Below are positions 1 through 64,000 of a stretch of DNA of 64,000 nt, one piece after another (the stretch's first letter is position 1; every line of letters begins with the position of its first letter). This DNA is from Aurantimonas coralicida DSM 14790 (GTDB lineage Bacteria; Pseudomonadota; Alphaproteobacteria; Rhizobiales; Rhizobiaceae), in NCBI RefSeq assembly GCF_000421645.1, contig NZ_ATXK01000003.1:248001-312000 (forward strand). The letters run 5' to 3'. A model generated the notes under the pieces. It did no database searches. It saw only the letters and a program-made list of their open reading frames with translations, and was not told the origin of the DNA. Position numbers and translations under genes: made by a program.

Positions 1-329
1 ACGGCATCGACCTGATCGCCGACGCGCTGGACATCGACGTGTCCGTCGACGAGGTCGGCCATTTCGATCCGGTGACCTTCGACGAGACCTGCGTGACGGC
101 CATCCGTAACGCCGCCGAGGCGCTCAGCTATTCCCACCGCAACATCGTCTCGGGCGCCGGTCACGACGCCTGCTGGATCAACCGCGTCGCACCGACCGCC
201 ATGGTCATGTGCCCATGCGTCGACGGTCTGTCCCACAACGAGGCGGAAGAGATTTCCAAGGAATGGGCGACGGCCGGCGCCAACGTCCTGATGCGCGCAG
301 TCGTGGAGACCGCGGGGATCGTGGAGTAG
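1..329 (+). CDS. Zn-dependent carbamoyl-amino-acid hydrolase / allantoate amidohydrolase family, C-terminal part
   Basis: The reading frame is open from the window edge (first full codon at base 3) and ends in TAG at 327-329, so only the C-terminal ~108 residues are seen. The blocks SGAGHDA and CVDGLSHNEAEEI are hallmarks of the M20-type N-carbamoyl-amino-acid hydrolase / beta-ureidopropionase family, which hydrolyses N-carbamoyl groups with a two-metal site. The His of GHDA and the late His of LSHNEAE are conserved metal or substrate ligands in the family. With a dihydropyrimidinase and ABC transporter downstream, the likely role is the last step of reductive pyrimidine (or hydantoin) breakdown. 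The exact substrate cannot be decided from the fragment. Confidence 0.85.
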   Translation, partial: GIDLIADALDIDVSVDEVGHFDPVTFDETCVTAIRNAAEALSYSHRNIVSGAGHDACWINRVAPTAMVMCPCVDGLSHNEAEEISKEWATAGANVLMRAVVETAGIVE

Positions 330-364
330 GCTGGACCGGGATCGCGCAACGCCAGGAGGTCGTC

Positions 365-586
365 ATGGGCAGGCCGAAGGAACTGACCGAGGGGCCGCGC
401 GCCGACCTTCTTGCGAGAGGATATCGCCCCGTGGAGGTCTGGGTCATCGATCGCGACAGCGAAGCCCACCGTGCGGATGCGGAGCGCCAGGTTGCGAGCG
501 CCGCCGAAGCGGATTCGCGTGACGCCGGCATCGACGAATGGACGGCGGGGATGAGCGCGAATTTGTGGGACGAAGGGGAATCGTGA
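365..586 (+). CDS. MazE-like antitoxin (DUF3018-type)
   Basis: This 73-aa protein starts at ATG 365, which sits behind a clear AGGAGG (353-358 region). A longer upstream extension of the frame overlaps the previous gene and is unlikely. The start MGRPKELTEGPRADLLARGYRPVEVWV followed by a charged C-terminal tail matches my memory of the MazE-like antitoxins that precede PemK/MazF toxins: an N-terminal DNA-binding part and a tail that wraps the toxin. Its stop TGA overlaps the GTG of the next gene, typical of a toxin-antitoxin pair. Family assignment comes from motif memory and context. Confidence 0.7.
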   Translation: MGRPKELTEGPRADLLARGYRPVEVWVIDRDSEAHRADAERQVASAAEADSRDAGIDEWTAGMSANLWDEGES

Positions 587-947
587 GACGCGGCGATGTC
601 TTCATTGCGTCTATGCGCGGTCCCTCGGGGAAGCCGAGGCCGACTGTCGTGATCCACGCCGATGAGTTCATCCGGTCGGATGGTCCGGTCATTGTCTGCC
701 CGATGACGAGTGAACTGGCGGATGCCGCGTCGATTCGCGTGCGGATCGAACCGCGCCGTCGAATGGGTTGCGGGTCGATTCCGACGTTATGGTCGACCGG
801 ATGGCGGCTGCCTTTGCGCGCGATCTCGGTCACCATGTCGGTCGACTGGAGCCCGCCGACATGACCCGCATCGAATTTGCCGCGATGAATGTTCTCGGTC
901 TCGGCAAAGCCGCATCGATCATTGCAGCAGGAGGGGAAAGCCCATGA
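583..947 (+). pseudogene. MazF/PemK-family toxin gene, frameshifted
   Basis: GTG 583 overlaps the antitoxin stop. The first ~58 codons read RRGDVFIASMRGPSGKPRPTVVI and then ICPMTSEL-like residues, the standard start of MazF/PemK ribonucleases. From about 750-762 this frame loses all similarity and ends at 864. The frame beginning at base 762 instead reads NGLRVDSDVMVDRM, then GRLEPADM, the expected family C-terminus, and ends in TGA at 945-947, overlapping the ATG of the hydantoinase gene. A loss of one base (or gain of two) near 750-761 would explain this. It is either a broken toxin or a sequencing error. The antitoxin gene is intact. Confidence 0.75.
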
Positions 948-2395
948 CCATCGTCATCAAGGGCGGCACGATCGTAACCGCCGATCTCACCTACAAGGCC
1001 GACATCCTGATCGACGGCGACACCATCGCGGCGATCGGACCGGACCTGTCGGGCGACGAGGTGATCGACGCCTCCGGCACCTACGTCATGCCCGGCGGCA
1101 TCGACCCGCACACCCATATGGAAATGCCCTTCATGGGCACCCATTCGGCCGACGATTTCGATTCCGGCTCGGCCGCGGCGCTGGCCGGCGGCACCACCAT
1201 GACCGTCGATTTCTGCCTGCCGGGGCCCGACCAGGGCCCCCTGGACGCGCTGCAGACCTGGTTCCAGAAGGCCGGCCCGGCCCGCACCGACTATTCCTTC
1301 CACATGGGCGTGACATGGTGGGGGCAGAAATATTTCGACGAGATGCCCAAGGTGGTCGAGGCGGGCATCAACACCTTCAAGCACTTCATGGCCTACAAGG
1401 GCGCGCTGATGGTGAATGACGACGAGATGTTCGCGTCCTTCACCCGCTGCGCCGAGCTCGGTGCCATGCCGCTGGTCCATGCCGAGAACGGCGACGTCGT
1501 CGCCTTCCTGCAGCAGAAGCTGCTGGCCGAGGGCAATAACGGGCCGGAGGGCCATGCCTATTCGCGCCCGCCCGAGGTCGAGGGCGAGGCGGTCAACCGC
1601 GCCATCATGATCGCCGATCAGGCGGGCGTGCCGCTCTACGTCGTCCACACCTCCTGCGAGCAGGCCCATGAAGCGATCCGCCGGGCCCGCCAGAAGGGCA
1701 TGCGGGTCTATGGCGAGCCGCTGATCCAGCATCTGGTGCTGGACGAGAGCGAGTATTTCCATCCCGACTGGCAGCACGCCGCCCGCCGGGTGATGTCGCC
1801 GCCCTTCCGCGACAAGAAGAACCAGGATTCCCTCTGGGCGGGGCTCGCCGCCGGCTCGCTGCAGGTCGTCGCGACGGACCATTGCGCCTTCACCGACGAG
1901 CAGAAGCGCATGGGGCTCGGCGACTTCACCAAGATCCCCAACGGCACCGGCGGCCTGGAAGACCGGCTTGCGGTCCTGTGGACCAAGGGCGTCGGCACCG
2001 GCCGGCTGACGATGAACGAGTTCGTCGCCGTCACCTCCACCAACATCGCCAAGATCCTCAACATCTATCCCAAGAAGGGCGCGATCCTCGTCGGGGCCGA
2101 CGCCGATCTGGTGATCTTCGATCCGGCCGCCACCAAGACCATCTCGGCCAGGACTCAGAAATCGGTGATCGAGTACAACGTCTTCGAGGGCATCGAACTG
2201 ACCGGCCTGCCGGTGATGACGTTCTCGCGCGGTCGCCTCGCCTACAAGGAGGGCGACGTGCGGGCCGAAAAGGGCAATGGCCGCTTCGTCGAGCGTCCCG
2301 CCAGCGCGCCCGCCGCCAAGGCGTTGTCGACCTGGAAGGAACTCACCGCGCCGCGCAGGATCGAGCGCACCGGCATTCCGGCGAGCGGGGTCTGA
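944..2395 (+). CDS. hydA: Dihydropyrimidinase / D-hydantoinase
   Basis: This 483-aa cyclic amidohydrolase opens 5,6-dihydropyrimidines (or 5-substituted hydantoins) to N-carbamoyl amino acids in the cytoplasm. ATG 944 follows an AGGAGG and overlaps the stop of the broken toxin reading frame. Visible metal-site motifs are H56-x-H58 in GGIDPHTH, the probably carboxylated Lys152 in FMAYK, His179 (VHAENGD), His235 (VVHTS) and the late Asp of ATDHC. Length is normal for the family. Its product would be the substrate of the hydrolase encoded upstream, so the two probably act in series in pyrimidine catabolism. Confidence 0.93.
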   Translation: MTIVIKGGTIVTADLTYKADILIDGDTIAAIGPDLSGDEVIDASGTYVMPGGIDPHTHMEMPFMGTHSADDFDSGSAAALAGGTTMTVDFCLPGPDQGPLDALQTWFQKAGPARTDYSFHMGVTWWGQKYFDEMPKVVEAGINTFKHFMAYKGALMVNDDEMFASFTRCAELGAMPLVHAENGDVVAFLQQKLLAEGNNGPEGHAYSRPPEVEGEAVNRAIMIADQAGVPLYVVHTSCEQAHEAIRRARQKGMRVYGEPLIQHLVLDESEYFHPDWQHAARRVMSPPFRDKKNQDSLWAGLAAGSLQVVATDHCAFTDEQKRMGLGDFTKIPNGTGGLEDRLAVLWTKGVGTGRLTMNEFVAVTSTNIAKILNIYPKKGAILVGADADLVIFDPAATKTISARTQKSVIEYNVFEGIELTGLPVMTFSRGRLAYKEGDVRAEKGNGRFVERPASAPAAKALSTWKELTAPRRIERTGIPASGV

Positions 2396-2399
2396 CAGT

Positions 2400-3221
2400 T
2401 TGAGCCAGACCACGTCCCGATCGACCGAGCCGTCTGCCGCGGCCGCCGCGCCGGTCATCGAAGCCCGCAATCTCGACCTCGTCTTCGAGACCGCCGACAC
2501 ACCGGTTCATGCGCTGAAGGGCATCGACCTTACCGTCAATAGCGGCGAGTTCGTCTCCTTCATCGGGCCGTCCGGCTGCGGCAAGACCACGCTCTTGCGC
2601 GTCATCGCCGATCTGGAGCAACCGACCGGCGGATCGATCTCGGTCAACGGCATGACGCCCGATCAGGCGCGCCAGGCGCGGGCCTATGGCTATGTCTTCC
2701 AGGCCGCGGCGCTCTATCCCTGGCGCACCATCGAGAAGAACGTCGCGCTGCCGCTGGAGATCATGGGCTTCGACCGGGCCGAGCGGAAGCGCCGGATCGA
2801 CGCCAATCTCGAACTGGTCGGCCTTGCCGGCTTCGGCCGCAAATATCCCTGGCAATTGTCCGGCGGCATGCAGCAGCGGGCCTCGATCGCCCGCGCCCTG
2901 TGCTTCGACCCGGACCTCCTCTTGATGGACGAACCGTTCGGCGCGCTCGACGAGATCGTCCGCGACCATCTCAACGAGGAACTGCTGAAGCTCTGGGCCA
3001 AGACGCAGAAGACCGTCGTCTTCGTGACCCATTCGATCCCGGAAGCGGTGTTCCTGTCGACGCGGATCGTCGTCATGAGCCCGCGCCCCGGCCGCATCCA
3101 CGAGATCATCGACTGCGATCTCGGGCCGGACCGTCCTCTCGACATCCGCGACACGCCGGAATTCCTCGCCATCGCCCACCGGGTGCGCGAAGGGCTGCGG
3201 GCAGGGCACGGCTATGACTGA
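2400..3221 (+). CDS. ABC transporter ATP-binding protein (pyrimidine/nitrate-sulfonate class)
   Basis: This is a cytoplasmic ATPase subunit of ~273 aa. The only plausible start is TTG 2400, four bases after the hydA stop; there is no ATG before the Walker A. Motifs in order are Walker A GPSGCGKTT (about residues 56-64), the Q-loop in YVFQ, signature LSGGMQQR, Walker B LLLMDEP with a D-loop, and the H-loop His of FVTHS. The sequence resembles the SsuB/TauB/ThiZ branch that works with NMT1-like binding proteins, and two permeases and such a binding protein follow. The substrate is probably a pyrimidine-type base by gene context. This is inference. Confidence 0.9.
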   Translation: MSQTTSRSTEPSAAAAAPVIEARNLDLVFETADTPVHALKGIDLTVNSGEFVSFIGPSGCGKTTLLRVIADLEQPTGGSISVNGMTPDQARQARAYGYVFQAAALYPWRTIEKNVALPLEIMGFDRAERKRRIDANLELVGLAGFGRKYPWQLSGGMQQRASIARALCFDPDLLLMDEPFGALDEIVRDHLNEELLKLWAKTQKTVVFVTHSIPEAVFLSTRIVVMSPRPGRIHEIIDCDLGPDRPLDIRDTPEFLAIAHRVREGLRAGHGYD

Positions 3222-3224
3222 GCG

Positions 3225-4181
3225 GTGTCGATGACGCCGCCGTCAACACCCATCGCCGAGCCGGGCGCCGCCATCGGCTATGCCGGTCCGCTGCGGCGGC
3301 TCGGCCGGCGCATGCGCGACGGGCGGAGCGTGCCGGTTCTGACCGTCGTTCTGGCGATCCTTGCGATCTGGTATCTGGCCGCCATCGGCATGAACTGGGC
3401 GACCGAGACGGTGAAGCTGGAGCGCGCCGGCGAGGCTTATGGCGCCCTCGATACGGTCGCCGCCACCTGGTCGGCGGAGCGGCCGGTGTTGCCGGCGCCG
3501 CACCAGATCGTCGTGGAAATCTGGAACTCCACGGTCGGGGTGAAACCGTCCTCGCCGCGTTCGCTGCTCTACCACGCCTGGGTGACGCTCTCCTCGACGC
3601 TGCTCGGCTTTCTCATCGGCACCGCGCTGGGCGTGCTCTTGGCCGTCGGCATCCTCAATTCGCGCACGCTCGACAAGAGCCTGATGCCCTGGATCATCGC
3701 CTCGCAGACCATCCCGATCCTTGCCATCGCGCCGATGGTGATCGTCGTCCTCAATTCCGTCGGCGTGACCGGCCTTCTGCCCAAGGCGATCATCTCCACC
3801 TATTTGTCCTTCTTCCCGGTCGCGGTCGGCATGGTGAAGGGGCTGCGCTCGCCCGACGCGATGCTGATCGACCTGATGCACACCTATTCTGCGACCCGCC
3901 GCCAGACGCTGGTCAAGTTGCGCTGGCCGGCCTCCATGCCGTTCCTGTTCACCTCCATGAAGGTGGCCGTGGCAGCGGCTCTCGTCGGCGCCATTGTCGG
4001 CGAACTGCCGACCGGCGCGGTGGCCGGTCTCGGCGCGCGGCTTCTGGCCGGCTCCTATTATGGCCAGACCATCCAGATCTGGTCGGCGCTCGTCGCCGCC
4101 GCGATCATGGCGGGCGTCCTCGTCTGGCTGATCGGGCTCGGCGAAAAGGCGTCGCTCAAGCGCATGGGGGCCCGGCCATGA
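3225..4181 (+). CDS. ABC transporter permease 1
   Basis: This is an integral membrane subunit of ~318 aa. The start may be GTG 3225 or ATG 3231; both lie just after the ATPase gene stop. A hydrophobic segment at about residues 38-56 precedes a periplasmic stretch and then several membrane helices of the BPD-type permease domain. The cytoplasmic coupling (EAA-like) loop is seen as the stretch around MLIDLMHTYSATRRQTLVKLRWPASMPFLF. The last four bases overlap the start of the second permease (ATGA), which suggests translational coupling. Two different permeases in one operon imply a heterodimeric channel. Confidence 0.88.
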   Translation: MSMTPPSTPIAEPGAAIGYAGPLRRLGRRMRDGRSVPVLTVVLAILAIWYLAAIGMNWATETVKLERAGEAYGALDTVAATWSAERPVLPAPHQIVVEIWNSTVGVKPSSPRSLLYHAWVTLSSTLLGFLIGTALGVLLAVGILNSRTLDKSLMPWIIASQTIPILAIAPMVIVVLNSVGVTGLLPKAIISTYLSFFPVAVGMVKGLRSPDAMLIDLMHTYSATRRQTLVKLRWPASMPFLFTSMKVAVAAALVGAIVGELPTGAVAGLGARLLAGSYYGQTIQIWSALVAAAIMAGVLVWLIGLGEKASLKRMGARP

Positions 4182-5152
4182 GCGCCGCGCGGAACGGCGC
4201 CGGCCCCGGTCCCGGCGCGATCGCCCTGACTAGCGGCCTTGCGGCGATGGCGGCAATTGCCGCTCTGGCGCTGCTCGGCGTGAACCAGCGTGGCCCGCTT
4301 CTGATCCTGGCGATCCTCGCCTTCTGGGCCGCCTCCTGGCGGCTGACCGTCGGTCTCGCCGCGATCGAACCGCGGAGGCGGGCAGGGCACGTCGCGCTCC
4401 AGGTGCTCATTCCGGTCGTCTTCGGCGTCTCGCTGCTGTTCCTCTGGGAGTTCGTGGTGCGGGCGTTGCAGGTGCCGATCGTGCTCCTGCCGGCCCCCTC
4501 CGACATCGGTGTCAGGATCGCCAACTCGCTGCCGATCCTGTGGGTCGACTTCGTCCAGACGTTCCTGAAAGCGGTGGTGGCGGGCTACGTCATCGGCTGT
4601 GCCAGCGGCTTCGCCGTCGCGGTGCTGGTCGATCGCTCGTCCTTCCTCAAGCGCGGGCTCCTGCCGGTCGGCAACCTCGTCTCGGCGCTGCCCATTGTCG
4701 GCGTCGCGCCGATCATGGTGATGTGGTTCGGCTTCGACTGGCCGTCCAAGGCCGCCGTGGTCGTGGTGATGACCTTCTTCCCCATGCTGGTGAATACCGT
4801 CGCCGGCCTCTCGGCGGCCGGGGCGATGGAGCGCGACCTGATGCGCACCTATGCCGCCGGCCCCTGGCAGAGCCTCCTGAAGCTGCGGCTGCCGGCGGCC
4901 ATGCCCTTCATCTTCAACGCACTGAAGATCAACTCGACCCTCGCCCTGATCGGTGCAATCGTGGCGGAGTTCTTCGGCACGCCGATCGTCGGCATGGGCT
5001 TTCGCATCTCGGCCGAGATCGGCCGGATGAACACCGACATGGTCTGGGCCGAGATCGCGGTCGCCGCGCTCGCCGGTTCGCTGACCTATGGCATTCTGTC
5101 CGTCTTCGAGCGGATCACGACCTTCTGGCATCCGTCCTACCGCAAGGGTTAG
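4178..5152 (+). CDS. ABC transporter permease 2
   Basis: This 324-aa membrane protein starts at the ATG inside the ATGA overlap with permease 1. It has an N-terminal hydrophobic hairpin (about residues 15-50), then the BPD permease core with the coupling-loop pattern around DLMRTYAAGPWQSLLKLRLPAAMPFIF, parallel to the one in permease 1. It is probably the partner half of the heterodimeric translocator. The N-terminal Gly/Pro-rich segment is not diagnostic. Confidence 0.88.
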   Translation: MSAARNGAGPGPGAIALTSGLAAMAAIAALALLGVNQRGPLLILAILAFWAASWRLTVGLAAIEPRRRAGHVALQVLIPVVFGVSLLFLWEFVVRALQVPIVLLPAPSDIGVRIANSLPILWVDFVQTFLKAVVAGYVIGCASGFAVAVLVDRSSFLKRGLLPVGNLVSALPIVGVAPIMVMWFGFDWPSKAAVVVVMTFFPMLVNTVAGLSAAGAMERDLMRTYAAGPWQSLLKLRLPAAMPFIFNALKINSTLALIGAIVAEFFGTPIVGMGFRISAEIGRMNTDMVWAEIAVAALAGSLTYGILSVFERITTFWHPSYRKG

Positions 5153-5187
5153 GCGGCGACGCAACGCAGCAGCAAAGGAGAATGCGC

Positions 5188-6183
5188 ATGAGGAAGCTAC
5201 TGGCAGGCGCCACGGTGGCGTTGGCAGGTCTTGGTCTGGCGATGCCCGCGATGGCGCAGGATGCGCTGACGCTGCAGCTCAAATGGGTCACCCAGGCACA
5301 GTTCGCCGGCTACTACGTCGCCAAGGAGAAGGGCTTCTACGAGGAGGCCGATCTCGACGTCACCATCAAGCCGGGCGGGCCCGACATTGCCCCGGTCCAG
5401 GTGCTGGCCGGTGGCGGCGCCGACATCGTCGTCGACTGGATGCCATCGGCGCTGGCCGCCCGCGAAAAGGGTGTCGCGCTGGTCAACATCGCCCAGCCCT
5501 TCGAGCGCTCGGGCATGATGCTGACCTGTCGCAAGGAGACCGGCATCGAGAAGCCTGCCGACTTCAAGGGCAAGACCCTCGGCGTCTGGTTCTCGGGCAA
5601 CGAATATCCGTTCCTGTCCTGGATGTCGCAGCTCGGCCTGTCGACCGAAGGCGGCGACGAGGGCGTCACCGTCATCAAGCAGGGCTTCAATGTCGATCCG
5701 CTGATCCAGAAGCAGGCCGACTGCATCTCGACCATGACCTACAACGAATACGGCCAGGTTCTGGACGCCGGCATTCCGGCCGAGGAACTGGTGGTGTTCA
5801 ACTACACCGATCAGGGCGTCGCGACGCTCGAGGACGGCCTCTATGTTCTCGAGGAGGATTTGCAGAAGCCGGAGATGGTAGATGCCTATGCCCGCTTCGT
5901 GAAGGCGTCGATGAAGGGCTGGTCCTATGCGGCCGAAAACCCGGAAGAGGCGGCCGAGATCGTTCTCGACAACGACATGACCGGCGCGCAGACCATGGCG
6001 CACCAGACCTTCATGATGGGCGAGATCGCCAAGCTCCTCGGTGACGACGGGGCGCTGGACACGGCGGCGGCCGACAACACCGTCGGCGTCCTGATGTCGG
6101 GCGGCTCCGACCCGGTGATCACCAAGGAGCCGGAGGGCGCCTGGACCAGCGTCGTCACCGACAAGGCTGCCGAGATGGACTGA
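5188..6183 (+). CDS. ABC transporter substrate-binding protein, NMT1/THI5-like
   Basis: This 331-aa periplasmic binding protein has a signal peptide of ~23 residues ending at AMA-QDAL. ATG 5188 is preferred over ATG 5182 because the AAAGGAG at 5173-5180 lies at the right distance from 5188 only. The mature start (LQLKWVTQAQFAGYYVAKEKGFY) is the classic NMT1/THI5-like opening, a family that binds pyrimidine-like ligands such as thiamine precursors and also nitrate or sulfonates. With the dihydropyrimidinase upstream, a pyrimidine or its derivative is the best guess for the ligand. This is the last gene of the operon and is followed by a strong terminator. Confidence 0.9.
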   Translation: MRKLLAGATVALAGLGLAMPAMAQDALTLQLKWVTQAQFAGYYVAKEKGFYEEADLDVTIKPGGPDIAPVQVLAGGGADIVVDWMPSALAAREKGVALVNIAQPFERSGMMLTCRKETGIEKPADFKGKTLGVWFSGNEYPFLSWMSQLGLSTEGGDEGVTVIKQGFNVDPLIQKQADCISTMTYNEYGQVLDAGIPAEELVVFNYTDQGVATLEDGLYVLEEDLQKPEMVDAYARFVKASMKGWSYAAENPEEAAEIVLDNDMTGAQTMAHQTFMMGEIAKLLGDDGALDTAAADNTVGVLMSGGSDPVITKEPEGAWTSVVTDKAAEMD

Positions 6184-6210
6184 CCGCCTGCCGGTCAGTG
6201 CGGAGAAGCG

Positions 6211-6240
6211 AAAGGCCGGGGTATGTCCCCGGCCTTTCTG
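6211..6240. terminator. Bidirectional rho-independent terminator between convergent operons
   Basis: AAAGGCCGGGG and CCCCGGCCTTT form a perfect 11-bp stem around the loop TATGT and are followed by TCTG. The A-run before the stem lets it serve the leftward RND operon too. It separates the transporter operon from the convergent pump operon. Confidence 0.88.
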
Positions 6241-6279
6241 CATATTGAAGCCGCGGCGACGCCACGGGTTGCGGTGTCG

Positions 6280-9200
6280 TCAGGCGGGGGCGGGCGCGGC
6301 GCTTGCCGGCGGCGTCGCGTGCTTGGCCAGCGGATCGCCAATGAGCGGGCTCGGCACGTTCTCGCCGCGCTTGCGCTTGAACCAGGCGACCAGGCATTCG
6401 CCCAGCATCAGCATGGCCGGGGTCAGCACCAGCGTCAGCACCGTCGCGAAGGTCAGGCCGCCGGCGATGGCGCTCGACAGCTCCGTCCACCACTGGGTCG
6501 AGGGCGCGCCGAATGCCATGGTGCGGTGGATGAAGTCGATATTCACGCCGATCACCATTGGCATCAGCCCGAGAACGGTGGTGATCGAGGTCAGGAACAC
6601 CGGCCGCAGGCGCTGGGCGCCGGTGCGCAGCAGTGCTTCCAGCGGCGGCTGGCCTGAGCGCCGCAGATCGTTGTAGGTGTCGATCAGGACGATGTTGTTG
6701 TTGACCACGATGCCGGCCAGCGCGATCACGCCGATGCCGCCCATCACCACGCCGAACGGCCGTCCGGTGAGAAGCAGGCCGTAGAACACCCCGGCCGTCG
6801 AGAACACGATGGCGCTCATCACAAGGATGGCCTGGTAGATCGAGTTGAACTGGGTCACCAGCACCAGGAACATCAGGAAGATCGCCGCGCCGAAGGCGCC
6901 GGCGAGGAAGCTCATCGCTTCCGCCTGGTCCTCCGCCTCGCCGCCGAAGCGGAAATCGACGCCGGGCGGCAGGCTGGCCTGTTCCAGCGCCTGCCGCAGG
7001 GCGACGATCTGGTCGTTGACCAGCAGCCCTTCGGCGACGTCCGCCTCCACAGCCATGACCCGGCGCTGGTCGATGCGGATGATCGTGCCGACCTTGGGCG
7101 CCGGCTTGAAGGAGACGAAGTTGCGGATCGGCACGAGGCCCTGCGCGGTGGGGATCCTCAGATCCTGCAGGCGCTCCAGCGTCCGGTCGCCGGCCGGGAA
7201 GCGCACGCGGATCGGCACCTCGCCGTCGCCGCCGGCATCCTCGGGCCGATAGTTTGAGACCTCGATCCCGGCGGTCAGCAGCCGGACGGCCTGGCCGAGC
7301 AGCGAGACATCAGCGCCGTAGCGCGCGGCCTCCTCGCGGTTGACTTGCAGCTGCCATTCGACGCCGGGCAGGGGGCGCGTGTCGGTGACGTTGGTGAAGC
7401 CGCCGATCTCCTCCATCAGCCCGCGGGCCGTGGCGATGCCGTCGGCCAGCGTGTCCAGCGACGGGCCGAGCAGCTTGAGATTGACCGGCTTGCCGCTGGC
7501 CGGGCCGTTCTGTTCCTGCTGCACCTGGACCGTGATGCCGGGAATATCGGCGACCCGGGCGCGGATGTCGTCGAAGATCGCGGTCGCCTTGCGCCGCTCG
7601 TCCCATTCGTCGAGCTCGAGCTGGACGGTGCCGATGACGTCGGCGCCGACCTGGCGGGCGCCGCCTTCGCTCAGCGTGCGGGCATAGACGGTCTGCACCT
7701 CCTCCATGCCGAGCAGCCGGTTCTCGACCCGGCGCACCAGCGCGTCGCGCTCGAAGATCGAGAAATTGTCGCGGGCGCGGATCTGCACCTGGGCAAATTC
7801 CGGTTCGATCGACGGGAAGAACTCGACGCCCTTGCCGTGCTGCGAATAGCCGTAGAAGGCGCCGACAAGCAGGACGGTGGCGATGACGAGCGTGGCGAAG
7901 GGCGCCTTCACGGCACTGCGCAGGACGCGCAGATAGGTGCCGGTCCAGCCGCCGATCTGCGACATGTCGCCGGTCTCGGCGGCCTCGATGGCCGCGCGCT
8001 GCCGTGCCGGCATCGGCTGGGCCTTGCCGATCATGCCGCCGAGGACGGGAATAAAGACCAGCGCCATGAACAAAGACGCGGCGAGGGTGATCATCACCGT
8101 GATCGGCAGGAATTTCATGAACTCGCCGACGATCCCGCTCCAGAACAGAAGCGGCAGGAACACGGCGAGCGTCGTGACCGTCGAGGCGATGATCGGCCAG
8201 GCCATGCGCTTGGCCGCCTGGCGATAGGCGTCGCGCGGGGAGGCGCCTTCCAGCAGCCGCCTATCGGCGAGCTCGGTGGTGACGATGGCCCCGTCGACCA
8301 GCATGCCGACCACGAGGATCAGCGAGAACAGGACGATGATGTTCATCGTGTAGCCGGCGAGCCAGAGGATCGCGATGCCGGCGAGGAAGGAGCCCGGGAT
8401 CGACAGGCCGACCAGCACCGAGGTGCGGAAGCCGAGCGCCGCGACGATGACGATCATCACCAGGACGATGGCCGAGATGACGTTGTTCTCGAGGTCCCCG
8501 AGCATGGTCTTCACCTGCTCGGACTCGTCCTGCAGGTAGCGCACGCTGACCGTTTCGGGCCAGGCTTCCTTCTGGCGCGCGACCACCTCGCGCACGGCGT
8601 CCACCGTCTCGATGATGTTGGCGCCCGAGCGCTTCTTCACTTCCAGTGCCAGCGACGGTTCGCCGTCGATGCGGGCAAAGCCCTCCGGGTCCTCGAAGGT
8701 GCGCCGCGCGATGGCAACGTCCTTGAAGGTCAGAACCGTCGAGCCGTCGACCTTGATCGGCAGGTCGAGCACGTCCTGCGCGTCCTCGATCAGGCCGGGC
8801 ACCTTGAGGACGATGCGTCCGGCCCCGGTATCGAGTGCGCCGGCGGCGATCAGCCGGTTGTTGCGGCTGATCTGGCTGACCAGTTCGTCGAAGGAGAGAT
8901 TGTAGGTCTCGAAGACCGTGGGGTCGATCAGGACCTCCATCAGCTCTTCGCGCTCGCCGCCGATGTCGATCTCCAGAACACCCGACAGGGCTTCCAGATC
9001 GTCCTTGAGGTCGCCGGCGATGTTGACCAGCGACCGCTCGGGGATCGGCCCCGACAGGACGACGGTCAGGATCGGGAACAGCGAGGTGTTCACCTCGGTG
9101 ACCACCGGCTCGTCGACCTCGGCCGGCATGTTCGGCTTGGCGCGGTCGACGGCGTCCTTGACGTCGGTCAGCGCCTCGTCGGCGTCGAACCCCGCCTCGA

Positions 9201-9486
9201 ACTTCAACTGCACAGAGGCGAAGCCCTCGGAAGCGTGCGCCTCCATCTCGTCGAGCCCTGAGAGCGACGATAGTTCGGTCTCCAGCGGCCGCACGAGCAG
9301 GCGCTCGCTGTCCTCCGGCGAGATGCCTTCCAGCACTGCGCTGACATACATCACCGGGATCGGGATGTCGGGCGAGGATTCCTTCGGGATCGCCTGATAG
9401 CCGGCGACACCGGCGATCAGCACCAGGATGAGGAACAGGAGGACCGTGCGCGACCGGTCGAAGGCGGCGTCGATGAGGGCTCTCAC
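6280..9486 (-). CDS. RND-superfamily efflux permease
   Basis: This 1068-aa inner-membrane transporter of the AcrB/HAE1-like type has twelve predicted helices and two large periplasmic loops. The GTG start (9484-9486) overlaps the stop of the fusion-protein gene (GTGA), so the two are translationally coupled. The N-terminus has the usual first helix followed by YPSVSPP-like spacing (here PKESSPDIPIPV). In helix 4 the canonical pair of proton-relay Asp residues is reduced to one: the motif reads VGMLVDGAIV, with D398 kept and Gly399 in place of the second. It works with the upstream fusion protein; an outer-membrane channel gene is not in the window. Substrates are unknown. Confidence 0.93.
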   Translation of the reverse strand: MRALIDAAFDRSRTVLLFLILVLIAGVAGYQAIPKESSPDIPIPVMYVSAVLEGISPEDSERLLVRPLETELSSLSGLDEMEAHASEGFASVQLKFEAGFDADEALTDVKDAVDRAKPNMPAEVDEPVVTEVNTSLFPILTVVLSGPIPERSLVNIAGDLKDDLEALSGVLEIDIGGEREELMEVLIDPTVFETYNLSFDELVSQISRNNRLIAAGALDTGAGRIVLKVPGLIEDAQDVLDLPIKVDGSTVLTFKDVAIARRTFEDPEGFARIDGEPSLALEVKKRSGANIIETVDAVREVVARQKEAWPETVSVRYLQDESEQVKTMLGDLENNVISAIVLVMIVIVAALGFRTSVLVGLSIPGSFLAGIAILWLAGYTMNIIVLFSLILVVGMLVDGAIVTTELADRRLLEGASPRDAYRQAAKRMAWPIIASTVTTLAVFLPLLFWSGIVGEFMKFLPITVMITLAASLFMALVFIPVLGGMIGKAQPMPARQRAAIEAAETGDMSQIGGWTGTYLRVLRSAVKAPFATLVIATVLLVGAFYGYSQHGKGVEFFPSIEPEFAQVQIRARDNFSIFERDALVRRVENRLLGMEEVQTVYARTLSEGGARQVGADVIGTVQLELDEWDERRKATAIFDDIRARVADIPGITVQVQQEQNGPASGKPVNLKLLGPSLDTLADGIATARGLMEEIGGFTNVTDTRPLPGVEWQLQVNREEAARYGADVSLLGQAVRLLTAGIEVSNYRPEDAGGDGEVPIRVRFPAGDRTLERLQDLRIPTAQGLVPIRNFVSFKPAPKVGTIIRIDQRRVMAVEADVAEGLLVNDQIVALRQALEQASLPPGVDFRFGGEAEDQAEAMSFLAGAFGAAIFLMFLVLVTQFNSIYQAILVMSAIVFSTAGVFYGLLLTGRPFGVVMGGIGVIALAGIVVNNNIVLIDTYNDLRRSGQPPLEALLRTGAQRLRPVFLTSITTVLGLMPMVIGVNIDFIHRTMAFGAPSTQWWTELSSAIAGGLTFATVLTLVLTPAMLMLGECLVAWFKRKRGENVPSPLIGDPLAKHATPPASAAPAPA

Positions 9487-11036
9487 TGGCCCGTTTCCGC
9501 GGCGTCGTCGAGAAGCAGGGCGCCCGCCAGCGCCGGCGTCACCTCGCCGGTCACCTCCATGCCGTTGTCGCGCTGATAGGCGCGGATCGCCGAACGGGTC
9601 GATGCGCCGAGAACGCCATCCACGGTGCCGGGCGAATAGCCGAGCGTCTCCAGCCGCTGCTGCAGCGCCCGCACCGGGAGGGCCTCCAGCGACGCTTCGA
9701 TCTCGGCGGCGGTCTGCGGGGCGATTGCGGCGGTCTCCGTGCTCTCGTCGGTGGTCGCGGTCTCCGGCATGTCCGCGTCGGCATCGCCCTGCGCTACGAT
9801 CCCGCCGTTGCCCTCTCCCTGTTCGCTCACCGTCTCGCCGACGATGTCGGGTGCCGGTTCGGGAAGCTCCACCTGCGGATCCGCCGCCGTCTCCGGCTCG
9901 CCCGACTTACCCGGTTCGGGCGCCACGACGCGCACGGTCTCGCCGGCCGCGACGAAGCCCTGGCCCACCGAGATGATGCGCAGCTCTTCGGGCAGTCCGC
10001 TCACCCAGATGCCGTCTGTCTCGGCGCGCACCAGTTCGATCGGGTGGAAGCTGACGACGTCGCCTTCGCCGACCGCCTTGACGCCGAGCGTGCCGTCCGG
10101 GCCGAGCGCCAGGAGGGCCGCGGAGATGAAATGCGCCGGCGTCTCGCCGGTGGGGATGCGGACCTGCGCCGAAATGCCGGCCGGGATGTCGCGGTCGGGA
10201 TTTTCGACCACGACCTCCACCGGGAAGGTCCTGGTGGCGGTATCGGCATTGGCCGCGATGTAGCGCACCATGCCCTCGCGCGCCTCGCCGGTGATGAAGG
10301 TGACGGCGGCCGGCTGGCCGACCCGGACCTTGCCGACATTCTGCTGGGCGATCTGGACGTCGACGGTCAGGGGATCGATGTCGATCTGCTGGCCGATCTC
10401 GGCGCTGGCGGCGACGAACTCGCCGAGATCGAGGTCGAAGGCGTCGAGCACGCCGGTGATCGGCGCGCGGATCTCGGTATCGCCGGTGGTCTGCCGGATC
10501 GCCGCCAGTGCTGCCTTGGCGCTGGCGAGTTCGGCCTGCGCGGCCTCGACTTCGGCGGCGGTCGAATAGCCGCGATCGGCCAGGCCCGAGACGCGGTCGT
10601 ACTCGCCCTGACGGCGCGACAGCTCGGCCTCGGCCTGGGCGACCTGGGCGCTGCGATCGTCGAGCGCGATCCGGGCGATCAGCGTGCCTTCCTCAAGGAA
10701 ATCGCCCTTGGCGACGAGCACCTCTTCCACCGTGCCGCCGACCTTGGCGCGCACCGGAGTGATGCGGTCGGGCGAGACCTGACCCTCGGCGGCGACGAAC
10801 TGGGTCACCGCCTTGGCGGTCGAGGCGAAGGCCTCGACGGTAAAGGGCTGCTGCTGGCGCGCCTGCGGCGCCGTGGCGGTCTCCTCGGCAGGGTAGAGAT
10901 AGCCCGAGCCCATCCACGCCACGAGGGCGAGAACGAAGAGGGTCGCCAGCCAGCCGGCATAGGACCTCGGTTCCCTGGCGGGGGGCGCGGTGTCGGCAGC
11001 CGGTGTCTGCGTCCGGTTTTCGTCGGTGCTGGTCAT
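9483..11036 (-). CDS. RND membrane fusion protein with C-terminal peptidoglycan-binding domain
   Basis: This 517-aa adaptor starts at ATG 11036 inside an ATGA overlap with the regulator gene; the frame runs further upstream but only as a shadow of that gene. There is one N-terminal membrane anchor (WLATLFVLALVAWMGSGYL, about residues 28-46), then the barrel/lipoyl/hairpin architecture (VRAKVGGTVEEVLVAKGD, a heptad hairpin rich in A, E and Q, then APITGVLDAFDL). After the fusion-protein body comes an acidic linker and, at about residues 455-505, a PG_binding_1-type fold with LQQRLETLGYSPGTVDGVLG and TRSAIRAYQ. The added wall-binding domain is unusual for RND adaptors. Confidence 0.9.
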   Translation of the reverse strand: MTSTDENRTQTPAADTAPPAREPRSYAGWLATLFVLALVAWMGSGYLYPAEETATAPQARQQQPFTVEAFASTAKAVTQFVAAEGQVSPDRITPVRAKVGGTVEEVLVAKGDFLEEGTLIARIALDDRSAQVAQAEAELSRRQGEYDRVSGLADRGYSTAAEVEAAQAELASAKAALAAIRQTTGDTEIRAPITGVLDAFDLDLGEFVAASAEIGQQIDIDPLTVDVQIAQQNVGKVRVGQPAAVTFITGEAREGMVRYIAANADTATRTFPVEVVVENPDRDIPAGISAQVRIPTGETPAHFISAALLALGPDGTLGVKAVGEGDVVSFHPIELVRAETDGIWVSGLPEELRIISVGQGFVAAGETVRVVAPEPGKSGEPETAADPQVELPEPAPDIVGETVSEQGEGNGGIVAQGDADADMPETATTDESTETAAIAPQTAAEIEASLEALPVRALQQRLETLGYSPGTVDGVLGASTRSAIRAYQRDNGMEVTGEVTPALAGALLLDDAAETGQ

Positions 11037-11551
11037 CGGTCGTCCGGGGTTTGCGCGGGCACAGGCTGATCGGCGAGGCGCGCGGCGATGTCGGCAAAGG
11101 CGGAGACCGACGTTTCGAAGAACTGGCGTGCTTCGTCGAGCCGGGCGCGCTCGACAGCGGCGTCGCCGGGCAGGGCGTCGGCGGTCTGGGCAAGGGTCGC
11201 GAGCATGTCCTGCATCCGCGCGATGATGCCGCGCATCATGTTCGCATAAGGGCGCTCGGCGAGGCGGAAGAAGTCCTGGCGCTCGCCCGGCACGGCCATC
11301 CGCTCGATCAGGCCCTTGCTCTCGAGGAGCCGGGCATTGGTCGAGATCGAACCGCGGCTGACGCCGAGCGTTTCGGCCAGCGCGCCGAAGCTCACCGGTT
11401 CGGGCGCAAGGATCAGATAGCCGAACAGACGGCCCGCGATCCGCGGCAGGCCTTCCACTTCGAGATGGTGTCCCATGCGGTCGACGAAATGCGCGCGCAC
11501 GGCGCTGCCGTCGTCGGCCGGGACGGACTGGGGATCGAGGACGATGTTCAT
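11033..11551 (-). CDS. MarR/GbsR-family transcriptional regulator
   Basis: This 172-aa winged-helix protein has ATG at 11551. The DNA-binding block FGALAETLGVSRGSISTNARLLESKGLIERM (about residues 55-85) is a MarR/GbsR-type helix-turn-helix and wing. The helical C-terminus would form the dimer. It is the first gene of the operon with the fusion protein and pump and overlaps the fusion-protein start. Two inverted repeats lie directly upstream, so it probably represses its own operon and releases it when a pump substrate is present. The autoregulation is inference. Confidence 0.85.
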   Translation of the reverse strand: MNIVLDPQSVPADDGSAVRAHFVDRMGHHLEVEGLPRIAGRLFGYLILAPEPVSFGALAETLGVSRGSISTNARLLESKGLIERMAVPGERQDFFRLAERPYANMMRGIIARMQDMLATLAQTADALPGDAAVERARLDEARQFFETSVSAFADIAARLADQPVPAQTPDDR

Positions 11552-11575
11552 CCGGCGCAGATACGTGCGCCGGGC

Positions 11576-11624
11576 CGTTCAATCAAGACTGAACGAAGAC
11601 AAATCGTTCAGCTACGGCTGAATG
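11576..11624. promoter_or_regulatory. Twin inverted-repeat operators upstream of the MarR/RND operon
   Basis: Two related dyads lie 25 bp upstream of the regulator start. The first (11576-11595) has arms CGTTCA and TGAACG with an 8-bp centre. The second (11605-11624) has arms TTCAGC and GCTGAA with a 4-bp centre. Their starts are 29 bp apart, close to three helical turns, which fits two regulator dimers on one face of the DNA. A promoter must overlap this region because the upstream gene fliI ends at 11642. Confidence 0.7.
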
Positions 11625-11641
11625 TCACAGACGGGGGCCGA

Positions 11642-13015
11642 TCAGCCGGCGGCGGGCTTGCCCGGCCCCGCGGGGACGACCGGAGCGGGCGGCTGGAAGC
11701 TCTTCTTCAGCCGCGCGCTCAGATCCTCGAAGGGCTGCTTGCAGGGCCCTTCCTCCGGATGTTGGACGAGATGTTCGTAGACATGCGGCACCAGATCGAC
11801 GGCCTGGTCCAGCGTCTGGTCGCTGCCCCGCTGATAGCCGCCGAGGAGACGCAGATCCCGCGTGTCCTCGTAGCGCGAGATCATGCTGCGCAGGCGGCTG
11901 ACCAGCTCGCGCTCCTGCGGGTTCCAGGCCCGGTCGGCGAGGCGCGAGATGGATTTCAGGACGTCCACAGCCGGGAAACGGCCCTGTTCGGCGATCGCGC
12001 GGTCCAGCACGATATGGCCGTCCAGCGTACCGCGGATGGCGTCGGCAATGGGATCGTTGTGATCGTCGCCATCGACCAGCACCGAGAAGATGCCGGTGAT
12101 CGAGCCGGAGCCTTCGAGCCCCGGTCCGGCACGCTCCAGGAGCTGCGGCAGTTCGGAGAAGACGCTCGGCGGATAGCCGCGCGCGACCGGCGGCTCGCCG
12201 GCCGCAAGGGCCACGTCCCGGGCGGCATGGGCAAGGCGGGTAACGCTGTCGACGATCAACAGCACGCTGTCGCCCCGGTCGCGGAAATATTCGGCGACGC
12301 TGGTGGCGGTGCGCGGTGCCAGGCGCCGCATCATCGGGCTCTCGTCGCCGGTGGCGACGATGGTGACGACCTTGGACAGATTGCCGGCCATGGTCTCTTC
12401 GAGGAACTCGCGCACTTCGCGGCCACGCTCGCCGACGAGGGCGACCACCACGGTGTCGAAGCCCTTGGCGCGCGCCAGCATGCTCATCAGCGTCGACTTG
12501 CCGACGCCGGAGCCGGCGAAGATGCCGATGCGCTGGCCGCGGACGAGCGGCGTGAAGATGTCGAGGGCGCGCACGCCCGTGGCGACGGGCTTGCCGGTGC
12601 GGCCACGCTGCATGGCGGGAAGCGGCGGCGCGTCGGCGCGGCGCGGATCGTCGCCTTCCGTTACCGGTCCCTTGCCGTCGGTCGGCCGGCCGAAGGCGTC
12701 GAGAACGCGGCCTTTCCAGCTGCGCGAGGGCGAGACCATGAAGGGCCCGATCTGACGGGCCGGCGCCTTGACGCCGCGCACGAAGCGGTTGGCGAAGGGT
12801 TTGACGGTCAGGCTGCCCTGCTCGATGCGCACCACTTCGCCGATGGCGTCGCCATCATCGCCCGGGCAGGCAATGCGATCGCCCAGCCGCACGAAGGGCG
12901 AGAGGCCCGCGACGCGGAAGGCCTGCGGCGACACGTCGATGATGTGGCCGGTGATCGACAGGCAATGATCGTCGAGCCGGGTCTGGCCGGAACCGGAGGT
13001 CGGCGCAGCCGTCAC
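11642..13015 (-). CDS. fliI: Flagellar export ATPase FliI
   Basis: This 457-aa hexameric ATPase energises the flagellar type III export apparatus at the cytoplasmic face of the base. Walker A is AGSGVGKST (residues 167-175). Walker B lies in SVLLIVDSVTRLAHA, and the F1-beta-like blocks GERGREV and GYPPSVFSELP follow. Start is GTG 13015, overlapping the flgF stop (GTGA). No fliJ gene is seen next to it. It is the last gene of the leftward orf-flgF-fliI unit. Confidence 0.96.
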   Translation of the reverse strand: MTAAPTSGSGQTRLDDHCLSITGHIIDVSPQAFRVAGLSPFVRLGDRIACPGDDGDAIGEVVRIEQGSLTVKPFANRFVRGVKAPARQIGPFMVSPSRSWKGRVLDAFGRPTDGKGPVTEGDDPRRADAPPLPAMQRGRTGKPVATGVRALDIFTPLVRGQRIGIFAGSGVGKSTLMSMLARAKGFDTVVVALVGERGREVREFLEETMAGNLSKVVTIVATGDESPMMRRLAPRTATSVAEYFRDRGDSVLLIVDSVTRLAHAARDVALAAGEPPVARGYPPSVFSELPQLLERAGPGLEGSGSITGIFSVLVDGDDHNDPIADAIRGTLDGHIVLDRAIAEQGRFPAVDVLKSISRLADRAWNPQERELVSRLRSMISRYEDTRDLRLLGGYQRGSDQTLDQAVDLVPHVYEHLVQHPEEGPCKQPFEDLSARLKKSFQPPAPVVPAGPGKPAAG

Positions 13016-13737
13016 GAGTTCGTCCCGAGCGTCTTGACCGCGTCATCCAGCGTGCGCTCCGAGCTCTGCACGAGGTTGGACGCGTTCTCGAAGGCGCGCT
13101 GTAGCGAGATCAGCCGGCTGATCTCGAGCATCGGATTGACGTTCGAGCCTTCCTGGAAGCCCTGAATCACACCGACATCGGCGAATTCGACGATCGGCAC
13201 GGCGGCGCGATCCGGGATCAGGCCGGAATTCTCGAAGCGCGTCAGCTTGGCGCCGGCCGGCAGCTGGAACAGGCCGACAGCACCCGCCTGGGCGCCGTTC
13301 TGGGTGATCATGCCGTCGCGGGTGATGGTCACCGGGCCGGCATTCGGATCGACCTGCAGCGGCGCGCCGCCGACATCGACGAGCGGATAGCCGCTGATCG
13401 TCTCGACCATGCCCTGGGCATTGATCCGCATGCGGCCGTCGCGGGTGTAGACCGGCCCGTTCGGCCCCTGGAAGGCGAAGAAGGCATCGCCGTCCACGGC
13501 CATGTCCAGCGGGTTGCCGGTCTGGGTCATCTCGCCGGAGCGGGTGGAGAAATAGGTGGTGCCCTCGGAGGCGAAGGAGACCGGCTCGGGCGCGCTGAGC
13601 GAGATCAGCTCCTCGAACTTGATCTCCTCGGCGCGAAAGCCCGTCGTGCGCGAATTGGCGACGTTGTGGGCAATGGTGTCGAGGCGCTTCGACATGGCGA
13701 GCTGCGCCGACAGGGCGACTGGAAGAGCAGTTTCCAT
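13012..13737 (-). CDS. flgF: Flagellar basal-body rod protein FlgF
   Basis: This 241-aa proximal rod subunit is exported through the flagellar type III system. The N-terminal helix with LDTIAHNVANSRTTGFR matches the rod/hook consensus (ANNxANxxTxGF). The C-terminus shows the second consensus block, with GFQEGSNVNPMLEISRLISLQRAFE. No strong Shine-Dalgarno precedes ATG 13737. A small ORF with a good ribosome site stops only two bases upstream, so coupling is likely. Confidence 0.95.
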   Translation of the reverse strand: METALPVALSAQLAMSKRLDTIAHNVANSRTTGFRAEEIKFEELISLSAPEPVSFASEGTTYFSTRSGEMTQTGNPLDMAVDGDAFFAFQGPNGPVYTRDGRMRINAQGMVETISGYPLVDVGGAPLQVDPNAGPVTITRDGMITQNGAQAGAVGLFQLPAGAKLTRFENSGLIPDRAAVPIVEFADVGVIQGFQEGSNVNPMLEISRLISLQRAFENASNLVQSSERTLDDAVKTLGTNS

Positions 13738-13739
13738 CG

Positions 13740-13904
13740 TCAGATATCCCGACTGTCTTGGAGGAGACCGGAAGTGGCGGCCGAACCGGCGGACAGGGCC
13801 GACCGGTCAAGAACGCGCTCGATGCGGGCCCGTCCCGCCATGCGGACGATGGCACCGGCCATATCGCGGCGCTTGAGGGTCGATCGGTTGGTTGCGGCCG
13901 GCAT
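13740..13904 (-). CDS. Small 54-aa protein upstream of flgF (unknown)
   Basis: ATG 13904 lies six bases behind a GGAGG, and the frame ends in TGA at 13740-13742, two bases before the flgF start. The translation begins MPAATNRSTLKRRDMAGA and contains IVRMAGRARIERVLDRSALSAG; it is basic and has no signal or membrane segment. Roughly three quarters of third codon positions are G or C, as in neighbouring genes. It could be a real small flagellar protein or a leader that delivers ribosomes to flgF, which has no good ribosome site of its own. I do not recognise a family. Confidence 0.5.
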   Translation of the reverse strand: MPAATNRSTLKRRDMAGAIVRMAGRARIERVLDRSALSAGSAATSGLLQDSRDI

Positions 13905-13951
13905 ACGGGCCTCCGGTAGAAGAATGTATGCGGTGAAAATCCGGGCTCACC

Positions 13952-13957
13952 CTTGCG
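13952..13957 (-). promoter_or_regulatory. CGCAAG flagellar element upstream of orf-flgF-fliI
   Basis: On the minus strand the sequence reads GGCGCAAGGGTGAGCCCGG, 48 bp before the small-ORF start. It matches the CGCAAG core found ahead of flgB, mcp, fliF, ftcR, flgE and flaF, and is closest to the flaF copy (CGCAAGGGT). It lies in the divergent region shared with motA. Confidence 0.5.
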
Positions 13958-14084
13958 CCAGCCTGTCGCCACGCGCCGTTCAAGCCCGATCCGGCCGCCA
14001 GCGCCGCCGAATGGGTGCGAGGGCAAGGCTCGCACAAGCGGTACTTCCTACCGGTGGTCTGCAACATTCGCATTCGGGGGCCGC

Positions 14085-14942
14085 ATGGGCATTGTAGTCG
14101 GACTGATCGTCACCTTGAGCTGCCTTCTCGGCGGCTTCGTCGCCATGGGTGGCCATCTCGGCGTTCTCGTGCAGCCGTTCGAGTACGTCATCATTCTCGG
14201 GTCTTCGATCGGAACCTTCCTGGTCGCCAACCCCACCAAGGTGGTCAAGGACACCGGCAAGGCGGTCAAGGAAGCCTTCGCCAACAAGGTGCCCACGCAG
14301 AACGACTATCTGAAGGTGCTGGCCCTCCTGCACCAGCTGATGCGCGAGATGCGCTCCAAGTCGCGCGGCGAGGTCGAGGCGCATATCGACGAGCCGAAGG
14401 AGTCGCCGATCTTCCAGGCCTATCCGGAGCTGATGAAGGACGAGTCGCTCGTCCACTTCATCTGCGACTATTGCCGCCTCATCATCATCGGCAACGCTCG
14501 TCCGCACGAGATCGAGGCGCTGATGGAAGAAGAGATCCAGACGATCTCCTCGGATCGGCTCAAGCCCAAGCACGCCCTCCAGGACATGGCCGACGGCCTG
14601 CCGGCACTGGGCATCGTCGCCGCCGTTCTCGGCGTCATCAAGGCCATGGGCGCGCTCGACCAGTCGCCGGAAGTGCTCGGTCACCTGATCGGCGCCGCCC
14701 TCGTCGGCACCTTCGCCGGCATCTTCTTCTCCTATGGCGTGGTCGGCCCGGTCGCCACCAAGGTGAAGTCGGTGCGCGAGAAGAACATCCGCGTCTTCGT
14801 CATCGTGCGCTCCACCCTGATCGCCTACATGAACGGCGCCATCCCGCAGGTCGCCCTCGAATACGGCCGCAAGACCATCTCTGCCTACGACCGCCCGTCC
14901 ATCGACCAGGTCGAGACCGAGACCATCGGCGGTGGAGCCTGA
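14085..14942 (+). CDS. motA: Flagellar motor stator protein MotA
   Basis: This 285-aa inner-membrane stator subunit pairs with MotB and conducts protons to drive rotation. Start ATG 14085 gives the usual MotA N-terminus ([18 protein letters not shown]). Helices 1-2 lie near residues 1-50, a cytoplasmic domain follows, and helices 3-4 carry [20 protein letters not shown] and the later [17 protein letters not shown]. The earlier in-frame extension to 13953 lacks motor features. It heads the motA-fliM-orf-fliN-fliG unit; motB lies 33 kb away with motC. Confidence 0.96.
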
Positions 14943-14946
14943 TCCG

Positions 14947-15882
14947 ATGAGCCAGACCGAACAGATCAGCGGAGCGGATGTCGGCGAACGCCTTCGCAAT
15001 GCCGCCGAATTTGAACCCCGGCGCCTGCCGCGCCTCAAGCACATGGCCGAGACCTGGGCCGCCTCGGCCGCAACCAAGATCTCCGCGATCGCCGGCGCGA
15101 GCCTCGACCTGACGCTTCGCGAGGTGGAGTCGGATTTCGGTCCCGAGCTCGACGAGGCCGAAGACGACGGCACCATGTATGCGCCATTGTCTTCGCCGCG
15201 TTTTCGCAGCCCCGGCTATGCGATGCTCGACCACGAGGCGCTGGAGGCCCTGATCTCCGCGCTCTTCGCCGCCGAGCCGTCACCGCCGGGAACCCCGCCG
15301 CGCACGCCGACAGATCTCGACCGCAGCATCGTCAAGCTGGGGCTGGCGACCATCGCCGACTCCGCATTGTCGGTGTTCGAGATGATCGGCGAGTTGCGTC
15401 TGTCGGTGGGCAACATCATCAACGCGGCCGAACTCGGCGAGCAGCTGGCCGGCGAGACCGACCGGTTCATCCTGTTCCGCTTCGATCTGACGGTCGCCTC
15501 GCTGTCGACGACCATCACCTTCGCGCTGCCGGGCGCGCTCTTTGCGCCGCATCTCCGCTTCCTGCGCGAGCCGCCGAAGATGCCGCCGCCGGATCGCGAG
15601 GAAAGCTGGTCGAACGCCATCAAGGAAAGCTTCGCCAAGAGCGATCTTCGTCTCAGTGCCATCGTCACCAAGAAAAAGATCGACCTGGGAACGATCGCCG
15701 GCTTTGCCGTTGGCGACACCATTCCGCTGGATGTCAGCGCCAACAGCCTGATCGCCATCGAATGCGAGGACCAGCCGCTGTTCCGCGCCCATATGGGCCG
15801 GTCGCGCGATTCCTACGTCGTCCGCATCGAAGAGCGCATCGACCCCGCCGAGGAGTTTATTGATGATATCCTATCTGCTTGA
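14947..15882 (+). CDS. fliM: Flagellar motor switch protein FliM
   Basis: This 311-aa C-ring protein starts at ATG 14947, four bases after motA, with GGTGGAG at a suitable distance. The C-terminal SpoA-like domain (about residues 235-305: IDLGTIAGFAVGDTIPLDVS and FRAHMGRSRDSYVVRIEE) contacts FliN. The middle region is weakly conserved, as in other rhizobial FliM proteins. The usual N-terminal CheY-P binding motif (LSQxEIDALL) is not evident; the protein begins MSQTEQISGADVGERL. The assignment rests on the C-terminus and operon position. Confidence 0.88.
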   Translation: MSQTEQISGADVGERLRNAAEFEPRRLPRLKHMAETWAASAATKISAIAGASLDLTLREVESDFGPELDEAEDDGTMYAPLSSPRFRSPGYAMLDHEALEALISALFAAEPSPPGTPPRTPTDLDRSIVKLGLATIADSALSVFEMIGELRLSVGNIINAAELGEQLAGETDRFILFRFDLTVASLSTTITFALPGALFAPHLRFLREPPKMPPPDREESWSNAIKESFAKSDLRLSAIVTKKKIDLGTIAGFAVGDTIPLDVSANSLIAIECEDQPLFRAHMGRSRDSYVVRIEERIDPAEEFIDDILSA

Positions 15883-16237
15883 TTTCGCTCTCGTCGTGGC
15901 GCTGGTCGTGACGGCGTTCCGCTGCACCCGCATGCAGCGCGAGCTGCGGACCCTGCGCTCCTCGGAAAGCGCGCTCTCCGCCTCGCTGGCGCAGGCCGAT
16001 GCCTCGATCACCCGCGCCGCCGAAGTGGTGGTCGGGCTGAAGCACGAGGGCGTCGAGACGCTGCACCGCCTGGAATTCCGGATCGCCGAAGCCGACGACG
16101 CCACCGACCGGCTCGAGCGGCTGGTCGCCGAGGCGGACGCGCTGCCGCGCCGTGCGGAGGCCGGCCGCGTCCATCGCGTCCTGCCGCCGGCAGGCGAATG
16201 GACCGATCGCAGGCTTCACGCCAGTCTGGCCGGCTAA
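15863..16237 (+). CDS. Small membrane-anchored coiled-coil flagellar operon protein
   Basis: This 124-aa protein starts at ATG 15863 with AGGAG seven bases before it, overlapping the end of fliM. One N-terminal membrane helix (MISYLLDFALVVALVVTAF) is followed by a long charged helical region (MQRELRTLRSSESALSASLAQAD to RLERLVAEADALPRR) likely to form a coiled coil on the cytoplasmic side. An ORF of this kind sits between fliM and fliN in several alphaproteobacteria (DUF6468-like in my memory). The role is unknown; a motor accessory function is inferred from position only. Confidence 0.8.
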   Translation: MISYLLDFALVVALVVTAFRCTRMQRELRTLRSSESALSASLAQADASITRAAEVVVGLKHEGVETLHRLEFRIAEADDATDRLERLVAEADALPRRAEAGRVHRVLPPAGEWTDRRLHASLAG

Positions 16238-16311
16238 ATCGGATTGATCACTCCCGTGTGACACGGCCCCCGCATGATGCGGACGGCTGAAGACCCAAGG
16301 ACGAAAACGCC

Positions 16312-16641
16312 ATGACCGACGACAACTTCGCCACCAGCAGCGCTGACCTGGGCACCGGCCGGATGGATCTGGACCTGGTGAAGGATCTGCAGGTCACGAT
16401 GCACATCGTGCTCGGCTCGACCAGCATGACCGTCGCCGAAGTGCTCGACCTGGGTCGCGGTGCCGTGGTCAAGCTGGAGAGCAAGGTCGGCGACCCGGTC
16501 GACGTGATCATCAACGGTCGTGTCATCGCCCGCGGCGAGATCGTCGTCCTCGACAATGACGAGCAGCGCTTCGGCGTCACCCTCACCGAGGTCGCCAAGC
16601 CGGGCGCGCGCATTGCCGCCAAGAACCAGCGGGCAGCCTGA
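16312..16641 (+). CDS. fliN: Flagellar motor switch protein FliN
   Basis: This 109-aa C-ring protein has a nearly complete SpoA domain: DLVKDLQVTMHIVLGSTSMTVAEVLDLGRGAVVKLE followed by VDVIINGRVIARGEIVVLDNDEQRFGVTLTE. It forms the lower C-ring with FliM and helps dock the export ATPase complex. AAGGACG precedes ATG 16312. It lies six bases before fliG. Confidence 0.95.
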   Translation: MTDDNFATSSADLGTGRMDLDLVKDLQVTMHIVLGSTSMTVAEVLDLGRGAVVKLESKVGDPVDVIINGRVIARGEIVVLDNDEQRFGVTLTEVAKPGARIAAKNQRAA

Positions 16642-16646
16642 CGATC

Positions 16647-17696
16647 ATGTCGATGATCGCCGCTTTTCAGGATAACGTTCCGGAACTGCCGGCAAGCGGC
16701 AAGGCCCGCGTGGCTGTTCTGCTCCTTACCCTCGGAGCACCCGGCACGTCCCGGTTGCTCAAGCATTTCTCCGCCAGCGAGATCAAGCTTCTGAAGGAAA
16801 GCGCGGCCGGTCTGCAATCGGTCACGCCCGAACAGATCGCCGAGCTGGTCGACGAGTTCCAGGACGCCTTCAAGAAGGCGCCGGGGCTGGACGCGCCATC
16901 CCAGCAGATGACCAATCTGCTCAAGGAATCGCTGTCGGAAGAAGAATTCGAGACGATCTTCTCGGTGTCGCCCGGCGAAGGCGACGACGGCGCGAAGGCT
17001 GCCGAGCGCGATTCCCGCAATGTCTGGGATTCGGTCGCCGAGCTGCAGGGCGAGATCCTCGCGCCGAGGCTGTCGCGCGAACACCCGCATGTCGTGGCTG
17101 TGCTCCTGTCGAAGATCCGGCCCGACACGGCCGCGACCGTTGCCCGCGAATTCGATCCGGCCTTCCGGCATGACGTCATGCGCCGGGTGCTGACGCTGAA
17201 GTCGCTGACGCGGCCGGTGCAGCGCCTGCTCGAGGTCCATCTGCGGCAGGCCTATCTGGCGTCGCCGGACAGGGGCGAGCAGCAGAGCAGCCACACGATC
17301 CTCGCCGACATCGTCAACCGCATGTCGAAGAGCCATGCCGACGACCTGATCGTGATGCTCGACCAGACCTCGCCGAAGGATGCCGAGAAGCTCCGCAACC
17401 TGCTCTTCGCCTTCGACGACATCGTGGCGCTCGACAAGCGCGCCCGCATGGTGCTGTTCGATGCGATCGACACGGAGGTGATCATCACCGCCTTCGTCAG
17501 CGCGAGCGAAGAGCTGAAGGAGGCCGCACTGTCCTCGCTCAGCGCCCGTTCGCGGCGCATGGTCGAGGCCGAGTTCAAGCGCGGCGACGAAAAGCCGGCG
17601 GCCGACATCGATCGCGCCCGCCGCCAGGTGGCCAGCACGGCGCTCGAGCTGTGGAGCCAGGGCAAGCTGGATCTGCACGGCGAATCCGAAGCATAG
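16647..17696 (+). CDS. fliG: Flagellar motor switch protein FliG
   Basis: This 349-aa rotor protein links the MS ring (FliF) to the C ring and interacts with MotA for torque. The N-terminal domain has KARVAVLLLTLGAPGTSRLLKHF. The middle domain carries EHPHVVAVLLSKI (the EHPQ-type motif, here EHPH), and the C-terminal charged helix has VALDKRARMVLFDAI. ATG 16653 is an alternative start two codons later. A strong terminator follows, which separates it from flhB. Confidence 0.94.
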   Translation: MSMIAAFQDNVPELPASGKARVAVLLLTLGAPGTSRLLKHFSASEIKLLKESAAGLQSVTPEQIAELVDEFQDAFKKAPGLDAPSQQMTNLLKESLSEEEFETIFSVSPGEGDDGAKAAERDSRNVWDSVAELQGEILAPRLSREHPHVVAVLLSKIRPDTAATVAREFDPAFRHDVMRRVLTLKSLTRPVQRLLEVHLRQAYLASPDRGEQQSSHTILADIVNRMSKSHADDLIVMLDQTSPKDAEKLRNLLFAFDDIVALDKRARMVLFDAIDTEVIITAFVSASEELKEAALSSLSARSRRMVEAEFKRGDEKPAADIDRARRQVASTALELWSQGKLDLHGESEA

Positions 17697-17723
17697 CGGC
17701 GCGAAAGCGCCGCGTGTCCTCCA

Positions 17724-17760
17724 CGGCTTTCCCGTCATCGGCCGGGAAAGCCGTTCTCTT
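17724..17760 (+). terminator. Terminator after fliG
   Basis: CGGCTTTCCCG (17724-17734) pairs perfectly with CGGGAAAGCCG (17743-17753) and is followed by TTCTCTT. A smaller GGCGC-GAAA-GCGCC hairpin lies just before it. It closes the motA-fliG unit. Confidence 0.82.
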
Positions 17761-17795
17761 CACTGAACGTCAACACCTGCGGAGCTTAATCGCCA

Positions 17796-18884
17796 GTGTC
17801 GGATAGCGAGGACAAATCCTCAAAAACAGAGTTCCCGACCGAGAAGAAGATCAGCGACGCGGTCGAGAAGGGCAACCTTCCGGTTTCGCGGGAAGCGCCT
17901 ATTCTGGCCTCGCTTCTGGCCATCATGGCGTTCATCGCGCTGCAGGCCCGTGAGGGCGTCCAGCGCCTCCTGCTGTCGCTGCAGACGACGTTCGAGAACC
18001 CGCTTCAGTGGGATTTGGATACGAGTGCCGATGCTCTACACGTCCTGCACATGCTGGCCCGCGAGGCCGTCTGGTTCATCCTGCCGGCCGCAGGGCTTTT
18101 CGTCGCCGGCGGCGTCATCTCTTCCGTCCTGCAAAATCCGCCCCAGATCAATATCGAGCGCATTCGTCCGAAATGGTCGAACGTGTCGCCGGCATCCGGC
18201 TTCACGCGCATTTTCGGCCTGCGCGGGCTGACGGAGTTCGGCAAGGCGGTGTTCAAGTTCATCACCATCGGCGTCGTCGTCAGCATGTTGCTCGTGTCGA
18301 GCTTCCCGACGATGATGCAGGCCATGTTCGCGGACCCCGTGCTGGTGCCCGAGCTGATCCTGCAGATGGCGATGAAGCTCTTGTCGGGCATCTCGATCGC
18401 CACCATCGTGCTGGTCGCCGCCGACCTGGCCATGACCCGGTTCCACTGGCGCCGCGACCTGATGATGTCGAAGCAGGAAATCAAGGACGAGAACAAGCAG
18501 GCCGAGGGCGATCCGCAGATCAAGGCGCGCCAGCGCCAGATCGGTCGTGACCGGGTGCGCCGCCGCATGATGGCCGACGTGCCGCTGGCCACCCTGGTGA
18601 TCGCCAACCCGACCCATTACGCCATCGCGCTGCGCTACAATCGCGAAGAGGGCGGCGCTCCGATGGTCGTCGCCAAGGGCGCCGATCTGGTCGCGCTGAA
18701 GATCCGTGAAATCGCCGAAGCCAACGATGTTCCGGTGATCGAAGACAAGCTCTTGGCAAGGTCGATGTACGATCATGTCGAAATCGATCAGATGATTCCG
18801 CCCCAGTTCTTCAAGGCGATCGCTGAGATCATCTATTTCCTCCACTCCCGCACGGGATCCAAGGTAGGAGTTGCTACAGCGTAG
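17796..18884 (+). CDS. flhB: Flagellar export switch protein FlhB
   Basis: This 362-aa membrane component of the export gate starts at GTG 17796. Four helices lie in the N-terminal ~210 residues, then a cytoplasmic domain with the self-cleavage motif NPTH (LVIANPTHYAIALRYN) that switches export from rod/hook to filament substrates. The N-terminal segment TEFPTEKKISDAVEKGNLPVSRE is typical. FlhB normally works with FlhA, FliP, FliQ and FliR; FliP and FliQ are in the window, FlhA and FliR are not. Confidence 0.96.
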   Translation: MSDSEDKSSKTEFPTEKKISDAVEKGNLPVSREAPILASLLAIMAFIALQAREGVQRLLLSLQTTFENPLQWDLDTSADALHVLHMLAREAVWFILPAAGLFVAGGVISSVLQNPPQINIERIRPKWSNVSPASGFTRIFGLRGLTEFGKAVFKFITIGVVVSMLLVSSFPTMMQAMFADPVLVPELILQMAMKLLSGISIATIVLVAADLAMTRFHWRRDLMMSKQEIKDENKQAEGDPQIKARQRQIGRDRVRRRMMADVPLATLVIANPTHYAIALRYNREEGGAPMVVAKGADLVALKIREIAEANDVPVIEDKLLARSMYDHVEIDQMIPPQFFKAIAEIIYFLHSRTGSKVGVATA

Positions 18885-18886
18885 CC

Positions 18887-19315
18887 ATGCTGGATATTCG
18901 CAAGCACAGGACCTTGTCCCGGGAGCGCGCGCTCGCCGAAGGCATCAAGGAAGTCGCCGCCGAGCTGCGGCTGGTCGAAGTGGTCGATTACATCGCCTTC
19001 CTGCGACTGGAGCGCTACGGCAATCTGTCCGACATCGTGACCTCCTCGGCGGAGCTGTTTCTCAAGCCGGGTGTTCTGCGCTTCGCCAATTCCGGTCATG
19101 TCCGGGTGTCGTGGGGCACGGTGCCGATCGTCTGCCTGGCGCTGGAATTCGTCTATGACGGCGTGACCGCGCATTTCCAGCTCGAGCTGGGCGCCGCCAC
19201 CGCGGCCGTCGACATCACCTACATCTCCTTCGACAGCCCGGCCTGCCCCGACGAGGGCGTCGAGCGTCTGGAAAACGCCATCCACGACGCGCATCTGAAG
19301 CCGCGCGCGTCCTGA
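18887..19315 (+). CDS. Conserved-looking hypothetical protein after flhB
   Basis: This 142-aa soluble protein starts two bases after the flhB stop, so it is probably cotranscribed. It begins MLDIRKHRTLSRERALAEGIKEVAAELRLVEVVDYIAFLRLERYG and has a beta-rich second half (VSWGTVPIVCLALEFVYDGVTAHFQLELG). No signal peptide or membrane segment is seen. I do not recognise a family. Tight linkage to flhB suggests a flagellar or motility role, which is inference. Confidence 0.8.
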   Translation: MLDIRKHRTLSRERALAEGIKEVAAELRLVEVVDYIAFLRLERYGNLSDIVTSSAELFLKPGVLRFANSGHVRVSWGTVPIVCLALEFVYDGVTAHFQLELGAATAAVDITYISFDSPACPDEGVERLENAIHDAHLKPRAS

Positions 19316-19506
19316 TCCGGGCTGTCCGGCGGACCGCTCCGATCCCCCTCCGCAAGTCCCGCACCAGCCCCGCTCCGCGCGCCATGCCGCGGATGCGGGA
19401 TTATGGCCTCCTGCGGGCAATACTTTCCCCCTGCCGTTTCATTTCAAGTCGTTCCTGCCGATCCATCAAGCTTCGGACAAGCGCCTCGTCCTAAGGCTGG
19501 ACCCGT

Positions 19507-19517
19507 CGCAAGTTTTC
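19507..19517 (+). promoter_or_regulatory. CGCAAG flagellar element upstream of flgB
   Basis: CGCAAGTTTTC ends 13 bp before the flgB ATG (the element starts 24 bp upstream). It belongs to the shared CGCAAG group. The rest of the 215-bp gap after the flhB-linked ORF must hold the flgB promoter; no terminator is obvious in it. Confidence 0.45.
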
Positions 19518-19530
19518 AGCGCGGATCGTC

Positions 19531-19911
19531 ATGGATAGTCTCTACATCTTCGGGCTCGCATCGCAGCGCACCGCCTATCTGGCCCAGCGCCAGACGGTGG
19601 TCGCCGAGAACGTCGCCAATGTCGACACGCCCGGCTACACCTCCAAGGATCTCTCGTCCTTCACCGAGGCGCTCGACGCCACGGCGCTGCGCATGTCGCG
19701 GTCGCAGTCCATGCATCTGGCCTCAATGGACAGTGCGGGCGGCAGTTCCGACGTTGTCAACGAGATGCCCTGGAGCGTCAAGCATTCGGGCAACTCCGTC
19801 AGCCTGCCGCAGGAAATGCTGAAGGCCGGCGAAGTATCGCGCGAATACGCCCTCGGCACGTCGGTGGTGAAGTCGTTCCACCGCATGCTCATCATGTCCG
19901 CGAAGGGATAA
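19531..19911 (+). CDS. flgB: Flagellar basal-body rod protein FlgB
   Basis: This 126-aa proximal rod subunit is exported by the flagellar type III system. The rod motif [19 protein letters not shown] near residues 27-45 matches the family consensus, and the C-terminal amphipathic helix ends in [19 protein letters not shown]. It is the first gene of a tightly packed rod, ring and export operon (flgB-flgC-fliE-flgG-flgA-flgI-motE-flgH). Confidence 0.95.
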
Positions 19912-19915
19912 TCCG

Positions 19916-20332
19916 ATGGCCGATCCACTGCTCTCGTCTCTGAAGATCGCCGCCAGCGGCCTGCAGGCGCAGTCGACGCGCATGCGCATCGTCTCCGAGA
20001 ACATCGCCAATGCGCAGACCACCGGCACGACGCCCGGCAGCGACCCGTATCAGCGCAAGATGGTCAGCTTCCAGAGCGAGCTCGACCGGGTCTCGGGCGC
20101 CCAGATGGTCTCGGTCGACAAGGTCGGCCGCGACGACACGCCGTTCATCCTGGAAAGCGATCCCGGCAATCCGGCCGCCAATGCCGACGGCTACGTGAAG
20201 ATGCCGAATGTGCGGATGCTGGTCGAGATGGCCGACATGCGCGAAGCCAACCGCTCCTACGAAGCCAATATCCAGGTGGTGAAGCAGGCGCGTGAAATCA
20301 TCAACATGACCATCGACCTGCTGAGGAGCTGA
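19916..20332 (+). CDS. flgC: Flagellar basal-body rod protein FlgC
   Basis: This 138-aa rod protein starts four bases after flgB. The N-terminus has [29 protein letters not shown] and the C-terminus has [32 protein letters not shown], both standard FlgC blocks. It forms the proximal rod with FlgB, FlgF and FliE. Confidence 0.97.
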
Positions 20333-20334
20333 CC

Positions 20335-20652
20335 ATGATTCCTGCTATCGGAGCGAGCCTGCCCCGCATCCAGACCGGCAGCGTGGATGCCGGCCTCGCC
20401 ACCACCGGCGCAACCGCGACCCCGCAGGGCGCCGGCGCCGATTTCAGCGCCGTCCTGTCGCAGATCGCCAAGGACGCCGTCACCACCGTCCAGTCCGCCG
20501 AGGCCACCTCGATCCGGGGAATCAACGGCCAGGCGACCACCCAGGCCGTCGTCGAGGCGGTCATGGAAGCCGAGCGGACGCTGCAGACCGCAGTCTCGAT
20601 CCGCGACAAGGCGGTCAGCGCCTACATGGAACTGTCGCGGATGGCGATCTGA
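20335..20652 (+). CDS. fliE: Flagellar hook-basal body complex protein FliE
   Basis: This 105-aa MS ring-rod junction protein starts two bases after flgC. The C-terminal half (VTTVQSAEATSIRGINGQATTQAVVEAVMEAERTLQ and SIRDKAVSAYMELSRMAI) is the conserved FliE helix pair. It is the first exported rod component and anchors the rod to FliF. Confidence 0.95.
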   Translation: MIPAIGASLPRIQTGSVDAGLATTGATATPQGAGADFSAVLSQIAKDAVTTVQSAEATSIRGINGQATTQAVVEAVMEAERTLQTAVSIRDKAVSAYMELSRMAI

Positions 20653-20735
20653 TCCGGCGGTCTCCGCCACCTGAAACTTTCCACGGCGCCCCGTATCGAC
20701 GGGGACCGGGTACACCGTCCTGAAGGAAGCATCCG

Positions 20736-21524
20736 ATGCGAGCCCTTGCGATCGCCGCGACCGGCATGAATGCGCAGCAGACCAATGTCGAGGTCATTGC
20801 CAACAACATCGCGAACATCAACACGACCGGCTTCAAGCGGGCCCGTGCCGAGTTCACCGATCTGCTCTACCAGGTCGAGCGCGCACAGGGCGTCGCAGCC
20901 CGCGGCGGACAGGGCGTGGTGCCCGAGGGCGCCCAGCTCGGCCTCGGTACGCGGCTTGCGGCCATCCGCAACCTTCATATCCAGGGCACGCTCAACCAGA
21001 CCGGCAACAAGCTTGATCTCGCCCTGAACGGTGAAGGCTGGTTCCAGGTCCAGGGGCCGGGCGGCGAGATCCTCTACACCCGCGACGGTGCCTTCAACAC
21101 CAATGGCGACGGCCAGCTCGTGACCCTCGACGGCCTGCTGGTCGATCCGGCGATCACCGTGCCGGCCAACACCAGCGAGGTCATCGTCAACGAGAGCGGC
21201 CAGGTCTTCGCCCGCGTCGGCGGTGCCGCCGATCTGGAAGAGCTCGGCCAGCTGACCCTCGCCACCTTCGCCAACAATGCCGGCCTTGCCGCGCAGGGCG
21301 GCAATCTGTTCCGCGAGACCATCGCATCGGGTGCCCCGACGGCCGGCGTGCCGGGCGACGAGGGCTACGCCACCATCCAGCAGGGCTATCTGGAAGATTC
21401 CAACGTCGATCCGGTGAAGGAAATCTCCGAGCTGATCTCGGCCCAGCGCGCCTACGAGATGAACTCCAAGGTGATCTCGGCCGCCGACGAGATGGCGAGC
21501 GTCGTCTCGAAGGGGATTCGCTGA
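20736..21524 (+). CDS. flgG: Flagellar distal rod protein FlgG
   Basis: This 262-aa distal rod subunit has the N-terminal [35 protein letters not shown], a beta domain with [17 protein letters not shown], and the C-terminal [30 protein letters not shown]. The 83-bp gap from fliE contains a perfect CCCCGT-ATCG-ACGGGG hairpin (20689-20704) without a T-tract. GAAGGAAG precedes the ATG. Confidence 0.97.
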
Positions 21525-21527
21525 ATC

Positions 21528-22025
21528 ATGGGCGGCGGTACGCGCGATCCCGGCCGGGTCATGGCCGTACTCTACGCCGTGGCGCTGGCGCTCGCGGCCC
21601 TCGTCATCCTGTCGGTTCCGGTTCGTGCCCTGGCGGCCGAACTCGAACTGCCGGTGCCCACGACGGTCATCTATCCCGGCCAGAGCGTCACCGCGCCGGG
21701 GCTCAACCACAAGGCCTTCTACGTCAAGGACGACAAGATCGGGCTCTATGCCGTCGATGACAGCGCGCTGATCGGTCGGGTCGCCCGCCGCACCCTTCTG
21801 CCGGGCAAGGCGATCCGCCTGTCCGACCTGAAGGAGCCGGATCTGGTGCGCGCCGGAGCCGCCGTCACCCTCGTCTACAGCGAGGCGGGCCTCGTCATCA
21901 CCGGCCAGGGCACCGCGCTGCGCTCCGCTGGCGCCGGCGAGACCATACGCGTCCGCAATGCCGACAGCGGCATCATCGTCTCCGGCATCGTGTCGGCGGA
22001 CGGCAGCATCAGGATATCGGGATGA
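21528..22025 (+). CDS. flgA: Flagellar P-ring assembly chaperone FlgA
   Basis: This 165-aa periplasmic chaperone for the P-ring protein FlgI has an N-terminal hydrophobic segment (LYAVALALAALVILSVPVRALA) that acts as a signal or anchor. The SAF-like C-terminal part includes LLPGKAIRLSDLKEPDLVRAGAAVTL and GAGETIRVRN. It starts three bases after flgG and overlaps the flgI start (ATGA). Confidence 0.93.
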   Translation: MGGGTRDPGRVMAVLYAVALALAALVILSVPVRALAAELELPVPTTVIYPGQSVTAPGLNHKAFYVKDDKIGLYAVDDSALIGRVARRTLLPGKAIRLSDLKEPDLVRAGAAVTLVYSEAGLVITGQGTALRSAGAGETIRVRNADSGIIVSGIVSADGSIRISG

Positions 22026-23206
22026 TCCGCAAGCGTCTGATCCTCGTCGCCGGCCTGGTCGCCGCATTGGTGAACAGCAGTCTGGCGGCCGATTATCCGG
22101 GCTCGGGCGGCGGCGTGCCGTCGCTGCCGGCGCCGGTCATCGGCGATGCGGCGAGCGCCCGCGGCAGCGTGCGCATCAAGGACATCGTCGACATCCGCGG
22201 CGTGCGCCCCAACCAGCTCGTCGGCTACGGTCTCGTCATCGGCCTGCAGGGCACCGGCGATTCCATGCGCAACTCGCCCTTCACCGAACAGTCGATGCAG
22301 TCGATGCTCGACCGCATGGGCGTCAACATCCGCTCGCAGAATTCGCGCAGCAAGAACGTCGCCGCCGTCACCGTGACCAGCGAGCTGCCGGCCTTCATCG
22401 GTACCGGCTCGCGCATCGACGTGACCGTGTCCTCGCTCGGCGACGCCACCTCGCTGATGGGCGGCACGCTGGTGATGACGCCGCTCTACGGCGCCGATGG
22501 CGAGATCTATGCGGTTGCGCAGGGGTCGCTCGCCGTCAGCGGCTTCGCATCCGAAGGCGACAGCGAGAAGCTGACCCAGGGCGTGCCGACCACCGGCCGC
22601 GTGCCCAATGGCGCGCTGGTCGAGCGTGAGGTGCCCGGCGGCTTCAACGACGACGGCAAGCTGGCGATCGAGCTACGCAATCCCGATTTCCGCACCTCGA
22701 TCCGCGTCGTCGACGTGATCAACGATTATGCCCGCAGCCGCTGGGGCCAGCCCGTGGCGCGCGAGGAGGATTTCCGCACGGTGCATCTCAAGCGCCCGTC
22801 CGAGGTCTCCAGCACGCGCTTCATCGCCGAGATCGGCGAGTTGCGGATCGCACCGGACCAGCCGGCACGCGTGGTGATCGACGAGCGCACCGGCACCGTC
22901 ATCATCGGCAAGGACGTGCAGATCTCCCTCGTCGCCGTGACCCACGGCAATCTGACGGTGCGGATCAGCGAGATGCCGTCGGTGTCGCAGCCGGCCCCGC
23001 TCTCGGACGGCCAGACGGTCGTCACGTCGGAGACCATCATCGACGCTCGCGAGGATGGCGGCAATTTCGCCTTCGTCGGCGGCGCGGATCTCGAAACAGT
23101 CGTCCGCGGCCTCAACCGCATCGGACTCAAGCCGACCGGGATCATCGCGATCCTGCAGGCGATCAAGACGGCCGGCGCCCTTCAGGCCGAACTCGTGGTG
23201 CAATGA
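22022..23206 (+). CDS. flgI: Flagellar P-ring protein FlgI
   Basis: This 394-aa periplasmic ring protein is Sec-exported with a signal peptide of ~23 residues (ending SSLA-ADYP). Family blocks include IKDIVDIRGVRPNQLVGYGLVIGLQGTGDS, SAKNVAAVTVT-like SRSKNVAAVTVTSELP and the C-terminal IGLKPTGIIAILQAIKTAGALQAELVVQ. The last bases overlap the motE start. Confidence 0.97.
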   Translation: MIRKRLILVAGLVAALVNSSLAADYPGSGGGVPSLPAPVIGDAASARGSVRIKDIVDIRGVRPNQLVGYGLVIGLQGTGDSMRNSPFTEQSMQSMLDRMGVNIRSQNSRSKNVAAVTVTSELPAFIGTGSRIDVTVSSLGDATSLMGGTLVMTPLYGADGEIYAVAQGSLAVSGFASEGDSEKLTQGVPTTGRVPNGALVEREVPGGFNDDGKLAIELRNPDFRTSIRVVDVINDYARSRWGQPVAREEDFRTVHLKRPSEVSSTRFIAEIGELRIAPDQPARVVIDERTGTVIIGKDVQISLVAVTHGNLTVRISEMPSVSQPAPLSDGQTVVTSETIIDAREDGGNFAFVGGADLETVVRGLNRIGLKPTGIIAILQAIKTAGALQAELVVQ

Positions 23207-23808
23207 TGATCCAGGCTTTCCATCCCCGCTGGCGGTGCCTCGCCCTGTTCCTGACCGTCTCCCTTGCCGCGGGTACCGCCCATGCGGTCGAAGCCAAGAA
23301 GCCGGTGCAGCCGGACGAACTGCCGCCGCAGGAAGTGCGGGTCGTCGGGCCGAAGGGGGAGGTGATCACGCCGCCCAAGCCCTCGACCGAGGTCGAGGCC
23401 TATTGCCTGAGCATCGCCGACAAGGCCCAGGACGCGCGCTATGCCCTCGAGCAGAAGCAGCTGACCGAACTGGAAGCGGCGGTCTCCGAGCAGATCGACG
23501 AATTGCAGGCCAAGCGCGAGGACTACAACGCCTGGCTCGCCGAGCGTCAGCGCTTTCTCGACGACGCCTCCAAGATCGTCGTCGACATCTACACCAACAT
23601 GGATTCCGTCGCCGCCGCGTCGCAGCTTGCGATCGTCTCGCGCAGCGATGCCGCGTCGGTGCTGGTGCGCCTGAAATCGCGCCTGGCGAGCGACATCCTC
23701 AGCGAGATGGAACCGAAGGTGGCCGCCGAGATCGCCTCGCTCATCGTCGCCAAGACGTCGGCAGGCAGCACGCAGGGCGCCGAGCAGGTTGCGGAGAAGC
23801 GCACGTGA
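23203..23808 (+). CDS. motE: MotE-like periplasmic motility chaperone
   Basis: This 201-aa exported protein has a signal peptide (LALFLTVSLAAGTAHA) followed by a Pro-rich stretch and a long coiled coil (KQLTELEAAVSEQIDELQAKREDYNAWLAERQRFLDDASK). MgtE-N-like residues near the end include SAIVSRSDAASVL-type LAIVSRSDAASVLVRLKSRLASDILSEMEP. In Sinorhizobium, MotE lies between flgI and flgH and is the chaperone for MotC; order and length match here. Its starts overlap flgI, and its stop overlaps flgH (GTGA). Confidence 0.85.
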   Translation: MMIQAFHPRWRCLALFLTVSLAAGTAHAVEAKKPVQPDELPPQEVRVVGPKGEVITPPKPSTEVEAYCLSIADKAQDARYALEQKQLTELEAAVSEQIDELQAKREDYNAWLAERQRFLDDASKIVVDIYTNMDSVAAASQLAIVSRSDAASVLVRLKSRLASDILSEMEPKVAAEIASLIVAKTSAGSTQGAEQVAEKRT

Positions 23809-24509
23809 AGCCCTTGATCCTTCTCGCCGTCGCGGCACTCGCCGGCTGTTCGACAGCCGGCAATGACGCGCTGCGCGAGCCGTCGCTCTCGCCGGTCGGC
23901 GCAGGGCTCTACGAATATCCGCCGATCATCGCCCAGCCGGCGTCCTTCCCGGCCAGCAAGCCGCATACGTCGCACTCGCTGTGGTCCGACGCCCGGGCCG
24001 ATTTCTACCAGGACCCGCGGGCCCTCAGTGAAGGCGACATCGTCACCGTCAAGATCCGCATCCGCGACCAGGCCTCGATCGACAACAATTCCGAACGCTC
24101 GCGCAAGTCCGGCATCGCCGCCGGTCTCGATCTGGCCGGCAATCTCGGCCAGTACACGCTGCCGACGGTGGGCGCCCAGCTCGGCTCGGACAACAGCTCC
24201 GACATGACCGGCAAGGGCAAGATCAAACGCTCCGAGGACATCGACCTGTCGGTCGCAGCGGTCGTCGGCCAGAAGCTGCCGAACGGCAATCTGTTCATCT
24301 CGGGCCAGCAGGAAGTGCGGGTCAATTTCGAGGTGCGCGTGCTGTCGATCGCCGGCATCATCCGGCCGCGCGACATCCTGCCCGACAACACGATCAACTA
24401 CGACAAGATCGCCGAGGCGCGGATTTCCTACGGCGGCCGCGGGCGGATCACCGATGTCCAGCAACCCGGCTGGGGGCAGCAGATCTACGACGCCGTCGCC
24501 ATCCAGTAG
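23805..24509 (+). CDS. flgH: Flagellar L-ring lipoprotein FlgH
   Basis: This ~234-aa outer-membrane ring protein starts at GTG 23805, overlapping the motE stop. The longer frame from 23055 is a shadow of flgI and motE. The lipobox LAGC places the lipidated Cys at residue 15. Family blocks are SLWSDARADFYQDPRALSEGDIVTVKI, then VVGQKLPNGNLFISGQQEVRVNFE and GWGQQIYDAV near the end. Confidence 0.95.
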   Translation: MKPLILLAVAALAGCSTAGNDALREPSLSPVGAGLYEYPPIIAQPASFPASKPHTSHSLWSDARADFYQDPRALSEGDIVTVKIRIRDQASIDNNSERSRKSGIAAGLDLAGNLGQYTLPTVGAQLGSDNSSDMTGKGKIKRSEDIDLSVAAVVGQKLPNGNLFISGQQEVRVNFEVRVLSIAGIIRPRDILPDNTINYDKIAEARISYGGRGRITDVQQPGWGQQIYDAVAIQ

Positions 24510-24625
24510 GGGACGCTGCCGTCAAGGCAAGTCTCGCGACAGGCTGAACCGTTAACGCTCGATCGTCGGGCAGGGCTGGACCATGAGGGTCCGTCCGTCG
24601 ACGAAACAGCGGAAGGGTTCGGCGC

Positions 24626-25147
24626 ATGGCCAGCATTGGCGCATCGGACGAAGAGACCGAAAAGGCAGGGGGTCTGATCCCCACGGCGATCGCAGTGGCG
24701 ATACTGACGCTCGTGGGCGGCGGCGGCGGCGCGGTGCTGGGCATGATGCTCGCTTCGCCGGAACCCGCAGCGGCCACGACGGCGCCGGCCGAGGCGCCCG
24801 GCGCCGAGATCGTCGACATCGAGGCCGGCGATCTGGCCGAGAGCGCGGACAAGCTGCCGCTCAAGCTGATGCCGCTCAAGCCGGTCCTCACCAACATCTA
24901 TTCGCCGCCCCAGACCTGGCTCCGCGTCGAGGCGGCCCTGGTCTATCGCGACGACGGCTCGGCCGATCCCGAGGTGCTGGCTGCCCAGATCGAGGCCGAC
25001 ACGCTGGCCTTCCTGCGCTCGGTGCAATTGTCCCAGGTCGAGGGCACCCGCGGCCTGATGCATCTGCGCGAGGATCTGCGCCAGCGCGCCAAGCTGCGCT
25101 CGCCCGCCGTTGTCGACTACCTCATCCAGACGATGATCGCCGAATGA
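24626..25147 (+). CDS. fliL: Flagellar basal body-associated protein FliL
   Basis: This 173-aa protein has one transmembrane segment (LIPTAIAVAILTLVGGGGGAVLGMML, about residues 17-42) and a periplasmic SPFH-like domain that surrounds stator units. The C-terminus (LRSPAVVDYLIQTMIAE) is typical of rhizobial FliL. The 116-bp gap upstream contains a GTTAAC and a GGACC-ATGA-GGTCC-type small hairpin. The stop overlaps the fliP start (ATGA). Confidence 0.88.
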   Translation: MASIGASDEETEKAGGLIPTAIAVAILTLVGGGGGAVLGMMLASPEPAAATTAPAEAPGAEIVDIEAGDLAESADKLPLKLMPLKPVLTNIYSPPQTWLRVEAALVYRDDGSADPEVLAAQIEADTLAFLRSVQLSQVEGTRGLMHLREDLRQRAKLRSPAVVDYLIQTMIAE

Positions 25148-25917
25148 GAACGCTCCTCTTTCTGGCGGCGCTGCTGTTTGCCGGACCGGCGCTCGCACAG
25201 ACCGCCCAGACCTCGGGACTGCCCGATCTCGCCAGCCTCCTGCCGGCCGGCGACTCGACCGCCTCCGGCCGCATCGTCCAGCTCTTCGGCATCGTTACCA
25301 TCCTGTCGATCGCGCCGGGCCTCCTGGTCATGGTCACGTCCTTCACGCGCATCGTCATCGCGCTGTCGATCCTGCGCACCGGTCTCGGCCTGCAGACGAC
25401 GCCGGCCAACCTGATCCTGATCTCGCTGTCCTTGTTCATGACCTTCTTCGTCATGGCGCCGACCTTCGACCGGGCCTGGAACGACGGCCTGCAGCCGCTG
25501 CTGAACAACGAGATCACCGAGGAAGAGGCGTTCTACCGGATCAGCGAGCCGTTCAAGGACTTCATGCTGACGCAGGTGCGGCCGGAAGACCTGACCTTGT
25601 TCGGCGACATCGCGGCGGCCACCAGCCGCGAGCGGGTCGAGCCGGAAGAGCAGGGCGCTGCCGACGAACGTGATGTCGATCTGCGGGAGCTGATCCCGGC
25701 CTTCATGATCTCCGAGCTGCGCCGCGGCTTCGAGATCGGCTTCCTCATCGTTCTGCCGTTCCTGGTGATCGACATGATCGTCGCCACGCTGACCATGTCG
25801 ATGGGCATGATGATGCTGCCGCCGACAATCATCTCGCTGCCGTTCAAGATCCTGTTCTTCATCCTGATCGACGGCTGGAACATGCTGGTCGGATCCCTGG
25901 TCCGATCCTTCTTCTGA
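25144..25917 (+). CDS. fliP: Flagellar export gate protein FliP
   Basis: This 257-aa export gate subunit has a cleavable signal peptide (LLFLAALLFAGPALA). Hallmarks are MVTSFTRIVIALSILRTGLGLQ, a central hydrophilic loop, IPAFMISELRRGFEIGFLIVLPFLVIDM and LPPTIISLPFKILFFILIDGW. With FliQ and FliR it forms the helical export channel. Start ATG 25144 lies inside the fliL stop. Confidence 0.97.
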   Translation: MRTLLFLAALLFAGPALAQTAQTSGLPDLASLLPAGDSTASGRIVQLFGIVTILSIAPGLLVMVTSFTRIVIALSILRTGLGLQTTPANLILISLSLFMTFFVMAPTFDRAWNDGLQPLLNNEITEEEAFYRISEPFKDFMLTQVRPEDLTLFGDIAAATSRERVEPEEQGAADERDVDLRELIPAFMISELRRGFEIGFLIVLPFLVIDMIVATLTMSMGMMMLPPTIISLPFKILFFILIDGWNMLVGSLVRSFF

Positions 25918-25977
25918 CGACGCGATTTTCCGGGCGCGTTCCGCCTGCCGCGTCGTCAGCCTTAACTCCCCATTAAG

Positions 25978-26079
25978 GTTAACAAACTACCTTCACGACC
26001 AATGGGGGCGAGCGCAGGCGGGCCTCCGTGCGTCGCCTTAGCGGAATGCGGGCGAAGTTAGCACCGAGGGTAGAGTGTC
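25978..26079 (+). promoter_or_regulatory. Flagellin 1 upstream region, without the leader RNA of the other copies
   Basis: A TTAACTCCCCATTAAGG stretch and GTTAAC at 25978 lie about 100 bp upstream of flagellin 1. The pattern is GTTAAC-N8-TTCAC, a poor match to the 29-bp module of copies 3 to 8. None of the CATAGCGA, GGCATGATGCC or GTCCC/GGGAC leader elements is present, so this gene is likely controlled differently from copies 2 to 8. Confidence 0.5.
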
Positions 26080-27051
26080 ATGACCAGCATCAATACCAAT
26101 ATCGCGGCCATGGCGGCCTTGCAGACGCTGCAGGCGACCAACCGGTCGATGGATGCGACCCAGAACCGCATCTCGACGGGCTACCGTGTCGCCGAAGCCA
26201 AGGACAATGCCGCCTATTGGTCGATCGCCACGACCATGCGCTCGGACAACAAGGCCCTGTCGGCAGTCGAGGACTCGCTGGGTCTCGGCGCCGCGAAGGT
26301 CGACATCGCCTACACCGCGCTCGAAAGCGCCATCGACGTGGTCGACGAGATCAAGGCAAAGCTGGTCGCGGCCAGCGAGCCGGGTGTCGACAAGACCAAG
26401 ATCCAGTCGGAAATCAGCGAGCTGAAGAAGCAGCTTCAGAGCATCGCGTCCTCCGCCTCGTTCTCCGGCGAGAACTGGCTACAGAACGACGCCGCGGCCG
26501 CCGCCGGCTCCAAGGACATCGTCGCCTCCTTCAACCGCGACTCCACCGGCTCGGTCTCGATCGGCACGATCACCGTCGACGTGTCGGCGATGACCCTGAT
26601 CGGAACGGACAACGAGACCACCGGCGTTCTGACCAAGACCTATGATTCCGACGCGCTGCTCGCCACGCCAACCGGCACTCCCGTGAACTACCGGCTGATC
26701 GACGTGCCGGGCGAGACCACGGCCGCGGCCGGTACGGTGATCGAACTCGATAGCGCGACGACCCCGGCCGAAGTGAACGCCATGGTTCGCGTCGTGGACA
26801 AGATTCTGACCGACATGACCAATGTCGCCGCCAATCTCGGCGCGGCCAAGTCACGCATCGAGCTGCAGCAGAACTTCGTCTCCAGCCTGACCGACTCCAT
26901 TTCGTCGGGCATCGGCGCGCTGGTGGATGCGGACATGACCGAGGAATCGACCCGGCTGAAGGCACTGCAGACGCAGCAGCAGCTCGGCGTGCAGGCGCTG
27001 TCGATCGCCAATTCCTCGAGCCAGGCGATCCTGCAGCTCTTCCAGAACTAA
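26080..27051 (+). CDS. fla: Flagellin 1 (divergent copy)
   Basis: This 323-aa filament protein opens MTSINTNIAAMAALQTLQATNRSMDATQNRISTGYRV, less like the other seven copies, which share MTALQSLS. The C-terminal helix ends ADMTEESTRLKALQTQQQLGVQALSIANSSSQAILQLFQN instead of LFR. Its central domain (MTLIGTDNETTGVLTK, LLATPTGTPVNYRLIDV, VNAMVRVVDKIL) is close to that of flagellin 8, although the two genes are the first and last of the array. It may form the base segment of a complex filament. Confidence 0.97.
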   Translation: MTSINTNIAAMAALQTLQATNRSMDATQNRISTGYRVAEAKDNAAYWSIATTMRSDNKALSAVEDSLGLGAAKVDIAYTALESAIDVVDEIKAKLVAASEPGVDKTKIQSEISELKKQLQSIASSASFSGENWLQNDAAAAAGSKDIVASFNRDSTGSVSIGTITVDVSAMTLIGTDNETTGVLTKTYDSDALLATPTGTPVNYRLIDVPGETTAAAGTVIELDSATTPAEVNAMVRVVDKILTDMTNVAANLGAAKSRIELQQNFVSSLTDSISSGIGALVDADMTEESTRLKALQTQQQLGVQALSIANSSSQAILQLFQN

Positions 27052-27102
27052 TCGAAGCAACATTTCGGCGGCGCCCCTCGCGGTACGCCGGCGTGACGAA
27101 CG

Positions 27103-27127
27103 AAAGCCGCCCCCTGGGGCGGCTTTT
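27103..27127 (+). terminator. Terminator of flagellin 1
   Basis: AAAGCCGCCCC and GGGGCGGCTTTTT form an 11-bp stem with a two-base loop, ending in a T-run. Its sequence is unlike the common terminator used by copies 2 to 8. Confidence 0.85.
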
Positions 27128-27249
27128 TGCGTTCTGAAGTACGGCGCAGGCGGGCGAGGGGAGGCGGCCTGAAAGCCTCTGTTAACCATGAAAGACAACG
27201 GGGCGTTACCGTTAACGCCTCGGAAGGAGCCTGCCGCGATAGTCGTCCT

Positions 27250-27363
27250 CATAGCGATGCGTTCCACCTTGCAGGTCGGGAACGTAGGGCATGATGCCGT
27301 CTCGCTATGCCGGCCAACCCGGACTGTCCCCCCATTCAGTTTTCCGCGTTACGGGACATCATC
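27250..27363 (+). ncRNA. Structured flagellin leader, copy 2
   Basis: P1 pairs CATAGCGA (27250-27257) with TCGCTATG (27302-27309) by Watson-Crick pairs only. Inside are P2 (GCGTTCC with GGGAACG) and P3 (GGCATGATGCC, 27288-27298). Further on, GTCCC (27326-27330) can pair with GGGAC (27353-27357), which ends six bases before the start codon. The P2 arm has a sequence unlike the other copies but still pairs, which is covariation support. Confidence 0.65.
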
Positions 27364-28257
27364 ATGACCTCGATCAACACCAACGTGTCGGCAATGACGG
27401 CTCTCCAGAGCCTGTCGATGATCAACAGCAACCTCAACGAGACGCAGAGCCGCATCTCGACCGGCTACCGCGTCAACGCGGCGTCCGACAACGCCGCCTA
27501 CTGGTCGATCGCCACGACCATGCGATCGGACAACAAGGCGCTTGGCGCCGTCGAGGACGCGCTCGGCCTCGGCCAGGCCAAGCTGGACACCGCCTATACC
27601 GGCATGAAGGCCGCCATCGACGTGGTCGACGAGATCAAGGCGAAGCTGGTTGCCGCGCGCGAGCCGGGCGTCGACAAGACCAAGATCCAGGCGGAAATCA
27701 CCGAGTTGCAGGGCCAGCTCACCTCGATCGCGACCTCGGCCTCCTTCTCGGGCGAGAACTGGCTGTCGATCGGCACCGGCATCGTGGCCGGCACCAAGAC
27801 GATCGTGTCCTCGTTCAACCGCGCGGCCGACGCCTCGGTTTCGGTCAGCACCATCGGCGTCGACACCACCAAGACGAAGTTGTTCGATTTCGACAACAAC
27901 GACGGCATTCTGGACGTCGGACGCACCAACGGCACCGTCGTCTCCACCTTCACGATCACCGGTGCCACGGCAGACAACGTCATCTCCGCCATGATTTCGG
28001 ACGTGGACGAGGCGCTGCAGGCGATGACGACGGCCGCCTCGAACCTCGGCGCCGCCAAGAACCGCGTCGACATCCAGTCGGAATTCGTCTCGACCCTGCG
28101 CGACTCCATCGAGAAGGGCGTCGGCACGCTGGTCGATGCGGACATGACCGAAGAGTCGACCCGCCTGAAGGCGCTGCAGACGCAGCAGCAGCTGGGCGTC
28201 CAGGCGCTGTCGATCGCCAACTCCTCCTCGGAATCGCTGCTGGCGCTCTTCCGCTAA
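27364..28257 (+). CDS. fla: Flagellin 2
   Basis: This 297-aa flagellin starts at ATG 27364; the in-frame extension to 27307 lies in the structured leader. The terminal helices match the common type (MTSINTNVSAMTALQSLSMINSNLNETQSRISTGYRVNAASDNAAYWS and NLGAAKNRVDIQSEFVSTLRDSIEKG), with SSSESLLALFR at the end. The short central part (VDTTKTKLFDFDNNDGILDVGRTNGTVVSTF) is of the same class as in flagellins 5 and 7. It is secreted through the type III pore to form the filament. Confidence 0.97.
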   Translation: MTSINTNVSAMTALQSLSMINSNLNETQSRISTGYRVNAASDNAAYWSIATTMRSDNKALGAVEDALGLGQAKLDTAYTGMKAAIDVVDEIKAKLVAAREPGVDKTKIQAEITELQGQLTSIATSASFSGENWLSIGTGIVAGTKTIVSSFNRAADASVSVSTIGVDTTKTKLFDFDNNDGILDVGRTNGTVVSTFTITGATADNVISAMISDVDEALQAMTTAASNLGAAKNRVDIQSEFVSTLRDSIEKGVGTLVDADMTEESTRLKALQTQQQLGVQALSIANSSSESLLALFR

Positions 28258-28284
28258 GACACCACCCACAACTACTGAGATCGA

Positions 28285-28315
28285 CGGGTCCGGCCGCAAG
28301 GCCGGGCCCGTTTTG
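28285..28315 (+). terminator. Common flagellin terminator, copy 2
   Basis: CGGGTCCGGCC and GGCCGGGCCCG pair around a GCAA tetraloop and are followed by TTTT. The 30-bp core is repeated after flagellins 3 to 8. Confidence 0.9.
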
Positions 28316-28417
28316 CGTTGCAGGCGGTCTCTGTCGGACAGGGCAGGAATGCCCACCGCCCGGTGACGGAAAGCGGCGCAATCCGGCCTGCGTCAGAAAT
28401 TGCTGGAAACAGAAAGC

Positions 28418-28446
28418 GTTAACCACCTTCCTTAGGTGCTTGGTAG
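28418..28446 (+). promoter_or_regulatory. Flagellin upstream module, copy 3
   Basis: GTTAAC, eight bases, TTAGG, then GGTAG at the end give a 29-bp module located 51 bp before the leader P1. The same geometry is kept before flagellins 4 to 8. It is a candidate activator site and -35 region. Confidence 0.5.
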
Positions 28447-28468
28447 CCAGCTACTGGCATGGTGTGCC

Positions 28469-28577
28469 TATAGCGAGGTGGCCGATCGTTCAGGGGCCAC
28501 GGGCATGATGCCGTTTCGTTATGCCGGCCGATCCGGACTGTCCCCCTGTTCATTTTTCTGCGTTACGGGACACCATC
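28469..28577 (+). ncRNA. Structured flagellin leader, copy 3
   Basis: P1 pairs TATAGCGA (28469-28476) with TCGTTATG (28516-28523) using wobble pairs. P2 is GTGGCC with GGCCAC, perfect. P3 is GGCATGATGCC. GTCCC and GGGAC pair across the last 40 bases before ATG 28578. Confidence 0.65.
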
Positions 28578-29537
28578 ATGACCTCGATCAACACCAATAC
28601 GTCGGCGATGACGGCTCTCCAGAGCCTGTCGATGATCAACAGCAACCTCGACGAGACCCAGAACCGCATCTCGACCGGCTTCCGCGTCGGTGCGGCATCC
28701 GACAACGCCGCCTATTGGTCGATCGCCACCACCATGCGCTCGGACAACAAGGCGCTCGGCGCTGTCGAGGACGCACTCGGCCTTGGCCAGGCGAAGGTCG
28801 ACACCGCTTACACCGGTATGAAAGCCGCCATCGACGTCGTCGATGAGATGAAAGCGAAGCTCGTCGCAGCGCGTGAGCCGGGCGTCGACAAGACCAAGAT
28901 CCAGGCCGAAATTACCGAACTGCAGGGCCAGCTGACATCGATTGCGACCTCGGCATCGTTCTCGGGCGAGAACTGGCTGTCGGTCGATTCCACGGCACCG
29001 GCCAACGCCACCAAGTCGGTCGTCGCCTCCTTCAACCGTGACAGCGCAGGCGCCGTCTCCGTCGGCACGATCGAGATCGACACCTCGAAGACCAAGCTGT
29101 TCGATGCGGCCACGGATGCGGCGTCTGCCGGTACCGGCATCCTCGATGGCAAGTACAGCGCGGCCAACGGCAGCTACCTTGCCACTCAGACCGACCCTGG
29201 CTTTACCGTCTCGACCCTCAACATCTCGGCCCTGACGGACGCTGCCGGCGACGTGACGACGCTGAACTCCTACATCAGCGGTGTCGACGACGCCCTCCAG
29301 CGGATGACGACGGCTGCCTCGAACCTCGGCGCCGCCAAGAGCCGCATGGATATCCAGTCGGAGTTCGTCTCCAACCTGCGCGATTCCATCGAGAAGGGTG
29401 TCGGCACGCTGGTCGATGCGGACATGACGGAAGAGTCGACCCGCCTGAAGGCGCTGCAGACGCAGCAGCAGCTGGGCGTCCAGGCGCTGTCGATCGCCAA
29501 CTCCTCCTCGCAGTCGCTGCTGTCGCTCTTCCGCTAA
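28578..29537 (+). CDS. fla: Flagellin 3
   Basis: This 319-aa flagellin starts at ATG 28578; the frame extends upstream to 28521 only within the leader. The ends are of the common type, and the C-terminus reads SSSQSLLSLFR, shared with copies 5 to 7. The central domain is longer and distinct (KLFDAATDAASAGTGILDGKYSAANGSYLATQTDPGF followed by ISALTDAAGDVTTLNSYISGVDD). It is therefore a separate surface variant on a shared filament core. Confidence 0.97.
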   Translation: MTSINTNTSAMTALQSLSMINSNLDETQNRISTGFRVGAASDNAAYWSIATTMRSDNKALGAVEDALGLGQAKVDTAYTGMKAAIDVVDEMKAKLVAAREPGVDKTKIQAEITELQGQLTSIATSASFSGENWLSVDSTAPANATKSVVASFNRDSAGAVSVGTIEIDTSKTKLFDAATDAASAGTGILDGKYSAANGSYLATQTDPGFTVSTLNISALTDAAGDVTTLNSYISGVDDALQRMTTAASNLGAAKSRMDIQSEFVSNLRDSIEKGVGTLVDADMTEESTRLKALQTQQQLGVQALSIANSSSQSLLSLFR

Positions 29538-29564
29538 CACACGACAACCCGACACTGAGATCGA

Positions 29565-29595
29565 CGGGTCCGGCCGCAAGGCCGGGCCCGTTTTT
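29565..29595 (+). terminator. Common flagellin terminator, copy 3
   Basis: This is the same CGGGTCCGGCC-GCAA-GGCCGGGCCCG hairpin followed by TTTTT. The preceding GACACTGAGATCGA is also shared with copy 5. Confidence 0.9.
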
Positions 29596-29700
29596 GCATG
29601 CGCGGATAGGCGGCCGGCAGGGGCTTAATGAGATGACCGTCATCGATGGCAGGATAGTTGCAACTTGCTATGGTTTCGAATTTGCGTTGAAAAAGAATAC

Positions 29701-29729
29701 GTTAACCACCTTCCTTAGGCGCTTGGTAG
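29701..29729 (+). promoter_or_regulatory. Flagellin upstream module, copy 4
   Basis: GTTAAC-CACCTTCC-TTAGG and a closing GGTAG give exactly 29 bp, 51 bp from start to the leader P1. It is nearly identical to the copy 3 module. Confidence 0.5.
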
Positions 29730-29751
29730 CCAGCCGCTGGCATGTTGCGGG

Positions 29752-29854
29752 CATAGCGAGGTGGCCGGTCGGGCCACGGGCATGACGCCGTTTCGCTATC
29801 CCGGCCAGCCCGGACTGTCCCCCCTGTTCATTTTCCGCGTTACGGGACACCAAT
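29752..29854 (+). ncRNA. Structured flagellin leader, copy 4
   Basis: P1 pairs CATAGCGA (29752-29759) with TCGCTATC (29793-29800), seven of eight pairs. P2 is GTGGCC-GGTCG-GGCCAC, perfect. P3 (GGCATGACGCC) is weakened to GGC/GCC. The GTCCC/GGGAC stem is kept. This is the shortest leader of the group. Confidence 0.6.
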
Positions 29855-30817
29855 ATGACCTCGATCAACACCAACGTGTCGGCGATGACGGCTCTCCAGA
29901 GCCTGTCGATGATCAACAGCAATCTCGACGAGACCCAGAACCGCATTTCGACCGGCTTCCGCGTCGGTGCGGCTTCCGACAACGCCGCCTACTGGTCGAT
30001 CGCCACCACGATGCGTTCGGACAACAAGGCGCTCGGCGCGGTCGAAGACGCGCTCGGCCTCGGCCAGGCGAAGGTCGACACGGCCTATACCGGCATGAAG
30101 GCTGCCATCGACGTTGTCGACGAGATCAAGACCAAGCTGGTTGCCGCGCGCGAGCCTGGCGTCGATCGCAACAAGATCCAGTCGGAGATCGCCGAACTGA
30201 AGAACCAGCTGACGTCGATCTCCGAGTCGGCGTCGTTCTCCGGCGAGAACTGGCTGAATTTCGACGGTGCGGCCGTCACCAAGAACGTCGTCGCCTCGTT
30301 CAACCGCAGCAGCGCCGGCGCCGTCTCGGTCGGAACGATCGCCATCGACGCCTCGGCCGTGAAGCTGATCGGCACCGACGGTGCCGCGACCGATGACGGC
30401 ATCCTCAACAAGGATGCGCTGATCGGTGACGATGCCACGAAGATCGCCGGCAACGTCATGGACATCGACATCAGCACGGCAGTCCTCGACCAGGCCGCGG
30501 TGGATGCTGCCTACCTGGGGGCCGAGACCGTCGAGACCGTCATCGACGCGATGATCACGAATGTCGATACGGCGCTGAAGAGCATGACGACCGCAGCCTC
30601 CAATCTCGGTGCTGCCCAGAGCCGCATGGATATCCAGTCGGAGTTCGTCTCCAACCTGCGCGATTCCATCGAGAAGGGTGTCGGCACGCTGGTCGATGCG
30701 GACATGACCGAAGAATCGACCCGCCTGAAGGCGCTGCAGACGCAGCAGCAGCTCGGCGTCCAGGCGCTGTCGATCGCCAACTCGTCCTCGCAGTCGCTGA
30801 TGTCGCTGTTCCGCTAA
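29855..30817 (+). CDS. fla: Flagellin 4
   Basis: This 320-aa flagellin has an N-terminus nearly identical to flagellin 3 up to about residue 90, but the middle has changed to LKNQLTSISESASFSGENWLNFDG. The variable domain is unique (SAVKLIGTDGAATDDGILNKDALIGDDATKIAGNVMDIDISTAVLDQAAVDAAYLG). It ends SSSQSLMSLFR. Confidence 0.97.
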   Translation: MTSINTNVSAMTALQSLSMINSNLDETQNRISTGFRVGAASDNAAYWSIATTMRSDNKALGAVEDALGLGQAKVDTAYTGMKAAIDVVDEIKTKLVAAREPGVDRNKIQSEIAELKNQLTSISESASFSGENWLNFDGAAVTKNVVASFNRSSAGAVSVGTIAIDASAVKLIGTDGAATDDGILNKDALIGDDATKIAGNVMDIDISTAVLDQAAVDAAYLGAETVETVIDAMITNVDTALKSMTTAASNLGAAQSRMDIQSEFVSNLRDSIEKGVGTLVDADMTEESTRLKALQTQQQLGVQALSIANSSSQSLMSLFR

Positions 30818-30844
30818 TCCGGAACGCAGTCATTCTGAAGCGAA

Positions 30845-30875
30845 CGGGTCCGGCCGCAAGGCCGGGCCCGTTTTG
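30845..30875 (+). terminator. Common flagellin terminator, copy 4
   Basis: CGGGTCCGGCC-GCAA-GGCCGGGCCCG followed by TTTT. The bases before the hairpin (CGAA) match copy 8 rather than copies 2, 3 and 5. Confidence 0.9.
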
Positions 30876-30949
30876 CGTTTGGGGGAGGGGCAGCCCGCAT
30901 CTTAGCATTTGATTCAGGATGAACTTTGAAGCGAAAGTCGGCAGACGCC

Positions 30950-30978
30950 GTTAACTATCAAACTTAAGTAGTGAGTAG
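30950..30978 (+). promoter_or_regulatory. Flagellin upstream module, copy 5
   Basis: GTTAAC-TATCAAAC-TTAAG and a closing GAGTAG variant keep the 29-bp geometry, 51 bp before the leader P1. Confidence 0.48.
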
Positions 30979-31000
30979 GCCCGGCGGCGCAAGGTAGCGC

Positions 31001-31112
31001 CATAGCGAGGTGACGGGCGTAGGGAACGCCGGTCACGGGCATGATGCCGCTTCGTTATACCGGCCGGCCCGGACTGTCCCCTGTTTGAAATTCCGCGTTA
31101 CGGGACAACACC
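31001..31112 (+). ncRNA. Structured flagellin leader, copy 5
   Basis: P1 pairs CATAGCGA (31001-31008) with TCGTTATA (31052-31059), seven of eight pairs. P2 is GTGAC-G-GGCGT against ACGCC-G-GTCAC, a ten-pair arm with one G/G mismatch. P3 and the GTCCC/GGGAC stem are intact. Confidence 0.65.
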
Positions 31113-32006
31113 ATGACCTCGATCAATACCAATACTTCGGCCATGACGGCGCTGCAGAGCCTGTCGGCGATCAACAGCAGCCTCGACGAGACCCAGAACC
31201 GCATCTCGACCGGTTACCGCGTCGGTGCGGCGTCCGACAACGCGGCCTACTGGTCGATCGCCACGACTATGCGCTCCGACAACAAGGCGCTCGGCGCCGT
31301 CGAAGACGCCCTCGGTCTCGGCCAGGCCAAGGTCGACACGGCCTATACCGGCATGACCGCCGCGATCGACGTGGTCGACGAGATCAAGACCAAGCTGGTT
31401 GCGGCGCGCGAGCCGGGTGTCGACAAGACCAAGATCCAGTCCGAAATCAAGGAACTGCAGGGTCAGCTGACCTCGATCGCGTCCTCCGCCTCGTTCTCGG
31501 GCGAGAACTGGCTGTCGATCGGCACGGGTATCACGGCCGGCACCAAGAATGTCGTTGCCTCGTTCAACCGCGCCGCTGACGGCACGGTCTCGGTCGGCAC
31601 CATCGGCGTCGACACCACCAAGACCAAACTGTTCGATACCGACGGTACGAACGGCATCCTGGACGGTGCGCGCTCGGGATCGACCGTCGTGTCGACGCTG
31701 GCGCTGACCGGTGCGACCAGCGACGCGGACATCTCGACGATGATCTCGGACGTCGACGAAGCGATCGGGCTGATGACGACCGCCGCCTCGAACCTCGGCG
31801 CCGCCAAGAGCCGCATGGATATCCAGTCGGAGTTCGTCTCCAACCTGCGCGATTCCATCGAGAAGGGTGTCGGCACGCTGGTCGATGCGGACATGACGGA
31901 AGAGTCGACCCGGCTGAAGGCGCTGCAGACGCAGCAGCAGCTGGGCGTCCAGGCGCTGTCGATCGCCAACTCCTCCTCGCAGTCGCTGCTGTCGCTCTTC
32001 CGCTAA
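31113..32006 (+). CDS. fla: Flagellin 5
   Basis: This 297-aa flagellin shares MTALQSLSAINSSLD with copies 6 and 8. Its short central domain (VDTTKTKLFDTDGTNGILDGARSGSTVVSTLALTGATSD) belongs with copies 2 and 7. The C-terminal ~75 residues equal those of flagellin 3 almost exactly. Copy 5 looks like a mosaic of ends from one group and a centre from another. Confidence 0.97.
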   Translation: MTSINTNTSAMTALQSLSAINSSLDETQNRISTGYRVGAASDNAAYWSIATTMRSDNKALGAVEDALGLGQAKVDTAYTGMTAAIDVVDEIKTKLVAAREPGVDKTKIQSEIKELQGQLTSIASSASFSGENWLSIGTGITAGTKNVVASFNRAADGTVSVGTIGVDTTKTKLFDTDGTNGILDGARSGSTVVSTLALTGATSDADISTMISDVDEAIGLMTTAASNLGAAKSRMDIQSEFVSNLRDSIEKGVGTLVDADMTEESTRLKALQTQQQLGVQALSIANSSSQSLLSLFR

Positions 32007-32033
32007 CACACGACAACTCGACACTGAGATCGA

Positions 32034-32064
32034 CGGGTCCGGCCGCAAGGCCGGGCCCGTTTTC
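32034..32064 (+). terminator. Common flagellin terminator, copy 5
   Basis: CGGGTCCGGCC-GCAA-GGCCGGGCCCG followed by TTTT, with the same upstream GACACTGAGAT as copy 3. Confidence 0.9.
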
Positions 32065-32144
32065 GCGTGAGGGGAGGGCATGTGGCCGGCCGGACCCTTA
32101 GCAATTCATTCAGGATGGCGCACGAAGCAGCCTCTGCCGAAGTC

Positions 32145-32173
32145 GTTAACCAACAACCTTAAGTAGCCGGTAG
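32145..32173 (+). promoter_or_regulatory. Flagellin upstream module, copy 6
   Basis: GTTAAC-CAACAACC-TTAAG and closing GGTAG span 29 bp, 52 bp before the leader P1. A GCCGATGG lies about 15 bp after TTAAG, which superficially recalls a sigma28 -10 box but is not conserved in the other copies. Confidence 0.5.
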
Positions 32174-32196
32174 CTGATGCCGGCCGATGGTGTCCC

Positions 32197-32306
32197 CATA
32201 GCGAGGTGACGGGCGTAGATCGCCGGTCACGGGCATGATGCCGCTTCGTTATGCCGGCCGATCCGGACTGTCCCCTGTTTGAAATTCCGCGTTACGGGAC
32301 AACACA
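32197..32306 (+). ncRNA. Structured flagellin leader, copy 6
   Basis: P1 pairs CATAGCGA (32197-32204) with TCGTTATG (32246-32253), all eight bases with one G/U. P2 is GTGAC-G-GGCG against CGCC-G-GTCAC. P3 GGCATGATGCC and the GTCCC/GGGAC stem are present. Confidence 0.65.
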
Positions 32307-33194
32307 ATGACCTCTATCAACACCAATACGTCGGCAATGACGGCTCTGCAGAGCCTGTCGGCGATCAACAGCAGCCTCGACCAGACCCAGAACCGCATCT
32401 CCACCGGCTACCGCGTCGGTGCGGCGTCGGACAATGCCGCCTACTGGTCGATCGCGACCACGATGCGCTCGGACAACAAGGCGCTCGGCGCGGTCGAAGA
32501 CGCCCTTGGCCTTGGCCAGGCGAAGGTCGACACGGCCTACACCGGCATGACCGCCGCCATCGACGTCGTCGATGAGATGAAGGCGAAGCTGGTCGCCGCC
32601 AAGGAGCCGGGCGTCGACAAGACCAAGATCCAGTCCGAACTCAAGGAGCTTCAGGGACAGCTGAAGTCCATCGCGACGGCGGCCTCCTTCTCCGGCGAGA
32701 ACTGGCTGGCAACGGACAACACCGCGAGCCGCTCAATCGTCGCCTCCTTCAACAGGGATTCCGGTGGAAACGTCAGCGTCGGCACCATTAGCGTTGCCGT
32801 AACGTCGACCCAGCTGATGGATGCAGCTGGCGCCGCCGGTGGAACCCTCGGTACCAATGGTGCGGCCAGCGGCGTTTCCGTGCTCGCGATGGACATCTCG
32901 GCGGCCAACGATACCGCGCTGACAAACATGATCACCGACGTCGATACGGCGATCAAGACCATGACGACGGCCGCCTCGAACCTCGGCGCTGCCAAGAACC
33001 GCATGGACATCCAGTCGGAGTTCGTCTCCAACCTGCGTGACTCCATCGAGAAGGGTGTGGGCACGCTGGTCGATGCCGACATGACGGAAGAGTCGACCCG
33101 CCTGAAGGCGCTGCAGACACAGCAGCAGCTGGGCGTCCAGGCGCTGTCGATCGCCAACTCCTCTTCGCAGTCACTGCTGTCGCTCTTCCGTTAG
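32307..33194 (+). CDS. fla: Flagellin 6
   Basis: This 295-aa flagellin is the shortest of the array. Its N-terminus (SAINSSLDQTQNRISTGYRVGAASDN) is identical to flagellin 8 over a long stretch. The central domain is unique (VAVTSTQLMDAAGAAGGTLGTNGAASGVSVLAMDISAAND). It ends SSSQSLLSLFR. Confidence 0.97.
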   Translation: MTSINTNTSAMTALQSLSAINSSLDQTQNRISTGYRVGAASDNAAYWSIATTMRSDNKALGAVEDALGLGQAKVDTAYTGMTAAIDVVDEMKAKLVAAKEPGVDKTKIQSELKELQGQLKSIATAASFSGENWLATDNTASRSIVASFNRDSGGNVSVGTISVAVTSTQLMDAAGAAGGTLGTNGAASGVSVLAMDISAANDTALTNMITDVDTAIKTMTTAASNLGAAKNRMDIQSEFVSNLRDSIEKGVGTLVDADMTEESTRLKALQTQQQLGVQALSIANSSSQSLLSLFR

Positions 33195-33221
33195 GACACG
33201 ACACCTCGACACTGAGATAGA

Positions 33222-33252
33222 CGGGTCCGGCCGCAAGGCCGGGCCCGTTTTC
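33222..33252 (+). terminator. Common flagellin terminator, copy 6
   Basis: CGGGTCCGGCC-GCAA-GGCCGGGCCCG followed by TTTT. It is preceded by GAGATAGA, as in copy 7. Confidence 0.9.
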
Positions 33253-33343
33253 GCGTTGATGCGGGCGCTTATTGTCGCGATTGCGCAAGGTTTCATTAGA
33301 GCTTGATTCAGGATCGCGAGGCAAAGACCGAAGCGGATCCGGC

Positions 33344-33372
33344 GTTAACTCTCAAACTTAAGTAGCCGGTAG
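33344..33372 (+). promoter_or_regulatory. Flagellin upstream module, copy 7
   Basis: GTTAAC-TCTCAAAC-TTAAG and closing GGTAG span 29 bp, 52 bp before the leader P1. Confidence 0.5.
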
Positions 33373-33395
33373 TCGATGCCGGCCGAAGGTGCCCC

Positions 33396-33506
33396 CATAG
33401 CGAGGTGGCCGATGAAGAGATCGTCGCTCACGGGCATGATGCCGCTTCGTTATGCCGGCCAATCCGGACTGTCCCCTGTTTGAAATCCGCGTTACGGGAC
33501 AACACA
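33396..33506 (+). ncRNA. Structured flagellin leader, copy 7
   Basis: P1 pairs CATAGCGA (33396-33403) with TCGTTATG (33447-33454). P2 is GTGGCCGATGA-AGAGA-TCGTCGCTCAC, eleven positions with one C/C mismatch. P3 and the GTCCC/GGGAC stem are intact. Confidence 0.65.
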
Positions 33507-34424
33507 ATGACCTCGATCAATACCAATACTTGGGCGATGACGGCTCTGCAGAGCCTGTCGGCGATCAACAACAGTCTCGACCAGACCCAGAGCCGCATCT
33601 CCACCGGCTACCGCGTTGGTGCAGCCTCTGACAACGCCGCCTACTGGTCGATCGCAACCACGATGCGCTCGGACAACAAGGCGCTCGGCGCCGTGCAGGA
33701 CGCGCTTGGCCTCGGCCAGGCGAAGGTCGACACGGCCTACACCGGCATGATCGACGTGGTCGACGAAATCAAGTCGAAGCTTGTCGCCGCGCGCGAGCCC
33801 GGTGTCGACAAGACCAAGATCAACTCCGAAATCAAGGAGCTGCAGGGCCAGCTCACGTCGATCGCTTCCTCCGCGTCTTTTTCGGGCGAGAACTGGCTGT
33901 CGGTCAACAGCGGTGCCGCGGGCTACACGGCGACGAAGTCCGTCGTGTCGTCGTTCAACCGCGACAGCGCCGGCGCGGTCTCGGTCGGCACCATCGGCGT
34001 CGACACGTCGAAGACGAAGCTGTTCGACTCGAACGGCGCGGCCGGTATCCTCGACACGGGTCGCACGGGTCGCACGGGTCGCACGGGTCGCACGGGTGGC
34101 ACGGTTGTCTCCACCTTCACGCTGACCGGTGCCACCACCGACGCGAACATCTCCACCATGATCTCGGACGTGGACGAGGCCCTCGGTGCGATGACGACGG
34201 CCGCCTCGAACCTCGGCGCTGCCAAGAACCGCATGGACATCCAGTCGGAGTTCGTCTCCAACCTGCGTGACTCCATCGAGAAGGGTGTAGGCACGCTGGT
34301 CGATGCGGACATGACGGAAGAGTCGACCCGCCTGAAGGCCCTGCAGACGCAGCAGCAGCTGGGCGTCCAGGCGCTGTCGATCGCCAACTCCTCCTCGCAG
34401 TCGCTGCTGTCGCTCTTCCGCTAA
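33507..34424 (+). CDS. fla: Flagellin 7, with in-frame GRT repeat
   Basis: This 305-aa flagellin starts at ATG 33507; the extension to 33405 is leader. It differs from all sisters in three ways. Trp replaces Ser in NTWAMTALQ. Three residues are missing in TGMIDVVDEIKSK, where the others have TGMxAAIDVV. Its central domain holds TGRTGRTGRTGRTGG from a 9-bp tandem repeat. The rest of the centre resembles copies 2 and 5. It may be under relaxed selection, but the frame is fully open. Confidence 0.96.
   Translation: MTSINTNTWAMTALQSLSAINNSLDQTQSRISTGYRVGAASDNAAYWSIATTMRSDNKALGAVQDALGLGQAKVDTAYTGMIDVVDEIKSKLVAAREPGVDKTKINSEIKELQGQLTSIASSASFSGENWLSVNSGAAGYTATKSVVSSFNRDSAGAVSVGTIGVDTSKTKLFDSNGAAGILDTGRTGRTGRTGRTGGTVVSTFTLTGATTDANISTMISDVDEALGAMTTAASNLGAAKNRMDIQSEFVSNLRDSIEKGVGTLVDADMTEESTRLKALQTQQQLGVQALSIANSSSQSLLSLFR
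34055..34104 (+). repeat. 9-bp tandem repeat in flagellin 7
   Basis: The unit GCACGGGTC (frame-preserving, coding Gly-Arg-Thr) is repeated four times, flanked by partial units (ACACGGGTC before, GCACGG after). The paralogues have a single GRT-like position here. Slippage would change the surface loop in steps of three residues without breaking the frame. Confidence 0.9.
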
Positions 34425-34451
34425 CACACGACAACTCGACACTGAGATAGA

Positions 34452-34482
34452 CGGGTCCGGCCGCAAGGCCGGGCCCGTTTTC
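34452..34482 (+). terminator. Common flagellin terminator, copy 7
   Basis: CGGGTCCGGCC-GCAA-GGCCGGGCCCG followed by TTTT. Confidence 0.9.
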
Positions 34483-34580
34483 GCGTCTGTGCATGGCGCT
34501 TGCCGAAGTATTTTCGGCAGATGCGAGTTTCTTAATGGATCGTTCACGATGACCGCGATCCGAACCGGATCTGCCGCCGC

Positions 34581-34609
34581 GTTAACCAATGAATTTAAGC
34601 AGCCGGTAG
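34581..34609 (+). promoter_or_regulatory. Flagellin upstream module, copy 8
   Basis: GTTAAC-CAATGAAT-TTAAG and closing GGTAG span 29 bp, 52 bp before the leader P1. Confidence 0.5.
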
Positions 34610-34632
34610 TCGATGCCGTTCGAAGGTGCCCT

Positions 34633-34744
34633 CATAGCGAGGTGGCCGGTGAAGAGATCGTCGGTCACGGGCATGATGCCGCTTCGTTATGCCGGCCGAT
34701 CCGGACTGTCCCCTGTTTGAAATTCCGCGTTACGGGACAACACA
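34633..34744 (+). ncRNA. Structured flagellin leader, copy 8
   Basis: P1 pairs CATAGCGA (34633-34640) with TCGTTATG (34684-34691). P2 is GTGGCCGGTGA-AGAGA-TCGTCGGTCAC, eleven consecutive pairs with G/U wobbles. P3 GGCATGATGCC and the GTCCC/GGGAC stem are intact. It is the best-formed copy. Confidence 0.68.
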
Positions 34745-35716
34745 ATGACCTCTATCAACACCAATACGTCGGCAATGACGGCTCTGCAGAGCCTGTCGGC
34801 GATCAACAGCAGCCTCGACCAGACCCAGAACCGCATATCGACCGGCTACCGCGTCGGTGCGGCGTCGGACAATGCCGCCTACTGGTCGATCGCCACGACC
34901 ATGCGCTCGGACAACAAGGCCCTCGGAGCCGTCGAAGACGCGCTCGGCCTTGGCCAGGCGAAGGTCGACGTGGCCTATACGGGCATGGAAGCGGCGATCG
35001 ACGTCACCTCCGAGATCAAGGCCAAGCTTCTGGCGGCGATCGAGCCGGGCGTCGACAAGACCAAGATCAACTCGGAACTGACCGAGCTGAAGAACCAGCT
35101 GTCGAGCATCGCGTCTTCGGCGAGCTTCTCGGGCGAGAACTGGCTGCAGAACTCGACCGCGACCGCAGCCGGCACCAAGAACGTCGTGTCGTCGTTCAAC
35201 CGCGACAGCGGCGGCGCCGTTTCGGTGGGCACCATCGGCCTGAACGTTTCCAGCATGACGCTGATCGGCACGGACAACGAGACCCTGGGTCTTCTGACCA
35301 AGGACTACGATGCCGACCAGTTGCTGGCCACGCCGACGGGCACGCCGGAAAACTATCGATTGATCGATGTTGCCGGTACTCAGTCGGTAGCAGCCACGGG
35401 TACGGTGATCGCTCTCGCCAGCACCACAACGGATGCACAGGTGAATGCCATGGTGCGCGTCGTCGACAAGATCCTTTCGGACATGACAACCGCAGCGTCC
35501 AACCTGGGTGCCTCCAAGAACCGCATGGATATCCAGTCGGAGTTCGTCTCCAACCTGCGGAACTCCATCGACAAGGGCGTCGGTACGCTGGTCGATGCGG
35601 ACATGACCGAGGAGTCGACCCGGCTGAAGGCGCTGCAGACGCAGCAGCAGCTGGGCGTCCAGGCGCTGTCGATCGCCAACTCGTCCTCGCAGTCGGTGCT
35701 GTCGCTCTTCCGTTAA
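34745..35716 (+). CDS. fla: Flagellin 8
   Basis: This 323-aa flagellin has an N-terminus identical to flagellin 6 but a central domain like flagellin 1 (MTLIGTDNETLGLLTK, LLATPTGTPENYRLIDV, VNAMVRVVDKILSDM). It ends SSSQSVLSLFR. The mix of ends from one group and centre from another is best explained by recombination within the array. Confidence 0.97.
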   Translation: MTSINTNTSAMTALQSLSAINSSLDQTQNRISTGYRVGAASDNAAYWSIATTMRSDNKALGAVEDALGLGQAKVDVAYTGMEAAIDVTSEIKAKLLAAIEPGVDKTKINSELTELKNQLSSIASSASFSGENWLQNSTATAAGTKNVVSSFNRDSGGAVSVGTIGLNVSSMTLIGTDNETLGLLTKDYDADQLLATPTGTPENYRLIDVAGTQSVAATGTVIALASTTTDAQVNAMVRVVDKILSDMTTAASNLGASKNRMDIQSEFVSNLRNSIDKGVGTLVDADMTEESTRLKALQTQQQLGVQALSIANSSSQSVLSLFR

Positions 35717-35744
35717 TCGGATCGCACAGTCCGAAGGGACCGAA

Positions 35745-35775
35745 CGGGTCCGGCCGCAAGGCCGGGCCCGTTTTG
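35745..35775 (+). terminator. Common flagellin terminator, copy 8
   Basis: CGGGTCCGGCC-GCAA-GGCCGGGCCCG followed by TTTT. It closes the flagellin array. Confidence 0.9.
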
Positions 35776-36102
35776 CGTCCGGCGTTCGGTTCGGGGTGAG
35801 GGGAGAGATTGGAGCAGATCGGCTCGCGAACTGTACGGCAACCTTAGCTTGCCGACGGCAACCCCAAGAGAATCTTACGGATTTAATTTTGCGAGAACGA
35901 ACGTCCCGGCCGTGTCCGCAAGACAAATTAAAGCAATTTCAGTCCAGATGATGCGGCGACTGCAACGACGATGCAGCGCATCCCTGACGCAAGCTTCGAC
36001 GGGCCGACGATAAGAATCCGTTAACCATCGCTCCCCTAATTTCCCATCGGCGTCGCTCCGGAATTTTGGAGCTGCCGCCGCCGCTTTCCAAGGACGTTCC
36101 CC
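35776..36102 (+). other. Intergenic region before the chemotaxis operon
   Basis: This 327-bp stretch includes AT-richer DNA at about 35870-35945. It holds the CGCAAG element at 35988-35997, GTTAAC at 36020, and a GCTCC-N8-GGAGC dyad at 36055-36072 about 30 bp before the mcp start. A 77-codon leftward frame crosses it but shows no ribosome site or recognisable product. It most likely holds the che operon promoter and leader. Confidence 0.55.
35988..35997 (+). promoter_or_regulatory. CGCAAG flagellar element upstream of mcp/che operon
   Basis: CGCAAGCTTC followed by GACGGG, 115 bp before the mcp ATG. The ten-base core is identical to the fliF and flgE copies. Confidence 0.5.
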
Positions 36103-38034
36103 ATGCAAATGGCCAATCTCAAGATATCAACGAAGATCGCCGCAGCTTTCGCGATCCTCGTCGTGATCGCCGCCTGCATGGGGGCATTGCTGTTCCAGTC
36201 GATGCTCCAGATCGAAACGGCTTCCGGGGACAAGAACCATCAGGTCGCGCTGTCGAACGCCGCGATCGATGCGCGTTTTGCGCTGGCGCGTCAGGAGAAC
36301 TCCCTGCGCGGCTTCATGATCACCCGCGACGCCTATTTCTCGGGCCGGGTGAAGGAGCATTACGCGACCTTCCAGAAGAACGTCGCGCATCTTGGTGAGG
36401 TCGCCGGTGCCGGCAGCCCGATCGCCGCGCAATTGCCGCAGGTGTCGGCGGCGATGCAGGCCTGGCAGACCGAGATCGCCGACCCCGTCATCCGCGATGC
36501 CGGCAACGAACTCACCTACCCGCAGGCGCTGGCGCTCTTCAATTCGGGCAAGGCCGACGCGTTCATCGAGCCGATCGAGACCATTCTCGACGGCGTCCGC
36601 GAGACGACGACGGCCGGTGTCACCGCAGCCAGCAGTGCCGAAGCCGCTGCGAATGTCGCTGCCGAGACCGCCCTTCTGGCCGGCATGGGCGCGCTGATCC
36701 TGTTCGCGGCCGGTCTCGGTTGGGCACTGTCGCGCGGTATCGCTACCCCGATCGTCCAGATGACCGGCGTGATGCGCAAGCTGGCCGATGGCGACAAGAC
36801 CATCACGGTCCCGGGCGCGAAGCGCAAGGATGAGGTCGGCGAGATGGCCGGCGCAGTCGAGACCTTCAAGCAGGCCGCGATCGAGCGGGACGAACTCGCC
36901 GCAACGGCCGAGGCTGCCCGCATCAGCCAGGACCAGGCAAAGAAGCGTCAGGCCGCGCTCGACAATGCCAAGGCCGAAGACCTGCGCGCCTTCGTCGGCG
37001 TCGTCGAAGTGGGCTTCGAGCGACTATCGGCCGGCGACCTGACCGTGCGCATGCAGGACAAGGTGGCCGAGGAATTCGAGCCGATCCGGGCCAAGTTCAA
37101 TGCCAGCGTCGCCTCGCTGGAAGAGGCCATCGGCCATGTCGTGACGTCCATCGCCTCGATCCGTACCGGCCTCGGCGAGATCAACACCGCCTCGAACGAT
37201 CTGGCCCACCGCACCGAGCAGCAGGCGGCCAGCCTCGAAGAAACCGTTGCGGCTTTGGGCGAAGTGACCCAGGCCGTCAACGAGACCGCCGAGGGCGCCG
37301 GCAAGGCCCAGCAGGTCGCGTCCGGTGCCCGTGAGAAGGCCCAGAAGGGCGGCGAGGTCGTCGGCAAGGCGGTCGCAGCCATGGGCCAGATCGAGCAGTC
37401 GTCCGAGAAGATCAACTCGATCATCTCGGTCATCGACGAGATCGCCTTCCAGACCAATCTGCTGGCGTTGAACGCCGGCGTCGAGGCGGCACGGGCCGGC
37501 GAGGCGGGCAAGGGCTTTGCGGTCGTCGCCCAGGAAGTGCGTGGGCTTGCCCAGCGCTCGGCGGAAGCGGCCAAGGAGATCAAGACGCTGATCGCGACCT
37601 CGCGCGAGCAGGTCGGCACCGGCGTCGAGCTGGTCACGGCCTCCGGCAAGTCGCTGGAGGAGATCGTCTCGGAAGTCAGCGCCATGGCCGAGGTCATCTC
37701 GACCATTGCTTCGAGCGCCCGTGAACAGGCGACCAGCCTGCGCGAAGTGTCCGGCGCGGCCGACCAGATGGACAAGGTGACCCAGCAGAACGCCGCGATG
37801 GTCGAAGAAGCAACGGCGGCCAGCCAGACGCTGGCCAACGAAACCGACGAACTGGCCCACGCGATGGCCAAGTTCCGCACCAGTGCCGGCAATGCCGGCG
37901 CCCGGCGCAGCGAAGGCCGGACGCAGCCGCAGCGCCATGCCCCGTCCCGCGGTGTGACGCAGATGCGCACGACCGGGTCGGGCGGCGCCGCCCGCGCCAC
38001 GCAGATTCAAGAAGATAGCTGGGAGGAGTTCTGA
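36103..38034 (+). CDS. Methyl-accepting chemotaxis protein, che-operon receptor
   Basis: This 643-aa receptor has a first membrane helix at about residues 13-32, a periplasmic domain of ~165 residues with a CHASE3-like helical look ([26 protein letters not shown]), and a second helix at about 198-218. HAMP regions follow ([24 protein letters not shown], and a second near GDLTVRMQ), then the signalling tip [35 protein letters not shown]. It ends in DSWEEF, which fits the xWxxF tether for CheR and CheB. The Sinorhizobium counterpart (icpA) is cytosolic as I recall; this one is membrane-bound. Confidence 0.94.
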
Positions 38035-38339
38035 TGGCCCGGAAGCCCGCAACCCGCAAGGCGACATCCGTCGGCCTGCCGGAAGTTCTCGACATCAAGG
38101 CAGCCGCGCCACTGGCGGAACAGCTCCTGGCCCTGCGTGGCGGACCGGTCAAGGTCGACGCCTCCAAGGTCACCCGGCTCGGCGGCCAGTGCGTTCAGGT
38201 TCTGCTCTCGGCAGCCGCCACCTGGAAGGTCGATGACACGCCGTTCGACCTCGACACACCTTCGGACGCCTTTTTGAGCGGCCTCGAACTTCTCGGGCTG
38301 TCGCCCGAGCACATCAGCGACAAGGGAAGCCTCGCATGA
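38034..38339 (+). CDS. STAS-domain chemotaxis protein (CheS-like)
   Basis: This 101-aa protein starts at ATG 38034, sharing one base with the mcp stop. It has a single STAS-like fold: VLDIKAAAPLAEQLLALRGGPVKVDASKVTRLGGQCVQVLLSAAATWK followed by FDLDTPSDAFLSGLELLGL. Position between the receptor and cheY1 matches cheS of the Sinorhizobium che operon, whose product helps CheA dephosphorylate CheY1. Orthology is inferred from synteny and size, not alignment. Confidence 0.8.
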   Translation: MARKPATRKATSVGLPEVLDIKAAAPLAEQLLALRGGPVKVDASKVTRLGGQCVQVLLSAAATWKVDDTPFDLDTPSDAFLSGLELLGLSPEHISDKGSLA

Positions 38340-38707
38340 GCAGGACAGTTCTGACGATCGACGACTCGCGCACCATGCGCGAGATGCTGCGGGCGACGCT
38401 GTCGTCGCAGGGCTTCATCGTGGTGCAGGCCGAGGACGGCGCCCACGGGATCGAAGTCCTGGAAGGCATGGAAGTCGAGCCGGATGTCATCATCACGGAC
38501 ATCAACATGCCTCGCAAGGACGGCTTCCAGTTCATCGAGGAAGTGCGGGTCGATCCCCGGCGCCGCGCCATCCCGATCCTGGTGCTGACCACCGAGAGCG
38601 ATGCCGAGAAGAAGCAGCGGGCCCGCACCGCGGGCGCCACCGGCTGGATCGTCAAGCCGTTCGACCCGGTAAAGCTGGTCGACGCGATCAACCGCGTCGC
38701 CGCATAG
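38336..38707 (+). CDS. cheY1: Chemotaxis response regulator CheY (first copy)
   Basis: This 123-aa single-domain receiver has acidic pocket D9/D10, phosphoacceptor D55 in IITDINMPRKDG, Thr85-86 and Lys107 in VKPFD. It overlaps the previous gene (ATGA). In two-CheY alphaproteobacteria the copy next to cheA usually serves as a phosphate sink while the later copy acts on the motor; that division is family knowledge applied here. Confidence 0.96.
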   Translation: MSRTVLTIDDSRTMREMLRATLSSQGFIVVQAEDGAHGIEVLEGMEVEPDVIITDINMPRKDGFQFIEEVRVDPRRRAIPILVLTTESDAEKKQRARTAGATGWIVKPFDPVKLVDAINRVAA

Positions 38708-38797
38708 GCAGAGCGCCCTGTCGGCGGTCGCATGGCTCCAGTGGGCCGAGGACCGCGACGCAGACAGCAGTCCGAGCAGGAACAAGAAGGTAGCGAC

Positions 38798-41095
38798 ATG
38801 GACGCGATGGCCGAAATCCGGCAGACATTCTTCGAGGAATGTGCCGAGCAGCTTGCAGAGCTGGAAGCCGGGCTGCTGGCGATCGAGAATGGCGAGGCCG
38901 ATTCCGATACGGTCAACGCCGTCTTCCGGGCCGTCCATTCGATCAAGGGCGGGGCCGGTGCCTTCAGCCTCGACGATCTGGTCCGTTTCGCCCACATTTT
39001 CGAGACGACGCTCGACGAGCTACGCTCCAACCGCCTGGAAGCGACGGACACGGTCATCAAGGTGATGCTGCGTTCCGGCGACGCGCTGGCCGATCTCGTC
39101 ACCGTCGCCCGCGACGGCGGCGTGGCCGATGCGGCTCGCAATGACGGGCTGGCTGCCGAGCTCAAGGCACTGGTCGGCGGCGGCGCGGTCGAGACCGAGG
39201 ACGCGGCCGGCGAGGACGACAACCAGGGCATGGGCGATCTCGACTTCGTCCCGATTGCCGTGGATCTCGATGATCTTCTCGGCGGCGGCGATGACGCGGA
39301 CGATGACGGCGAGACGGTTTTCCAGATCTCCTTCAAGCCGCATGAAGGTCTCTATTCCAAGGCCAACGAGGCGGCGGTCGTCCTGCGCGATCTCTGCAGA
39401 CTCGGCGAGGCCGAGGTGACCTGCGACACCAGCGAGCTGCCGCAGCTTCAGGATCTCGATCCCGAGAGTGCCTATCTCACCTGGAACATCGAGCTGCGAA
39501 CCTCCGCGACCGAAGAGGCCGTGCGCGAAATCTTCGAATTCGTCGAGTGGGATTGCGACCTGACGATCGAGGCCGACAAGCCGGAAGGCGACGCCGGCGG
39601 CTTCGATTCCGACCTGGCCGAGATCCTCGCCCGCATCCGCGGTGACGTGCCGGCGGAGGCTCCTGAGGAGATCGCCGAGGCATCGGAAGCAGCCGCGCCA
39701 GACGCCGAACCCGTCGCCGAGGACGAGACGCCGGCCGCCCCGGCAGTGACCGCCGCGCCCGAGCCGGCAAGTGTTCCGGCCGCAGCACCGGCTTCGGCCG
39801 CCAACGCCGTACCGAAGGCGATGCCTTCCGAGGCCAAGGCGGCTCCCGAATCCGACGGCAAGCCGGCCACGGCCACCACCGCGGCCGCCCAGACCATCCG
39901 CGTCGATCTGGAGCGCGTCGACCGGCTGATCGACCTTGTCGGCGAATTGGTCATCCATCAGGTCATGCTGTCCCAGCGCGCCTATCAGGCGGGTCTTGCC
40001 CGCACCTCGGAGCTGGCGGTCGGTCTCGACGAGCTTGAGCAGCTGACCCGCGGCATCCAGGACAGCGTCATGGCGATCCGCGCGCAGCCGGTGAAGTCAG
40101 TCTTCCAGCGGCTGCCGCGGCTTGCCCGCGAAGTCGCCGAGATCTCCGGCAAGACCGTGCGCCTCGTCACGGAAGGCGAGTGGACCGAAGTCGACAAGAC
40201 CGTCATCGAGCGCCTCGCCGATCCGCTGACCCACATGCTGCGTAACGCCATCGACCACGGGCTGGAGAAGCCCGACGTGCGACTGGCCGCCGGCAAGCCC
40301 GCCGAAGGCGTGGTGAAGGTCGCGGCGATGCACCGTTCGGGCCGCATCGTCATCGAGATCACCGATGACGGCGCCGGCATCAACCGTCCGAAGGTCCAGG
40401 AGATCGCCGTCAGCAAGGGCCTCGTCCCGGCCGATGCGAACCTGACCAACGAGGAGATCGACAATCTGATCTTCGCGCCGGGCTTCTCGACCGCCTCCTC
40501 GGTGTCCGAGCTTTCGGGCCGCGGCGTCGGCATGGATGTCGTCAAGCGTTCGATCCAGGCCCTCGGCGGTCGCGTGTCGATCACCTCCGAACCGGGCAAG
40601 GGTTCGATCTTCACGATGAGCCTGCCGCTGACGCTGGCCGTCCTCGACGGCATGATCGTCTCGGTCGGCGACCAGACCGTCGTCGTGCCGCTGACCGCGA
40701 TCATCGAGACGCTGCAGCCCAAGCCCGAAGAGGTGAAGAGCTTCGGCGGTGACGCCCGGCTGGTGAAGGTGCGCGACAGCTTCCTGCCGCTGGTCGATGT
40801 CGGCCGGGAACTCGGCTTCACCGATCAGCCGACGGACGCCACCGGCGGCGTCGCGATCCTGGTCGAGGCGGAGAAGGGCCTGCGTTCGGCGCTCCTTGTC
40901 GATGCCATCCAGGGGCAGCGCCAGGTCGTGATCAAGAGCCTCGAGACCAACTACGGCAATGTGCCCGGCATCGCCGCGGCCACCATTCTCGGCGACGGTC
41001 GTGTCGCCCTCATTCTCGACGTCGATACCGTCGTCGCGACATCGCGGGGCGATATCGCCTTCGCCAGCAACGCCATGCAACAGGCCGCGGAGTAG
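38798..41095 (+). CDS. cheA: Chemotaxis histidine kinase CheA
   Basis: This 765-aa kinase starts at ATG 38798 behind AAGAAGG; the frame continues upstream to 38732 without support. It has an HPt domain with His47 in [14 protein letters not shown], a P2-like region, and an Ala/Pro/Glu-rich linker (about residues 275-360). Dimerisation and ATPase domains follow ([12 protein letters not shown], the G-rich DDGAGI and [10 protein letters not shown]), then a CheW-like P5 domain at the end. It phosphorylates the two CheYs and CheB. Confidence 0.97.
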
Positions 41096-41100
41096 GACAG

Positions 41101-41595
41101 ATGACGACTTCTCACAACCAGATCGGCAAGCCCGCCCAGAACGACAATCGCGGTGAAGGCAACGGCCGCGAGCTCGTCGCCTTCCGCATCGGCGAGCAGG
41201 AATTCTGCGTCGACATCATGTCGGTGCGCGAAATCCGTGGCTGGACCCCGGCAACCCCGATCCCGCACGCTCCGTCCTACGTTAACGGCGTCATCAACCT
41301 GCGCGGCGCGGTTCTGCCGATCGTCGACCTGGCAGCCCGTCTCGGTTTCCCGAAGACGCAGCCGACGGCGCGCAGCGTCATCATCGTCGCCCGCTCGCAG
41401 CAGCAGCTCTTCGGCCTGCTGGTGGACGCGGTCTCCGATATACTGACGGTGACCGACGATGCCCTGCAGCCGCCGCCGGACATGGCGACGGAATTCGCCA
41501 AGCAGTTCGTGCGCGGCGTCATGGCGCTGGAAGGCCGCATGGTCTCCCTGATCGCCACCGACAACGTGCTGCCGCAGTTGCGCGACGCGGCCTGA
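41101..41595 (+). CDS. cheW: Chemotaxis coupling protein CheW
   Basis: This 164-aa adaptor links receptors to CheA. The two-subdomain beta fold is visible in [59 protein letters not shown] and [23 protein letters not shown]. It starts five bases after cheA. Confidence 0.97.
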
Positions 41596-41700
41596 GCCGG
41601 GCGCAGCACGGTACGCAACAGCAGACAAGATGACAGAAAATGGTGCGATGGAGCCGGGCATGGATTGCCCGGCTCCCGTGCCCGAAGTGGAGTGGGGCGT

Positions 41701-42627
41701 TTGGCGGCCGGATATCAGCAGGAAAAGCCGGTAGGCAGGCGGCGGGCCGATTCCGCGTCGATCGGGGCGGGCGAGTTCCCGATGACCGAGGCGGATTTCA
41801 CCAACATCGCGCGCATTCTCTACGATGACGCGGGCATCCATTTGTCGCCATCCAAGGCGACGCTGGTCTATTCGCGGCTGTCAAAGCGGCTGCGCAGCCT
41901 CGGCATGGAAAGCTTCCGCGACTATTGCGAGCATGTCGCCGGTGCGGGCGGCGCAGACGAGCGGATGAAGATGCTCGCCTCGCTGACCACCAACGTCACG
42001 CATTTCTTCCGCGAGCAGCATCATTTCGACCATCTGCGCAACAACCTGCTGCCGCCGCTCCTGGCGAGCGCCAAGCGGGGCGGACGCGTGCGCATCTGGT
42101 CGGCGGGCTGCTCCAACGGCCATGAACCCTATTCGATCGCCATGACCGTCCTGTCGATGATGCCGGATGCGGCCGATCATGACGTGCGCATCCTGGCCTC
42201 TGACATCGACCCGAACGTCGTGGCGACGGGCCGCGCCGGTATCTATCTGTCGAGCGACCTGCAAAACGTGCCGGCCGATCTGCGCCGGCGGTGGTTCCGC
42301 CCGGTGCACGGAGCCCCCGGCGGCAAGCGCGGGGCGACCGACGAAATGGCCTTCGAGGTCGCAGACACGATGCGCGATCTCGTTGCCTTCCGCGAGCTGA
42401 ACCTGATCGGCCAGTGGCCGATGAAGGGCATGTTCGACGCAATCTTCTGCCGGAACGTGACCATCTATTTCGACCAGACGACCCGCGAAAAGGTGTGGAA
42501 CCGCTTCGCCGAGCGCATCCTGCCGGACGGCTTTCTCTATGTCGGCCATTCCGAGCGGGTCACCGGACCGGCGTCCAACACGCTCAGCTACGAATCCAAC
42601 ACCTCCTATCGCAAGGCTGGTGGCTGA
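41701..42627 (+). CDS. cheR: Chemotaxis protein methyltransferase CheR
   Basis: This SAM-dependent enzyme methylates receptor glutamates. The N-terminal helical domain reads FTNIARILYDDAGIHLSPSKATLVYSRLSKRLRSLG, followed by VTHFFREQHHFD. The SAM-binding motif IWSAGCSNGHEPYSIAM and IFCRNVTIYFD come after it. The start is uncertain: ATG 41782 (281 aa) is the minimal choice. TTG 41701 has a GGAG about nine bases upstream and keeps a short N-terminal extension like those I recall in rhizobial CheR. GTG 41692 is a third option. Confidence 0.93.
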   Translation: MAAGYQQEKPVGRRRADSASIGAGEFPMTEADFTNIARILYDDAGIHLSPSKATLVYSRLSKRLRSLGMESFRDYCEHVAGAGGADERMKMLASLTTNVTHFFREQHHFDHLRNNLLPPLLASAKRGGRVRIWSAGCSNGHEPYSIAMTVLSMMPDAADHDVRILASDIDPNVVATGRAGIYLSSDLQNVPADLRRRWFRPVHGAPGGKRGATDEMAFEVADTMRDLVAFRELNLIGQWPMKGMFDAIFCRNVTIYFDQTTREKVWNRFAERILPDGFLYVGHSERVTGPASNTLSYESNTSYRKAGG

Positions 42628-42632
42628 TCGTG

Positions 42633-43757
42633 ATGGACCGCGCCGACCCGAACCAGATTGCGGATTCGTCCAGTGGATCCGACCCGCGTGATTCCGGACG
42701 GAGCAGAGCACCGATGACGGCACCCGCAACCGTTCTCATCGTCGACGATTCCATGACCATGCGAGCGCTCATCCGCAACGTTCTGAAGAACGACCGCGGC
42801 ATCGAAGTGGTCGGCGAGGCGGCCAATCCCTTCGAGGCGCGCGAGAAGATGAAGGCGCTCGATCCCGACGTGGTGACGCTCGACGTCGAGATGCCCAACA
42901 TGAACGGCATCGACTTCCTGCAGAAGATCATGCAACTGCGGCCGACCCCGGTGATCATGGTGTCGAACCTCACCGCGCCCGGAGCGTCGGCGACCCTCGA
43001 AGCTCTGGAGATCGGCGCCTTCGACTGCATTGCCAAGCCCGGCGCCGGCGACAACACGTTCGATACCCTGCCGGGGCTGATCAAGGAGGCCGCGCAGGCC
43101 AAGGGCCGTCTGGTGAAGCGTCGGGGGAGGGTGGCTGCACCGGCGACGCGCACCGCGCCGTCTCCGCGCGCGCCGCACGAGATCTCCTGCTCGCCCACCG
43201 GCCCCGAGCTGATCGGCATCGGCTCGTCGACCGGCGGCGTCGAGGCGCTGACCCAGGTTCTGGCCGAGTTCCCGGCCGACTGCCCGCCGACGCTGATCGT
43301 GCAGCATCTGCCCGCTGCCTTCACCGGTTCCTTCGCGGCGCGGCTCGACCGGCTCTGCCCGGCTCGTGTGACCGAAGCCAAGGATGGCGACGTCCTGCGG
43401 CCCGGCCATATCTATCTGGCCCCCGGTGGCGGCCGGCACATGGTCCTGCGCAAGGCGATGCAGCCCTATATCTCGCTGGTCGCCGACGATCCGGTCTCCG
43501 GGCATCGCCCGTCGGTGGACGTCCTGTTCGCGTCCATCGCCAAGAACTTCAAGGGCCGCTCCAGCGGCGTGATCCTGACCGGCATGGGCCGCGACGGCGC
43601 GCAGGGGCTCCTGGAAATGCGCAAGGGTGGCTCGCGTACCCTAGCGCAGGACGAGGCGAGTTCGCTCGTCTACGGCATGCCGCGGGTGGCCTACGAGATC
43701 GGCGCCGCGGAGAAGAGGGTCCCTCTTGCCAGAGTGACACGGCAAGTCTTTGCCTGA
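42633..43757 (+). CDS. cheB: Chemotaxis methylesterase/response regulator CheB
   Basis: This ~374-aa protein has a receiver domain (D38/D39, phosphoacceptor D84) joined to a methylesterase domain with the catalytic Ser199 (GSSTGG), His225 (VQHLP) and a late Asp in LTGMGRDGA. It demethylates and deamidates receptors to reset adaptation. ATG 42633 lies five bases after cheR; ATG 42714, directly before the receiver, is a possible alternative start. Confidence 0.95.
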   Translation: MDRADPNQIADSSSGSDPRDSGRSRAPMTAPATVLIVDDSMTMRALIRNVLKNDRGIEVVGEAANPFEAREKMKALDPDVVTLDVEMPNMNGIDFLQKIMQLRPTPVIMVSNLTAPGASATLEALEIGAFDCIAKPGAGDNTFDTLPGLIKEAAQAKGRLVKRRGRVAAPATRTAPSPRAPHEISCSPTGPELIGIGSSTGGVEALTQVLAEFPADCPPTLIVQHLPAAFTGSFAARLDRLCPARVTEAKDGDVLRPGHIYLAPGGGRHMVLRKAMQPYISLVADDPVSGHRPSVDVLFASIAKNFKGRSSGVILTGMGRDGAQGLLEMRKGGSRTLAQDEASSLVYGMPRVAYEIGAAEKRVPLARVTRQVFA

Positions 43758-43792
43758 CCGGTCGATGTTTCTCGAACATTGTTTCAAGTCAG

Positions 43793-43804
43793 CGCAAAAT
43801 TCGA
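43793..43804 (+). promoter_or_regulatory. Weak CGCAA-type element upstream of second cheY
   Basis: CGCAAAATTCGATCCGG resembles the fliF element (CGCAAGCTTCGACCGG) but lacks the G of CGCAAG. It sits 75 bp before the second cheY, in the only sizeable gap of the che operon. It may mark an internal promoter. Confidence 0.25.
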
Positions 43805-43867
43805 TCCGGATGAGAGAATCTCTTCATAAAATTCCCCTCTAATAGGGATCCGACAAGGATAGACCCC

Positions 43868-44257
43868 ATGAGCATTGCAGACCGGATCAGAGTTCTCATC
43901 GTCGACGATCATCGTACCAGCCGAATGCTGATACGCGACGCGTTGGAACAACTTGGAATCAAGCAGATCATCTTTGCCGTCGATGGTGAAGAAGCGTTGC
44001 AGACGATGATGACGTCGCCATGCCACATCATCATCTCGGACTTCAACATGCCCAAGCTGGACGGAATCCAGCTCCTGAAGGCCGTGCGGTCCTATGCGCC
44101 GACGAAGAAGACGCCCTTCATCATCCTGACGGGACAGGGCGACCGCGAGCTGGTGCAGCGCGCGGCCCAGTTCGGCGTCAACAACTTCCTGGCCAAGCCG
44201 ATCACCGTCCCTGTCCTCAAGAAGACCATGGAAGCGGTGGTCGGTCGTCTTCAGTAA
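43868..44257 (+). CDS. cheY2: Chemotaxis response regulator CheY (second copy)
   Basis: This 129-aa receiver has D13/D14, phosphoacceptor D58 in [12 protein letters not shown], Thr88 and Lys110 (LAKPIT). By analogy with Sinorhizobium, this copy next to cheD is probably the one that binds the motor. The 110-bp gap before it contains a weak CGCAA-type element, so it may have extra regulation. The stop overlaps the cheD start (TAATG). Confidence 0.95.
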
Positions 44258-44796
44258 TGCTGAACCGGTCGGGAATGCAGCGCATACATGTCATGCAAGG
44301 CGAGGCCCGGGTGGCGACGGGACCAGATACGGTTCTGACGACGCTGCTGGGATCCTGCGTTGCGGCCTGCATCCACGATCGGGTGGCGGGGGTCGGCGGC
44401 ATGAACCACTTCCTGTTGCCGGGCGCCGGCGATTCGGAAAGCGGCCGCACGGAGAGCTTCGGCCTGTATCTGATGGAACTGCTGATCAACGGGCTGCTGC
44501 AGCAGGGCGCGCGTCGCGAGAATCTCGAGGCGAAGCTGTTCGGCGGCGCCCAGACCGTCGATCGCCTGTCGAATGTCGGCTCGAAGAATGCCGTCTTCGC
44601 CGAGCGCTTCCTGCGTACCGAGAAGATCACCTATCTGGGCGGCAGCCTGGGCGGGGAATCGGGACGCCGCATCGAGTACTGGCCGCATTCCGGCCGGGCC
44701 CGGCAGATCCTGTTCGCGCCGACGGCGATGCCGCAGATTCCGGTGGCCCGTCCTGTTCGCAAGCCCGATGCCATCGGCGACGTGGAACTTTTCTGA
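44257..44796 (+). CDS. cheD: Chemoreceptor glutamine deamidase CheD
   Basis: This 179-aa enzyme has the catalytic Cys in [12 protein letters not shown] and His in GGMNHFLLP. It continues with LEAKLFGGA and [14 protein letters not shown]. It deamidates receptor Gln residues to Glu and can affect CheY-P turnover. Start ATG 44257 shares a base with the cheY2 stop; ATG 44275 is an alternative. Confidence 0.95.
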
Positions 44797-44872
44797 AAGG
44801 GATCGCGACGTACTCTGGCGGGCCGTCTCGAACCATTGTCTCGTTCAATTCTAGCGATCGAAGCGAATTTCC

Positions 44873-45235
44873 ATGTCGATGAGCTCCCTGTCCGACCTTT
44901 TCAGGACCCTCTCCCTCGAGCTGCGGGAACTCGCCAGGGATGCCGAGGCGATGCACGACCTCGTCTGTCCTGACCACGCGAAGCAGGATGCCGCCTATGT
45001 GCGCGCCGTGCAGCGGATCGACCGCACCCAGCAGACGCTGTGCAATCTCTCCACCTTCCTCGAGGCCGCCCGGGACGAACTGCCGGAGAGCTATGAAGTC
45101 GCGCTGAAATCGGCGCTGGAGACCGTGCGCCTGAACGATCTCAAGCTGCGTCTCGTCCCCTCGGCCCACGGCGTTGCCGCTGCGGTGTCGGACGATTCCG
45201 ACGGCGAGATGGAACTGTTCTCTCAGGCCTCCTGA
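44873..45235 (+). CDS. CheT-like small protein at end of che operon
   Basis: This 120-aa acidic, helical protein begins MSMSSLSDLFRTLSLELRELARDAEAMHDLV, contains a second helix (QRIDRTQQTLCNLSTFLEAARDELPESYEVALKSALETVRLNDLKLRL), and ends in an acidic tail. No catalytic motif is seen. The place after cheD and before fliF matches cheT (orf10) of Sinorhizobium. Sequence-level orthology is not proven here. Confidence 0.75.
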   Translation: MSMSSLSDLFRTLSLELRELARDAEAMHDLVCPDHAKQDAAYVRAVQRIDRTQQTLCNLSTFLEAARDELPESYEVALKSALETVRLNDLKLRLVPSAHGVAAAVSDDSDGEMELFSQAS

Positions 45236-45340
45236 CCGGCCCGGACTGCTCCGGCGCTTTGCCGCACGACGCCAGTCACTCGCCCAGATTGCATTCTCCG
45301 ACAGGTTTCTCTCGTTAACCCTTCATTAACCGTGGTCTCG

Positions 45341-45350
45341 CGCAAGCTTC
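45341..45350 (+). promoter_or_regulatory. CGCAAG flagellar element upstream of fliF
   Basis: CGCAAGCTTC followed by GACCGG, 67 bp before the fliF ATG and just after GTTAACCCTTCATTAACC (45314-45331). In Brucella the fliF promoter is reported to be bound by FtcR, so this region is the first place to test for FtcR binding. Confidence 0.55.
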
Positions 45351-45407
45351 GACCGGCATGGTCCGCTCGTACTTCGCAGTCACAGTTAAGGCAGGGTAGA
45401 GAGATCC

Positions 45408-47099
45408 ATGGCGCTTGCCGTTGGCGGAAAAGCTCAACAGCTTTTGACGAATCTGACCGCGCTCGGTCCACGCAGGCTCGGAGCTCTGGGTCTGGTCGGA
45501 CTGCTCGTGGTCGCCCTGGTCGGACTCGGCAGCTACTACCTGTCGCGTCCCGACATGGAGACGCTCTATTCCGGGCTCGACCGCACCGACGTGACGCGCA
45601 TCGGCGCGGCGCTGACTGAAGCGGGTATCCCCTTCGACGTCGATTCCAAGGGCGACGCCATTCTCACGCCCTTCTCGCAGACGGCCCCGGCGCGCATGCT
45701 GCTCGCCGAAAAGGGATTGCCGCGTTCCGAGAACGCCGGCTACGAACTCTTTGACAATCTCGGCTCGATCGGCCTGACCTCCTTTATGCAGGAGATCACC
45801 CGGGTCCGCGCGCTGGAGGGTGAGATCGCCCGCACCATCCAGACCCTGCGCAACGTGCGCGCCGCCCGCGTCCACATCGTCCTGCCCGACAAGGGCTCGT
45901 TCCGCCGCGAACAGCAGAAGCCGTCGGCGAGCGTCGTCGTGCGCACCGAGAACGGCAATGATTTCGGTTCCGCCCAGGCCATCCGCTCGCTGGTCGCCTC
46001 GGCGATCCCGTCCATGACGCCGGAAGAGGTGACCATCCTCAACGCCGACGGCACGCTTCTGGCGTCCGGCGACGAAGGCGTTTCGGCCGCGCCCACCAAG
46101 CTGTTCGGCATCGAAAGCGTCGTCTCCAAGGACATCGAGCAGTCGATCCGCCGCACCCTCGCGCCCTATCTCGGCATCGGCAACTTCCAGACCAGCGTCG
46201 TTGCCCGGCTCGACACCGATCGCAAGCAGATCAGCGAGCGCATCTTCGATCCCGAAAGCCGGGTCGAGCGCTCGACCCGCACCATCCGCGAGAACAACCA
46301 GTCGGCCAACCGCGCCAGCGAGACCCCGGTGGGCGTCGAGCAGGACGTCCGCGAAGTCGACGCGCCCCCGGCAGGCGGCGGTGCCGGCGAGCAATCGTCG
46401 GAAGAGACCGAGCGCCGCGAGGAACTCACCAACTACGAGATCAACGAGAAGACCATCTCCACGACCAGCGACGGCTATCAGGTCGAACGCCTGTCGGTGG
46501 CTGTTGTCGTCGACCGCAAGCGTGTGCTCGAAGCCATTGGCGAGAACCCGACCGACGCCCAGATCGACGCGCGGATCGGCGAGATCAAGTCTCTGGTCGC
46601 CTCGGCGTCGGGCTTCTCGGCCGATCGCGGCGACCAGATCGAGGTGACCGCCGTCGACTTCATCGCTTCCGACGACGCCCTCGAGCCGATCCCGGCGCCG
46701 GGTCTCGGCGAGATGTTCATACGCCAGTCCGGCACGCTCATCAACGCCATCACCATCCTCGCCGTGGCGATCATGCTGATCTGGTTCGGTCTCAAGCCGG
46801 CCGTCCGGGCCATCGCCGCCATGCCGGCCGCCGAAGGGACCACCCTGGCCGCGCTGGACGACGACGAGATGCCGGAGCTGGACGACGATGCCCGTGCCCT
46901 GTCGGAAAGCCTCCTGGAGAACCTGAACTACGATTCCGATCCGGCCGGCGGCTCGGGCAACGAGATCGGCTTCCTCGACGACCTCAACTTCAATGTGGGC
47001 AATTCGCCGAGAGCCCGCCTCGAGCGGCTCCTGGACCACAACGAAGAGCATGCCGCCACCGTCATGAAGCAGTGGCTCAACCAGAAAGAGGCGGCCTAA
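45408..47099 (+). CDS. fliF: Flagellar MS-ring protein FliF
   Basis: This 563-aa ring protein has transmembrane helices at about residues 24-45 and near 440-465. The YscJ-like periplasmic domain shows METLYSGLDRTDVTRIGAALTEAGIPF and VRAARVHIVLPDKGSFRREQQKPSASVVV. The C-terminal tail (SPRARLERLLDHNEEHAATVMKQWL) is the FliG-binding segment. It heads the fliF-(fliH-like)-motB-motC-fliK unit and is the platform on which the basal body is built. Confidence 0.96.
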   Translation: MALAVGGKAQQLLTNLTALGPRRLGALGLVGLLVVALVGLGSYYLSRPDMETLYSGLDRTDVTRIGAALTEAGIPFDVDSKGDAILTPFSQTAPARMLLAEKGLPRSENAGYELFDNLGSIGLTSFMQEITRVRALEGEIARTIQTLRNVRAARVHIVLPDKGSFRREQQKPSASVVVRTENGNDFGSAQAIRSLVASAIPSMTPEEVTILNADGTLLASGDEGVSAAPTKLFGIESVVSKDIEQSIRRTLAPYLGIGNFQTSVVARLDTDRKQISERIFDPESRVERSTRTIRENNQSANRASETPVGVEQDVREVDAPPAGGGAGEQSSEETERREELTNYEINEKTISTTSDGYQVERLSVAVVVDRKRVLEAIGENPTDAQIDARIGEIKSLVASASGFSADRGDQIEVTAVDFIASDDALEPIPAPGLGEMFIRQSGTLINAITILAVAIMLIWFGLKPAVRAIAAMPAAEGTTLAALDDDEMPELDDDARALSESLLENLNYDSDPAGGSGNEIGFLDDLNFNVGNSPRARLERLLDHNEEHAATVMKQWLNQKEAA

Positions 47100-47102
47100 G
47101 CC

Positions 47103-48068
47103 ATGATCTCTCTCGCCCAATACCTGCCCGAGCTGGACGCCGATACCGACATGCCGGCCCGCCCCGGGGCGTCGGCCCGCGAGGCGACAATCTTCGAACC
47201 GCTGGCGCTCGTCGCCGCCAATCAGGCACGCCCCGCGGCCCAGACCAAGACCTCGCCGATCCCAGAAATGGAGGTCGAGGAAGAGGACGAGGCCGAGACC
47301 GGTGCAGCCGACATCGACTTTGCCGCGCAGTTCGCCGGCGAGGACGACGGCGAGACCCCGGCACCGGCCGGCATGCTGCCGGGCTTCTCGGCGCTTGATC
47401 TCGATGACGACGATGCCGATGGCGCCGCCGGCGGGTTGCCGGATCTCGGCGGCTTCGATGCGCCGGACTTCGATCCCGATGCGGCGATGAACGGCTTCGG
47501 CGACGAGGCGGAGGCCGGTCTGCCGGACCTCACCGCCGCACCTTTGGGCGAGCTCGATCCGCTGGAGGCGGCCCGTGAGGCGGGCATCCAGCAGGGCAGG
47601 GCGGAAGCCGAGGCCGAGGCGGCGGCGGCACTGAACGAGGCGCGAGAAACGGCGGAAGCGGCGAAGGCTGCGGCCGTCGAGGCGGCGCGCGGCGAATGGG
47701 CTGGCGAGGAGGGCGAGCAGATGGGCGCGCTCCTGACCGATCGGCTCGACCGGATCGAGACCATCGTGCGGGCCTCGCTGTCGAGCGTTCTGAAGCCGAT
47801 CGCGCTCGATGCGCGCCGGCGTCAGACCGTCCTGGAACTGGCCGACGCGGTCCACATGCTGATCGGCGACGGCAAGGCTTTGAACATCCGCGTCACCGGC
47901 CCGGCCGATCTGCTCGAGGCGCTGGAACAGGCGCTCGGCAAGCGCAAGGCCTTCATCGTTTGTGAACCCGACCCCGACATGGTCGAGGTGAGAATTGAAT
48001 GCGACCAGACCGTCGTCGAGACACGACTGATGGGCTGGCGCACGGCACTGGAAGAGGCGCTCGCGTGA
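47103..48068 (+). CDS. FliH-like flagellar assembly protein with long acidic N-terminal region
   Basis: This 321-aa protein starts three bases after fliF. Residues ~40-160 are strongly acidic and low-complexity (runs of D, E, A, G and P). The C-terminal half has an Ala/Glu-rich coiled coil (LDPLEAAREAGIQQGRAEAEAEAAAALNEARETAEAAKAAAVEAARGE) and a folded end (VIEPD-like FIVCEPDPDMVEVRIECDQTVVETRL). This layout is that of FliH/YscL stalk proteins that regulate FliI. No other fliH candidate is seen, but the assignment is by architecture only. Confidence 0.65.
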   Translation: MISLAQYLPELDADTDMPARPGASAREATIFEPLALVAANQARPAAQTKTSPIPEMEVEEEDEAETGAADIDFAAQFAGEDDGETPAPAGMLPGFSALDLDDDDADGAAGGLPDLGGFDAPDFDPDAAMNGFGDEAEAGLPDLTAAPLGELDPLEAAREAGIQQGRAEAEAEAAAALNEARETAEAAKAAAVEAARGEWAGEEGEQMGALLTDRLDRIETIVRASLSSVLKPIALDARRRQTVLELADAVHMLIGDGKALNIRVTGPADLLEALEQALGKRKAFIVCEPDPDMVEVRIECDQTVVETRLMGWRTALEEALA

Positions 48069-49306
48069 CCGATCAGTCCGGGGCGGGGCATCTGGACCGT
48101 CAGGAAATCATTATCGTGCGCCGCCGCGGCGGCAACGGCGAGGAGGCCCATCACGGCGGCGTCTGGAAGATCGCCTTCGCCGACTTCATGACGGCAATGA
48201 TGGCCTTCTTCCTGGTGATGTGGCTGACCCAGGCCTCCGACATGGCGACGCGCAAGCAGGTCGCCCAGTATTTCAATCCGATCCGTCTCAACGACGCGTC
48301 GCCGGCCACGCGCGGCGTCGAGCAGTCCGACGACGGCGCCTCGCGCGACGAGAACGAGAACGGCGTCAGCAAGGCCGACACCAACGGCGATCCCCACGGC
48401 AAGCCGCTGGCCGGCGATCAGGAGGGCGGCGAGGAAGAAGCGCTGTTCCGCGATCCCTATGCGGTGCTCGCCGAGATCGCCGCCGAGGGCGCGTCCGAAA
48501 CAACGGGCGAATTGCAGGGCAAGCCGGATGGCACGGGCCTGCCGGGCCTGAATGGCGGCGACGCTTATCGTGATCCGTTCGATCCCGCATCCTGGCAGCT
48601 CTCCCCGAACGCCACCGAGAGCGCAACGGTCATGGACGAGGCGCCGCCGAGTGAGTTCAAGACCGCGGTGCTGCCGAATGACATGTCGGACGAGCCGGTG
48701 CCGGTGGATGCGGAAACGCAGGCCGAGGCGGTTGCCGAGGCCAAGGCAGAGGCCGACGCCGGGACTGCCGATGCCGAAGAAGCCGAACTGGCCGAGGCCG
48801 GTGCGGACGCCGAGCCCGCGGATGGCGATGCCGTTGCGCAGGCCGACCGTGCCGACGAGCTCAAGGCCGAGATCGCCGCCGAATTCGCCCGTCAGGGCGA
48901 GCACCTGCCGACCAATTTCGAGGTCGTGCCGGGCGAAGGCGGCGTGACCATCTCGATCGCCGACGACATGATGTCGGGCATGTTCGAGGTCGGATCGGCC
49001 CGGCCGACGCCGCAGGTCGTCGCCATGATGGAGCGCATTGCCTCCGTCCTGTCGAAGCAGCCCGGCAACGTCTCCATCCGCGGCCATACCGACTCCCGGC
49101 CGTTCCGCAGCGCCCAGTACGACAACTGGCGCCTGTCCACCGCCCGCGCCCACATGGCCTATTACATGCTGGCCCGCGGCGGCCTGGAAGAAGACCGTGT
49201 CAAGGCGATCGAGGGTGTCGCCGACCGCGCGCCGAAGATCGCTGACGATCCCGAGGCGGCGGCGAACCGCCGGATCGAGATCCTGCTGACCGAGCCGGCG
49301 CAATGA
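48065..49306 (+). CDS. motB: Flagellar motor stator protein MotB
   Basis: This 413-aa protein starts at GTG 48065 (GTGA overlap with the previous gene). The single transmembrane helix carries the proton-binding D40 in FADFMTAMMAFFLVMWL. The OmpA-like peptidoglycan-binding domain lies at the C-terminus (NVSIRGHTDSRPFR and WRLSTARAHMAYYML). A linker of about 200 residues between them is very acidic and Ala/Glu-rich, longer than in enteric MotB (~310 aa). This extra region is the rhizobial site for MotC interaction in published work, as I recall. Confidence 0.94.
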   Translation: MTDQSGAGHLDRQEIIIVRRRGGNGEEAHHGGVWKIAFADFMTAMMAFFLVMWLTQASDMATRKQVAQYFNPIRLNDASPATRGVEQSDDGASRDENENGVSKADTNGDPHGKPLAGDQEGGEEEALFRDPYAVLAEIAAEGASETTGELQGKPDGTGLPGLNGGDAYRDPFDPASWQLSPNATESATVMDEAPPSEFKTAVLPNDMSDEPVPVDAETQAEAVAEAKAEADAGTADAEEAELAEAGADAEPADGDAVAQADRADELKAEIAAEFARQGEHLPTNFEVVPGEGGVTISIADDMMSGMFEVGSARPTPQVVAMMERIASVLSKQPGNVSIRGHTDSRPFRSAQYDNWRLSTARAHMAYYMLARGGLEEDRVKAIEGVADRAPKIADDPEAAANRRIEILLTEPAQ

Positions 49307-50703
49307 TCATGGGTTGCCTGTTCACCGAACGCCGGCTGGGGCTGGGCGTGATCGCCTGCGGCCTGATGCTGACGACCGCCATGCCGGTGGCATGGGCGGC
49401 CGGAGAGAGCGCATCGGCGCCGGCCAGCGTCGCCGAGCGGGTGCGCCAGGCCGGCGAGGATGCGATCCGCTCCGAAGGCGGCGACGCGGGCGAACCGGAG
49501 GCCCATTCGGACGAAGCCGCCCGCGAACATGCGGAGGCCGCAACGGATGGCGAGCCCGACGCGCATGAGGACGAGAACGGCGACGGCACCGGGCCCTGGC
49601 CGCGCGAACGGGCCCCGATGCCCTACGAGATCGTGCGCTCGGTGCAGTTCCTGCAGGATCAGGTGGCCCGTGGCAACGGGGCCGCGATCCGCGTGCAGGC
49701 GCAGCTTCTGCGTCGCTACGGCCCTACCTTCCTCGAACAGACGCCCGAAGTGTGGACCGACCCGCGCAATCTGCGCGCCGCGGCCCTGTTCGTCCTGAGC
49801 GGAGGCCCGCCCGCGGTCCTGCGTGGCATCCTGTCGACCGCGACCATCGATGGCGACGAACGGGCCCTGCTCGACGGCGCACTGGCTTATGTCGAGAACC
49901 GTGCGCGGGACGCGCGCGCGGCATTGGTGCCGATCGACGTGTCGGAGATGGACACGGCCCTTGCCGCTCAGCTGAACCTGGCGGTCGCGCAGCTCCTGCA
50001 GAAGGACGCGCCGGCCGATGCGCTGCACCGGCTGGAGCAGGTGATGCTGGCGGCGCCCGGCACGCTTCTGGAAGAGGCGGCGCTGCGGATGGGCGTGCTG
50101 CTCGCCGAGGGCATCGGCTCCCATGCGGCCGCCGATCGCTACGCGCGGCAATATTTCGACCGCTTTGCTGATTCCGCCTATGCCGGCAATTTCCGCGCCC
50201 GCTTCTCGGCGGTCTACGCGGCACGGCCGGCGGAGACCAAGGACGCAACGGTCGCCACGATCGATAACGCCACCGCCCGCATCCCGGACGACCAGCGGCT
50301 GGCGATCTTCCTAGCCGTGGCGCGCCGGGCGCTGGTCGGCGGCAATCTGCCGCTCGCCGCCGCTATGGCGACCGAGGCGCTGGAGAACGGCGATGCCGTG
50401 CCCGCCGACAGCCAGCGCGCGCTGCTCTACAAGACCGCTGCCACGCTGACGACGGGCAATCCGGTCGAGGCGCGTGTCGCGCTGGAAGCGATCGACGTCG
50501 CGACGCTCCATCCCGCCGATCGCAAGCTGCACGAGGCCGCCTACGAGGTGCTCAGCGAGATGCGCAAGCCGCTGATGGCCGCCAATATCGACCCCGCCGA
50601 GCGCTACGGTCCGCAGCCGCCCGTCGAGCAATCCGCCGTTCTGACCCGGGGAGCCGCGCTCCTCGACGCCGTTCGCGGCGACCTGAAGAGAGCCACGCCG
50701 TGA
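49303..50703 (+). CDS. motC: Periplasmic motility protein MotC
   Basis: This 466-aa exported protein has a signal peptide (ending about AWA-AGES), an acidic segment, and an all-helical body (YEIVRSVQFLQDQVARGNGAAIRVQAQLLRRYGPTF). It overlaps motB at the ATGA. In Sinorhizobium, MotC binds the periplasmic part of MotB and is needed to activate the stator, with MotE as its chaperone; both partners are present here. ATG 49309 is an alternative start. Confidence 0.92.
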   Translation: MIMGCLFTERRLGLGVIACGLMLTTAMPVAWAAGESASAPASVAERVRQAGEDAIRSEGGDAGEPEAHSDEAAREHAEAATDGEPDAHEDENGDGTGPWPRERAPMPYEIVRSVQFLQDQVARGNGAAIRVQAQLLRRYGPTFLEQTPEVWTDPRNLRAAALFVLSGGPPAVLRGILSTATIDGDERALLDGALAYVENRARDARAALVPIDVSEMDTALAAQLNLAVAQLLQKDAPADALHRLEQVMLAAPGTLLEEAALRMGVLLAEGIGSHAAADRYARQYFDRFADSAYAGNFRARFSAVYAARPAETKDATVATIDNATARIPDDQRLAIFLAVARRALVGGNLPLAAAMATEALENGDAVPADSQRALLYKTAATLTTGNPVEARVALEAIDVATLHPADRKLHEAAYEVLSEMRKPLMAANIDPAERYGPQPPVEQSAVLTRGAALLDAVRGDLKRATP

Positions 50704-52211
50704 CCGCATCCGTCAGCACCTCCGTCGAAATGCGCGCTTCGGCGACCCGTTCGCCGACCGGCCGTGGCGCGGAAAGCGCGACCGAGGCGCGCGATGCCTT
50801 CGACAGCTTCGTCAAGGACGCCGAGCAGGCGCCGAAGGCCTCGCGTTCCGACAGCGAGAGCCGGGACACCCGCGAGGCCGAGACCGACGAGACGAGGGCT
50901 GCAGGCTCCGAGGACGCCGCCGAGACGACGCAGGCCAGCGACCGGGAGGCCGACGCAGCACCGGCCGGGCGGCCGCGCGACAACGGTCTCGCCGCAATCC
51001 TCGCCGACATGGACCGTCTGCTGCGCTCTGGAACCGCGACCGCCGCGACCATGGCCAACGCGGCCGATGGCGAGGCGGGCTCAGCTGCCGATGCGGCTCT
51101 GGCCAGGACGGCCATGGGCAAGGACAAGAAGGTCGCCAATCCGCTTGCCCGGTTCGCCGCAAACGATGCTGACGAGACCGTGTCGCGGATCGCCGCAGCG
51201 GCGGGCGAGGCGCTTGGCGCGGGCAAAACGGCGAGTGCCAACTCGGCGCAGACCGGCGGCGAACAGGCGCGTGCACGGGTCGACCTGGTCTCGCAGCGCA
51301 CTGATTTCGAACCGGCGACCACCGCCGCTGGCGCATCAGCCGTTGCCGCAGGCAAGCCGGGCGGCGCGGCCACCACGAACATCCACCAGCTGCTGGCATC
51401 CGTCGACATGCGCACCGGCAACGGCGCGACTCCGGACGGCGAGGGCGGATCGGCTGTCGACGGCGAGGCCGGCGACGTCTTTGCGGCCGGCGAAGGCAAC
51501 GAGACACGTCGCGGCCGCAGCGAGCCGAGGGGCGAGCGCGCGGCCTTCGATCGCAATCCGCGTGCCGACAATGACGGCAACAGGAACGGCGCGGCTGGCG
51601 TGAGCGCGAAGGTGAGCGAAACCGCGGCGACCGGTATGGCCGCTGCGGGTGCGACGCCGACTGTTGGCCGGCAGGTCGCCGACGCCGTGACCACCTCGCT
51701 CACAGGTTCGTCGCTGCCGACGGGGGATACCGCCGAAGCCGCACGCGTGCAGATGCGGGCCGGCGGCGCAGCGCTGAAGACCATCCAGATCCAGCTTCAG
51801 CCCGAGCAGTTTGGCAAGCTCGATGTCACCATGCGTCTGATCGACGGCAAGCTCGCGATCCACATCGTGGCGAGCGAGGCCGACACGGCGCTGCGCATCA
51901 AGGACGATGCCGAAGGCCTGAACAAGCTTTTGACCAAGGCCGGTTTCTCGGTCGACGAAGCGGCGATCAGCATCGGTGTCCGTGACGCCGGCGCGCCGCG
52001 CGGCGGCATCGCCAATGCGCAGGGCCAGGCCGATGGCCAGGCATCGACGGGCCAGTCGCAGAATGGCGCGGCCCGTGATGGCGCCGCAAGCTTTGGCGGC
52101 GAGGGTTCGGCTCGTCAGGGGAGTGGGCGTCCCGAGCAGGCGATGACGTCGTCGCCTGCCGAGGAGACCGGCGCGCGCCGCCGCGAACTCGATCCCTCCG
52201 TTTATCTCTGA
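50700..52211 (+). CDS. fliK: Flagellar hook-length control protein FliK
   Basis: This 503-aa protein starts at GTG 50700 (GTGA overlap with motC). Most of it is low-complexity, rich in A, D, E, T and G, as expected of the molecular-ruler region. The conserved C-terminal switch domain is at about residues 355-430 (LKTIQIQLQPEQFGKLDVTMRLIDGKLAIHIVASEADTALRIKDDAEGLNKLL). It measures hook length and triggers the FlhB specificity switch. It is the last gene of the fliF unit. Confidence 0.92.
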   Translation: MTASVSTSVEMRASATRSPTGRGAESATEARDAFDSFVKDAEQAPKASRSDSESRDTREAETDETRAAGSEDAAETTQASDREADAAPAGRPRDNGLAAILADMDRLLRSGTATAATMANAADGEAGSAADAALARTAMGKDKKVANPLARFAANDADETVSRIAAAAGEALGAGKTASANSAQTGGEQARARVDLVSQRTDFEPATTAAGASAVAAGKPGGAATTNIHQLLASVDMRTGNGATPDGEGGSAVDGEAGDVFAAGEGNETRRGRSEPRGERAAFDRNPRADNDGNRNGAAGVSAKVSETAATGMAAAGATPTVGRQVADAVTTSLTGSSLPTGDTAEAARVQMRAGGAALKTIQIQLQPEQFGKLDVTMRLIDGKLAIHIVASEADTALRIKDDAEGLNKLLTKAGFSVDEAAISIGVRDAGAPRGGIANAQGQADGQASTGQSQNGAARDGAASFGGEGSARQGSGRPEQAMTSSPAEETGARRRELDPSVYL

Positions 52212-52296
52212 GACTTCACAGCGCGACTGGACCAGATCGCGGCGACGCGTTGGACCGGCCATGGCGCAATCATGGCGGGGATCGGGCCGTTAAGAC

Positions 52297-52308
52297 TTCG
52301 TTAACGAA
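52297..52308. promoter_or_regulatory. Perfect palindrome upstream of ftcR
   Basis: TTCGTTAACGAA is a perfect 12-bp palindrome, about 140 bp before ftcR. It contains the GTTAAC core found before the flagellins. Confidence 0.45.
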
Positions 52309-52321
52309 AAAAATTCGTGAG

Positions 52322-52343
52322 TCGGACTCGTGACTTAGTCCGA
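52322..52343. promoter_or_regulatory. Second inverted repeat upstream of ftcR
   Basis: TCGGACT and AGTCCGA form perfect 7-bp arms with an 8-bp centre, about 110 bp before the ftcR start. It could be the operator for a regulator above FtcR in the hierarchy. Confidence 0.45.
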
Positions 52344-52386
52344 AAATGAACGGCATGGTTAACGGATCACTAAATTTCAGGATAGG

Positions 52387-52396
52387 CGCAAGTTCC
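52387..52396 (+). promoter_or_regulatory. CGCAAG flagellar element upstream of ftcR
   Basis: CGCAAGTTCCGGG lies 63 bp before the ftcR ATG. If FtcR binds this element, the gene is autoregulated. Confidence 0.48.
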
Positions 52397-52449
52397 GGGT
52401 CAGTTTAACTCTCTGTTCACAGACAAACGGCGGACCGAGGGTGACGGAA

Positions 52450-53121
52450 ATGATCGTTGTAGTGGACAACCGGGAACTCGTGACGGACGGCTACGAGTCC
52501 ATGTTCGGTCGCGAAGGCGTGTCGGCAGCAGGCTTCAAGGCCGACGAATTCCGCGACTGGGTTGAGACCGCACCGGAGTCGGATCTCTCGGCCGTCGAGG
52601 CTTTCCTGCTCGGCGATTTCGATGACCGCACGATCTGCCCGCGGCTGATCCGGGCCCGCTCCAAGGCGCCGATGATCGCGCTGTCGGAAGGCCGCAACCT
52701 GGACGGCACGCTCGACCTGTTCGCCGCCGGCGTCGACGACGTCGTCGCCAAGCCGGTTCACGTCAAGGAAATCCTCGCTCGGGTCGGCGCCATCCGCCGC
52801 CGCAACGAGACCGAGGAAGCCCGCACCGTCGTCGGCGAAATCTCGGTCTATCAGGACGGTCGCGACGCCGAAGTCGCCGGCAAGCCGATGGCCCTGCCGC
52901 GCCGCGAGCGTCGTATCCTCGAATATCTGGTCGCCAACCGCGGCCGCCGCGTCTCCAAGCAGCAGCTGTTCAGCGCGATCTACGGCATCTTCGACGAGAA
53001 CGTCGAGGAGAACGTCATCGAGAGCCACATCTCGAAGCTGCGCAAGAAGCTGAAGATGCGCCTCGGCTACGATCCGGTCTCCTCGAAGCGCTATCTCGGC
53101 TACGGCATCGGCGTCGACTGA
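52450..53121 (+). CDS. ftcR: Orphan OmpR-type flagellar regulator FtcR/Rem
   Basis: This ~223-aa two-domain regulator starts at ATG 52450 (GTG 52441 is a possible start three codons earlier). The N-terminal receiver-like domain ([24 protein letters not shown]) lacks the usual acidic pocket pair and clear phosphoacceptor context. The C-terminal winged helix ([24 protein letters not shown] and [13 protein letters not shown]) is of the OmpR/PhoB type. It strongly resembles FtcR of Brucella and Rem of Sinorhizobium, activators of flagellar genes, and sits just before flgE as Rem does. No histidine kinase is encoded beside it. Confidence 0.9.
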
Positions 53122-53150
53122 CACGAACTGGTTAACAAGCCCTTAAGAAT

Positions 53151-53195
53151 AAAGGCCTCGCCGTTAGTTCGGCGGGGCCTTTTATTTCCTCGCTA
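53151..53195 (+). terminator. Terminator after ftcR
   Basis: GGCCTCGCCG and CGGCGGGGCC pair (one G/U) around TTAGTT and are followed by TTTTATTT. It isolates ftcR from the flgE unit. Confidence 0.88.
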
Positions 53196-53225
53196 TACTG
53201 CAAAAGCTGGTTCCTGACAGTTCGG

Positions 53226-53235
53226 CGCAAGCTTC
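53226..53235 (+). promoter_or_regulatory. CGCAAG flagellar element upstream of flgE
   Basis: CGCAAGCTTC, 55 bp before the flgE ATG and directly after the ftcR terminator region. It is identical to the mcp and fliF cores. Confidence 0.55.
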
Positions 53236-53280
53236 ACTCCGTATTGCGGAAGAGAGATCTACGCCACGGAGTACCAGGCA

Positions 53281-54447
53281 ATGAGCATCAACGGTGTCTT
53301 CAGGACCAGCGTGTCCGGCATGAATGCACAGGCCAACCGGCTGTCTACCGTGTCGGAGAACATCGCGAACTCCAGCACGAACGGCTACAAGCGAAACTCC
53401 ACCGAATTCGCCTCCCTCGTCCTCGCCCAGGGCGGCGGCGAGTACAATCCGGGGTCGGTGAAGACCCAGGTTCGCCAGTCGATCAGTCAGCAGGGCAGCA
53501 TCGCCGCGACGTCTTCGGGTTCGGACCTCGCCATCCAGGGCGACGGGTTCTTCGTCGTGCAGGATACGGCCGGCCGCGAATTCTATACCCGCGCCGGTTC
53601 CTTCGTGCAGCGCACCGAGACCGTCGGCGGCAAGGAGACCACCTTTCTGGTCAACACCGCCGGCTACCGCCTGACCGGCACGCCGGTCGGTGGCGGCGCG
53701 GCCGCCCCCATCGAGTTACCCGTCGGCGCGATCGTCGCCCCGCAGGCCACCGATGCGGGCGCCTTCACCATCCAGTTCCCGGAATCGGCCGCGGTTGGCG
53801 ACACCAAGAAGTCGTCGATGGTCGTCTATGACAGCATCGGCAAGGCGATCGAAGTGCCGGTCGACATGGAGAAGACTGCCGCCAACACCTGGACGATCAG
53901 CTACACGGATTCCGGCGGGCCGCAGACCACGACCATCGCCTTCGATCCCAATACCGGCCGGCCGACAGCCGCTCCGGCCAACATGACCTATACCCATGTC
54001 AACGGCGACACCGTCGACATCGAGTTCGGTTCGTTGACCGAGTATGCCACCGACTTCTCGGCCAAGCTCGTCACCAACGGTAACCCTCCCGGCAGCTTTA
54101 CGGGCTTTGCCTTTGCCGACGACGGCACGCTGAGCGGCGTCATGAACACCGGCCAGTTGATCCCGCTCTACGAGATGACCCTCGCGCGCTTCGCCAGCCC
54201 GGATCAGCTCCAGGCCTCGGCCGGCAACGTCTACAGCGCCACCGCCTCGTCGGGCGTCGCGGCCCTCGGTGGACCAGGCACCAACGGCTACGGCTCGCTG
54301 GTCTCCAGCGGTCTGGAGCAGTCGAATGTCGACCTCGCCTCGGAACTGACCAGCATGATCGAGTCCCAGCGCAGCTACAGCGCGAACTCGAAAGTCTTCC
54401 AGACCGGCGCCGAGATCCTCGACGTCCTCGTGAACCTGAAGCGATAG
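53281..54447 (+). CDS. flgE: Flagellar hook protein FlgE
   Basis: This 388-aa hook subunit has the N-terminal helix ISVSGMNAQANRLSTVSENIANSSTNGYKR-like block (SVSGMNAQANRLSTVSENIANSSTNGYKRN), a central beta domain and the C-terminal LEQSNVDLASELTSMIESQRSYSANSKVFQTGAEI. It polymerises into the hook joining rod and filament. It starts its own unit (flgE-flgK-flgL) behind a CGCAAG element. Confidence 0.97.
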   Translation: MSINGVFRTSVSGMNAQANRLSTVSENIANSSTNGYKRNSTEFASLVLAQGGGEYNPGSVKTQVRQSISQQGSIAATSSGSDLAIQGDGFFVVQDTAGREFYTRAGSFVQRTETVGGKETTFLVNTAGYRLTGTPVGGGAAAPIELPVGAIVAPQATDAGAFTIQFPESAAVGDTKKSSMVVYDSIGKAIEVPVDMEKTAANTWTISYTDSGGPQTTTIAFDPNTGRPTAAPANMTYTHVNGDTVDIEFGSLTEYATDFSAKLVTNGNPPGSFTGFAFADDGTLSGVMNTGQLIPLYEMTLARFASPDQLQASAGNVYSATASSGVAALGGPGTNGYGSLVSSGLEQSNVDLASELTSMIESQRSYSANSKVFQTGAEILDVLVNLKR

Positions 54448-54489
54448 GCGCGAGCCCGCTCTTTGCTGCGCACCGGATAAGCCCTCATC

Positions 54490-55989
54490 ATGTCACTTCT
54501 GTCAGCCTTCTCCAACGCAACGGCGTCGCTTTCGAGCGTCGCCAGCCAGTCGGCGCTCGTGTCGCGCAACATCGCGAATGCTGACAGTCCCTACGCGACC
54601 AAGAAATATGCTGGCCTCACCGTTGGCCAGACCGGCGGCGTGCGGATCATGTCGATCGCCCAGTCGGGCGACCAGGCCCTGTTCCGCTCGCTGATCACGA
54701 CCAACTCCGCCCTCGGCTCGGCCAGTGTCAGCGCCGAGTCGCTGAACCGGATCCGCGAGGTCATCGGCGACGTCGATTCCCCGACTTCGCCGGCGGCGAC
54801 CCTGTCGTCGCTGAAGGCAGCGCTGTCGCAGTTCGCGGTCTCCCCCGAGAATGGCCAGACCGCCGAGGCGGCAGTGAACGCTGCCCGTGACATGGCGCTC
54901 AGCCTCAACCGTGCCACCAGCGCGGTGCAGTCCGCCCGCAAGGACGCGGACGACCAGCTCGATCTCGCCGCAAAGGACATGAACCGCCTGCTCGGCGAGT
55001 TCGGCACCCTGAACGCCAAGATCATGGCCGGCAGCGCGAACGGGTCGGATGTCACCGACGCCGTCGACCGGCGCGACCAGATCGTGCGCACCCTGTCGGG
55101 CTATGTCGGCCTGAACGTGCAGGTGCGGGCCGGCAACGACATGGCCCTCTACACCGACTCCGGCATCACCATGTTCGACAAGACCGCGCGGTCGGTCGAG
55201 TTCACGCCGCAGCCGGCCTACGACGCCACCGTGGCGGGCAACAGCTTCAAGATCGACGGCGTCGTCGTCGCCGGCGCCTCCTCGCCCATGCCGATCAAGG
55301 GCGGCAGCGTCTACGGTCTGGTCACCCTGCGCGACGAGACCGCCGCGACCTTCCAGGGCCAGCTCGACGGCATCGCCTATGCGCTGGTCCAGGCCTTCGC
55401 GGAGACCGATCAGCGGGCTGCCGGCGACCCCGGCTACATGCCCGGCAGCTACGCCGGCCTGTTCACCGATGGCGGCAGCAATGCCATCCCGGCAAGCATG
55501 GCCGGCGCCAAGGGGCTTGCCGGCAGCATCCAGATCGCGGCCGGGGTCGATCCGACCAAGCCCGGCGGCGAACCGGCCCGCCTGCGCGACGGCGGCATCG
55601 CCTTCGCCGGCACCGCGAACGAGCAGTATTTCAGCTACAACGCAAACGGCTCGAGCGGCTTCACTGGCCGCCTGAACGATCTGATCTCCGGCTTCGCCAC
55701 GCCGCGCAGCTTCGATGCGGCCTTCGGCGCCGGCAGCTCGGCGACCCTGACCGAATACACCGCCTCGTCGATCGGCTGGTTCGAGGGCCGCCGCGCCACG
55801 GCGAACGACGCCTCGTCCTACCAGACGGTGCTGCTGTCCCGGACCCAGGAGACGCTCTCCGACGCGACCGGCATCAACATCGACGACGAGATGACGCGCC
55901 TGCTCGACCTGGAGCGCTCCTACCAGGCGTCCAGCAAGCTGATTTCCACGGTCGGTCAGATGATCGACTCCCTCCTTGCGATCGCCTGA
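54490..55989 (+). CDS. flgK: Hook-filament junction protein FlgK
   Basis: This 499-aa HAP1 protein has the N-terminal SQSALVSRNIANADSPYATKK rod-type motif and the C-terminal ISTVGQMIDSLLAIA helix, with the GINIDDEMTRLLDLERSYQASSKLI block before it. It joins the hook to the FlgL and flagellin layers. It lies 42 bp after flgE and 11 bp before flgL. Confidence 0.96.
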   Translation: MSLLSAFSNATASLSSVASQSALVSRNIANADSPYATKKYAGLTVGQTGGVRIMSIAQSGDQALFRSLITTNSALGSASVSAESLNRIREVIGDVDSPTSPAATLSSLKAALSQFAVSPENGQTAEAAVNAARDMALSLNRATSAVQSARKDADDQLDLAAKDMNRLLGEFGTLNAKIMAGSANGSDVTDAVDRRDQIVRTLSGYVGLNVQVRAGNDMALYTDSGITMFDKTARSVEFTPQPAYDATVAGNSFKIDGVVVAGASSPMPIKGGSVYGLVTLRDETAATFQGQLDGIAYALVQAFAETDQRAAGDPGYMPGSYAGLFTDGGSNAIPASMAGAKGLAGSIQIAAGVDPTKPGGEPARLRDGGIAFAGTANEQYFSYNANGSSGFTGRLNDLISGFATPRSFDAAFGAGSSATLTEYTASSIGWFEGRRATANDASSYQTVLLSRTQETLSDATGINIDDEMTRLLDLERSYQASSKLISTVGQMIDSLLAIA

Positions 55990-56000
55990 ACGGACCATCG

Positions 56001-57059
56001 ATGAGCAACTTCCTCGTCTCCAGCTTCTCGCTTTCCTCGGCGCCGCGCTCGGCCGTCTTCCGCATCCAGGATGAGCTGCGCAACGCGCAGAAGGAGGTCA
56101 CGACCGGCCGCTTCGCCGATGTTGGCCTCACGCTCGGATCGCGCACCAACCAGACCGTGTCGCTGCGCGTCGAACGCGAGAGCGCCATCCGGATCCAGGA
56201 AGCCAACACCCTCATCGGGCAGCGCTTCGACACCATGCAGACGGCACTCGAATCGATCGCCAAGACCGGCGAGAACCTCCTGGCATCGCTGATCTCGAAC
56301 GGCCCTGCCGATGCCGGCATCTCGGCCAGCGTGCAGCAGTCCAAGGCCGCGCTGCAGCAGTTCATGGGCGCGATCAACGCCGCCTCGGGCTCGCGCTTCC
56401 TGTTCTCGGGTGCCGCGACCGACCAGCCCGCGCTCGCCTTCACCAAGGTCGGCGGCGGTGTCGCCTCCAGCTACGAAGACAATTCGACCGCCAAGAAGGC
56501 GTTGAACGACGCCTTGACCGCGGCGGCCCCGGCGAGTGCGGCAGATCTGGAAGCCTTCCTCGACGGCGCCTTCAACGATCTCTTCAAGGTCCCGCTGCCG
56601 AGCGACGGCACCGGCTGGGACATGTGGTCGAAGGCGGATTCGTCCCCGGTGGTCAACCGGATCAGCGACAGCGAAACCCTCGACGTGTCCTATCCGGCCA
56701 GCGACGAAGCGTTCCGTAACATCGTCAAGGCCTACGTCATGATCAGCGATCTTGGCGCGAAGACCATGGACGAGGAGCAACGTCAGCTTCTCACAAGCCG
56801 GGCAGTGGAAACTCTGAGTCTGGGCCTGTCGCAGCTGACCGAAATCCGGGCGGAGATCGGCGGCAAGCAGAGCCGGCTGGAGATTACCAACGAGACGCTG
56901 GGAACCCGCAAGAACGTGCTGACCATGTCGATCTCCTCCTTCGAGGATGTCGACGCCTACGAGGCATCCACGCGGGTGACCACACTGACCAATCTGCTTG
57001 AGGCTTCCTACGCGCTGACCGCCCGCATCTCGCGGCTCAGCATCATGAACTACCTGTAG
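56001..57059 (+). CDS. flgL: Hook-filament junction protein FlgL
   Basis: This 352-aa HAP3 protein is flagellin-like at both ends (FRIQDELRNAQKEVTTGRFADVGLTLGSRTNQTVSLRVE and TLTNLLEASYALTARISRLSIMNYL). It connects FlgK to the filament. It starts 11 bases after flgK. Confidence 0.95.
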   Translation: MSNFLVSSFSLSSAPRSAVFRIQDELRNAQKEVTTGRFADVGLTLGSRTNQTVSLRVERESAIRIQEANTLIGQRFDTMQTALESIAKTGENLLASLISNGPADAGISASVQQSKAALQQFMGAINAASGSRFLFSGAATDQPALAFTKVGGGVASSYEDNSTAKKALNDALTAAAPASAADLEAFLDGAFNDLFKVPLPSDGTGWDMWSKADSSPVVNRISDSETLDVSYPASDEAFRNIVKAYVMISDLGAKTMDEEQRQLLTSRAVETLSLGLSQLTEIRAEIGGKQSRLEITNETLGTRKNVLTMSISSFEDVDAYEASTRVTTLTNLLEASYALTARISRLSIMNYL

Positions 57060-57149
57060 TTTCAGCGGGCGCCGGACCCGAAATCCTCCGGCAACCGAGC
57101 GATCGGCCGGCGTCGGGGACTGTCGGCCGGGCACATGAAAACGACAGGT

Positions 57150-57155
57150 CGCAAG
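57150..57155 (+). promoter_or_regulatory. CGCAAG flagellar element upstream of flaF-flbT
   Basis: GTCGCAAGGGTCGGTCCGG, 56 bp before the flaF ATG, in the 146-bp gap after flgL. It is most similar to the orf-flgF copy. Confidence 0.48.
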
Positions 57156-57205
57156 GGTCGGTCCGGGGCGCTGCCAAACCGATCTGACGATCACAAGGGG
57201 ATGGA

Positions 57206-57553
57206 ATGTATCAGTTCTCATACGCGGAAGTGGCGCAGGACATCGAAGTCGATGCCCGTGAGCGCGAGCGGCAGGCGCTCGATCATTCGATCGAACAGCT
57301 GAAGAAAGCCGATGCCGAGGGGCCACGTTCGCGTGCGGCGATCGAAGCGATCTACACCACCCGCAGCCTCTGGGCGCTGGTGATCGAGGATTTGGCCAGC
57401 GCCGACAACGGCCTGCCCGAGGCGCTGCGCGCCGAGCTGATCTCGATCGGCCTGTGGATCATGCGCGAGGCCGAAGCCATCCGTCTCGGCAAGTCCGAGA
57501 ACTTCAAGGGCATCATCGAGATCACGACCCTCATCCGCGAAGGCTTGAAATAA
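57206..57553 (+). CDS. flaF: Flagellar biosynthesis regulator FlaF
   Basis: This 115-aa helical protein (YAEVAQDIEVDARERERQALDHSIEQLKKA to LISIGLWIMREAEAIRLGKSENFKGIIEIT) is the FlaF family. In Caulobacter, FlaF is required for flagellin translation and acts opposite to FlbT; in other alphaproteobacteria it also helps secretion. It lies two bases before flbT, next to the hook-junction genes, which fits a role in coupling hook completion to flagellin synthesis. Confidence 0.93.
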   Translation: MYQFSYAEVAQDIEVDARERERQALDHSIEQLKKADAEGPRSRAAIEAIYTTRSLWALVIEDLASADNGLPEALRAELISIGLWIMREAEAIRLGKSENFKGIIEITTLIREGLK

Positions 57554-57555
57554 CC

Positions 57556-58014
57556 ATGGCAAGTTTGCGCATCACCCTGCGGGCAGGCGAACGGATCTTC
57601 GTCAACGGGGCCGTCCTGAAGGTCGACCGCAAGACCACGCTGGAATTCCTCAACGACGTGACCTTCCTCCTCGAAAGCCATGTGATGCAGGCCGAGGATG
57701 CCACGACCCCGCTGCGCCAGCTCTACTTCATCGTCCAGATGATGCTGATCGAGCCGGGCAGCGCCGAGGCCGCCCGCGAGCTCTTCGGCACCACCCACGC
57801 GGCGATGATCGGCACCTACCGCAATCGCGACATCATCGAGGGCCTCATCGAGATCAAGGAACTGGTCGGCCGCGAGCGCAATTTCGAGGCGCTCAAGGGA
57901 CTGCGGACGCTGATCCCGATCGAGGACGGCGTCATCCAGGGGCAGGGCGAGGCGCGCGCGCCGGTCGTCCCCCACACACCCGAACTGCGGCTTGCCGCCG
58001 GAGGAATGCGATGA
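57556..58014 (+). CDS. flbT: Flagellin mRNA regulator FlbT
   Basis: This 152-aa protein starts at ATG 57556 (the frame extends upstream as a shadow of flaF). The body LRITLRAGERIFVNGAVLKVDRKTTLEFLNDVTFLLESHVMQAEDATTPLRQLYFIVQMML is the FlbT family. In Caulobacter, FlbT associates with the 5' UTR of a flagellin mRNA and promotes its decay until the hook is complete. The structured leaders of flagellins 2 to 8 are its natural candidate targets here. Confidence 0.95.
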   Translation: MASLRITLRAGERIFVNGAVLKVDRKTTLEFLNDVTFLLESHVMQAEDATTPLRQLYFIVQMMLIEPGSAEAARELFGTTHAAMIGTYRNRDIIEGLIEIKELVGRERNFEALKGLRTLIPIEDGVIQGQGEARAPVVPHTPELRLAAGGMR

Positions 58015-58415
58015 ACGTGACCGGTGTCGGCGCTACCAGCGCCACCGCGGCCCAGAACGGCATCAGCGCCGCGACCCAGCAGACCGGGATGGATTACGAC
58101 GCCTTCCTGAAGCTGCTGGTCGCCGAGATGTCCAATCAGGATCCGCTCAACCCGACGGATTCCACCGAATATGTCGCCCAGTTCGCGTCCTTCTCCAGCG
58201 TCGAGCAAGCCATCCAGACCAATAAGAAGCTGGACTCTATGATGACGGTCTCCGCGCTGACCCAGGCGAACTCGCTGATCGGTCAGACGGCGACCTCGGC
58301 GGACGGCTCGCTGTCCGGCAAGGTTGCCGCGGTACGCGCGGTCAATGGTGTCGTCGAGGCCATCCTGGAGAGCGGCGACAGCCTGCCGCTGATCTCCGGC
58401 ACCACCGTGGGGTAG
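58011..58415 (+). CDS. flgD: Flagellar hook capping protein FlgD
   Basis: This 134-aa protein starts in an ATGA overlap with flbT. The conserved N-terminal domain (YDAFLKLLVAEMSNQDPLNPTDSTEYVAQFASFSSVEQAIQTN) is present. The C-terminal Tudor/Fn3-like part of enteric FlgD (~230 aa) is missing or short, as in rhizobial FlgD. It caps the growing hook. Confidence 0.93.
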   Translation: MNVTGVGATSATAAQNGISAATQQTGMDYDAFLKLLVAEMSNQDPLNPTDSTEYVAQFASFSSVEQAIQTNKKLDSMMTVSALTQANSLIGQTATSADGSLSGKVAAVRAVNGVVEAILESGDSLPLISGTTVG

Positions 58416-58420
58416 AAGAC

Positions 58421-58690
58421 ATGAACGAAGCCGACGCACTCGATATCGTCCAGTCCGCGGTCTGGACGATCGTCGCCGCCTGCGGGCCGGCCGTCGGCGC
58501 CGCCATGTTCGTGGGTGTCCTGATCGCACTGTTTCAGGCACTCACCCAGATCCAGGAGGTCACGCTGACCTTCGTCCCGAAGATCCTGGCGATCTTCGTG
58601 GTGATCGCGCTGACCGCCTCCTTCACCGGCGCGCAGGTCTACGCCTTCACCCAGGAATCCTACTCGCGCATCGAGAACGGCTTCCGCTGA
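58421..58690 (+). CDS. fliQ: Flagellar export gate protein FliQ
   Basis: This 89-aa protein has two transmembrane hairpin helices (VWTIVAACGPAVGAAMFVGVLIALFQALTQIQEVTLTFVPKILAIFVVIAL), typical of FliQ. It is the end of the flagellar island. flhA and fliR, which commonly follow fliQ in rhizobia, are replaced here by an unrelated carboxypeptidase gene. Confidence 0.96.
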   Translation: MNEADALDIVQSAVWTIVAACGPAVGAAMFVGVLIALFQALTQIQEVTLTFVPKILAIFVVIALTASFTGAQVYAFTQESYSRIENGFR

Positions 58691-58768
58691 GCGCAATGGC
58701 GCCGTAACTCACCGTTTCCTGTTCACGCAGACCGGTCAAACCCTGTAGGTTGACCCAGCGTGACAGGA

Positions 58769-58796
58769 GCGACGCCCGGCCGGTAGGCCGCGTCGC
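58769..58796 (+). other. Strong hairpin before the carboxypeptidase gene
   Basis: GCGACGC and GCGTCGC pair, with an inner GGCC-GGTA-GGCC, but no T-tract follows. It lies about 20 bp before the GTG of the carboxypeptidase. It could be a 5' UTR hairpin rather than the terminator of the flagellar unit. Confidence 0.4.
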
Positions 58797-58817
58797 GGAC
58801 GGAAAGAGGGCAGGCAG

Positions 58818-60038
58818 GTGGCGTTCAGGACCAGTCGAAACCAGACATCGTATAAAATGCGGCGCCGTCCCGGCGGCGCCCTTCGCGCCGGCCTGCGTCG
58901 CGGCTTTGCCGTGCTGGCAATGCTTGCCGCGCTGTTCGCTCTGCCCGCCGCCGCCTTCGAGACCACAGCGCCGACCGCCATCCTGGTGGATTATGGCACC
59001 GGCCGCGTCCTCTACGAGAAGGACGCCGATACCGAGATTCCCCCGGCCAGCCTCGCCAAGCTGATGACCATCGCGGTCCTGTTCGACGATCTGAAACAGG
59101 GCAGGGTGCAGCGCGACGACCGCTTTGTCGTCTCCGAACACGCCTGGCGCACCGGCGGCGCGTCATCCGGCGGCTCGACCATGTTTCTGCCGTTGAACTC
59201 CGAGGTCGCCGTCGAGGATCTGATCCGTGGCATCATCGTCCAGTCCGGCAACGACGCGACGATCGTCGTCGCCGAAGGCCTGTCCGGCTCGGTCGAGGCC
59301 TTTGCGGGACGGATGAACGCCGAGGCCGAGAAGATCGGCCTGACGCATTCCCACTTCACCAATCCGCATGGACTGCCGGACCCTGAGCAGCATGTCAGCG
59401 TGCGCGATCTCGCCCGCCTTGCCACATACCTCATCCGCGAATTTCCCGAGGATTACCCGATCTTCGCCGAGGAGAGCTTCACCTATAACGGCATCAAGCA
59501 GCAGAACCGCAATCCGCTCCTGGATCTGGGCGCCGACGGCCTGAAGACCGGCCATACGTCGGCTGCGGGCTACGGTCTGGTCGCCTCCGCCGAACGCGAC
59601 GGCCGACGCATTGTCCTCGCCATGAGCGGCATGAGTTCGACTGCCGAGCGGGCGAGCGAAGCCCGCCGGCTGATGAATTTCGGCCTGCAGGACTTTGAGG
59701 AAGTGGTGCTGGTGACCGCGGGCGAAACCCTCGGCACCGTGCAGGTGCGGGGCGGCGTCGCCGAGACCGTCGACATGGCCGCGGCCGAGGACCTGCGGAT
59801 GCTGGTGCCGCGCGGCAGCCTGGCCGATGTCGAGCGCGAGGTGGTCGAGAACGGTCCCTTCGTGGCGCCCGTCGCCAAGGGCCAGCGGCTCGGCTGGGTG
59901 CGGTTCGGCCGGGGCGACGAGAGCCTGCGGCAGGTGCCGCTCGTGGCCGAAACCGCGGTCGAGGAGGCGGGGCTGTTTCAGCGGATCGCCGACACCTTGG
60001 CCCGGCACCTGACATGGGGCGGCGCACAAACGCCTTGA
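58818..60038 (+). CDS. dacC: D-alanyl-D-alanine carboxypeptidase (PBP5/6 family)
   Basis: This 406-aa penicillin-binding protein has a signal segment at about residues 28-47 (GFAVLAMLAALFALPAAA). Active-site motifs are S78-L-A-K81, S143-G-N145 and K243-T-G245. A C-terminal PBP5_C-like domain and an amphipathic end follow. It removes the terminal D-Ala of peptidoglycan pentapeptides in the periplasm. Start is GTG 58818 behind AGAGGG. It is transcribed away from the flagellar genes and has no evident link to them. Confidence 0.93.
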   Translation: MAFRTSRNQTSYKMRRRPGGALRAGLRRGFAVLAMLAALFALPAAAFETTAPTAILVDYGTGRVLYEKDADTEIPPASLAKLMTIAVLFDDLKQGRVQRDDRFVVSEHAWRTGGASSGGSTMFLPLNSEVAVEDLIRGIIVQSGNDATIVVAEGLSGSVEAFAGRMNAEAEKIGLTHSHFTNPHGLPDPEQHVSVRDLARLATYLIREFPEDYPIFAEESFTYNGIKQQNRNPLLDLGADGLKTGHTSAAGYGLVASAERDGRRIVLAMSGMSSTAERASEARRLMNFGLQDFEEVVLVTAGETLGTVQVRGGVAETVDMAAAEDLRMLVPRGSLADVEREVVENGPFVAPVAKGQRLGWVRFGRGDESLRQVPLVAETAVEEAGLFQRIADTLARHLTWGGAQTP

Positions 60039-60143
60039 CGCGGCGCACCTAAACGCCGATATGAAGCCTGCACGCCGTGATCGCGCAGCGCCTGCTTGTT
60101 TCCCGACATCTGACGGAATTCTTAGCCAGCGCCATCGGACCGG

Positions 60144-60167
60144 CCCGCAGCTTCTGAAGCTTGCGGG
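60144..60167 (+). other. Hairpin in leader of the DEAD-box helicase gene
   Basis: CCCGC-A-GCTT pairs with AAGC-T-TGCGGG with one bulge. It lies in the ~227-bp gap before the helicase start and has no T-tract. Leaders of cold-shock helicase genes are often structured; whether this one is regulatory is unknown. Confidence 0.35.
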
Positions 60168-60265
60168 GTCCCGCGTTCCGACACGGCCCGCCGAACCGTC
60201 CGCCAGCGCGAAGACGATCGGCATCTCAAGCGGACCGACAGTGTCCGCCTTCCGCAAGGCATATC

Positions 60266-61630
<1,365 letters not shown>

Positions 61631-61685
61631 CACGGCCCGCCGCCCCCTCGAAAGAGCGGGCAGGCACGGCAGTCGACATCGAGAG

Positions 61686-61712
61686 GGGGTGGCCTTACCG
61701 GCCGCCCCTTTT
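61686..61712 (+). terminator. Terminator after the DEAD-box helicase
   Basis: GGGGTGGCC and GGCCGCCCC pair (one G/U) around TTACC and are followed by TTTT. Confidence 0.85.
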
Positions 61713-61833
61713 GCGTTTCTAGGCATCCCGCCACGGGTTCCCCGTGAAAGGCGCCAGAGCCGGCGGCAGGCGTGACCGTTGTCTGGCGACGGCGGGGTCG
61801 CCATATGAGGCGCAACGAGACGAGGAGCTATTC

Positions 61834-62145
61834 ATGGCCGAGACCATCAAGGTGGACATCCCGCACAAGCTGACCCGCGAGACCGCGCGCCAGCGCATCG
61901 ACGACGGTTTCGACCGCGTGCGTCAGGAGATGCTGGGGGGCATGGTCAAGTTCGAGGATACCTGGACGGGCGACCATCTGGATTTCACCGCGCGGGTCAT
62001 GGGCCAGCGCGTTACCGGCCGCCTCGACGTCCTCGACGAGTCGGTGCATCTGGAGATCGACCTGCCGAGCTTCCTCGCCGCCATCGCCGAGAAGCTGAAG
62101 GGCCGCCTGCGCAAGGAAGGCCAGGTCCTGCTCGAAAAGAAGTAG
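61834..62145 (+). CDS. Polyhydroxyalkanoic acid system family protein
   Basis: This 103-aa protein begins MAETIKVDIPHKLTRETARQRIDDGFDRVRQEM and contains a beta-rich middle (VKFEDTWTGDHLDFTARVMGQRVTGRLDVLDESVHLEIDLPSF) ending in basic residues. It matches the small PHA-granule-region family as I recall it. GAGGAGC precedes ATG 61834. It may associate with PHA storage granules; no other pha genes are in the window. Confidence 0.75.
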   Translation: MAETIKVDIPHKLTRETARQRIDDGFDRVRQEMLGGMVKFEDTWTGDHLDFTARVMGQRVTGRLDVLDESVHLEIDLPSFLAAIAEKLKGRLRKEGQVLLEKK

Positions 62146-62176
62146 GAGCGGCTCCCGGGCCGCTTCCTTCCGAAGC

Positions 62177-62656
62177 CTATTTCAGGACGCCCGTCAGGGT
62201 CGCCTTCTCGGCCTTGACCGTGCCGCCGTTGCGGCCCGATTCGATGGCCAGTATGCGGCCGAGGCCGGGCACCTGCGAGCCGACGCGTACGCGCCAGAGT
62301 TCGCCCGGCGAGGCCAGATGCGCCTCGGCCTGGAAAACCATGATGATCTGGAAATCCTCGGGCTTCAGCGGCACCGCCCGCACCACGGTCGACACCGGCA
62401 TGGCGTCGACGCCGGGCGCATCGCCCTTGTCGGTCGATCCGGTCTCGATCGGATCGATCGCGTCGTCGCGCATCGCCGATAAGAGCAGTCGGTCGAAATA
62501 GCCCGGGTCCAGCGACGAGATGGCGTTGACGCCACCGAAGAAGAGGATGGACAGCGCAAAGAGTGTGCCGCCGAGGAACCCGATCCGGTCGGAACTGGAT
62601 TCGTCCGCAGCTTTCCTGCGACCGGCGTCGGAAGATGGGGAACCTGACGCGGACAA
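62177..62656 (-). CDS. Hypothetical single-pass membrane protein
   Basis: This 159-aa protein has a disordered polar N-terminus (~25 residues), one transmembrane helix (IGFLGGTLFALSILFFGGVNAI) and an external domain ending in GRNGGTVKAEKATLTGVLK. I recognise no family. It is convergent with the PHA-system gene and divergent from the PilZ gene. Confidence 0.7.
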   Translation of the reverse strand: MSASGSPSSDAGRRKAADESSSDRIGFLGGTLFALSILFFGGVNAISSLDPGYFDRLLLSAMRDDAIDPIETGSTDKGDAPGVDAMPVSTVVRAVPLKPEDFQIIMVFQAEAHLASPGELWRVRVGSQVPGLGRILAIESGRNGGTVKAEKATLTGVLK

Positions 62657-62826
62657 GGCGACCTCGACGAAGGCTGGATTTCAGGGAGCCAGCCGCCGGA
62701 ACTGGTCCGGAGCTGGATTGCCCATCCAACATCGCATCGAACGGTTAATGCTTTCTGCGCCGCCGGTGCGGCGGGCTCAGGCAGCGCCTTCAGGATTTGT
62801 TCGGCTTGTGCAGGCTATCATCGGGC

Positions 62827-63168
62827 ATGGCCGGACCCCCGAATCCCGACAGTCACGAAAGCCGGATGGCGTCGCGCCGCCGCACGCGCCTGCGCCCGGT
62901 CAAGCTCGTCACGGTTGCCGGGCGCTTCATCGAGGACGGAACGGCCATCGACGTGTCGGAGACTGGGTGCCGCATCCGGCGGTTCGGCACCGGCCGGGTT
63001 CCCGGGCGGCTGGCGGTCTATGACGAGGCGGACAACAGCTTCCGCCTTGCGCTGGTGATCTGGTCGCGGGGGCCGGAGATCGGCGTGCGCTTCGTCGGCA
63101 CGCCGCGCGCCGGCACGCGGGCCGACGTCCACCGCCTGACCGGACGCTTCTACGCCGTCACCGGATGA
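62827..63168 (+). CDS. PilZ-domain protein
   Basis: This 113-aa protein starts at ATG 62827 (TTG 62797 and ATG 62866 are alternatives). The c-di-GMP signature is present in RRRTR (RxxxR) and DVSETGCR (DxSxxG), followed by a beta barrel (LAVYDEADNSFRLALVIWSRGPEIGVRFVG). It is probably a c-di-GMP sensor. Its position close to a flagellar region makes a link to motility control possible but unproven. Confidence 0.8.
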   Translation: MAGPPNPDSHESRMASRRRTRLRPVKLVTVAGRFIEDGTAIDVSETGCRIRRFGTGRVPGRLAVYDEADNSFRLALVIWSRGPEIGVRFVGTPRAGTRADVHRLTGRFYAVTG

Positions 63169-63181
63169 CGGCGCCGGGTGT

Positions 63182-63643
63182 TTACCCCGGCCGTCCGTTG
63201 CGGATGTCGTCCTTGGCGATGTAGTCGAACTGGTCGACCAGGATCTCCTTGACGAGTTCCTCGCTGTAGCGGGCGTTCACGGCGTCGCGAATCCCGTCGG
63301 TCAGCGAACTGAGGTCGAACCGCGTCGGCTCGTCGAAGTCGAAGCCGTCGGTCGTGTAGAGCCGGCGGAAGGCCTCGTCGAGGATGAACGGGTCCGGCGG
63401 CACCTTGAGCTGGGCCACCGTCTTGCCGTCGATCGTGTAGACGAAGCGCGCCAGGATATAGCCCCGGATCGCCGAATCCTTGATCATCGGGATCGTGATG
63501 TTCTCGGTCTTGCGGTAGTCGAGCCCTTCGAAATAGTCCGGCTCCGCCACCTCGCTCGGGGCGGAGTTGATCGACGCCATGACGTAGCTCGATCCGAGCG
63601 TCACGGCACAAACCCACAGACCGACCGCGAGGAGCTTGATCAC
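63182..63643 (-). CDS. Hypothetical membrane-anchored protein, possible flagellar accessory
   Basis: This 153-aa protein has an N-terminal membrane segment (MIKLLAVGLWVCAVTLGSSYVMA) and a soluble part (IPMIKDSAIRGYILARFVYTIDGKTVAQLKVP, then LTDGIRDAVNARYSEELVKEILVDQFDYIAKDD). The layout is loosely FliL-like, but the similarity is weak. It overlaps the previous leftward gene (ATGA), so the two are cotranscribed. Confidence 0.65.
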   Translation of the reverse strand: MIKLLAVGLWVCAVTLGSSYVMASINSAPSEVAEPDYFEGLDYRKTENITIPMIKDSAIRGYILARFVYTIDGKTVAQLKVPPDPFILDEAFRRLYTTDGFDFDEPTRFDLSSLTDGIRDAVNARYSEELVKEILVDQFDYIAKDDIRNGRPG

Positions 63644-63996
63644 CGTACGGCTGCCCGGCGGCCCATCTGGGCGCTATAGGTGCCGTCGGATTCTGCTTCG
63701 GTCATGGAGCGCGAGATCATCTCCGAGACTTCGTGGCTGGCCGTGACGTGCAGCTCCAGCGTCCGGCGGTTCTGCTCGAGAAGCCCGGCCAGACGCTTCA
63801 GGCGGTCGCCGAATTTCGGCTCGACATCGTCGCGCGCCGGCATGCGGCGGCTGAGGCGGCTGAACTCCAGAAGGCTCTGGTTCTTGCGGGCCGCGATCTC
63901 GCCGAGATCGATCGGCGTACCGCTGGCCAGGGCGCCGGTTTCGGCGGTGAGGACCGCTTCCAGGCGGTCGACGGCTTTGCTGAGGGCGAGGTCCAC
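63640..63996 (-). CDS. FlgN-like helical protein (possible chaperone), start near window edge
   Basis: This ~118-aa all-helical protein (LSKAVDRLEAVLTAETGALASGTPIDLGEIAARKNQSLLEFSRL to LKRLAGLLEQNRRTLELHVTASHEVSEMISRSMTEAES) ends in GTYSAQMGR. The helical pattern with KNQSLLEFSRLSRR recalls FlgN, the chaperone of FlgK and FlgL, but the match is by pattern only. GTG 63996 is a possible start; the frame stays open to the right edge, so the true start may lie outside the window. Leftward flagellar genes may follow beyond the edge. Confidence 0.5.
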   Translation of the reverse strand: MDLALSKAVDRLEAVLTAETGALASGTPIDLGEIAARKNQSLLEFSRLSRRMPARDDVEPKFGDRLKRLAGLLEQNRRTLELHVTASHEVSEMISRSMTEAESDGTYSAQMGRRAAVR

Positions 63997-64000
63997 GATG

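Follow-up and report, generated by a model that had tools for sequence, protein, structure and literature searches.

A recurrent leader RNA fold 5′ of flagellin and other motility genes in Hyphomicrobiales suggests an unrecognised control switch

Seven tandem flagellin genes of Aurantimonas coralicida DSM 14790 are each preceded by a leader RNA with a predicted three-way junction, and the same element recurs before flagellin and other motility genes in related genomes of the order Hyphomicrobiales. The element varies in sequence but retains its shape, a pattern that suggests an unrecognised motility control switch. Comparison of leader sequences among genomes shows that the closing stem and the second arm are selected as RNA on the coding strand.

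Leader RNAs in the flagellin array

The window, a stretch of 64,000 nucleotides of contig NZ_ATXK01000003.1, harbours the following flagellin genes and leaders:

26080..27051, +, fla1, flagellin (Pfam PF00669/PF00700)
27250..27363, +, leader RNA of fla2, 114 nt (R2 match in own genome, 6.4e-14)
27364..28257, +, fla2, flagellin
28469..28577, +, leader RNA of fla3, 109 nt
28578..29537, +, fla3, flagellin
29752..29854, +, leader RNA of fla4, 103 nt
29855..30817, +, fla4, flagellin
31001..31112, +, leader RNA of fla5, 112 nt
31113..32006, +, fla5, flagellin
32197..32306, +, leader RNA of fla6, 110 nt (reference copy for coordinates of parts)
32307..33194, +, fla6, flagellin
33396..33506, +, leader RNA of fla7, 111 nt
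33507..34424, +, fla7, flagellin
34633..34744, +, leader RNA of fla8, 112 nt
34745..35716, +, fla8, flagellin

The initial annotation had proposed that flagellins 2 to 8 share a leader with the same parts in the same order, and this was confirmed for all seven copies (103–114 nt), each of which abuts the flagellin ATG; the starts of fla3 and fla7 were corrected to 28578 and 33507. A model built from the seven window leaders (R1) recovered these same sequences from the genome at E-values from 6e-23 to 1e-16, while neither R1 nor R2, a model of flagellin leaders only (82 sequences), found a leader at fla1 when the own genome was searched. An eighth leader lies on another contig of this genome (C12:130453-130557), with its third arm altered to GAC-AUGAU-GUC.

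Within the leader, a three-way junction that includes a GGC-AUGAN-GCC hairpin is followed by a CCGG hairpin and then by UGUCCC, which could pair with the Shine-Dalgarno sequence GGGAC. In the fla6 copy the parts are located as follows:

32198..32204, +, closing stem, 5′ strand, pairing with 32246-32252 (six pairs covary, E<0.05)
32206..32230, +, second arm, hairpin of variable sequence (two tests each gave one covarying pair, E<0.05)
32232..32242, +, third arm, GGC-AUGAN-GCC hairpin with near-invariant loop
32246..32252, +, closing stem, 3′ strand, pairing with 32198-32204
32254..32266, +, CCGG-N5-CCGG hairpin 3′ of the junction (not named in the initial annotation)
32270..32274, +, GUCCC, candidate anti-Shine-Dalgarno, complementary to 32296-32300 (likewise not named there)
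32296..32300, +, GGGAC, Shine-Dalgarno region, 6 nt 5′ of the fla6 ATG

The third arm, originally read as GGCATGATGCC, is better described as a 3-bp GGC/GCC stem with the loop AUGAN, since the fifth loop position is free to vary and the A-U pair formerly counted as a fourth pair is not maintained across the aligned leaders; that pair was therefore rejected. The stretch C-A-U-G-A is unchanged in all 82 and all 93 aligned leaders, and the loop is AUGA in 200 of 201 flagellin leaders. Several more distant relatives carry AUCA or AUUA, so the loop consensus is AUNA and the loop AUG is dispensable; an upstream open reading frame starting from that AUG was rejected on the same ground. Besides the AUNA loop and the CCGG hairpin few bases are invariant, and the junction linkers are variable. 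The outer pair of the CCGG hairpin reached E=0.1 in the covariation test of 159 leaders, and four loci from the structure-model search (L299, L301, L327 and L246), as judged by eye, have different letters there with the pairing preserved. UGUC might alternatively pair with the third-arm strand GGCA, but inspection by eye showed no co-change, and this pairing is not claimed.

The earlier reading had also pointed to a change from G-C to G-U in the closing stem. The change is present, but within the window it is one-sided only and is accompanied by an end mismatch in fla4; moreover, single-sequence minimum-energy folding returned no junction for fla2 and a different second arm for fla7. Thus the seven paralogs alone are insufficient to prove the fold, and its proof derives from the sequences of other genomes.

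Distribution and covariation

R1 matched all eight genomes of the genus (own genome included), and the leader was found in 102 of 199 genomes of the family and 78 of 297 genomes of the order, Sinorhizobium meliloti among them. Outside the order, a sample of 385 genomes from the class gave just five weak matches (L222-L226; 24–34 bits); a profile search placed no flagellin behind any of them, the genes being otherwise assessed by eye, and they were rejected. Model E-values are rough, and matches of 10–19 bits, most of them on the strand opposite to a stronger match, were set aside as chance. Among 212 distinct matches, 203 precede a flagellin on the same strand; of the other nine, four extend to the limit of the retrieved sequence and five resemble chance matches. 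Two of the 203 had no start codon found and were left out of the alignment. Fetched loci are a subset of the model matches. The R2 set was derived from 159 leaders by removing 12 odd ones, thinning to 103, removing 22 by hand (several for lacking TGTCCC) and adding one window leader.

Covariation was tested on sequence-only alignments against a tree-based null, with our own script standing in for R-scape, over 5,778 column pairs. When all 159 leaders were kept, odd ones included, seven column pairs were significant at E<0.05, and all seven lie inside the predicted closing stem and second arm. For 121 leaders, picked by the loop and hairpin pattern alone without reference to the helices under test, three of the 5,778 pairs reached E<0.05, all in the same two helices. 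Covariation above the phylogenetic background, the mark of a selected secondary structure, is thus found in the closing stem and the second arm. The initial annotation had argued for a selected RNA fold rather than recent duplication only and had proposed a wider alignment as the check; with this substitute for R-scape the proposal was borne out in both leader sets, every significant pair falling in a predicted helix, and chance or recent duplication alone is ruled out.

Among the 82 leaders of the R2 set, 18 of 25 pairs are altered on both sides, including all seven pairs of the closing stem (each in at least one leader); the covariation score was 0.313, against a shuffle mean of 0.158 and values of 0.054–0.114 when slid. 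Closing-stem cells comprise 77 G-U versus 17 A-C, an excess that fits pairing in RNA and speaks against a DNA palindrome, which was rejected. Covariation was not demonstrated for the third arm and the anti-Shine-Dalgarno pair, both of which hardly vary.

Pairing between the anti-Shine-Dalgarno and the Shine-Dalgarno is possible in 91–98% of the 159 leaders, depending on position, and the 96–100% obtained with the 82-leader set is an upper figure because several leaders without TGTCCC had been removed from it by hand. TGTCC was found in 31 of 41 leaders recovered without a pattern that demanded it. This pair, being too conserved, showed no covariation in the leader alignments tested, most of whose members had been sought with a pattern requiring TGTCC. 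On folding, the anti-Shine-Dalgarno pair had a probability of at least 0.5 in 99 of 129 leaders and less in 30 (a further 30 of the 159 were unscorable). Energy-based folding backs the predicted shape only partly: the outer pair of the third arm reached a probability of 0.5 in 66 of 124 leaders, and RNAalifold recovered no more than the third arm and six pairs of the closing stem from the 159-leader alignment.

Genes behind the leader and the CtrA-like box

Although trained on flagellin leaders only, R2 also detects the element 5′ of chemoreceptor genes. Sixty loci (L229-L248 and L288-L327), hand-chosen as lying away from the main flagellin arrays or as otherwise odd, were examined, and 29 proved to be flagellin loci. 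Among the other 31, 26 are chemoreceptor, CheA, STAS or GGDEF/EAL genes, a count that gives the identity of odd loci rather than their frequency because the loci were hand-chosen; five are not motility genes. Candidates rejected were L321 and L323, which are intergenic repeats without the loop hairpin, and L303, L318 and L244, with no motility gene downstream by Pfam. At 23 of the 26 motility-type loci the reading frame opens downstream of the first base of the leader. Six of the first 13 non-flagellin loci score 28–35 bits with R2, which overlaps the chance range outside the order (24–34 bits). A third model, R3, from which five more leaders were excluded, included ten non-flagellin leaders, so its scores for such leaders are not independent. 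Tandem complete copies, each with its own stem letters, were found before a GGDEF/EAL gene (L301, positions 127-190 and 198-263) and before a flagellin (L300). Describing the element as a leader of flagellin genes was therefore right as to its main targets and too narrow for chemoreceptor and GGDEF/EAL genes.

A CtrA-like box lies upstream of many leaders, for example:

34595..34609, +, CtrA-like box TTAA-N7-GTAG, beginning 38 nt 5′ of the fla8 stem

Such a box was found for 99 of 159 flagellin leaders versus 21% of shuffles, 75 of the 99 beginning between −42 and −37, and for 22 of 26 non-flagellin leaders versus 19% of shuffles, 18 of the 22 beginning between −41 and −36. As the box usually begins about 38 nt upstream, the transcript likely starts near the first base of the closing stem, so that the message would begin with the fold. 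For the two leaders of S. meliloti strain 4H41 (L177), this predicts starts some 126 and 110 nt 5′ of the ATG. In the same species, CtrA binding is reported 5′ of flaA and mcpZ, with flaA, flaB, flaC and four mcp genes given as direct CtrA targets (PMC4433202), and CtrA motifs are listed for flaA, flaC and flaD (PMC3616915).

Proposed control, alternatives and known systems

With moderate confidence, we take the element to be a cis-regulatory leader RNA of CtrA-driven motility promoters in Hyphomicrobiales that controls the start of translation. The transcript would begin at roughly the first closing-stem base, placing the fold at its 5′ end; in the default state, pairing of UGUCCC with the Shine-Dalgarno would close the ribosome site in most flagellin leaders; and a factor recognising the core, with the AUNA loop as its probable contact, would open that site or hold it closed. 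Flagellin output would thereby be linked to flagellar state or to the cell cycle.

For the flagellin leaders the best candidate partner is FlbT, whose relatives in Caulobacter and Brucella act on flagellin mRNA leaders. The window encodes it:

57206..57553, +, flaF (Pfam PF07309, 4.2e-32)
57556..58014, +, flbT, candidate partner (start codon inferred; Pfam PF07378, 1.9e-39, on ORF 57454-58014)

The Caulobacter flagellin 5′-UTR is described as a site of post-transcriptional control by FlbT (PMC7591256, PMC4347634). One review presents Caulobacter FlbT as promoting decay of its target messages and Brucella FlbT as a proposed activator, and calls the mechanism unresolved (PMC4347634). FlbT is encoded in 45 of 46 leader-bearing genomes, and the leader is typically a flagellin 5′-UTR (203 of 212 matches). 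The protein tracks the RNA inexactly: 11 of the 20 genomes lacking a leader match also encode it, and it was not found in one genome (G455) whose leader-like element (36.6 bits with R2, 31.4 with R3) precedes a GGDEF/EAL gene. FlbT is a less obvious choice for chemoreceptor and GGDEF/EAL leaders, whose partner may therefore be a different protein or a small molecule.

A riboswitch, in which a small molecule (perhaps a second messenger of motility) binds to the core and the sequence after it serves as expression platform, appears doubtful. The targets resemble those of c-di-GMP riboswitches, a constant core is followed by variable sequence, and complete copies stand in tandem in L301 and L300; against this, invariant bases are few apart from those of the AUNA loop and CCGG hairpin, the linkers vary, the leaders match no Rfam family, and for flagellins a protein mechanism through FlbT is already reported in relatives. 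We consider it unlikely that the fold is a passive stabiliser, a stable 5′-end structure that shields abundant messages from decay without regulation. Flagellins, the main targets, are highly expressed, the predicted transcript starts at the stem, and the second arm conserves pairing rather than sequence, but a mere clamp would need neither a near-invariant AUNA loop nor a conserved CCGG hairpin, UGUCCC is conserved opposite the Shine-Dalgarno, and the element also stands before GGDEF/EAL and single chemoreceptor genes, which are not necessarily abundant. That the conserved letters are DNA sites such as regulator palindromes is very improbable: a CtrA-like box does lie shortly before the leader, and the arms form inverted repeats, yet stem letters vary with pairing preserved and G-U cells far outnumber A-C.

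A cis-regulatory leader would bear on the coupling of flagellin translation to assembly, which is poorly settled in alphaproteobacteria outside Caulobacter; a defined RNA with defined bases, present in S. meliloti among other species, opens that question to direct test. Should chemoreceptor and GGDEF/EAL messages be governed by it too, a post-transcriptional layer that transcription studies miss would lie over the CtrA motility regulon. Tentatively, the element could represent a new riboswitch-like class, found to date in Hyphomicrobiales alone and marking the CtrA-activated motility regulon through a shared RNA sensor. Flagellins, chemoreceptors (globin-coupled ones included), the che operon and c-di-GMP enzymes would then share one sensor, sometimes in tandem, and a single ligand or protein would set how all of them are translated at the motile-to-sessile switch.

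Among the papers listed by searches of open-licence PMC articles, none was seen to describe the element or a structure with this shape, and no Rfam 15 family matches the leaders of the window and 34 loci, with only a chance-level SNORD39 hit overlapping one leader. To our knowledge, the nearest named RNA is flg-Rhizobiales RNA (RF01736), likewise found 5′ of flagellar genes in the same order. It is described as a structured RNA (Weinberg 2010, PMC2864571) with three stem-loops (PMC3765529), and differs in sequence, fold and gene; the nine loci read precede a flgF-like gene (by eye, no family search). RF01736 had no match in the window and none above its gathering cut-off of 55 bits in 38 family genomes (best 26 bits); of 150 genomes sampled from the order, 18 matched at E≤0.001 and three reached the cut-off. 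On 15 RF01736 loci R3 scored at best 10.7 bits, so the models do not cross-recognise, and despite the shared order and flagellar context there is practically no chance that the leader belongs to this family.

The c-di-GMP riboswitches share with the leader a similar set of target genes and tandem copies, but their classes are included in Rfam, where the leaders have no match. CsrA–FliW control, as described (PMC4894983), likewise acts post-transcriptionally on flagellin through the leader; here, however, the loop is AUNA rather than GGA, and CsrA was found in none of 66 genomes (46 leader-bearing), while the same search recovered it in three control genomes, so control by CsrA was rejected. 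Unlike the Caulobacter FlbT system as described, the present element also precedes non-flagellin genes, and in the 385-genome class sample no copy was found 5′ of a flagellin outside the order; it resembles that system in having a flagellin leader as control site and FlbT encoded in nearly every leader-bearing genome.

Flagellin leaders and their fold

The window lies on contig C3 of a 4.6-Mb genome and harbours eight flagellin genes in tandem, together with flaF and flbT. Each of fla2 to fla8 is preceded by one leader of 103–114 nt, and the parts follow one another in identical order in all seven, as the initial annotation had claimed. The first gene of the array, fla1 (26080–27051), is without a leader and differs in its upstream region. 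An extra flagellin with a leader is found on another contig of the same genome (C12:130453–130557; locus L006), with a third arm of GAC-AUGAU-GUC in which both strands are altered. Near-identical terminator hairpins lie 3′ of flagellins (28253–28319, 29533–29599, 32002–32068, 33191–33256 and 34420–34486), and match two sRNA families, BjrC68 and CC0196, below threshold; these two may themselves be flagellin-type 3′ ends; in fla7 (~34055–34100), a short 9-base tandem repeat encodes Thr-Gly-Arg repeats in the variable region.

Parts of the leader, as defined from an alignment of 82 diverse leaders
Closing stem: seven pairs, return strand 3′ of the third arm
Second arm: variable length
Third arm: three-pair hairpin GGC-AUGAN-GCC, C-A-U-G-A invariant (82/82)
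CCGG hairpin: CCGG-N-CCGG, 3′ of the closing-stem return strand
UGUCCC, then spacer: 3′ of the CCGG hairpin

Across these 82 leaders, paired cells amount to 91.2%, both-sided changes are found in 18 of 25 pairs, and the covariation score is 0.313 (vs 0.158 shuffled and 0.054–0.114 slid); the closing stem, for example, is CATAGCGA/TCGTTATG in the window vs AACGAACG/CGTTCGTT in S. meliloti. Covariation beyond relatedness was assessed by our own R-scape-like test, based on a sequence-only MAFFT alignment, a FastTree tree and an APC-corrected G statistic, with 60 null alignments in which parsimony substitutions were put in random columns and branches were kept. For the main set of 159 leaders (<85% identity), the loci of which were partly found by a structure model, E was <0.05 in 7 of 5,778 pairs (six in the closing stem, one in the second arm), and rank 8 went to the CCGG hairpin's outer pair (E=0.1). 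Because of this partial dependence on the model, the test was repeated on 121 leaders from a DNA pattern restricted to three elements, namely the loop hairpin, TGTCC and the CCGG hairpin: three of 5,778 pairs reached E<0.05 (two closing stem, one second arm), and the top eight ranked pairs were all inside predicted helices. The significant pairs of both sets thus fall within the closing stem and second arm, and such above-null covariation in a wider alignment bears out the initial view of a selected RNA fold rather than recent duplication only. Moreover, G-U exceeds A-C in the closing stem (77 vs 17) and the second arm (57 vs 32), which identifies the coding strand as the folded strand. Energy-based tools support the fold only partly: RNAalifold returned the third arm plus six closing-stem pairs from the 159 leaders, and the third arm's outer pair was predicted at P≥0.5 in 66 of 124 leaders folded singly.

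Distribution and downstream genes

The model built from the seven window leaders (R1) matches 8/8 genomes of the genus, including its own, and 102/199 of the family (E≤0.1), and that from the 82 flagellin leaders (R2) matches 78/297 of the order (E≤0.01). Among 385 genomes sampled across the class, R2 matches seven, two within the order and five weakly (24–34 bits), with no flagellin found behind the latter five. A DNA pattern search of named genomes yielded at least 118 stretches; the matches listed include Rhizobium, Ensifer/Sinorhizobium, Agrobacterium, Ochrobactrum, Mesorhizobium, Aminobacter, Nitratireductor, Hyphomicrobium, Filomicrobium, Lichenibacterium, one Methylobacteriaceae MAG and one Planctomycetaceae MAG with no flagellin behind its match. 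The named relatives belong to the broadly defined Rhizobiaceae or elsewhere in the Hyphomicrobiales. A same-strand flagellin lies downstream of 203 of 212 distinct R1 matches; of the other nine, four extend to the limit of the retrieved sequence and five look like chance. In a 1.5-Mb genome of the same family, an AT-rich leader (L246; 36% GC) is kept with GCUGC/GCAGC replacing the CCGG hairpin, found by R2 and missed by the core-only model R3.

Although trained on flagellin leaders only, R2 scores 37–52 bits before seven chemoreceptor genes (L241, L242, L229, L230, L231, L232 and L233), above the best out-of-order score (34.1 bits); six more non-flagellin loci score 28–35 bits, inside the chance-match range. 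R3, whose training set includes ten non-flagellin leaders, was run against 40 chosen genomes and against two families, represented by 99 and 60 genomes. Among 60 chosen loci fetched in all, with downstream genes named, 31 are non-flagellin, and by Pfam 26 of these (but not the other five) precede a motility or signalling gene: methyl-accepting chemotaxis proteins (20, six with a protoglobin domain), a CheA-type kinase (1), a STAS protein (1) and GGDEF and/or EAL proteins (4). The reading frame opens 3′ of the leader's first base in 23 of the 26; at L241, L233 and L315 it is open across that base, with start codons downstream of it. The core RNA occurs in tandem, as two complete copies each with its own stem letters, at L300 (2540–2676, minus) and L301 (127–263). 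Core-model matches at L321 and L323 were rejected as false, being intergenic repeats without the loop hairpin (with CCCGGCGAAAGCCGGGATCCA in L321).

Promoter, translation start and candidate partner

A TTAA-N7-TTAA-like box (stem-anchored; score ≥6/8) lies upstream of 99 of 159 leaders (vs 21% of shuffles), starting between −42 and −37 in 75 of the 99 box-bearing flagellin leaders, and of 22/26 non-flagellin leaders (vs 19%). A weak A/T preference at −10/−11 would fit a −10 element, and together with the box position it suggests that transcription starts close to the closing stem's first base. In S. meliloti, PMC4433202 reports CtrA binding upstream of flaA and mcpZ, with flaA, flaB, flaC and four mcp genes as direct targets; flaA, flaC and flaD are listed with CtrA motifs in PMC3616915.

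In the simplest reading, the leader would act on translation start, UGUCCC 3′ of the fold pairing with the Shine-Dalgarno (SD) sequence of flagellin messages. The two are pairable at each of five positions in 91–98% of the 159 leaders, most of which come from a pattern requiring TGTCC; TGTCC is present in 31 of 41 leaders found by other means. By folding, the pairing probability is ≥0.5 in 99 of 129 scorable leaders. GGGAC or GGGGC is found in 139/159 leaders; in 110 of these, it ends 6–9 nt 5′ of the start codon.

In Caulobacter, translation of the other flagellin messages is repressed by FlbT with the flagellin FljJ (PMC7591256), and Brucella FlbT is a proposed activator (PMC4347634). We would guess the leaderless fla1 to be a candidate FljJ-like regulatory flagellin. 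FlbT is present in 45/46 leader-bearing genomes and in 11/20 without a leader match; CsrA was found in none of 66 genomes searched. FlbT as sole partner is disfavoured, since a genome search found none in G455, though there an element (R2, 36.6 bits; R3, 31.4 bits) precedes a GGDEF/EAL gene, and since we know of no link between the chemoreceptor leaders and FlbT.

Relation to known RNAs

Rfam searches of the window and 34 loci, at gathering and relaxed thresholds, matched no leader except for a chance-level snoRNA. The nearest named RNA is flg-Rhizobiales (RF01736; PMC2864571), membership of which was rejected: 0/38 genomes scored above its cut-off; in the order, 18/150 genomes match it and three pass. 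Nine RF01736 loci read by eye all precede a flgF-like gene, whereas the leader mostly precedes flagellins, and R3 matched none of 15 RF01736 loci. RF01736 members L328–L330 (G312, G237 and G343), before a flgF-like gene by eye, carry repeated TTGGGAGA stretches; CsrA was not found in G237 despite these. Among the papers listed, literature searches yielded no published account of the leader, in keeping with the initial remark that it was not known as described. The leader is called a new family among structured cis-regulatory leaders, which are themselves of a known kind.
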